Shown piece by piece: positions 1 through 33,023 of a DNA stretch of 33,023 nt. A program made the position numbers and the translations under genes. Below the pieces are notes generated by a model. That model was given only the letters and a program-made list of their open reading frames with translations, was not told the DNA's origin and ran no database searches. The stretch's first letter is position 1; each line of letters starts with the position of its first letter. Source of the stretch: Solirubrobacterales bacterium (GTDB taxonomy: Bacteria; Actinomycetota; Thermoleophilia; Solirubrobacterales; Solirubrobacteraceae); the NCBI GenBank assembly GCA_019247075.1, contig JAFAPR010000106.1, forward strand, positions 1 to 33,023. The letters are read 5' to 3'.

Positions 1-417
1 GGCCACGATCAGCACGTCTCGGCGGGCGAACAGGGCCGCCGTTGCAGAGTGGCGGAGCCTGTCGATCTCATCGTTGATCGCCGAGTCCTTCTCGATGTAG
101 AGGTCCTTGCTGGGGACGTACGCCTCGGGCTGGTAGTAGTCGTAGTAGGAGACGAAGTACTCGACGGCGTTGCGCGGAAAGTACGTCCGGAACTCGTTGC
201 ACAGCTGGGCGGCGAGCGTCTTGTTGTGCGCGATCACCAGCGTCGGTTTCTGTACGGCCTCGACCACTCCCGCCATCGTCATCGTCTTGCCGGTACCGGT
301 CGCGCCGAGCAGGGTCAGAAAGCGCTCGCCGGCGTGCACGCCCTCGGCGAGGGAGCCGATCGCCTGCGGCTGGTCCGCAGTGGGTCGGAAAGCGGCGTCG
401 AGCTCAAACTTGGGCAT
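1..417 (-). CDS. uvrB: UvrABC system protein B, N-terminal part (cut by window edge)
   Basis: UvrB is the DNA-damage-verifying helicase-like subunit of nucleotide excision repair; it is loaded by UvrA and then recruits UvrC. The 139 visible residues begin MPKFELD and hold the Walker A motif GATGTGKT (about residues 38-45) and the tyrosine-rich start of the beta-hairpin that clamps DNA ([11 protein letters not shown], about 90-100), both diagnostic for UvrB. The ATG at 415-417 fits the usual UvrB N-terminus. The rest of the gene lies beyond base 1. It is co-directional with the transglycosylase, coaE and rpsA genes, an arrangement resembling the rpsA-coaE-uvrB neighbourhood of actinobacteria. 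No LexA-type box was recognised upstream. Confidence 0.95.
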
Positions 418-481
418 ACTCGTTGAGCCTAGCGGCCGCGGGCGCGTCTTCCCGTGTCCCACGGCCGCCACGATCGCCGGC

Positions 482-790
482 GCGTACTTCGTTGATCTGA
501 CCCTTGGCGGCGCATACCCCCGATCTCGGCCAACGCTTCCCCAGCATCCACTACTTCACCTACTTCCGTCTACCACATCGGCGCGGTCGTCGCCGCGCTG
601 ATGCTGGTCTTCGGTTGCGGCCTCTATCCGCGCCGGCTTGCGGCGCTGCGAGCTTTCGCGGCGACGCTGCTGTGGGCGGCGGTCGGGGCATTGGGGATCT
701 ACTTACGCGCGGCAACTACATGTATTTGCGTGCCAAGCCAGACCACCGGGCCACGATGGTGCGGTCCTACTCGGTCGAATTACGTCAGTA
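482..790 (+). pseudogene. Decayed remnant of a YwaF/TIGR02206-type integral membrane protein
   Basis: No intact gene spans the gap between uvrB and the transglycosylase, but three plus-strand frames together spell the C-terminal half of a YwaF/TIGR02206-like membrane protein. From 482, one frame gives AYFVDLTLG. From 504, another gives [18 protein letters not shown]. From about 568, a third gives YHIGAVVAALMLVFGCGLYP and continues through a hydrophobic helix to about 700. From about 693, the second frame returns with GNYMYLRAKP. The TPDL, H-x-G...VFG-x-GL-x-PR and NYMYLR-x-KP signatures occur in the family order, so at least three frameshifts are needed. A fourth near 755 may preserve a decayed GPWPWY-like block. 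The N-terminal half is missing. The family match is from memory; function is presumed lost. Confidence 0.72.
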
Positions 791-1432
791 GCCGAGTTGC
801 TTGGCGTACACCCGGCGATACTCCTGCTGGGCCTGGAGCACCCGCTGCACGTACAGCCTGGTCTCGGGGAAGGGAATCTGCCCGAGCATCAACGGGTGGC
901 CGCGTGCCCGCGCGTCTGCGAGCCAACGGTCGACGTTGGCCTGGCCCGCGTTGTAGGCCGCGAGCGCCAGGGCGACATCGCCGCCGTAATGGTCGATCAG
1001 CTCGCGCAGGTAGTAGGTGCCGTAGGCGATATTTACCCGTGGCGTGTCCAGATCAGAGACCTTGAACGCCGTACCGCCCGAGCGGCGAGCGATGTACTGC
1101 GCGGTCTGCGGCTCCAGCTGCATCAGGCCCCGAGCGCCTGTCGGCGAAGGACGGGGGTCAAACTTGGATTCGGCGTAGATGACCGCGGCTACGAGCGCTG
1201 GGTCGAGCTCCTTGGCCGCCGCTTGCTGACGAATGATGTTCGCGTCCGAGAGCGGCAAGGTGAGGTCGTCGATCGCCTCGCGCACGAACGGCGCGGCGAC
1301 GACGGCCAGGCCCGCCACGAGCAGTCCAAACGTCAATTGCCGCGCCACCCGGCCCCGGCGTGAGGCGCGCCCGCGCACCTTCCGCCCACCGCTCCGGCGG
1401 CCCGCCGCCGGGCCCGCAGTCGCCGCCTTCAA
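785..1432 (-). CDS. Membrane-anchored lytic transglycosylase (SLT domain, GH23-like)
   Basis: This 215-residue protein should cleave the MurNAc-GlcNAc bond of peptidoglycan. It has a basic N-terminus (residues 1-32), one hydrophobic segment (about 33-50, a signal anchor), then an SLT domain from about 63 to the end. The core motif AESKFDPRPSPTGARGLMQL holds the likely catalytic Glu at residue 88, followed by the typical N-x-x-x-GxxYL (134-142) and ALAAYNAG (155-163) blocks. The start ATG overlaps the coaE stop by four bases (ATGA), which suggests translational coupling. It sits between coaE and uvrB. The family is clear; the exact specificity and any partner are not. Confidence 0.9.
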   Translation of the reverse strand: MKAATAGPAAGRRSGGRKVRGRASRRGRVARQLTFGLLVAGLAVVAAPFVREAIDDLTLPLSDANIIRQQAAAKELDPALVAAVIYAESKFDPRPSPTGARGLMQLEPQTAQYIARRSGGTAFKVSDLDTPRVNIAYGTYYLRELIDHYGGDVALALAAYNAGQANVDRWLADARARGHPLMLGQIPFPETRLYVQRVLQAQQEYRRVYAKQLGY

Positions 1433-2034
1433 CGTCCACTCGCCTGACTGATGCTGGCGAGCACCTCCGACAGCTCCTCCCGCAGCTTAGCCACGCTTCC
1501 ATCGTTGACGATGACGTGCGTGGCGCGAGCCGCCTTCTCCTCCTGCGAGAGCTGTCGGGCCAGGCGCTCATCGACAACTGAGTGATCTCGACGCGCCGCC
1601 CTGGCTGCCCTGAGCTCCTCGTCTGCCACGACCGCGATTGTGGCGTCGAAGATCGACTCCATGCCCGACTCGAACAAGAGCGGCACCTCCACCACCGCGG
1701 CCAGCGGCGCCGGATCAAGGCGCGAAGCCTGCTCACGCCAGACGAGAACCGCGGCGCCCACGCGCGGCCAAAGCAGTTGCTCGAGCCACGCCCGATCCTC
1801 GGGTCTGGGGAATGCTCGCCGGGCGAGCGCGGCCCTGTCCACGCACCCCTGCGGGGCGACCTCGGCGCCGAACCGCTCGACCACCGCGGCGCGGACATCC
1901 TCGTCCTCATACATATCGTGCACGAGCTGGTCGGTCGACAGGACCACGGCCCCGAGCAGCTCCAAGGCCTGCAGCGCGGTCGACTTGCCGGCTCCTATTC
2001 CCCCAGTGAGCCCGACGAACGGGATCGCTGGCAT
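1429..2034 (-). CDS. coaE: Dephospho-CoA kinase
   Basis: CoaE phosphorylates the 3'-hydroxyl of dephospho-CoA with ATP, the last step of coenzyme A synthesis. The 201-residue product opens MPAIPFVGLTGGIGAGKSTA, with the P-loop GGIGAGKS close to the N-terminus as in all CoaE proteins, then the STDQLVH substrate region and the EVPLLFE motif. The frame stays open upstream to 2193, but that part lies inside rpsA; the ATG at 2032-2034 gives the normal N-terminus and sits seven bases after the rpsA stop. The rpsA-coaE pairing is common in actinobacteria. No strong ribosome binding site is visible, so coupling to rpsA translation is likely. Confidence 0.95.
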   Translation of the reverse strand: MPAIPFVGLTGGIGAGKSTALQALELLGAVVLSTDQLVHDMYEDEDVRAAVVERFGAEVAPQGCVDRAALARRAFPRPEDRAWLEQLLWPRVGAAVLVWREQASRLDPAPLAAVVEVPLLFESGMESIFDATIAVVADEELRAARAARRDHSVVDERLARQLSQEEKAARATHVIVNDGSVAKLREELSEVLASISQASGR

Positions 2035-2041
2035 CCCGGCT

Positions 2042-3448
2042 TCAGGAGAGGTCCTGTGGCGCTCCGCGCGGTTCTTCGGTCTGCGGTGAGGGCTCGGCGC
2101 CCTCTGACTGCTCGCCACGATCATCATCGTCATTGCCGGCCTGCGCCTCGGTCCCGGCTTCGTCAACTGCTTCGACGCCGGACTGTGCGTCACCTTCCGC
2201 TAGCTGCGCGCCCTCGCCAAATACCTCCTCCGAGAGGCCGAGCTCGGGCACGTCCTCGAGCGAACCGGCGCCGTCCGCAAGCCGCGGCCTTACCGGCAGC
2301 ACCTGACCCTCGACGCGCTTGATCGAGAGCGACAGCCGGCGCCGCTCGGAATCGATCTCGAGAATTTTGACGCGCACGACATCGCCCTGCTGGACGAGCT
2401 CACGCGGATTCTCGACGTGGTGCTGAGCCAGCTCGGAGATGTGCACCAGCCCCTCCACGCCGTCGAGGATCTCGACGAACGCGCCGAAGGTGACCACCTT
2501 GGTCACCGTTCCCTCGAGCTCGTCGCCGATGTTGTAGGTGTCCACGACCCGCTGCCACGGGTCCTCCTGGGTCTGCTTCAGACCGAGCGAGATCCGCTGC
2601 CGCTCGCGATCGATGTCGAGGACCTTGACGGTCACCTCTTCGCCGATCGACAGGATCTCGGAAGGGTGGTTGACGTGCGACCACGACAGCTCGGAGATGT
2701 GGATCAACCCGTCGATCCCGTCGAGGTCGACGAACGCGCCGAAGTCGACGATGTTGGAGATCCTCCCCTGGACCACATCCCCGGGGTGCAGGCGGTCGAG
2801 GATCCGCTCTCGATCCTCTTTGCGCTGCTCCTCCAGCACCGCGCGGCGCGAAAGGACCACGTTGTTGCGCGAGCGGTTGAGCTCGATCACCTTGCACTCG
2901 ATGGTTTGGCCGAGGTACTCGTCGAGGTTGGGCACGCGGCGGATGTCCACCAGCGAGGCCGGCAAAAAGCCGCGCACCCCGAGGTCGACGATCAGGCCGC
3001 CCTTCACGACCTCGATCACCTGACCGGTCACCGGCTCGCCGGTTTCCGCAGCGCCTTCGATCCGGCGCCAGGCCTTCTCGAACCGCGCCCGCTTCTTCGA
3101 CAGGATCAGGCGGCCGTCTTGATCCTCCTTGGTGAGCACCAGCGCGTCGACCTGCTCCCCCAGATGGACCTCGTCGCTCGGATCCACTGACTTGCGGATC
3201 GAGAGCTCGTACGAGGGGATCACGCCCTCGGACTTGTAGCCGATATCAACCAGGACCTCGTCGGCGTCGATGCGGACGACGTGCCCGGACACCACGTCGC
3301 CCTCGCGGAAGGGGTGCAGCGTGGCGTCGTAGTTCGGGAGGATGCGACCGTCCACCTCCAGCAGCAGGCCGTCGGACCCTTCGACGACCCTCGCGTTGTT
3401 CGCGTTGGCCTCTGCCGTCTGCTGGGTCGCCGTTGTCGCTGGTGGCAT
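2042..3448 (-). CDS. rpsA: 30S ribosomal protein S1
   Basis: S1 binds mRNA at the small ribosomal subunit. The 468-residue protein has four S1 (OB-fold) repeats at roughly residues 48-118, 135-205, 220-290 and 305-375. Repeats 3 and 4 carry the strong RNA-binding signature (VDFGAFVDLDGIDGLIHISEL and VTFGAFVEILDGVEGLVHIS). The first two are more divergent, as usual. A low-complexity acidic tail (about 385-468, rich in E, D, G, Q) follows. Four repeats is the usual actinobacterial form, against six in Escherichia coli. It is divergent from the flavoprotein gene at 3492 with only 43 bases between the two start codons, so the rpsA promoter must lie in that gap or inside the flavoprotein gene. Confidence 0.96.
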   Translation of the reverse strand: MPPATTATQQTAEANANNARVVEGSDGLLLEVDGRILPNYDATLHPFREGDVVSGHVVRIDADEVLVDIGYKSEGVIPSYELSIRKSVDPSDEVHLGEQVDALVLTKEDQDGRLILSKKRARFEKAWRRIEGAAETGEPVTGQVIEVVKGGLIVDLGVRGFLPASLVDIRRVPNLDEYLGQTIECKVIELNRSRNNVVLSRRAVLEEQRKEDRERILDRLHPGDVVQGRISNIVDFGAFVDLDGIDGLIHISELSWSHVNHPSEILSIGEEVTVKVLDIDRERQRISLGLKQTQEDPWQRVVDTYNIGDELEGTVTKVVTFGAFVEILDGVEGLVHISELAQHHVENPRELVQQGDVVRVKILEIDSERRRLSLSIKRVEGQVLPVRPRLADGAGSLEDVPELGLSEEVFGEGAQLAEGDAQSGVEAVDEAGTEAQAGNDDDDRGEQSEGAEPSPQTEEPRGAPQDLS

Positions 3449-3491
3449 CAGTGTCCGGAGAGTAGCGATTCGCCCTTATCATCGATCCACC

Positions 3492-4595
3492 ATGCCCAGG
3501 CGCGCGACCAAGTGGGGCGACGAGCGGACCTCGCTGCACCGTGACTGCGACGTGCTCATCTGCGGTGCGAGCTTCGCCGGGCTGGCGGTCGCGCGCGAGT
3601 TGCGCGGCGCTGGTGCCGAGGTGCTGGTCCTCGATCGCTACGAGATCGGCGAACGCCAAACATCGGCCTGTGGAATCCCCACCGCTTGGCTGTCGGCGAT
3701 GGGGCTGAAGGAGGCGCTGCAGCAGACCTTCCCCGTGCTCGTGATCCACACTCCGCACGGCACGGTCCACTTCGACCTGCCCTGGTCGTTCTCGACGTTC
3801 GACTACCGGACTCTGTGCGAGCTGCTCGCCGAGCAGGGAAGCTTCGAATTCGAGACTGCCAAGGTCGACGGGCACACCGGCCAGACCGTGCATACGGACC
3901 GCGGCGATGTGCGCGCACGGCTGGTCGTGGACGCGCTCGGCTGGCGGCGAGTGCTCGGCGACGGCGAACCGATCCAGCCCCCCGAGGCCTTCCTCTCGCG
4001 GGGACTGGAGGTACATCCATTTGGCTCCGGCGATGAGCTCGAGGTGTGGGTGGACCGATCATACGTCCCGGCGGGGTACGGCTGGAGCTTTCCCGCCGAC
4101 GGCGAGCTCCGCGTCGGCGTGGGCTCCTTTGACCCGCGCTACCACGTCAAGGAACCGACCGTGCGCCTCGCATCGGACCTCGATCTGGACGCGATCCGCT
4201 ACCAGGGCAACTGGATTCCCCACCGCATCCGCCCCGCGACCGAGCGGGGGGTTTGCTTCGTCGGCGACTCGGCGGGCCACTGCCTGCCGCTGACCGCGGA
4301 GGGGATCAGAACCGCGCTCTACTTCGGCCTCGCGTGCGGACGCGAGCTGCGCGCGGTTCTAGAGGGTCGCCTCGGCCGCGAGCAGGCGCTCGCCCGCTAC
4401 GCCGCTTTCAGCGCTTCCCACAGACGGAAGTTCGAGCTGCTGCTGCGCGTCCAGCGCCTGATCCCGCGGCTGGCGCCACGCCTGCTGGCGCGCTCGCTTC
4501 GGGCGATGGAGCGCAAGCAATTCGTCGACTGGGCCTTCGGCCACTACCTCGAGATCGCCCACCCGCGGTTCGCCCGGGCCCCGGTGGCGGCGTAG
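3492..4595 (+). CDS. FAD-dependent oxidoreductase, geranylgeranyl reductase family
   Basis: This 367-residue flavoprotein shows an N-terminal Rossmann motif (CDVLICGASFAGLAVARELR, about residues 19-38) that is a relaxed form of GxGxxG, followed by the acidic strand end VLVLDR (45-49). A second FAD-contacting block, CFVGDSAGHCLPLTAEGIRT (about 253-272), is typical of geranylgeranyl reductases and related group A flavin monooxygenases. Such enzymes saturate isoprenoid chains of lipids, quinones or chlorophyll, or hydroxylate aromatic substrates; the substrate cannot be told here. The frame is open upstream to 3342 inside rpsA on the other strand; the ATG at 3492 was chosen because it starts just before the Rossmann fold. 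It is the only plus-strand gene in this part and has no pathway neighbours. Confidence 0.85.
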   Translation: MPRRATKWGDERTSLHRDCDVLICGASFAGLAVARELRGAGAEVLVLDRYEIGERQTSACGIPTAWLSAMGLKEALQQTFPVLVIHTPHGTVHFDLPWSFSTFDYRTLCELLAEQGSFEFETAKVDGHTGQTVHTDRGDVRARLVVDALGWRRVLGDGEPIQPPEAFLSRGLEVHPFGSGDELEVWVDRSYVPAGYGWSFPADGELRVGVGSFDPRYHVKEPTVRLASDLDLDAIRYQGNWIPHRIRPATERGVCFVGDSAGHCLPLTAEGIRTALYFGLACGRELRAVLEGRLGREQALARYAAFSASHRRKFELLLRVQRLIPRLAPRLLARSLRAMERKQFVDWAFGHYLEIAHPRFARAPVAA

Positions 4596-4612
4596 CCAAG
4601 TCGCGCCCCCTC

Positions 4613-6313
4613 TCACCCGGCCGTGTGTGCGCTGAACGGTTGCGGTTCCCCTATGCGCCCATCGGCCCATGCGGCGTACAGCAAGGCGCCGGCGACGAAG
4701 TCGTCGGTGTAGTCGCCGAAGTTGGGCACGATGTCCGACGACTGGGCATTCCAGTTGCTGGTCACGTTCGTGATCCGGACGTTCGCCGTGGGAGTCATCG
4801 TGGCGGTGGGACTGACGTGCATCGCGGCGAAGACATCGGTGCAGGCCTCACACGACGGGTTCGACTTGCGCCGGTCGAACCAGATGACGTCGAGCTGACC
4901 GGAGCTGTTGGCGTTGCGCAACCCGGGCATGAACACCCAGGTGGGGCCCTTGTTGTTGTTCAGCTGCACCGGGTGGCTCTGTACTTTCGTGAAGCTCGTC
5001 GAGCTCGAGCTCAGCAGGTCATAGCTCTGCATGAGGATCTTCCCCGTGGGCTTGCTCGCGTCGTTGAACACGATCGTCACCGTGCCCGCCTTGGGGCTGA
5101 CCGCGATCCGCGGGAAGTCGTTCATCGGGAACCGGTTGTAGCCCGGTATCAACGCCGAGTCCATCGAGACGATCTTGACCGAAGCCCTGACCGGCGCCGG
5201 CGAGGTGCACGGCGAGGTAGCGCTCAGGTCCAGGCAGGAGTTCGGGACGTAGGCAAGCCTTTCCCGGGTGGGGACCCCGAAGCAGGCAGTGGTGAAGAGG
5301 TTCGTCGCCCAGTTGAACTCCCACGCGACGTACACATCGCCGTTCGTCGTGTTGACGGCGGAGTAGGCACCCTCGTTCTCGCAGTTGGGGTTGGCCGTCT
5401 GGACCACGTAGTACGGCGAGTTGAAGCTGCCGGGGAAGCAGATCGGGTTCGCCGCACGCGCGCCCGAGATGTCGCACGCGGCGAGTTCGATTTGGCCGTT
5501 GGATGCGCTCGGGAAACTGAACCGCGAGAACGTGGCGTACAGCCGGCCGCGGCGCGGATCGATGGACAGGTAATCCTTGTCCAGGAAGTCGCCCGACGCC
5601 CCCGTCGCCACGATCGTCGGCTCGAGGTTGCACGAGAGGACTGCGCCTGTCCCGCTGCCGGTCACCTGGCACGCGTCCAGCGCGATGTCCGACTGGCCGG
5701 TGTTGAAGTTCACGTACAGACTGCTCACGTAGAAGTAGGTCTTCCCGCCCCTGGTCAGGCCCTCGACGCTGGGGTCGCCCTGGAAGAACCAACCGCTCGA
5801 GCATGCGGCGTTTGGAAGACCGCCCTCGTCACGGAACGTCTTGCCGCCATCGGCCGAGAAGCCGTACCCAGTGAGCTCCTCCTTGAACTCCGGTGCCCCG
5901 CAGTTGGCAGAGAAGCTGGTGGAGTCGTTCCAGGCCTCGACCACATACTTGCCCACGGCGGCAACCGACTCCTCGGACTGGCCGTAGCCGCGTACGCCGG
6001 ACGGAGCTACATCCTCGGCGGTGCTCGCCGCGTCGACGTTCGCCGGGGCGCTCGACGCGGGATGTAGCCTGTGGCCCGCCGACACCCGCGACGGCCTGAA
6101 GGGCTTGAACGGGCCGTGGCAGTACACGTGAGCGCCGGCTGAGACGCCCAGTTGGCCCAGGTGGCTGCAGATCGGGTTCTTCACCTTCGGTGTGGAGGCC
6201 CCCGCGTTCGCGGTGGGGATGAGAATCGCCCCCAGGAGCACGACCGCCGCTGCGCTAAGGAGTGTCCTTCGCGCGCCGGCGTGCCTCATGCGCCAGGCAT
6301 GATGACCCCTCAT
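4613..6313 (-). CDS. Exported sialidase-fold (BNR/Asp-box) protein
   Basis: The 566-residue product has a clear Sec signal peptide: basic N-region, hydrophobic core about residues 17-33, and a probable cut after ANA at 37. The mature part has an Asp-box, GFSADGGKTF, and repeated patterns such as LDVIWFDRR and LLYAAWADGR that belong to six-bladed sialidase/BNR propellers. At least 14 cysteines spread along the chain suggest disulfide bonds outside the cell. The catalytic residues of true sialidases were not recognised, so glycosidase activity is not claimed. An upstream ATG (6367) exists, but the ATG at 6313 is preceded by AAAGGA at good spacing. It stands alone between the converging flavoprotein gene and polA, with its own promoter-like sequence. 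Confidence 0.75.
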   Translation of the reverse strand: MRGHHAWRMRHAGARRTLLSAAAVVLLGAILIPTANAGASTPKVKNPICSHLGQLGVSAGAHVYCHGPFKPFRPSRVSAGHRLHPASSAPANVDAASTAEDVAPSGVRGYGQSEESVAAVGKYVVEAWNDSTSFSANCGAPEFKEELTGYGFSADGGKTFRDEGGLPNAACSSGWFFQGDPSVEGLTRGGKTYFYVSSLYVNFNTGQSDIALDACQVTGSGTGAVLSCNLEPTIVATGASGDFLDKDYLSIDPRRGRLYATFSRFSFPSASNGQIELAACDISGARAANPICFPGSFNSPYYVVQTANPNCENEGAYSAVNTTNGDVYVAWEFNWATNLFTTACFGVPTRERLAYVPNSCLDLSATSPCTSPAPVRASVKIVSMDSALIPGYNRFPMNDFPRIAVSPKAGTVTIVFNDASKPTGKILMQSYDLLSSSSTSFTKVQSHPVQLNNNKGPTWVFMPGLRNANSSGQLDVIWFDRRKSNPSCEACTDVFAAMHVSPTATMTPTANVRITNVTSNWNAQSSDIVPNFGDYTDDFVAGALLYAAWADGRIGEPQPFSAHTAG

Positions 6314-6398
6314 CGAGAATCCTTTCGTTTGCGCCCACGACTCGCCCCGGGTCATCAGTGGATCCAACCCAAACGCGCGCCCCGCTTCTACGTGACAA

Positions 6399-6426
6399 TC
6401 ATTACATTCTCCGGACAGGCAGTCAA
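6399..6426 (-). promoter_or_regulatory. Putative promoter of the exported sialidase-fold gene
   Basis: On the minus strand a TTGACT hexamer (6421-6426) stands 16 bases before TAATGA (6399-6404). This is a good sigma-70-like pair in an AT-richer patch of a GC-rich region, and lies about 85 bases upstream of the chosen ATG at 6313. No other start site is nearby, so it would serve the exported protein. It is a sequence resemblance only. Confidence 0.45.
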
Positions 6427-6449
6427 GGGCTCGACCTCGGAGACGACAA

Positions 6450-6475
6450 CTCGGCGCCGCCCGCCCAGCGCCGAG
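6450..6475 (-). terminator. Hairpin just after polA, possible terminator
   Basis: An inverted repeat with a perfect 8-bp GC-rich stem (CTCGGCGC / GCGCCGAG) and a 10-base loop begins 18 bases past the polA stop codon. The downstream minus-strand sequence has only scattered T residues, not a run, as is common in high-GC actinobacteria. It lies between polA and the promoter of the next gene, which fits a transcription end. Confidence 0.42.
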
Positions 6476-6492
6476 CCCAGCGCAGGCCGCGG

Positions 6493-9072
<2,580 letters not shown>

Positions 9073-9107
9073 ATGGGTGAGCCTAGCCTCAGGTGAGGCG
9101 GTCGCGT

Positions 9108-9151
9108 GGGGAGCGGCGTGGCGGGCGCAGGGGGAGCGGCGTGGCGGGCGC
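9108..9151. repeat. Two identical 21-bp direct repeats upstream of polA
   Basis: Bases 9108-9128 and 9131-9151 are identical 21-mers beginning GGGGAGCGGCG and ending GGCGGGCGC, separated by the two bases AG (23-base period). They sit 35-80 bases upstream of the polA GTG, in the only gap between polA and the solute-binding gene. They may be binding sites for a regulator, a 5'-leader feature, or simply a replication-slippage duplication. Confidence 0.8.
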
Positions 9152-9179
9152 TCGCCGCGTAGGTGCTGAGCGGACTTAC

Positions 9180-10469
9180 CTAGCTCCCCTTCAACGCCTT
9201 CCAGAACCGCAAGTTACCGCCGACGACCCGCCAGACACCGTAGGCATTCAGCGAGGTGTTTCCGTCGGGGTCGATCGAGTAGGTGCCGAGCACGCTGTGG
9301 CGGTCGCGGGTGTGCAAGATTGCGCGCCGGACGGCCGAGCGGCTCGCCGGCTTGCGGCCGTCGTCGGTGGCGCGGCGGATCGCGCTCAGCATCAGCCGCA
9401 TGGATTCGTACCCGAGGATCGCATCGGGCTCGGGAGGCCCGTAGCGGCGCTCGTAGGCGGCCAGGAAGGAACGCGCCGCGCGCGGGTAGGCCGCCATACC
9501 GAGCGCGGGCGAGGTGATCAGCAAGCGTGAGTCGACCGCGAGTGGAACGCCGCCCTCGATGGGGTCCACATAGGTGCTCTGAGCCACGCCGGCGCCGGCA
9601 AAGATGCGCGCGTTGGGCAGCGCCTTGGCCACCTGGCGGGTCACCGGCACGGCGTTCGAGCCGCTGATGGCGCTCACCAGCACGCAGTTCGCGCGGCTCG
9701 AGGCGATGCTCGCGGCCAGCGGCGCGTAGCTCGTCGCTCTCGGGTCGTACTGCTGCGTTGCGACCACGCTCAGCCGCGCCCGCTGCGCCGCGAGCCCAAA
9801 GCTTACGGCGAAGTCCTCCCCGTCGACCTCCTCGTCGGCGAGCACGTACGTCTTGGTGCAGCCCAGGCTCTGCTGCAGCTTGACCTGCACGGCGGCCTGG
9901 ACCGCGTCGCTCGGCGCGACCCGCGCGAAAGTGCGCAGGTGCGTGGGGTAGTACTTCGCGGGCTCGCCCGGCTGCGATCCTGGACCCGCGGAGGTGAGGC
10001 CCACCGCCGTGCTCCGCGGGCTGATCTGAGGTATCCCGGCCTGGTTGAGGATCGGGATCGAGACCGCGCTCGCGCCGGAATCGAGGTCCCCGATGTAGCC
10101 GATCGTGGTCGCGTCGGCGGCGGCCTGAACGGCGTTGCTCGAGGTCTGGCCCGGATCCCACTCGCCCTGCGACGCGGTGGCGTCGTTGAGCACCTTGAGC
10201 ACGATATGAAACCTGCCCACGCGGCCGCGGCTTTCCGCCAGCGCCAGCCGCACCCCGTTGACGACTGCCTTGCCGCTCACCGAGGAGGCCCCTTGCAATG
10301 GCACCCCGACGTAGACGGTGAGCGTCCTGCCCGCAATCCGGCCGCTCGCGGGGGCGTCGAGGCCGCCGCAAGCGGTCAGCACCACCACGGTGAGGACCGC
10401 CGACAGACAGGTCAGAAGATGCCGGCGGCGCCGGCTCACCCGGTGACTCTGCAAGCGCGCACCCGTCAC
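9180..10469 (-). CDS. Lipoprotein solute-binding protein (branched-chain amino acid type), copy 2
   Basis: This is a 429-residue periplasmic-binding-protein fold (Peripla_BP_6/LivJ-like) receptor for an ABC importer or a sensory system. The N-terminus is basic (RRRR at 13-16), then hydrophobic, ending in a lipobox LTAC with the lipidated Cys at 34. The mature part starts with LTVYVGVPLQG and contains GYIGDLDSGASAVSIPILNQ and YEEMR-like YESMRLML, typical of the family. The GTG start (10467-10469) overlaps the stop of the next gene upstream (GTGA), so the two paralogues are probably translated together. No permease or ATPase gene is nearby. The ligand is unknown; amino acids or other small polar or aromatic compounds are possible. 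Confidence 0.83.
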   Translation of the reverse strand: MTGARLQSHRVSRRRRHLLTCLSAVLTVVVLTACGGLDAPASGRIAGRTLTVYVGVPLQGASSVSGKAVVNGVRLALAESRGRVGRFHIVLKVLNDATASQGEWDPGQTSSNAVQAAADATTIGYIGDLDSGASAVSIPILNQAGIPQISPRSTAVGLTSAGPGSQPGEPAKYYPTHLRTFARVAPSDAVQAAVQVKLQQSLGCTKTYVLADEEVDGEDFAVSFGLAAQRARLSVVATQQYDPRATSYAPLAASIASSRANCVLVSAISGSNAVPVTRQVAKALPNARIFAGAGVAQSTYVDPIEGGVPLAVDSRLLITSPALGMAAYPRAARSFLAAYERRYGPPEPDAILGYESMRLMLSAIRRATDDGRKPASRSAVRRAILHTRDRHSVLGTYSIDPDGNTSLNAYGVWRVVGGNLRFWKALKGS

Positions 10470-11635
10470 CCGCCCACTTGCTCGAACCGGTATGGCTGGA
10501 GCGCTGCTCCCTTGACCCGCGCGATCACGAATGGCGCCGTGGTGGGGTCGCCGTAGCGGTTGATCGAGTAGGACCCGATCACGGATGATGCGCGGTGCAG
10601 GACCATGAAATCGCGCACGACGGTGACCCGCTGGTTGACCGCCGAGCCTGCCTGGTGCAAAACCGACAGCAAGGCCGCGACCGCCTCGTAGCCGAAGATC
10701 GCTTGGGGCTCGGGTTGGCGGTGGTAGGCCGCCTCGAATGGCACGACGAACTGGCTGCGCGCGGCGGCCGGGAGATGCCCGTTGAGAAAACCGGGCGAGG
10801 AGACGTAAAGCTCCCGCCGGGCGGCGGCTGAAAGCCGCGCCACGAAGGCGTCGTCGTACAGCGCCGAGGGCGCCAGCAACTTCGTCCGGGGGCTGCTGGC
10901 CGCGACCGCGTTGAACAGACCGACTGCTTGGGTTGAGGAAGACGACCCGAAGAACACCGCGTCGGCATTCGCCGCGATCACGCGCGAGGCGCTCGGCCGA
11001 CCCTGGACCGCGCTCACGGGCGCGCTGACACCATCGGCGACCGCGTGGGCGATCGCGCGGCCGTACGCCGATCCATCATCAGCCACGTAGACCTTGTGCA
11101 CGCCCAGGCTGCGCATCTCCATGGCCTGAGCGCGCGCCTCGGAACCGGTCGTGGGTACGACCCTGGCGAACGTGCGGCCGTAGGTCTTGAGCGACTCGTA
11201 GTAGTCGTCCGGGGCTCCCGGCACCGCGGGCGTTGCTCGGGTGAGCTCGAGCGCCGTGTCGGTGGCGCCCACCTGCAGGAGGTCCTGCGCGTCGGTGATC
11301 CCCACCGAGTCCGCCGAGGAGCCCGGCGCCAGCTCGCCCAGGTAGGCGATCGCGCTCGAGTCCTCGATCGCGGTGCGGGCGTTGTCGGAGGGCGTGCGAT
11401 GCACCACTCGCAGCTGGAGCTGGAAGCGGCCTACCGAGTGCCCGGCGCGATCGAACGCGAGCTTTGCGGCGTCCACCACGTCCGCATACTGCGAGCTGAG
11501 CGCGCCGCTCGGAGCACTCAGGAAGATGGTCAGCGTGCCGCCAGAGACCTTCGGCGTGGTCGTCCCGGCGGCAGCACAGCCCGCGACCGCGACCACGACC
11601 CCGGCGCACGCCACCAGCCGCTTGAGCATACGCAT
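10466..11635 (-). CDS. Lipoprotein solute-binding protein (branched-chain amino acid type), copy 1
   Basis: A 389-residue paralogue of the following gene. It has a short signal peptide and a lipobox VAGC with the lipidated Cys at residue 20. The two-lobe binding fold begins at LTIFLSAPSGALS and shares with its neighbour the block order AYLGEL(A/D)xGxSA, TFARVxPxxxxxA, AIFGYEAV and SSVIGSYSINRYGD. The pair therefore arose by tandem duplication and then diverged. It starts 15 bases after the small membrane-protein gene, in the same direction as trpA, so it may be transcribed from the trp operon. It lacks cognate permease genes in the window. Two ATGs (11635 and 11629) could serve as start; the first was kept. 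Confidence 0.82.
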   Translation of the reverse strand: MRMLKRLVACAGVVVAVAGCAAAGTTTPKVSGGTLTIFLSAPSGALSSQYADVVDAAKLAFDRAGHSVGRFQLQLRVVHRTPSDNARTAIEDSSAIAYLGELAPGSSADSVGITDAQDLLQVGATDTALELTRATPAVPGAPDDYYESLKTYGRTFARVVPTTGSEARAQAMEMRSLGVHKVYVADDGSAYGRAIAHAVADGVSAPVSAVQGRPSASRVIAANADAVFFGSSSSTQAVGLFNAVAASSPRTKLLAPSALYDDAFVARLSAAARRELYVSSPGFLNGHLPAAARSQFVVPFEAAYHRQPEPQAIFGYEAVAALLSVLHQAGSAVNQRVTVVRDFMVLHRASSVIGSYSINRYGDPTTAPFVIARVKGAALQPYRFEQVGG

Positions 11636-11649
11636 GAGCTACGAGCCCG

Positions 11650-11811
11650 CTAGCCCCGCCGGCCCGGCAGGAACGGGAGCAGGTTCCAGAGCCCGTACGC
11701 GATGAACATGATCGCGGCGACCACCAGTATCCCGTCGAAGGCTTTGACGTTTAGGGCCCACAGGATGATCCACAGGCACAGGGCCGCGGTGGCGGTGAGA
11801 ACCAATCCCAT
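11650..11811 (-). CDS. Small two-helix membrane protein (53 aa)
   Basis: A short reading frame fills the gap between trpA and the solute-binding genes. It runs from ATG at 11809-11811 to TAG at 11650-11652 and encodes 53 residues. The first hydrophobic helix is about residues 3-20 (LVLTATAALCLWIILWAL), then NVKAFDG, a second helix about 28-46 (ILVVAAIMFIAYGLWNLL), and a basic end PGRRG. The even hydrophobic pattern, compact spacing (26 bases after trpA, 14 before the next ATG) and codon use resembling neighbours support a real gene. No family was recognised and no clear Shine-Dalgarno is seen. It may be an inner-membrane partner of the lipoproteins or an unrelated small protein. Confidence 0.68.
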   Translation of the reverse strand: MGLVLTATAALCLWIILWALNVKAFDGILVVAAIMFIAYGLWNLLPFLPGRRG

Positions 11812-11837
11812 CGGGGCTGATCGTACTAGGACGGCCG

Positions 11838-12640
11838 TTAAGCGTTCGTTGTCCGCAGAGCCTCACGAAATTGCTCAACGAGCTCGCCCACGGCTGCCGG
11901 CGGGTCGTCAGCCTCACCAGCGGCGCGGACCAGGCGGCTGCCGATGATCACCCCGTCGGCCCCGGCCTCCGCGACGGCTCGAGCCTGGTCGGGGGTGGCG
12001 ATGCCGAACCCGACCGCCACCGGGACGTCGGTGTGAGCGGCCACGCGCTCCACCAGCGACGCGACCGTCCCGTCGACGGCGGCCCGCTCGCCCGTCGTCC
12101 CCGTCACGGAGACCACGTACACGAACCCGCGCGCACGGCGGCCGATCAGCTCGAGCCGCTCATCGGTGGTGGTGGGCGCGACAAGCGGGACGAGCGCGAG
12201 ACCGCGCTCGTCGCAGGCACGGAGCACGGCGCCGGCCTCCTCGAACGGCAGGTCGGGGACGATCACTCCGCTGGCGCCGGTCTCCTGCAGCTGGTCGGCG
12301 AAGCGCCCGAGCCCGCGGGCCAAGATCGGATTGGCGTAGCACATCACAACGACGGGGAGCTCGGGGGCAAGCGCCTCAGTCAGCTCGAGAACCTGCGCGA
12401 GGTTGGCGCCCTGCTTGAGCGCCTCGGTCGCGGCCGCGTGGATGACCGGCCCGTCCGCGAGGGGGTCCGAAAAGGGGACGCCGAGCTCGAGCAGCGTGGC
12501 ACCCGCGCGCGCGCAAGCCCGCCCGATCTCAAGCGAACTGTCGATGTCGGGAAAGCCGCCCATCAGGTACGGCATCAGCGCGGCGCGCAGGCCCCGCGCG
12601 CGACTGCGGTGCAGCGCGTCGGCGATCCGCTCGAGCCCGT

Positions 12641-12644
<4 letters not shown>
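11838..12644 (-). CDS. trpA: Tryptophan synthase alpha chain
   Basis: TrpA splits indole-3-glycerol phosphate into indole and glyceraldehyde 3-phosphate and passes indole to TrpB. The 268-residue TIM barrel shows the catalytic Glu in [16 protein letters not shown] (Glu 53, with Asp at 60 and 64), VPDLPFEE, and the phosphate-binding end [12 protein letters not shown]...[12 protein letters not shown]. The frame is open further upstream into trpB, but the GTG at 12642-12644, which overlaps the trpB stop (GTGA), gives the normal N-terminus [10 protein letters not shown]. It is the last tryptophan enzyme gene of the cluster. Confidence 0.97.
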
Positions 12645-13818
<1,174 letters not shown>

Positions 13819-13819
<1 letters not shown>

Positions 13820-14523
13820 CAAATTGATGTTCGGGCGCGCGCATGCGCGCGCCCGCCGGCCGGAACATGTTCCGGCCGGGGCCGGCGCACATGTGCGCCG
13901 GCCACCGCTTTTGCAAACTGCTCCAGCTTGTGCGGGTCCTTGCGGCCCGGCGCGCTCTCAACGCCCGAGGCGACGTCGACCGCGAACGGCTTCACGATCG
14001 CGATTGCCTGCGCCACGTTGTCGGGCCTCAGCCCGCCCGAGAGGATCACCGGCACGGGACCGCGGTGGCCGCGCGCGAGCTCCCATTCGAACGCCTCCCC
14101 GCTCCCGCCCCGGCGCCCCGGAACGTGGCTGTCCAGCAGGTGATAGTCCGTCCGGAACCTAACGAGGGCCTGGATGTCGGCGCCCGACCGGACGCGCACC
14201 GCCTTGATGACCTTGCACCCGGTGCGCCGTGCCGCCTCCGCACAGAACGATGGCCCCTCGTCGCCGTGCAGCTGAACCGCGGTCAGCCCGATCTCCTCGC
14301 TTCGCCGCACCAGATGGTCGAGCGTGGGGTTGACGAACACGCCCACCACCTCCATGCGGCGCTTCAGTTTCGCGGCGATCTCGGCCGCGACCGCGGGGGG
14401 ACAGCGACGCGGCGAACGCGGCCATAGCAGCAGGCCGATTGCCCACGCGCCGAGCTCATAGGCGCGCTGGGCGTCATCCAGATTGGTGATTCCGCAGAAC
14501 TTGATCCTCGGGTCACTGTGCAT
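13819..14523 (-). CDS. trpF: Phosphoribosylanthranilate isomerase with a palindrome-encoded C-terminal extension
   Basis: TrpF performs the Amadori rearrangement of phosphoribosylanthranilate to CdRP. The 234-residue product shows [12 protein letters not shown] (catalytic Cys 10), [19 protein letters not shown] and [22 protein letters not shown] (conserved Asp and Ser region). The family normally ends near KLEQFAKAV; here 24 extra codons follow, rich in G, A, R, P and H, encoded by three contiguous palindromes at 13832-13903, and then TSI and the stop. Removing the 72 bases keeps the frame and gives about 210 residues, the usual length. ATG at 14521-14523 was chosen; a GTG three codons upstream is possible. 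The barrel itself looks intact, so activity is expected. Confidence 0.93.
13832..13903. repeat. Three contiguous perfect 24-bp palindromes inside trpF
   Basis: Bases 13832-13855, 13856-13879 and 13880-13903 are each perfect 24-bp palindromes with no spacer between them. The half-sites (5' to 3', plus strand) are CGGGCGCGCGCA, CCGGCCGGAACA and GGCCGGCGCACA, each followed by its exact reverse complement. Symmetry ends at exactly 24 bases in each case, and every centre is RCATGY (GCATGC, ACATGT, ACATGT). The 72 bases are in frame with trpF and encode three eight-residue blocks with His at a fixed place (GAHV, PEHV, RAHA). Each unit could fold as a very stable hairpin in RNA or a cruciform in DNA. 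No similar long RCATGY palindrome was found elsewhere in the window. Confidence 0.97.
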
Positions 14524-14602
14524 CACTCCCACATCGTAGGGTTGAGCCGCAGTGCAAGTGGCAGACGCCGAGGCGCGCGAGCGCCGCCGCGGTCAAGCCA
14601 GG

Positions 14603-15394
14603 CTAAATGGCGGGCTCGGTGAGCGCGCGACACGCGGCCTCGATGTCGAGTGAGCGCATCAGCGCCTCCCCGACCAGCACGGCGTCGACACCGCGCTGGG
14701 CGAGCTGGTCGAGCTGCTCGCGACGATTGAAGCCCGACTCCGAGACAACGATCTTGCCGGGCGGCACCAGCGGCAGGAGATCGAAGGTGCGCTGCGGGTC
14801 GACGGCCAAGTTGGCCAGGTCGCGGTTGTTGATGCCGATCAGCTCCGCCTCGGCCGCTAGCGCCAGCTCGAGCTCGCGCCGGTCGTGGACCTCGACGAGA
14901 GTCGCGAGTCCAAGGGAGGACGCTTCGGCCGCGAGGCGGCTCAGCTGGGCAGCGGTGAGCGCGGACACGATTAGAAGGATCGCGTCGGCGCCGGCAACCA
15001 GCGACTCGTACACCTGGTAGCTGTCGATCACGAAGTCCTTGCGCAGGATGGGAAGGGTGCTCGCGCAACGCGCCGCCGCGAGGTCGTCGAGCGAGCCGCC
15101 GAACCGGGATCGCTCGGTCAGCACCGACAACGCACCGGCGCCTCCGCGCTCGTAGGCGCGCACCACATCCGCGAGCGGGACCTCCTCGCGGATCGTCCCG
15201 GCGGACGGAGAGCGGCGCTTGTGCTCGGCGATCAGCGTCAGGCCGGGGGCTTTTAGTGCGGCGCGGAAAGGCCTGACGCCCTGGTCCTGGAGCCGCCGCG
15301 CCGCGGCCTGTTCGAGCTCGCGGTGGCCGACGGCTTCGCGGCGCCGCTGCAGCTCCGCGCGGGTGCTCGCCAGAATCGGGTCCAGCTCGTTCAT
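14603..15394 (-). CDS. trpC: Indole-3-glycerol phosphate synthase
   Basis: TrpC closes the indole ring from CdRP with loss of CO2 and water. The 263-residue barrel has the catalytic lysine in LIAEHKRRSPS (Lys 59), LSVLTE, PILRKDFVIDSYQV (second catalytic Lys), LIGINNRDL and VVSESGF, all in family order. The ATG at 15392-15394 gives the usual N-terminus (LDPILASTRAEL) and lies 13 bases after the trpD stop; a TTG at 15421 overlapping trpD is a weaker option. A gap of 79 bases with no recognised feature separates it from trpF, the largest gap inside the trp genes. Confidence 0.97.
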   Translation of the reverse strand: MNELDPILASTRAELQRRREAVGHRELEQAAARRLQDQGVRPFRAALKAPGLTLIAEHKRRSPSAGTIREEVPLADVVRAYERGGAGALSVLTERSRFGGSLDDLAAARCASTLPILRKDFVIDSYQVYESLVAGADAILLIVSALTAAQLSRLAAEASSLGLATLVEVHDRRELELALAAEAELIGINNRDLANLAVDPQRTFDLLPLVPPGKIVVSESGFNRREQLDQLAQRGVDAVLVGEALMRSLDIEAACRALTEPAI

Positions 15395-15407
15395 CTGACG
15401 TTGGCGA

Positions 15408-16472
15408 TCACCGCGGCGCAAGCTCCTGCGTGCGCGCGACGAACCGGTGCAGCAAGGACGCGGACGCGCCGGAGTCGACCGCCTCCTCGGCTGCTCGCAC
15501 TCCCTGCTCGAGCGATCCTGCGCGCCCTGCCGCGTAGATGGCCGCGCCGGCGTTGAGGACCGCGAGTGCGCGCGCCCCGCCCGGCTCGCCGGCGAGGATC
15601 CGGCGCGCCAGCTTGGCGTTGGCCTCCGGGTCGCCGCCGGGCACCTCCTCCGGTCGCGCCCGGTCCAAGCCCACGTCTTCGGGCGTGACGGAGTAGCGCT
15701 GAAGCTCGCCTCGGTGGACCTCCACCACCGTGGTGGGGGCGGAGATGCTCAGCTCGTCGACGCCGTCCTCGCCCGCGACCACCAGCGCGCGATCAGCCCC
15801 GAGCTGCGCCAGGGCCCCCGCGATCGTCTCGAGATAGGAGGGATCCGCGACGCCGATCAGCTGCCTGGTCGCGCCGGCGGGATTGGTGAGCGGGCCGAGC
15901 AGGTTGAAGATCGTGCGCACCCCGAGCTGCCGGCGGACGGGCACCACGTACCGCGTGGCCTGGTGGTGGGAAGGGGCGAACATGAAGCCGAACGAGACCT
16001 CGTCGATGCACCGGGCCACCGCGCCGGGAGCGAGATCGATCCTCGCCCCCAGGGCTTCGAGCAGGTCCGCCGACCCCGACAGGCCGGTGGCCGAGCGGTT
16101 GCCGTGCTTGGCCACCGCACACCCCGCCCCCGCCGCGATCAGGGCTGCCGTCGTGGAGACGTTGAAGGTGCGCCGACCGCCGCCGGTCCCGGCGGTGTCC
16201 AGCAGGTCGTCCCGGTTGACTCGGACGGGGGTGGCGCGCTCGCGCATCGTCTGGGCGAGCCCGGCCAGCTCGTCGACCGTCTCGCCCTTGGCTCGCAGCG
16301 CGATCAGGAAGGCGGCGATCTGCACCTCGGTGGTGTTGCCCTCCATCACCTCGGACAGGACCGCCGCCGCCGTCTGGCGGTCGAGGTCCTGCCCCGCGCA
16401 GAGCAGATCGATCGAGCGGGTGACGAGGTCCGCGGACGCGAAGCCGGAGGGGATAGTCACGGAAGCGCTCAC
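15408..16472 (-). CDS. trpD: Anthranilate phosphoribosyltransferase
   Basis: TrpD transfers the phosphoribosyl group of PRPP to anthranilate. The 354-residue protein has the N-terminal helical part with GNTTEVQIAAFLIALRAKGE, the PRPP-binding DTAGTGGGRRTFNVST, and KHGNRSATGLSGSADLLEALG, then FMFAPSHHQA and the glycine-rich LLGPLTNPA. The open frame extends upstream into trpG, but the GTG at 16470-16472, overlapping the trpG stop (GTGA), gives the expected length and N-terminus. The four-base overlap suggests coupled translation with trpG. Confidence 0.96.
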   Translation of the reverse strand: MSASVTIPSGFASADLVTRSIDLLCAGQDLDRQTAAAVLSEVMEGNTTEVQIAAFLIALRAKGETVDELAGLAQTMRERATPVRVNRDDLLDTAGTGGGRRTFNVSTTAALIAAGAGCAVAKHGNRSATGLSGSADLLEALGARIDLAPGAVARCIDEVSFGFMFAPSHHQATRYVVPVRRQLGVRTIFNLLGPLTNPAGATRQLIGVADPSYLETIAGALAQLGADRALVVAGEDGVDELSISAPTTVVEVHRGELQRYSVTPEDVGLDRARPEEVPGGDPEANAKLARRILAGEPGGARALAVLNAGAAIYAAGRAGSLEQGVRAAEEAVDSGASASLLHRFVARTQELAPR

Positions 16473-17035
16473 CGTACGGCCACGAGGAAGTTCGACAGCA
16501 GCTCCTTGCCCTGGTCGGTGAGGACCGACTCGGGGTGGAACTGGACCCCCTCGGCCGGCAGCTCGCGGTGGCGGACGGCCATCACGACCTGATCCGTGAA
16601 GGCGCTTTGTTCGAGCGCCGGCGGCAGTTCGGGATCGACGATCAGGGAGTGATAGCGCCCGACCTTGAGCGGCCGCTCTAAGCCGCGGAATATCGAGCGT
16701 CCGTCGTGCTCCATCACGGCCGTCTTGCCGTGGACCGGTTCGCCCACGATCACGCGTCCCCCCCACGCCTGCACCAGCGCCTGGTGCCCCAGGCACACGC
16801 CCAGGGTGGGGATGCCGGCGACCGGAAAGCGCCGCACGGCCTCCAGCGAGATGCCTGCCTGATCCGGCGTGCACGGACCGGGCGAGACGATCACGCGGTC
16901 ATAGCCGCGGATCAGGAGCTCTTCGAGCGTGGCGTGGTCGTTGCGTACGACTTCGATCTCGGCGCCGAGCTCGCCCAAGTACTGGACCAGGTTGTAGGTG
17001 AAGCTGTCGTAGTTGTCGACCACTAACACCCGCAC
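16469..17035 (-). CDS. trpG: Anthranilate synthase glutamine amidotransferase subunit
   Basis: TrpG hydrolyses glutamine and passes ammonia to TrpE. The 188-residue class I amidotransferase has DNYDSFTYNLVQYL at the start, the oxyanion motif SPGPCTP, the nucleophile in LGVCLGHQA (Cys 81), and the rest of the triad in GVQFHPES (His 167, Glu 169). The start is GTG at 17033-17035. No second amidotransferase of this kind is in the window, so it may also serve 4-amino-4-deoxychorismate synthesis (PabA role), which is inference. It lies 50 bases after trpE. Confidence 0.95.
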   Translation of the reverse strand: MRVLVVDNYDSFTYNLVQYLGELGAEIEVVRNDHATLEELLIRGYDRVIVSPGPCTPDQAGISLEAVRRFPVAGIPTLGVCLGHQALVQAWGGRVIVGEPVHGKTAVMEHDGRSIFRGLERPLKVGRYHSLIVDPELPPALEQSAFTDQVVMAVRHRELPAEGVQFHPESVLTDQGKELLSNFLVAVR

Positions 17036-17085
17036 GCGGCGAACGGTAGCGGGGGGCCCGCGCCGAGCGCCCGTTTGCGGGTGGT

Positions 17086-18579
17086 CTACGGCCAGTCGGG
17101 CTGCGCGATCGCGAGCTCGATCGCTTCCAGCACTGCGCGCGCCTTGGCCTCCGACTCGCGCTGCTCGAATTCGGGCAGCGCCTCCGCGACGGTCCCGCCG
17201 CCGGCCTGGATGTGGGCCACGCCGTCCTTGACGACCACCGTGCGGATGTGAATGCAGGTGTCGAGGTCGCCCTCGTAGCTGACCCAGCCGATCGCTCCGC
17301 CATAGCCTCCGCGCTTGACCGGCTCGAGCTCGTCGATTATCTGCATGGCGCGGACCTTGGGTGCGCCCGAAAGGGTTCCGGCGGGCAGAACCGAGGCAAG
17401 CGCATCGAGCGCGCCGACCCCGGGTCGCAAGCGTCCGGATACGTTGGAGACGATGTGCATCACGTGGCTGTAGTTCTCGACCGCCATGAACTCGTCGACC
17501 CGCACCGTCCCGTAAGCGCAGACGCGGCCAAGGTCGTTGCGTCCGAGGTCGACCAGCATCACGTGCTCGGCACGCTCCTTGGGGTCAGAGAGCAGCTCTT
17601 GCGCCAAGCGGCGATCCTCCTCGATGGTCGCGCCGCGCGGCCGCGTGCCCGCGATCGGTCGGGTGGAGACGCGGGGTCCGCTGACGGTGATCAGCGGTTC
17701 CGGGCTGGCCCCCGCCACCTCGAAGTCGCCGAAGTCGAGGAAGTACATGTACGGGCTCGGGTTCACCGCGCGCAGTCCTCGGTAGATGGAGAAGGCCTGC
17801 ACCGGAACGGCCGCCGACCACCGCTGAGACGGCACCACCTGGTAGGCATCGCCCGCGCGGATGTATTGAATGATCCGCGAGACCGCGGCCTCGAAGGCGC
17901 CCGGTGCCATGCCCGAGCGAAAGTCGGGCATGCGGCGGTCGGGCGAGGGCAGCGGGTCGGGGCGTGGCACGGCCTCCTTCAGGCGCCGCCGCACCGAGGC
18001 GATGGTCTCCAGTGCCTCCTTGTGGGAGCGCTCGAGAGCCTCATCGGCGTACGCATTGGCGAGCACGGTGATGGTGTGCTTGAGGTGGTCGAAGACGACA
18101 AGCGGACCGGTCAGCATCAGCGCCAGATCGGGCAGTCCCAGCGGGTCGGGATTAGGGGGTCCAAGGGGCTCCACCGTGCGCACCAGGTCGTAGGCGAACA
18201 GGCCCACGGCGCCGCCCGCGAACGGCAGCCCCGGGCTGGGGGCGGCCCGGAAGTGGGCCAGCTGCGCCGCCGCGAGCGCGTACGGATCTCCGCCGTCCTT
18301 CAGCGACCAGCGCACCACCTGGCGCGGGGCGAAGCCGATGAACGAGTAGCGGCCCACGCGGCCCTGCTCGGCGGACTCGAGCAGGAAGGCGGGTCCGTCT
18401 CCCCTCAGCTTGAGGAACGCCGAGACGGGGGTCTCCGTGTCGTCGATGAAGGTCTGCGCCACCGGGATCAGGTTGTATTGCCGCGCAAGTGCGCTGGTTT
18501 CCTCCAGCGAGGGCCTCACGCGCTCGGCGAAGTGGCCGCGGTCGTCGCCGCCCGAGCGCTCAGCGCTCGCGACGGCCAT
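17086..18579 (-). CDS. trpE: Anthranilate synthase component I
   Basis: TrpE turns chorismate into anthranilate using ammonia from TrpG. The 497-residue protein has an N-terminal domain with the LLES element (residues 66-69) and GRYSFIG, part of the site for tryptophan feedback inhibition in the family. The C-terminal chorismate-binding domain has RPIAGTRPRG, ELLSDPKERAEHVMLVDLGR, GTLSGAPKVRAMQIIDELEP and GGYGGAIGW. The ATG at 18577-18579 overlaps hisIE by 20 bases; a GTG at 18517-18519 (VRPSLEE), just after the hisIE stop, matches the common TrpE N-terminus and could be the true start. The frame upstream of 18579 lies inside hisIE and is not coding in this frame. Confidence 0.94.
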   Translation of the reverse strand: MAVASAERSGGDDRGHFAERVRPSLEETSALARQYNLIPVAQTFIDDTETPVSAFLKLRGDGPAFLLESAEQGRVGRYSFIGFAPRQVVRWSLKDGGDPYALAAAQLAHFRAAPSPGLPFAGGAVGLFAYDLVRTVEPLGPPNPDPLGLPDLALMLTGPLVVFDHLKHTITVLANAYADEALERSHKEALETIASVRRRLKEAVPRPDPLPSPDRRMPDFRSGMAPGAFEAAVSRIIQYIRAGDAYQVVPSQRWSAAVPVQAFSIYRGLRAVNPSPYMYFLDFGDFEVAGASPEPLITVSGPRVSTRPIAGTRPRGATIEEDRRLAQELLSDPKERAEHVMLVDLGRNDLGRVCAYGTVRVDEFMAVENYSHVMHIVSNVSGRLRPGVGALDALASVLPAGTLSGAPKVRAMQIIDELEPVKRGGYGGAIGWVSYEGDLDTCIHIRTVVVKDGVAHIQAGGGTVAEALPEFEQRESEAKARAVLEAIELAIAQPDWP

Positions 18580-19168
18580 CGAGGACCCGCTCGGCGTCGG
18601 TGAAGCTGAGCTCACGGTCGCGGAGGAGCACCGCGACGTGGTAGAGGACGTCGGCCGCCTCTTCCGACACGCGCTCCGGGGACTCCTCGCGGGCGGCTCT
18701 GACCAGCTCCTGCGCCTCCTCCAATACCTTGGCGCGCGATCTCGCAGGGTCGGAGAGCAGCTGCGCCGTGTAAGAGCTTGGCGGTCGTTTGCGGGCGCGG
18801 TCGGCGATGGTCCGCTCGAGCGTCGGCAGGGCCTCGTGCGGGGCGGCGGGCTCGAACTCGCCGCGGTAAAAGCAGGTGCGCTCCCCTGTGTGGCACGCCG
18901 GACCCGCAGGCTGCACCAGAGCGAGCAGCGCATCGCCATCGCAGTCGTAGCGAATCGCGGCGACAGTGAAGGCGTTGCCCGAGGTCTCCCCTTTGTGCCA
19001 GAGCTCGTCTCGGGAGCGGCTGAAGAAGTAGGCCTCGCCCGTCTCCCTGGTTTTGGCGAGCGTGGCGCGGTTCATGTAGGCGAGCGTCAGCACCTCGCCG
19101 GTGCGCCAATCCTGAACCACGCACGGGACCAGCCCGCGGTCGTCGAAGGCGATGTCCGAGTCGTCCAT
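18560..19168 (-). CDS. hisIE: Bifunctional phosphoribosyl-AMP cyclohydrolase / phosphoribosyl-ATP pyrophosphatase
   Basis: This 202-residue fusion carries out steps 2 and 3 of histidine synthesis. The N-terminal HisI part (about 1-110) has LTLAYMNRATL, SRSRDELWHKGETSGN, the metal-binding DCDGDALL and CHTGERTCF. The C-terminal HisE part (about 113-200) is an all-alpha MazG-like domain with EEAQELVRAAREE and SEEAADVLYHVAVLL. A HisI-HisE fusion is common in bacteria, while many actinobacteria keep the two as separate genes. No other his gene is in the window; it is placed directly before trpE and overlaps it. Both pathways use PRPP-derived substrates. Confidence 0.95.
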   Translation of the reverse strand: MDDSDIAFDDRGLVPCVVQDWRTGEVLTLAYMNRATLAKTRETGEAYFFSRSRDELWHKGETSGNAFTVAAIRYDCDGDALLALVQPAGPACHTGERTCFYRGEFEPAAPHEALPTLERTIADRARKRPPSSYTAQLLSDPARSRAKVLEEAQELVRAAREESPERVSEEAADVLYHVAVLLRDRELSFTDAERVLDGRRER

Positions 19169-19192
19169 CGGCTCGATTGTGTCAACCGGGGC

Positions 19193-20083
19193 CTACTCGA
19201 TCCCCAGCCTGTCCAGCAGTCGCTCGTCAGCCCGCCAGTGGCGCCTCGTCCGCACGGTTAGATCGAGGTGAATCCGGGCCTCGAGCTCCCGCTCGATCGC
19301 GCGCCGCGCCGCGGTTCCGATCGCCCTGATCATTCGCCCTCCCGCCCCGATCAGGATTCCCTTCTGCGATTCGGTCTCGGTCAAGATCACGGCCTCGATC
19401 CGCACCACGGCGTCCGCCGGCTCAATCTCCGTGACCTCAACCTCGACCGCGTGGGGTACCTCCTCCCGAGTAAGTCGCAGGACTTGCTCGCGGACCAGTT
19501 CCGCGATCAGCACTGACTGGGCCTGGTCGGTTTGCTGGCGCGGCTCGAAGTAGAACGGACCCGGCGGCAGGAGCTCGGTGAGGGTCTGCGCCAGCGGGGC
19601 TATCCCGTCACCCGTGCGGGCGGAGACCGGGAAGATGTGGTCCGAGATCCCGAGCTCGGCAGCGGCGCTGAGCGCCGCCACCGTCCGCGCGCGATCGGCG
19701 GCGTCGATCTTGTTGACCGCGATCACCGTCCAGGTCGGCACGGAGCGAAGCAGGCGGGCGATGAAGTGGTCGCCCGGCCCGATGCCCTGTTGTGCGCTCA
19801 CCACGAACAGGCATCCGTCGGCCTCGGCCAGCTCGTGCTCCACGCGCCGCTGCATCCGGCTTGTGAGCGCGTCCCGCGGGCGCTGTACGCCCGGCAGGTC
19901 GACGAGCACCAGCTGCCAGTCGGGGCCGCTCGCGACCCCCCGGATCGCCCGTCGTGTCGTCTGCGGCTTATCGGAGACGATCGCCACCTTGGCGCCGACG
20001 AGCGCGTTGGCGAGCGTTGACTTGCCGACGTTCGGTCGCCCGGCGAGGGCCACGAAGCCCGAGCGGGTCTTTACCTCGCTCAC
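19193..20083 (-). CDS. era: GTPase Era
   Basis: Era is a GTPase that binds the 3' end of 16S rRNA and helps assemble the 30S subunit. The 296-residue protein has G1 GRPNVGKST (residues 15-23), G2 KPQTTRR (39-45), G3 DLPG (62-65), G4 NKID and G5 SARTGDG, then a C-terminal KH domain with [16 protein letters not shown]3 carries Leu where DTPG is usual. The frame is open much further upstream through ybeY; the GTG at 20081-20083, overlapping the ybeY stop (GTGA), gives the normal N-terminus. The phoH-ybeY-era order is widely conserved. Confidence 0.96.
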
Positions 20084-20511
20084 GTCTGCCGGCAGCGCAG
20101 GAGGTCTTCCTGGAGCGCGAGCATCTCGCCGGCGTCGGTCTCGTGGTCCATCCCCGTTAGATGGAGGGCACCGTGGATCACGGCTTCGCGAAGGTCTTCG
20201 GTGCGAGCCGGACAGATCACGATGTCGCCAAGCTCCCGCGGCCCTGCGGCGGGGCCCGCCTCGTCGACGCCGAACGAGAGGACGTCCGTCGGCTGATCGA
20301 TGTTGCGGTGGCGAAGGTTGAGCTCGCGGATGCGCTCTTCGTCGACGAACTCGATCGCAACGTGGCCTTCGGTGACGCCAACGCGCGCCAGAGCTGTGGC
20401 GCACAGCCTGTTGAGCTCGGCATCCGCGACGGCGGGAACGCCGTCGGCAATGAACTCAATCTCGAGTCCCGCCACGCTTCGGCGTCGTTCTCGCACGCCC
20501 CGCGGCTTCAT
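20080..20511 (-). CDS. ybeY: Endoribonuclease YbeY (rRNA maturation factor)
   Basis: YbeY is a zinc-dependent RNase for 16S rRNA 3' maturation and ribosome quality control. The 143-residue protein contains the diagnostic zinc motif [11 protein letters not shown] (His 113, 117, 123; Met takes the place of the more common Tyr before Asp) and [11 protein letters not shown]. The ATG start overlaps the phoH stop by four bases (ATGA), and its own stop overlaps the era GTG start. Its function in the same RNA as Era fits the conserved gene order. Confidence 0.95.
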
Positions 20512-21497
20512 GCCCCCCGCGCTTGCGGCCTGGTGCGCGGGCGCAGCTCGGGTGCGAGCCGCTGGGAGTGCTCGTTGTACGCGGCCACGATCCGGCGCAC
20601 GAGCTTGTGGCGGACGACATCCTCCTCGCCGAAGCGGATGAACTCGATCCCCTCGACCTCGCGCAGGATGTCGGCCACGACCACGAGCCCCGAATCCTGC
20701 TCGCGCGGAAGGTCGATCTGCGTGATGTCGCCCGTCACGACCATCTTCGAGTTGAAGCCCAGACGCGTGAGGAACATCTTCATCTGCTCGGGACTGGTGT
20801 TCTGGGCCTCGTCGAGGATGATGAAGGAATCGTTCAGGGTTCTACCCCGCATGAATGCCAGCGGGGCCACCTCGATCACCCCGCGCTCCAGCTGCTGCGA
20901 CACCCGCTCGGGCTCGAGCATGTCGTGCAGGGCGTCGAACAGCGGCCGCAGGTACGGGTCGACCTTGGCCATCAGGTCCCCGGGGAGGAACCCGAGCCGT
21001 TCGCCGGCCTCGACCGCCGGGCGCGTCAGGATGATCCGGTTGACCTCGCGGCGGCTCAGTGCCGCGGCGGCGAGCGCGACCGCGAGGAAGGTCTTGCCGG
21101 TCCCGGCGGGACCGATACCAAAGGTGATCGTGTTGCGGCGGATTGAGTCGACGTAGCGCTTTTGGTTGACGGTCTTGGGCGAGACCTTGGTCGCGCGGTG
21201 GCGCCAGACCACGTCTTCGAGAATCCGCGCCGGCGAGGTGTGCTCGTCGAGCGCGCGGGTGACCGCCTCGATCGTGCCGGGAGCGATCTCGTGGCCCTGC
21301 GCGATCAGCTCGGAGAGCTCGCGCACAACGGCCGCAGCGCTGTCGACCGCCTCGGGGGAGCCGTCGAGGGTGAGCACGTTGCCGCGCAGGTGGATGTCGC
21401 AATCGAGGTGGCCCTCGAGCGCGCGCAGGACCGCGTCCTCGCTGCCGGCAAGCTCGAGCGCGACCTGGTTGTCGAGCTCGATCTGTCTACGCGTCAC
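20508..21497 (-). CDS. PhoH-like ATPase
   Basis: This is a 329-residue PhoH/YbeZ family P-loop ATPase, thought to act with YbeY in RNA metabolism. It has an N-terminal KH-like part (about 1-90), then a PhoH domain with Walker A GPAGTGKT (129-136), [16 protein letters not shown], Walker [10 protein letters not shown] and the sensor [12 protein letters not shown]. The GTG start (21495-21497) overlaps the yqeY stop (GTGA). The C-terminus is a short basic tail. The family is clear; the precise biochemical role in actinobacteria is not. Confidence 0.95.
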
Positions 21498-21925
21498 GGG
21501 GTGAGCGCCTCACGCACGCGCGCCGAGGCGCGCCTGCCGTCGACCCGGCCACTGGCCTCGGCCAGTACGGCGTTCATCACCTTGCCCATGTCTTTCGGGC
21601 TGGTTGCGCCCGTCTGCGCCACCGCCTCGGCGACGATCGCATCGAGCTCTGAGTCGTCGAGCTCCGTGGGCAGGTAGGTCTCGATCAGCGTCGCTTCGGA
21701 CTGCTCGCGATCGGCTAGCTCGGGCCGGCCGCCGTCGCGGAACTGCGCGGCCGCTTCCAATCTGCGCTTGCGCTCCCGGCGCAACACGGCGACCTCGTCG
21801 TCGTTGCCGTCCTTGGCGGCCTTCTGGAGCTCCGAGAGCACCATCCGGAGCGCGCCCGCGCGCTCGCGCTCGCGTGCCTTCACTGCGGCCGTCATATCGG
21901 AGCGAACCTGGTCGAGGACGGTCAT
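21494..21925 (-). CDS. GatB/YqeY domain protein
   Basis: This 143-residue protein is mostly helical, with the YqeY signature of an N-terminal DQVRSDMTAAVKARERERAGALRMVLSEL and a C-terminal LPTELDDSELDAIVAEAVAQTGA...DMGKVMNAVL, the latter like the tRNA-binding tail of GatB. Stand-alone YqeY proteins are suggested to bind tRNA or take part in misacylated tRNA handling, but their role is unsettled. The ATG at 21925 lies 62 bases after the prmA stop, one of the larger gaps of this run; nothing was recognised in that gap. Confidence 0.9.
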   Translation of the reverse strand: MTVLDQVRSDMTAAVKARERERAGALRMVLSELQKAAKDGNDDEVAVLRRERKRRLEAAAQFRDGGRPELADREQSEATLIETYLPTELDDSELDAIVAEAVAQTGATSPKDMGKVMNAVLAEASGRVDGRRASARVREALTP

Positions 21926-21987
21926 ATCCGGTGAGGATAGAGCCCGCTACCGATCCCTTCGCGCCATGCTGGCCGCGGCGCGACGCC

Positions 21988-22800
21988 TCACGAGCAGAGC
22001 AGCAGCGCGGCCCAGCCGCCGTGCTCCCGCCGATCACTTTCCCTCAGCCCGGATTCGGCGAAGACCGCCGCGATCGAGTCGGCTTCGCAAGCCAGCAGGC
22101 CGCCGGCGATGATCCGCCGCGGCAGGCTTGGGGCCGCGGCGAGGTCGCCCGCCCACCGCTCGAGCAGGGGCGCTAGCAGGTTGGCGGCGACCGTGGACAC
22201 GGCCGGCACCTGCTGCGAACGCAGGTCCAGCCGTCGCACCTCGACGTCCACCCCGTTGGCCGCCGCGTTGGCGCGCGCGGACGCGGCCGCCGCCGGGTCG
22301 TTGTCGACCGCGAGCACGGGAGCGAAGCCGAGCCGCGCGGCGACGATGGCCAGCACCGCCGAGCCGCAACCGAGGTCGAGGAAGCTGCCACCGACGGGGA
22401 TGGCGAGTAGCAGCTCGAGGCACAGACGCGTGGTCGCGTGCGCGCCGGTGCCAAACGCCTGGCCCGGGTCTATCACCACGTCGAGCGGTGTCGAGCCGGG
22501 GGGCTCCCACGGCGGGCGGACCGTGAGCGTCCCGGCGATGACCGCCGGGCGGTGAAACGCGCGCCACCGCTCTCCCCAGTCGTCGTCGACCTGGGCGGTC
22601 GAGATCTCGACCAGTGCGCCGCCAGCCGCGGCCTGCAAGTCGGGCAGCGCGGGCAGCTCTCCGGGCGCCCCATACACCCCGTACTCAACCAGGTCGTCAG
22701 CGGCTGCCACCTCCTCGACACCGTCGGGCACCAGCTCGAGCAGCTCGGCGAGCACCACCTCGGCCTGTTCGCGCCGGACCCGAACCGCGAGACGGATCAA
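21988..22800 (-). CDS. prmA: Ribosomal protein L11 methyltransferase
   Basis: PrmA methylates ribosomal protein L11 with S-adenosylmethionine. The 270-residue protein has an N-terminal L11-binding domain (about 1-85, with [14 protein letters not shown]) and a class I methyltransferase domain with FGTGAHATT (116-124), motif [13 protein letters not shown] (141-152) and the NLLAP motif. The only start at the expected place is TTG (22798-22800), overlapping the dnaJ stop (TTGA); translational coupling would explain use of this weak codon. dnaJ-prmA adjacency is common in Gram-positive bacteria. Confidence 0.93.
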
Positions 22801-23960
22801 CCGCCGAAGGCGCGGCGAAGCTTGCCGAACACGCCTTCCTCAGAGCGGACGTTGTGCTCGCCGAGCGAGTTCGCGACCTGCTCCATCAGCTCGCGCTGCT
22901 CGCGGTTCAGTTGGCGAGGCACGATCACGTTGACGATCACCTGCAGGTCGCCGCTACGGCGGCCGCGCAGCGAAGGCATCCCCTTGCCTCGCACCTTGAA
23001 GGTCTCGTGGGGCTGCGTGCCGGCCGGAATCTCGAGCTCGACCTCGCCGTCCACGACAGTCGGCACCGCAACGGTGGTGCCGAGGGCCGCAAGCGGAGCC
23101 GGCACATCGACCGCGGTCACGAGGTCATCACCGTCGCGCATGAAGCGCGGATCCTCCCGTACGCGCACCTCGACGTAGAGGTCGCCGGGAGGACCGCCAT
23201 GCTCACCCACGTGGCCGCGCCCCGTGATCCTGATGCGCTGGCCGTCGGCGATCCCGGCGGGCACGTCGACGGTCAGCTTGACGCGTTGCACCTTGCGCCC
23301 GCGGCCGTGGCATGTCCGGCAGGGTTTGGTCGCAACGCGGCCATCGCCACCGCAGCTGTCGCAGACGGTCGTGCGCATGACCTGGCCGAACGGCGTGCGC
23401 GAGACGGATCGGAGCTGGCCGGACCCACCGCACTGGGCGCAAGTCTCGATCGGTGTGCCGGGCTCGGCGCCGTTGCCATGGCAGTGCTCACAGAGAACGA
23501 TCGCCTCCAAGGAGACGGGGACCGTGCAGCCGCGCGCAGCCTCGGCTAGGTCGATCTGCGCCCTGACCGCGACGTCGCCGCCCTGTGTCGGGCCGCCGGG
23601 ACGGCCGCGGCCGCCGGCAGCGCCGAAGAGGTCGCCGAATGGGCTGCCGGCGCCCCCGAAGAAGGTCTCGAAGATGTCGGCCATCGAGCCGAAGCCCTCG
23701 AAGTTGGGGGAGTAGCCGCCGCTGCGCAGCCCTTCGTGCCCGTAGCGGTCGTAGACCGCGCGCCGCTCGGAATCGGAGAGGACCTCGTACGCCTCGGCGG
23801 CCTCCTTGAACTTCTCCTCGGCGTTCGGATCCTGGTCGTTGACGTCAGGATGAAGCTCGCGCGCCAGGCGCCTGAAAGCACTCTTGATCTGGGCCTCGGA
23901 CGCCGTCCGGGGGACACCCAGGATCTCGTAGTAGTCGCGTCGAGCCTGACCGGTGCTCAT
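22797..23960 (-). CDS. dnaJ: Chaperone protein DnaJ
   Basis: DnaJ is the J-domain co-chaperone that delivers clients to DnaK and stimulates its ATPase. The 387-residue protein has a J domain (about 1-72) with HPD at 37-39, a Gly/Phe-rich linker (about 78-128), a zinc-binding region of four CxxCxGxG motifs (157-221: [32 protein letters not shown]) and two client-binding beta domains. The ATG overlaps the hrcA stop (ATGA). Presence of all four zinc motifs marks a type I DnaJ. dnaK and grpE are not in the window. Confidence 0.96.
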
Positions 23961-25018
23961 CGCTCGTCGTAGAAGTCGGTGACGAACCAGGACAACTGAG
24001 AGGCCGCCTCTCGGACGGAACGGATCGCGCGGCCGTAATCCATGCGCAGCGGCCCGATCACCGACACCGTGCCGAGCTGCCGCTGCGGCAAGCCGTAGCT
24101 CGCCGCCACCACGGCCACGGAGTGCAGCGCCGGAGCGTCATTCTCAGCGCCGATCCGTACCAGCACGCCCCGCTCGGAGAGGGCGGAGCGCAGGACGGAG
24201 AGGAGGCTCACCCGCCGCTCGAGCATCTCCATCAGCGACTGCAGCTGCGACACATCGCCAAACCGATCGATGCGCAGCAGACGCGCGGCACCCTCCACGT
24301 ACATCGACTCCTGCGCTGACTCCTCCAGTTCTGTGAAGACGGGCGCGAGCGCGGCCAGGAACTCGGCCTCGGTCGTCGACAGGCAAGGGTCGTGGAGACG
24401 CTGATGGATCATCCGCGCCCCCAGGCCCAGCCCAACCAGCCGCTCGTTGAGGTAGGAAGACGCCCACTGCACCAGGCCGGAATCGACCGGACGCGGGAAC
24501 GTGAACATACGTTTCGTGACGCCGCCGGTGGAGGTGATGACCACCACCATCAGAACCTGAGGCTGGAGCGGGAGCACCTCGACATGGCGGATGGTCGAAG
24601 TCTCGATCGGTGGGGCGGTGACGATCGCCAGCAGGTTCGTCACCTGCGACAGGGTCTCGGTGGTGACGCGCATGGCCTCGTCCAACTCGCGCCGCACGAG
24701 CGACAGCGAGAGCGCCGGGCGGGACTCCGTATCTAGCTCGGGGAGCAGGCGGTCGACGAAGTAGCGATAACCGGCCTCGGTGGGAACGCGGCCGGCGGAG
24801 GTATGCGGGTGCGCGAGCAGCCCCAGCTCCTCGAGGTTGGCGAGCTCGTGCCTGATCGTCGAGGGCCCCCACTCGACGTCGGCGGCCAGCGCCTTCGAGC
24901 CCACCGGTGAACCCGCCTCGAGATACTCCTCGACCACCTTGCGCAAGACCAGCTCCTGGCGGCCGCTCAGCGGCAGGAGGGGATCCTCGTTCTCGTTTCC
25001 CTGGTGGTGTCTTATCAC
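23957..25018 (-). CDS. hrcA: Heat-inducible transcription repressor HrcA
   Basis: HrcA represses class I heat-shock genes by binding the CIRCE operator and is kept active by GroEL. The 353-residue protein has an N-terminal winged helix ([57 protein letters not shown]) and a GAF-like and dimerisation part ending [14 protein letters not shown]. The frame is open upstream to 25396 but the family starts near the winged helix. The GTG at 25016-25018 was chosen because AGGAAAG stands before it at good spacing; a GTG ten codons upstream is possible. The hrcA-dnaJ order is standard. No CIRCE repeat was recognised upstream. Confidence 0.93.
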
Positions 25019-25057
25019 CCAGCTTTCCTGACTTTTTCCGACGGACACAATCCCGGT

Positions 25058-25086
25058 GCCTCCGGAGGCGATTACTGACGATTGTA
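25058..25086 (-). promoter_or_regulatory. Possible hrcA promoter and leader palindrome
   Basis: The 149-base gap between the MaoC-like gene and hrcA holds a TACAAT hexamer on the minus strand (25081-25086) that could be a -10 element, about 65 bases before the GTG. No good -35 is seen at normal spacing. Just downstream is a perfect 12-bp palindrome GCCTCCGGAGGC (25058-25069) that would lie in the leader RNA. It is not a CIRCE element. Whether it binds a regulator is unknown. Confidence 0.28.
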
Positions 25087-25167
25087 GGTGCGGGATGCCG
25101 CGCTCCGGTGAAGCTGGAAGAGACGGCCGACGCCACCTATCCGGTGACGGTCCGGCGGCCGGCCGCG

Positions 25168-25554
25168 CTAATCGACAGTCACCTCCGCCACGCCGTTGCG
25201 GATGATGCGACGCCCTCCCTGGCGCGCTTCGGAGTCGACGGTCGCGACAGCACCTTCGACCGCCCGGACCGTGCCCGTGACCGTGATCTCGGCCCCGAGC
25301 ATCCCCATGCCTCGGAACTGGACGGAGAGGCTGCGCAGCCTTTCCGGACCCCCAGCGGCCTCCGTGTGCGCCCGCGCGACCTGAGCCATCGTCCACAGCC
25401 CGTGCAGGATGCGGGCCGGCAGCCCCACGCTGCGGGCAAACTCCTCATCGATGTGAATCGGGTTGAAGTCGCCCGAGGCGCCCGCGTAGCGGATGGCGAC
25501 GTAAGGATCGGGGGTGACCTTGAGCTCGAACGTCTCGCCCCGAGAGAGAGTCAT
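25168..25554 (-). CDS. MaoC-like dehydratase, catalytic (HadB-like) subunit
   Basis: This 128-residue single hot-dog fold protein resembles the catalytic subunit of (3R)-hydroxyacyl-ACP/CoA dehydratases. The hydratase motif YAGASGDFNPIHIDEEFA carries the Asp 29 / His 34 dyad, followed by GLPARILHGLWTMAQ. Such proteins pair with a non-catalytic hot-dog partner, as HadB does with HadA or HadC in mycobacteria, and the next gene upstream is such a partner. The ATG start overlaps the partner's stop (ATGA), which supports a stable heterodimer. The chain length and whether it serves fatty-acid synthesis or another acyl pathway are open. Confidence 0.85.
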   Translation of the reverse strand: MTLSRGETFELKVTPDPYVAIRYAGASGDFNPIHIDEEFARSVGLPARILHGLWTMAQVARAHTEAAGGPERLRSLSVQFRGMGMLGAEITVTGTVRAVEGAVATVDSEARQGGRRIIRNGVAEVTVD

Positions 25555-25994
25555 CCCCCGCTCCTGACGATGTTGGTCCAGGTGCCAATGCAGACCGTCT
25601 TGCCAGACCGGTTGCGCGAGACCGACTCGAAGACGTAGAAACTGAGCTCGCCGCGCGCGGAGATCTCCTTTACCGTGGTAGCGGTCTCGATCTCCTCGCC
25701 GGCGACCACCAGCGGCCCCCAGCTGAATGCCTGGCCGCCGTGGACCAGGTGGGCGAAGTCAATCCCGAGCTCCGGGTCGAAGATCCCTTGCACGACCGAG
25801 TGCCCGGCGTAGACGACGGCGAACATAGGCGGGGCCACGACGTCCGCGTATCCCGCGTCCCGGGCCGCGACGAGGTCGAAGTGAAGCGGGCTGGTCTCCC
25901 CCACCGCGGCCGCGTATTCGCGTACCTTCTCGCGCCCCACTGCGTAGACGGTCGCGGGGTAAATCTTGCCGATCGCGTCGGTGGCCGGCGGCAC
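25551..25994 (-). CDS. MaoC-like dehydratase, non-catalytic (HadA/HadC-like) subunit
   Basis: This 147-residue protein looks like the N-terminal MaoC dehydratase domain family. The usual start IGKIYPATVYAVGREKVREYA leads into VGETSPLHFD, where Glu 33 takes the place of the catalytic Asp while His 38 remains. Then come VVAPPMFAVVY and LVHGGQAFSW, typical of HadA/HadC partners. It probably shapes the acyl-binding tunnel for the adjacent catalytic subunit. The start is GTG at 25992-25994, thirty bases after the SDR stop. It is transcribed with the SDR and the catalytic subunit. Confidence 0.84.
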   Translation of the reverse strand: MPPATDAIGKIYPATVYAVGREKVREYAAAVGETSPLHFDLVAARDAGYADVVAPPMFAVVYAGHSVVQGIFDPELGIDFAHLVHGGQAFSWGPLVVAGEEIETATTVKEISARGELSFYVFESVSRNRSGKTVCIGTWTNIVRSGG

Positions 25995-26024
25995 GAGGCC
26001 GCAGTCTATGCGCAGGCCGCGACC

Positions 26025-26819
26025 TCAGATGATCACGGGCACGCTGCCGCCGTCCACCGACCAAGCCGCGCCAGCCACGTTAGAGGCCAGCTCCGAGCAG
26101 AGGAAGACGACCACAGCCGCGATCTCTTGCGCCGTGGCGAGGCGGGCCAGCGGGACGCGTGAAGCTGTGTTGGCCAGCACCTCCTCGCGCGAGGCGCCGC
26201 TTCGCTGTGCGAGCTCGTCGGCCAGGCCGCCCGGCGCGAGCCACACGTCGTCAGCCACCGGGCCGGGGGCGACGGCGTTGACCAGCACACCGCGGCTCGC
26301 GTACAGGTCGGCGAACGCGCGCGACAGCGACAGCTCCGCCGCCTTGGAGACCGAATAGGCCACGTTCGTGCTCGACGGCCGCTTGCCCGAGGAGGAGCAA
26401 ACGTTGACGATGCGGCCAAAACCCCTGTCGGCCATCCTCGGCGCGGCCGCACGCATCAGGCGCATTGGCGCGAGCACGTTGAGCTCCCACTGGCGCTGCC
26501 AATCGTCGTCGGTGAGCTCCTCGAGCGAGCGCGCCGCGGTGGTCCCGGCGCCATTGACGAGTCCGTCGATGCGACCGAACCGCTGCTCGCACTCCGCCGC
26601 AAGGCGCTCGCCGGCGTGCAGCGAGGTGATGTCGAGCGCCAGCGGCTCGGCCCGCCCAAACGCGCCGCAGCTCTCGGCCAGGGAGCGCAGCGGAGCCTCG
26701 CGGCGACCCACGAGCAGCACCGAGGCCCCCTCATGTGCGAGCATCTCCACGACCGCGCCGCCGATCCCACCCGAGGCGCCGGTCACGATAAAAGCGCGGT
26801 TTCGCAGCCCCAGATCCAT
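26025..26819 (-). CDS. Short-chain dehydrogenase/reductase (FabG-like)
   Basis: This 264-residue Rossmann-fold oxidoreductase has the cofactor motif TGASGGIG (13-20), GRR at 38-40 (suggesting NADP(H) preference), DIT at 63-65, NGAG (89-92, usually NNAG), a Ser near 142-144, and the catalytic YSVSK (Tyr 155, Lys 159). The C-terminus ends with the common SxxxGAAWSVDGGSVPVI. Being upstream of two MaoC-fold genes, it may reduce a 3-oxoacyl thioester whose hydroxy product is then dehydrated, or run in the oxidative direction. The ATG at 26817-26819 is divergent from the DUF1707 gene with 58 bases between them. Confidence 0.86.
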   Translation of the reverse strand: MDLGLRNRAFIVTGASGGIGGAVVEMLAHEGASVLLVGRREAPLRSLAESCGAFGRAEPLALDITSLHAGERLAAECEQRFGRIDGLVNGAGTTAARSLEELTDDDWQRQWELNVLAPMRLMRAAAPRMADRGFGRIVNVCSSSGKRPSSTNVAYSVSKAAELSLSRAFADLYASRGVLVNAVAPGPVADDVWLAPGGLADELAQRSGASREEVLANTASRVPLARLATAQEIAAVVVFLCSELASNVAGAAWSVDGGSVPVII

Positions 26820-26877
26820 CGGAGCTCATCCCGCGACCGCCGGCGCCATCAGCGGTAACGTTAATAGGAGAAGCGAG

Positions 26878-27330
26878 ATGGCACTCCGCAGCACACTCAG
26901 AGCCTCGGACGCGGACCGCGAGCAGACCGCCGAGCGGCTACGCAAGGCGGCGGCCGAGGGTCGGTTGCTGGCCGAGGAGCTCGAGCAGCGGCTCGGTGCC
27001 GCGTTTGCGGCTCGCACGTACGGTGAACTCGACGCCCTGGTCGCGGACCTCCCCGACGAGCGGCCGGTGCCGGCGCGCTCGCGGGCGGCGGTGCCGATCC
27101 GCGGCCCGGTCGGGTTGCTGGCGACCCTGTGCCTATGCGCCGTGGTGGTGGTGCTCGTGGCGCTGGTGATCACCGGCACGGTTCTGATCGGCGGAGCCTG
27201 GATCTTCTTCGTCATGTGGTTCTTCGGCTGCAGGGGAGCTCGCCACCGGGCAGCCCGTTATCGCCGCTACCCGCCCGGCGGTGGCTTGCATCAGGTCCAC
27301 GGTCCCGCCGACCGGCAGGCCTGGCTGTAG
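26878..27330 (+). CDS. DUF1707 domain membrane protein
   Basis: This 150-residue protein has an N-terminal DUF1707 domain (about residues 6-62: LRASDADREQTAERLRKAAAEG..LEELEQRLGAAFAARTYGELDALVADLP), a short linker, a hydrophobic stretch of two helices (about 77-117), and a basic tail rich in Arg, Tyr and Pro. DUF1707 is common in actinobacteria, often before membrane segments, and its function is not known; it shares features with SHOCT-type oligomerisation motifs. The ATG at 26878 was chosen over upstream starts because AGGAG precedes it at good spacing. It stands alone, converging with lepA. Confidence 0.88.
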   Translation: MALRSTLRASDADREQTAERLRKAAAEGRLLAEELEQRLGAAFAARTYGELDALVADLPDERPVPARSRAAVPIRGPVGLLATLCLCAVVVVLVALVITGTVLIGGAWIFFVMWFFGCRGARHRAARYRRYPPGGGLHQVHGPADRQAWL

Positions 27331-27387
27331 ACAGACCGCTGACCCCGCAGCGAGGCGCCGTCCCCGGAGCCGACCCTTGTGCAGGCG

Positions 27388-29205
27388 CTAGCGCGAGCTC
27401 GCCCCGCCGAGCTCGAGTACCGCCAGAAAGGCCTCCTGGGGGACCTCGATGCGGCCCACCTGCTTCATCCGCTGCTTGCCGCGCTTCTGCTGCTCGAGCA
27501 GCTTGCGCTTGCGGGTGATGTCACCGCCATAGCACTTGGCCGTAACGTCCTTGCGGTACGCCTTGATCGTCTCTCGGGCGATGATGCGCGAGCCCACCGC
27601 CGCCTGGATCGGGACGTCGTACTGTTGGCGGGGAATCTTCTCGCGCAGCTTCTCGGCCATCGCACGACCCGCGTCGTACGCCTTGGACCGGTGGACGAGC
27701 ATCGAGAGGGCGTCGACCGGCTCGCCCGCAAGCAGGATGTCGAGCTTGACGAGGTCTGACTCGCGCAAGCCGATCGGCTCGTAGTCGAGCGAGGCGTAGC
27801 CGCGCGTGCGCGACTTGAGCTGGTCGAAGAAGTCGAGGACGATCTCCTGGAGGGGCAGGTCGTAGGTGAGCGCAACGCGCTCGGTCGAGAGGAAGTGGAT
27901 GCCCTGCGAGCTGCCCCGCCGCTCCTGGGAGAGCTCCATGATGGTGCCGATGAACTGGCGGGGCGCCAGCAACTGGGCGCGGATGTAGGGCTCGCGCACG
28001 GCCGCGACCCGCGCGGCGTCAGGCATCTCATTGGGAGAGCGGACCGGCACGAGCTCCCCGTCGGCGAGCGTCACCTCGTACTCCACGCCCGGCATCGTCT
28101 GCAGCAGCTGGAGGTCGTACTCGCGCTCGAGCCGCTCGCGCACGATGTCCATGTGCAAGAGCCCGAGGAAGCCGCAGCGGAAGCCGAAGCCGAGGGCGTC
28201 GCTGTTCTCGGGCTCGAAGGTGAGCGCCGCGTCGTTGAGGGAGAGCTTCTCCAGCGCATCGCGCAGATCTGGATAGTCGTCGGAGTCGATCGGATAGACC
28301 CCGCAGAACACCATCGGCTTGACCTCGCGGTAGCCGGGCAACGGCTCGCGGGCCGGGTTCTTGGCGGTCGTAAGCGTGTCGCCGACCCGGAGCTTGGTGA
28401 CATCTTTCACGCCGGTGGTGAGGAAGCCCACCTCGCCGGCGGTCAGCGCGGGAGCCGACCTCATCTGGGGCGTGAAAAACCCGATCTCGTCGATCTCGGC
28501 GGCCGTGCCGGCCTGCATCGCGCGGATCGCCTCGCCTCGAGAGAACGTCCCGTCCACGACGCGGATGTAGGCAATCACCCCGCGGTAGGGGTCGAACTGC
28601 GAGTCGAAGATCAACGCGCGGGGCGGCGCATCGGGGTCTCCCCGCGGCGGTGGTACACGCGCGACAAGCTCCTCGAGGAGACCTTCGACGCCCTCGCCCG
28701 TCTTGGCGCTGATGCGCGCCACCTTCTCCGCGGGCTCGCCGAGGAGGTCGGCGACCTCGCTCGCGACCCGCCCGGGCTCGGCGCCTGGGAGGTCGACCTT
28801 GTTCAGGCACGGGATCAGTTCGAGGCCGGCGTCGATCGCCAGGTACGTGTTGGCGACGGTCTGGGCCTCCACCCCCTGGGAAGCATCGACGATCAGCAGG
28901 GCGCCCTCGCAGGCCGCGAGCGAGCGCGAGACTTCGTAAGTGAAATCCACGTGGCCCGGGGTATCGATCAGGTGGAGCTGGTAGGTCTGGCCATCGCGCC
29001 GGGACTGAAAGAAGACGCGCACCGCACGCGCCTTGATCGTGATCCCGCGCTCGCGTTCGAGCTCCATCGTGTCGAGCACCTGCGCTCGCATCGCGCGCGG
29101 GTCGATCGTATGCGTGAGCTCCAGGATCCGGTCGGCGAGCGTCGACTTCCCGTGGTCGATGTGGGCGATGATCGAGAAGTTGCGAATATTGGCCTGATCA
29201 CTCAT
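27388..29205 (-). CDS. lepA: Elongation factor 4 (LepA)
   Basis: LepA is a translational GTPase related to EF-G, linked to ribosome back-translocation and assembly. The 605-residue protein has the G1 motif AHIDHGKST (14-22), [21 protein letters not shown], then the domain II-IV regions and the LepA-specific C-terminal domain ending with [25 protein letters not shown]. The reading frame stays open for another 1.7 kb upstream, antiparallel in phase to murJ, but that part has no family similarity and is a shadow. The ATG at 29203-29205 lies 32 bases after the murJ stop. The rpsT-lepA-hrcA neighbourhood is conserved; here murJ is in between. Confidence 0.96.
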
Positions 29206-29237
29206 CGGCGCTTTTAGGGTAGGCGGGCGGATGGAGT

Positions 29238-30866
29238 TCAGCCGGCGGCGCGCGGCCGTAGCCGGCTCGTGACCAGCTGCTTGATCTGACGCGCCTCCGG
29301 GATCCGCATTGCGAGCACCAGCCACCCGTAGAGCGCGCAGGCGCCCGCCACTGCACCCCCTACCGAGATGATCTGTCCCGGCAGCGAGCGGCCCACGAGT
29401 GAGTCGAGGCCCATCCACACGGCCCAGGCGACCGCGGCCATGATCGCCGAGGCGACCAGGACGCGGATCGTGATCATCAGCGTCTGGACGCCCTCGAGCC
29501 CGCTGAAGCCGGCCCGCAGGCGCTGAAGTTGGAGCGCGGTCATGACCACGTTGGCCGCGACTGTCCCGATCACGAGTCCCTGGATCCCCAGCGGCTTGTA
29601 CAAGGCGAAGCTCACGATGACGTCCACCACCATGTTCATAGCGGCGAGCTTCGTCGGGATCCACGGTCGCTTCAGCGCGAAGAAGGTCCGGGTGAGCAGC
29701 AGGTTTACGCCCGCGAATGGGAGGCTGAAGGCAAACCAGAACAAGGCGATCGCCACCAAATGGGTGGAGTAGGGACCGAAGGTTCCATGCTGGTAGACGA
29801 GTCGGGTGATCGGGGTCGCCAGCACGACGAGCAGCCCCGCCGAGGGGATCAGCAGCAGGTTGATCTGGCGCATCCCGTTGGCCACTACGCGGCGCATGGC
29901 GTCCGTGTCGCGCCTGACCGCCAGTCGGCTCAGGGTGGGGAACAGCACGGTCGCGACAGCGACGCTGAACACGCCCTGGGGGAGCATGTAGATGCGGAAG
30001 GCGTCGTTGATCGCGGCGGGGGCATGCGGCGAGACAAGCGAGCCGAGCCCGGCGTTGATGAAGATGTCGAGGTTGATGATGCCGATGCTCATCGTCACCG
30101 GCAAAAAGAGGATCAACACCTGGCGGATCGCGGGGTCGCGCAGGTTGACCTTGGTGGTCAGCCGGAAGTCGATCCGGCCGAGCGCAGCGCCCACGATCAG
30201 AAACTGCACCATGGTCGCGGCCAGCCACGCGATCGCGTAGGCGTAGACGCCGTCCTCGCCGTGGAACAGCGGGTGGATCCCCACCAGCAGGGCCACGATC
30301 ACGACGTTCCACACCGCCGGGGCGAGCGCGGGGATCGTGAACTCGTCGTAGGCCTGCAAGATGCCGACGAGCAGCCCCGTGAGACTCATCAACAGCACCA
30401 CTGGGAACAGCACTCGCGAGAGGCCGGCCGCGAGGTCGTTCGGGACGTGCGCACCGGTGAATGCGGGCACGATCACGCCGGCCAGCACCATCCACAGGGC
30501 CGTCATCGCGCCGAGCACGATCAGGATCACCCAGAACAGCGCCGAGGCGAGCCTGAACGCATCCCGTTTGCGCCCCTCGTGCAGCATCTCCGTGAACACC
30601 GGCACAAACGCGGCCGATAACGCGGCCTGGGAAAAGAGGTTGCTCATCAGGTTGGGGACTTGCGCGGCTAGCGTGAACGCCGACGCCGCGGGAGAGGTGT
30701 TGAAGAAGGCGGCCTGGACCACCTCGCGCCCCAATCCGGCGATGCGCGAAAGCGCGGTCGCCAGCGCGAAGATCGCCGTGTTCAGGGCGATCCGGCGCCG
30801 GGGCCTGCCGGGCAGGCCTGGCTGAGGCGGCGACGGACCGGCCGCCTGCGGGCTCTCGACTGACAA
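29238..30866 (-). CDS. murJ: Lipid II flippase MurJ
   Basis: MurJ moves the peptidoglycan precursor lipid II across the membrane. The 542-residue protein shows a basic entry then about fourteen hydrophobic helices, with family blocks [74 protein letters not shown] and [18 protein letters not shown]. The frame is open to an ATG at 30935, but that overlaps the divergent rpsT start; the TTG at 30864-30866 is the most likely start after the divergent promoter region, with no Shine-Dalgarno seen. It precedes lepA by 32 bases and is probably co-transcribed with it. Confidence 0.9.
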
Positions 30867-30924
30867 GGCTGTAGCTATAGTAAGGCCGCGCTCGGGCGGG
30901 CCAGCCGGCCGCGCACTCCTCACG
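30867..30924. promoter_or_regulatory. Divergent murJ/rpsT start region with a TATAGT box
   Basis: The 58 bases between the putative murJ TTG and the rpsT ATG contain the only AT-rich patch (GCTATAGTAAGG, 30874-30885). TATAGT (30876-30881) is a good -10 for rpsT on the plus strand with a leader of about 36 bases; no clear -35 is present at 16-18 bases. On the minus strand the overlapping TACTAT or TATAGC would place a murJ transcript start very close to its TTG. This is a resemblance only. Confidence 0.35.
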
Positions 30925-31194
30925 ATGGCAAACATCCACTCACAAAAGAAACGGATCCTGCGCTCACACCGGGAGCGTCTCGAGAACCGCCGCTACACGT
31001 CGAAGATCAAGACCTACTTCCGGCGTCTGGAGCGGGCCATGTCAGCCGGCGAGGACGAGGCCGCCGACAGCGAGCACCGCGCCTTGGTGCAGACGATCGA
31101 CAAGGCGGTCAAGCGCGGGGCGCTGCACAAGAACACCGGCGCGCGCAAGAAGTCGCGGGCAGCGCGCGTGCGGCGCGGCGGCGAGGAAGCCTGA
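30925..31194 (+). CDS. rpsT: 30S ribosomal protein S20
   Basis: S20 is a primary-binding protein of the small ribosomal subunit. The 89-residue, very basic helical protein begins [19 protein letters not shown] and has [33 protein letters not shown], the full family pattern. The ATG at 30925 has no strong Shine-Dalgarno. It is divergent from murJ and converges with holA (10 bases between stops), matching the conserved holA-rpsT head-to-tail or convergent neighbourhood in bacteria. Confidence 0.97.
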
Positions 31195-31204
31195 TCGACG
31201 CGCC

Positions 31205-32203
31205 CTAGCGGCTCGCGATTCGAGCGATTGCGATCGTCATCGCGGCGTCCTCGCTCGCTGCTCGCGGCCCCCCGCCGCGCGAGGACAGCTCGAGGTCGGC
31301 GAGCTGCTCGAGCCCCCGGCGGAGCTCCTCGGCGCCCGCGCGGCGCGCGTCGGCGATGAGCTTGTCCGCGGCCCGGGAAGGCAACCTCAGCCCGCGCTTG
31401 ATCTCGCCGGGCGGCTCGCCCTCGTCAAGCCGCGCAGCGATCTCCGCCGCCTGGCGCAGGCGCTGGGTCATCCAGTAGAGCAGTCCGGGGGAGCGCTCAC
31501 CCTGGGCGCGTAGCGTCAGATAGAGGCGCATGGCCGCCTGTGGGTCGCGGGCCAGCACCGCGTCCGCCAGCGCCCATACCTTGCGTTCCCCGGAAGGGGC
31601 GCTCAGCTCCTCCACGTCCGCAGCGCTCAACCGGGAGCCAGGCCCACAGCTGAGTGCGAGTTTCTCGAGCTCGCGCTGGAGCCGCTGCTGGCGCTCGCCG
31701 ACGTGGTGGACGAGGGCGCGCGCGGCCTCGTGGTCGAGCTCCAGCCCGAGTTCGCGGGCCCGCGCCGCCACCCACCGGGGAAGCTCCCAAGGCTTCACGC
31801 TCTGCTGCGCCTCAACGTGGCCGCCGGCCGCGCGAACGGCTTCCTTCAGCGCGGAGCTGACGGTGAGGCGGGGCTCCTCGCGCGCGAAGAACGCGACCGT
31901 AGTCTCGGGAGCCATCGAGGCGAGCGCCTCCCGCACCGGCGCGACCGCCTTCTCCCCCCAGCGCTCCACGCCGTCAATGATGATGAACCGGCGACCTAGC
32001 GCGAAGGTCATGGCGGCCAGTGCGGCCGCGACCGCCTCGGGCCTCGCAGCTTCTCCCTCGAACACCTCGACCCCCTGGGCCCCGCTGGCCTGCTCGGCCA
32101 TTGCCCGCAGTCGCGCACGCCGCTCTGCGATCCGTCCGTGATCGTCTCCGTGGATCAGGTAGGCGGGCTTGAACGAGGGCTGGAGGGAACCGGCAGATGA
32201 CAC
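31205..32203 (-). CDS. holA: DNA polymerase III delta subunit
   Basis: HolA is the clamp-loader subunit that opens the beta sliding clamp. The 332-residue protein has the family start AYLIHGDDHGRIAERR, a degenerate AAA-type fold with RRFIIIDGVERW and TTVAFFAREEPR, the middle KPWELPRWVAARARELGLEL, LQRELEKLALSCG and KVWALADAVLARDPQAAMRLY, and a C-terminal helical collar. No functional Walker A is present, as expected for delta. The start is GTG at 32201-32203. It follows leuS by 49 bases, a gap that contains one copy of the 34-bp duplication. Confidence 0.93.
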   Translation of the reverse strand: MSSAGSLQPSFKPAYLIHGDDHGRIAERRARLRAMAEQASGAQGVEVFEGEAARPEAVAAALAAMTFALGRRFIIIDGVERWGEKAVAPVREALASMAPETTVAFFAREEPRLTVSSALKEAVRAAGGHVEAQQSVKPWELPRWVAARARELGLELDHEAARALVHHVGERQQRLQRELEKLALSCGPGSRLSAADVEELSAPSGERKVWALADAVLARDPQAAMRLYLTLRAQGERSPGLLYWMTQRLRQAAEIAARLDEGEPPGEIKRGLRLPSRAADKLIADARRAGAEELRRGLEQLADLELSSRGGGPRAASEDAAMTIAIARIASR

Positions 32204-32216
32204 TGCGACTGGTCCC

Positions 32217-32284
32217 GGCTACTGGACGACGATGTTCACGAGCTTGTCCGGGCTACTGGACGACGATGTTCACGAGCTTGTCCG
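32217..32284. repeat. Exact 34-bp tandem duplication across the leuS stop codon
   Basis: Bases 32217-32250 and 32251-32284 are identical and directly adjacent. On the minus strand each copy encodes the last leuS codons (DKLVNIVVQ and TAG in the copy nearest leuS). The upstream copy holds the working stop codon (32253-32255). The second copy lies after the stop and is out of frame by one base because 34 is not a multiple of three, so it is untranslated leader between leuS and holA. Perfect identity suggests a recent slippage event, or an assembly artefact. Confidence 0.93.
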
Positions 32285-33023
32285 GCACCACGACGATCTT
32301 CGTCACCCGGCGGCCGTCGAGGTGGGCGCGGACGCCGCGGGCCTCGAGGGCGAGCCGCTCGAGTTCCTCGCGCGCGGCACCCGTGGGCGCATTGACGCGG
32401 TCGCGGACCTTGCCGTTGACCTGAATGACCAGCTCGAAGGTGTCCGCCTGGAGCATCGCGGGATCGGCCACCGGCCACGGCTCCTCCCAGACGCGACGTC
32501 CGGTCAGCAACTCGTACACCTCGGCCCCCACGTGGGGCGCAAAGGGGAACACCAGTGAGGCCGCGGTGGCGGTCGCGAAGCGGCGAGTGTGCACGCTCGC
32601 GCCGGCGCGCTTGTTGATCTCGTTCACCAACTCCATGACGGCCGCGATCGCGGTGTTGAACGCAAACCGCTCGCCGAGATCGCCGGTGACCTTCTCGATC
32701 GCCCAGTTTGCCTTGCGCACAAGCGCCTCGTCCTCGCCGATCGGGCCCGGGGGTTGGTCGACGGCCCCGGGCTGGCCCGCCAGCTGATCGCCGAGCCGCC
32801 ACAGCCGCGCCAGGAATCGGTAGACGCCCTCGACGCCCCGGTCCGACCAGGCGGCGTCTTGATCGGCGGGGCCAACGAAGAGTACATACGCCCGCGCCGA
32901 GTCGGCGCCGAAGCGGTCGACGATCCTGCGCGGCAGGATCACGTTGCCCTTCGAGCTCGACATCTTGTTGCCGTCGGGCCCCAGGATCATTCCTTGCGTG
33001 AACAGAGCTCGGAAGGGCTCCTG
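32253..33023 (-). CDS. leuS: Leucyl-tRNA synthetase, C-terminal part (cut by window edge)
   Basis: LeuS charges tRNA-Leu. The 256 visible residues begin QEPFRALFTQGMILGPDG and include the ATP-binding loop NKMSSSKGN, a KMSKS variant with Ser in place of the second Lys. Next come the VDRFGADSARAYVLFVGP block, the helical anticodon-binding domain (NTAIAAVMELVNEINK, FPFAPHVGAEVYE) and the C-terminal domain with FELVIQVNGKVRDRV and VVVPDKLVNIVV. The stop at 32253-32255 falls in the 34-bp tandem duplication. The gene continues beyond base 33023. It precedes holA without comEA/comEC, which often lie between them in actinobacteria. Confidence 0.95.
   Translation of the reverse strand, partial: QEPFRALFTQGMILGPDGNKMSSSKGNVILPRRIVDRFGADSARAYVLFVGPADQDAAWSDRGVEGVYRFLARLWRLGDQLAGQPGAVDQPPGPIGEDEALVRKANWAIEKVTGDLGERFAFNTAIAAVMELVNEINKRAGASVHTRRFATATAASLVFPFAPHVGAEVYELLTGRRVWEEPWPVADPAMLQADTFELVIQVNGKVRDRVNAPTGAAREELERLALEARGVRAHLDGRRVTKIVVVPDKLVNIVVQ

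What the first reader, a model, noticed from the sequence alone, without database searches (positions are those of the whole stretch)
13832..13903. Triple contiguous 24-bp perfect palindromes inserted in frame in trpF
Seen directly: three perfect 24-bp palindromes abut with no spacer, each stops being symmetric at exactly 24 bases, and all share an RCATGY centre while their arms differ. The 72 bases add exactly 24 codons after the normal TrpF end; deleting them restores a roughly 210-residue protein ending KAV-TSI with the same stop. The uniform length, shared centre and frame preservation point to a dedicated element or mechanism rather than chance. In-frame palindromic elements are known in other bacteria (Rickettsia palindromic elements), and REP/BIME elements cluster as palindromes, but a gap-free array of 24-bp units with a conserved CATG core is not one I recognise.
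Basis: partly seen in the sequence, partly recalled or inferred. Interest (0 to 1): 0.8.

Follow-up and report, generated by a model that had tools for sequence, protein, structure and literature searches.

The report
Copied triple-hairpin repeats in soil bacteria
A 72-base block of three abutting 24-base mirror-image palindromes at the end of a tryptophan gene is one copy of a scattered repeat family in a group of soil bacteria, whose two arms keep matching each other while their letters change, which suggests that the folded shape and not the sequence is what is preserved.

Summary
In detail: window 13832-13903 is three abutting perfect 24-bp palindromes with RCATGY centres, in frame near the 3' end of trpF. 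It is one copy of a dispersed family. The same draft genome holds 22 such loci, and 31 of 232 genomes of the order carry it, all in one family and 4 of 54 genera. The unit is usually three palindromes with weak end motifs, GGRA and AACA. Centres are fixed; arms vary but stay complementary. Between nearest arrays, changed pairs were two-sided 112 times, one-sided 10 times (7 outermost). Arrays recur, identical or one compensated pair apart, at unlinked places with unrelated flanks, so they are copied as a block. Most copies are intergenic; the reading frame in trpF is incidental. GTAG/CGTC tags, target duplications and T-tracts are not enriched. Y1 transposases (REP type) are found in 2 of 31 carriers. 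Best reading: a REP-like, non-autonomous mobile DNA element recognised as hairpins, with arms re-matched during replication, moved by an unidentified enzyme. Copying and co-variation are shown; enzyme, single-strand step and repair route are inferred.

The parts
13832..13903 (-). the element: three abutting 24-bp palindromes (72 bp); polarity GGRA-side to AACA-side runs on the minus strand, i.e. in trpF sense
13880..13903 (.). palindrome 1 (first in trpF sense), GGCCGGCGCACATGTGCGCCGGCC
13856..13879 (.). palindrome 2 (middle), CCGGCCGGAACATGTTCCGGCCGG
13832..13855 (.). palindrome 3 (last in trpF sense), CGGGCGCGCGCATGCGCGCGCCCG
13826..13831 (-). AACATC, this copy's version of the AACA end motif
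   Evidence: row L001; AACA within 8 bp of array ends in 38 of 101 arrays against 2 and 3 of 101 further out
13904..13907 (-). CGGT, the weakly conserved GGRA side
13819..14532 (-). trpF (phosphoribosylanthranilate isomerase; name recalled from sequence and neighbours), 237 aa, reads through the element
12641..13822 (-). trpB (PALP domain), overlaps the trpF stop

Best explanation
It is one copy of a REP-like, non-autonomous mobile DNA element of Solirubrobacterales: 5'-GGRA-[24-bp palindrome]x3-AACA-3'. Shown: the array is dispersed, is copied as a block to unlinked sites, and keeps self-complementarity while its arms change. Inferred: the element is recognised in single-stranded form as three 10-bp hairpins with a CATG loop, not by its arm sequence, and is inserted without a detectable target duplication into short gaps between genes by an enzyme that is not of the Y1/TnpA_REP family. 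Inferred: arm identity is restored in one step when a polymerase copies one arm from the other (template switching, or quasi-palindrome correction), so that both members of a pair change together. In trpF the insertion falls in the variable C-terminal tail and, being 72 bp, only lengthens the protein.
For: Dispersal; 22 loci of two or more units in G000. Block copying: identical 72 bp at two G025 loci with flank identity 11/30 and 9/30; the window copy and G000:C10 differ only by one compensated pair (C:G to T:A), flanks 10/30 and 5/30. Co-variation: 12 clean copies, 99.3% of cells paired, 73 two-sided cells against 20.8 in shuffles, 0 of 500; structure slid by 1-3 columns pairs 31-46%. 33 nearest-neighbour pairs among 83 gap-free triples: 112 two-sided and 10 one-sided changes; 53 of the 112 are G:C/C:G flips, the class that stepwise stem evolution through G-U should disfavour. 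Fixed centre without presupposing it: 380 of 383 units have CATG, 374 RCATGY. End motifs. No strand bias among 42 arrays classed co-directional: 13 same, 19 opposite, 10 undecided. Each strand folds as three separate 10-bp hairpins, DNA -44.8 kcal/mol, z -7.2.
Against: No mobilising enzyme was found. No empty site close enough to show a clean insertion was obtained: at the L019 gap three element-free relatives have, by eye, about 30 bp of other GC-rich DNA there. Some gaps hold an array in several species, which fits old, kept copies as well as hot-spots. Inside predicted genes polarity follows the gene in 8 of 10 (1 opposite, 1 undecided; four of the eight are one orthologous gap), so independence of transcription is not complete. 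Decayed copies exist (L005, L013, L020, L027, L029) and are under-counted: recognise only units with up to 3 mismatches, which lowers the one-sided count. The motif model also scores 320 on control flanks against 387 at the ends. Strong selection with quick compensation could also give two-sided changes.
Confidence: 0.55

Rival explanations
1. The arrays are functional RNA hairpins at gene ends: direction-independent transcription terminators or mRNA 3'-end protectors, kept by selection on pairing. They would be most useful between convergent genes.
For: Median distance to the stop codon is 9 bp, n = 98. Convergent gaps are over-represented, 37% of 63 element gaps against 11% of 315 control gaps. 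RNA hairpins are very stable, -64.3 kcal/mol. Arrays occur in orthologous gaps with changed arms. Inside predicted genes polarity follows the gene in 8 of 10.
Against: TTTT within 10 bases of the hairpins in 1 of 202 flanks and no terminator-like site in window 13600-14200. 17 of 97 arrays lie between divergent genes, some about 20 bp from both predicted starts (L019, L047, L053, one orthologous gap). Convergent gaps without an element are just as short (median 18, n = 36, against 21, n = 23, after subtracting the element). Pairs flip G:C/C:G more often than G:C/A:T (53 against 42). The trpF copy lies inside a coding operon.
Confidence: 0.2
2. Old, immobile arrays whose palindromy is kept only by template-switch correction, with new loci arising locally by slippage and not by transposition.
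For: Arms change on both sides together. Template switching can create and maintain perfect stems (PMC8794818, abstract and opening of the introduction read). Arrays of 4 to 7 units exist.
Against: Identical or one-pair-different arrays with the same slot order at unlinked sites with unrelated flanks, and end motifs, need copying of the whole block.
Confidence: 0.15
3. Operator-like binding sites for a dimeric DNA-binding protein that reads the fixed CATG core.
For: 380 of 383 units found without regard to the centre have CATG. Units abut at a fixed pitch of about 24 bp.
Against: A protein dimer has no reason to require the two variable outer arms to match each other base for base; pairing or copying of arms does.
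Confidence: 0.06
4. Assembly or chance artefact.
For: The named carrier records are metagenome-assembled drafts.
Against: Chance rate 0.03 single 24-bp palindromes per window. Separate assemblies (G008, G009) carry arrays in the same trpF tail with different arms.
Confidence: 0.01

Closest known systems
REP / BIME / REPIN elements with TnpA_REP (RAYT) (PMC8266576 and PMC3733652, passages read; PMC3116915 and PMC2817692, start of abstract in listings)
   Same: Short, dispersed, mainly extragenic palindromic repeats, sometimes clustered, sometimes inside ORFs, thought to be copied within a genome; some group 3 REPs are perfect palindromes.
   Different: No GTAG or CGTC tag above background; arms not conserved but co-varying, only the centre conserved; about 24-bp units abutting in threes; no Y1 match in 29 of 31 carriers.
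Rickettsia palindromic elements (RPE; intragenic cases in PMC3733652, passages)
   Same: Palindromic insert that can be read in frame inside a gene.
   Different: Here about 11 of 97 arrays lie in predicted genes (and the window copy); no sequence relation was tested; the in-frame case is a by-product of 72 bp.
Mitochondrial repetitive hairpin elements / double-hairpin elements (PMC2800124, passages)
   Same: Tandem GC-rich hairpins scattered in intergenic DNA; triple hairpin regions exist; mobility suspected.
   Different: In the sponge elements substitutions are said to fall in the loop while stems are conserved; here the loop (CATG) is fixed and the stems vary with compensation.
Template-switch maintained stems (PMC8794818, abstract and start of introduction)
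   Same: Perfect stems kept by multi-base compensatory changes in one event.
   Different: There a mutational process in RNA genes; here a dispersed repeat family.

Membership tests
REP (GTAG/CGTC-tagged) | GTAG or CGTC tetranucleotide at one foot of the palindrome | tested here: not met
   GTAG within 8 bp of array ends in 7 of 101 arrays, 6 of 101 at 30 bp out; CGTC 1 against 18 of 101
REP (GTAG/CGTC-tagged) | dispersed, mainly extragenic copies | tested here: met
   about 86 of 97 arrays outside predicted genes, tolerance 15 bp (window copy moved)
REP (GTAG/CGTC-tagged) | family-conserved stem sequence | tested here: not met
   239 distinct units among 341; outer six half-site positions have entropy 1.1-1.8 bits
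REPIN/RAYT system | a Y1 transposase (PF01797) in the genome | tested here: not met
   2 of 31 carrier genomes have a match: G016, partial, and G157; drafts are incomplete
MITE | target-site duplication | tested here: not met
   direct repeats of 3 bp or more at array ends in 3 of 101, control 2 of 101; of 2 bp or more 22 against 13 of 101, a slight excess
MITE | terminal inverted repeats shared with a parent transposon | not tested
   no parent transposon was sought beyond the flanking-gene scan
Rickettsia palindromic element | located inside ORFs, in frame | tested here: not met
   about 11 of 97 inside predicted genes (and the window copy)
intrinsic terminator | GC hairpin followed by a T-tract | tested here: not met
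   TTTT in 1 of 202 flanks; none in window 13600-14200
known Rfam RNA | match above gathering score | tested here: not met
   six matches at E up to 1 in window 13600-14200, all below gathering score
mobile element in general | identical copies at unlinked sites with unrelated flanks | tested here: met
mobile element in general | presence/absence polymorphism between close strains | not testable with these tools
   one genome per species is held

The most novel reading that the evidence does not exclude
A mobile DNA element whose heritable identity is a fold (three 10-bp hairpins with a CATG loop) and not a sequence: its arms drift freely and are re-copied from each other, and an as yet unknown enzyme recognises the folded single strand and spreads it.
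Probability: 0.35. Interest if true: 0.87.

Novelty: new variant of a known kind. Interest (0 to 1): 0.72.

Why it matters
Dispersed palindromic repeats are common in bacteria, but the ones I know of are recognised by conserved stems, tags or loops. Here the stems are nearly free and pairing is kept, with few one-sided intermediates. That gives a natural set of hundreds of replicate hairpins in which to ask whether compensatory change is selection or single-event template switching, and it points to a mobilising enzyme outside the Y1 group.

Tried and rejected
Y1 transposase as mobiliser: no match in 29 of 31 carriers. A transposase gene beside the arrays: 137 of 220 listed flanking reading frames were scanned; no transposase family is among the 25 commonest of 262 families, and the other 237 were not shown, so a rare one is not excluded. 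RNA of a known family: none. Intrinsic terminator and MITE: see membership tests. Clean empty site: three gaps were followed through the genus. At L019 and L024 they are too diverged to define a junction; at L004 only G000 and G021 matched both flanks in one stretch, and both carry the element. Wobble asymmetry as an RNA test was not usable: mismatches are few, mostly at the outermost pair and mostly not G-T. One search gave 0 matches because the end of my pattern was one base off, so it says nothing. Literature: searches listed no paper that I recognised as describing such arrays; listings were cut at 9 to 20 papers, and only open PMC papers under the licences held are searched.

Rows dropped: the 88 stretches were checked (80; 8). 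68 are triple palindromes: 62 from records named Solirubrobacterales, Solirubrobacteraceae, Actinomycetes or Actinobacteria (one, L196, with a broken third unit), and 6 whose record titles I did not see. 20 are not palindromic: 18 from other groups and 2 with titles unseen. and later leave out arrays whose units average 2 or more mismatches and units with more than 3; searches also leave out the loci that searches brought in, to avoid the same array twice. Units were found through an RCRYGY centre, so their centre statistics are partly built in; one search repeats the search without a centre. Gene calls come from a simple codon-position model trained on six genes of the window.

Full report
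Observation. Window 13832-13903 holds three abutting perfect 24-bp palindromes with centres GCATGC, ACATGT and ACATGT. No other palindrome of 18 bp or more is in the 33 kb. A second-order Markov model gives 0.03 palindromes of 24 bp per window. The block lies in the last codons of trpF (13819-14532, minus), which overlaps trpB. The 72 bp are read as 24 codons in the C-terminal tail, a part whose length and sequence vary between relatives.

A dispersed family. A BLAST search of the window's own genome (3.88 Mb draft, 367 contigs, 87% complete) with the 72 bp gave 83 matches at E up to 10, both strands counted. Reading the loci shows arrays of the same build, two to four units each, at 22 loci; some are decayed (L005, L013, L016, L022, L023) and others, such as L020, L027 and L029, are broken. 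Over the loci held there were 117 non-redundant arrays: 96 of three units, 16 of two, 4 of four, 1 of five. They hold 341 units, of which 285 are perfect, 46 have one mismatch, 9 two and 1 three; 189 of 224 junctions have no gap and 28 overlap by one base. That count found units through an RCRYGY centre. A repeat without any condition on the centre (units with at most one mismatch, spacing 23-25) found 130 arrays: 101 of three, 20 of two, 7 of four, 1 of five, 1 of seven. Of their 383 units 380 have CATG in the middle and 374 RCATGY; 5 have TCATGA.

What is fixed and what varies. The centre is fixed; the outer half-site positions are mostly G or C of either kind. The arms co-vary. In 12 aligned clean copies 99.3% of cells pair, with 73 two-sided changes against 20.8 +/- 3.4 in shuffles; 0 of 500 shuffles reach any of the five measures, and the structure slid by 1 to 3 columns pairs 31 to 46% of cells. 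Among 33 nearest-neighbour pairs of 83 gap-free triples there are 112 two-sided and 10 one-sided differences, 7 of the latter at the outermost pair. Only units with up to 3 mismatches are recognised, so one-sided changes are under-counted. Of the 112, 53 are G:C/C:G flips, 42 transitions and 17 other transversions. Stems that evolve by single steps through G-U should favour transitions; this points to copying of one arm from the other, or to very fast compensation. The three slots differ in sequence, so the array has a polarity, with end motifs GGRA and AACA (the model scores 387 at the ends and 320 on flanks 30 bp out, 100 arrays each). AACA lies within 8 bp of the ends in 38 of 101 arrays, against 2 and 3 of 101 at 30 and 60 bp out; GGAA in 21 against 4 and 7.

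Copying. Two loci of G025 carry an identical 72 bp with unrelated flanks (11/30 and 9/30 identical). The window copy and a copy on contig C10 differ by one compensated pair, flanks 10/30 and 5/30. Two more pairs differ by one compensated pair: L179/L191, two contigs of one assembly, and L047/L083, 70-bp arrays of two genomes. In the seven closest pairs (0 to 4 differing bases) all nine changed base pairs are changed on both sides. So the array is copied whole, and the first differences seen are already two-sided.

Where it sits. classes 97 of 101 arrays: 42 between co-directional genes, 28 between convergent, 17 between divergent genes and 10 inside predicted genes; 4 lie at locus edges. The window copy, 13 bp from the trpF stop, fell among the co-directional ones because of a 15-bp tolerance, so inside is 11. 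Polarity is not tied to co-directional genes (13 same, 19 opposite, 10 undecided), but inside predicted genes it follows the gene in 8 of 10, four of these eight being one orthologous gap (L138, L148, L152, L199). The median distance to a stop codon is 9 bp (n = 98) and to a start codon 43 bp (n = 76). Gaps in these genomes are short anyway: convergent gaps without an element have a median of 18 bp (n = 36) against 21 bp after subtracting the element (n = 23). Convergent gaps are over-represented (37% of 63 element gaps, 11% of 315 controls). Among 137 of 220 listed neighbouring reading frames, the commonest Pfam families are sigma factors, ParA-like ATPases, tRNA synthetases and the like.

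Distribution and age. With a covariance model 10 of 61 genomes match at E 0.001 and 31 of 232 genomes of the order at E 1e-5, the window's own included. All 31 are in the window's family, in 4 of 54 genera. A pattern scan of 84,980 species genomes gave 88 stretches. 68 are palindromic arrays; the 62 whose titles I saw are Solirubrobacterales, Solirubrobacteraceae, Actinomycetes or Actinobacteria. 20 are not palindromic, 18 of them from other named groups. In a tree of one gene fragment for 25 of the 28 genomes of the genus, the nine carriers fall in one group of 14 with five non-carriers by that model (support 90/91, drawn open). One of those five, G019, has a two-unit array at a contig end. 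Some gaps hold an array in several species, with changed arms: trpF in G000, G008 and G009, among others. At one shared gap the polarity is opposite (L019 against L047 and L053, read), which suggests repeated insertion or inversion.

Mechanism. Pairing or copying of arms must matter, because nothing else that I can name makes the two variable arms follow each other. The copying unit, the end motifs and the weak tie to transcription favour a DNA element over an RNA gene. T-tracts are absent (1 of 202 flanks) and no Rfam family reaches its gathering score. Single strands fold into three 10-bp hairpins. The known movers of such hairpins, Y1 enzymes of the REP type, match in 2 of 31 carriers, and GTAG or CGTC tags are not enriched. 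I therefore take it as REP-like in working but not a REP by the features tested, with an unknown enzyme. One-step re-matching of arms by template switching is an inference that uses the mechanism described in PMC8794818 (abstract and start of introduction read).

Limits. One genome per species is held and the named carriers are drafts, so strain polymorphism and the exact empty site are out of reach. Gene calls are my own simple model. Near pairs of single units may be independent in origin, which is why I rely on whole-array neighbours. Arrays in orthologous gaps differ at 10.2 of 36 pairs on average (26 comparisons) against 13.6 for arrays of different gaps (409), a modest difference, so not every shared gap need hold the same ancestral insertion.

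Noticed in passing
L114:1937-2003; L022:6667-6725; also L006, L013, L016, L033: A second dispersed repeat of about 60-66 bp (GGATGACTCGGGCG...GAGGCYGGATGCCGAGC...), itself hairpin-forming, found between two of the 24-bp palindromes (131-bp composite) in either orientation. It is seen in 18 of 41 genomes, also where the model finds no triple palindromes, e.g. repeated at trpF-trpB of G010 (L123).
   Followed up: partly
L329:1428-1595: An array of seven 24-bp palindromes in another genus of the family (G160), right flank AACC.
   Followed up: no
G000:C63 (L004) and G021:C374 (L059): The array sits between two convergent genes whose flanks matched together only in G000 and G021; in other congeners the two halves matched different contigs or places.
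   Followed up: no
window 32209-32276: A 34-bp tandem duplication, 94% identical, near the window edge.
   Followed up: no
L245, L246, L253 (G023, G022, G018): Where other species carry the array between divergent genes, these have about 30 bp of GC-rich DNA in the same place, read by eye, perhaps a decayed array or an unrelated hairpin.
   Followed up: no
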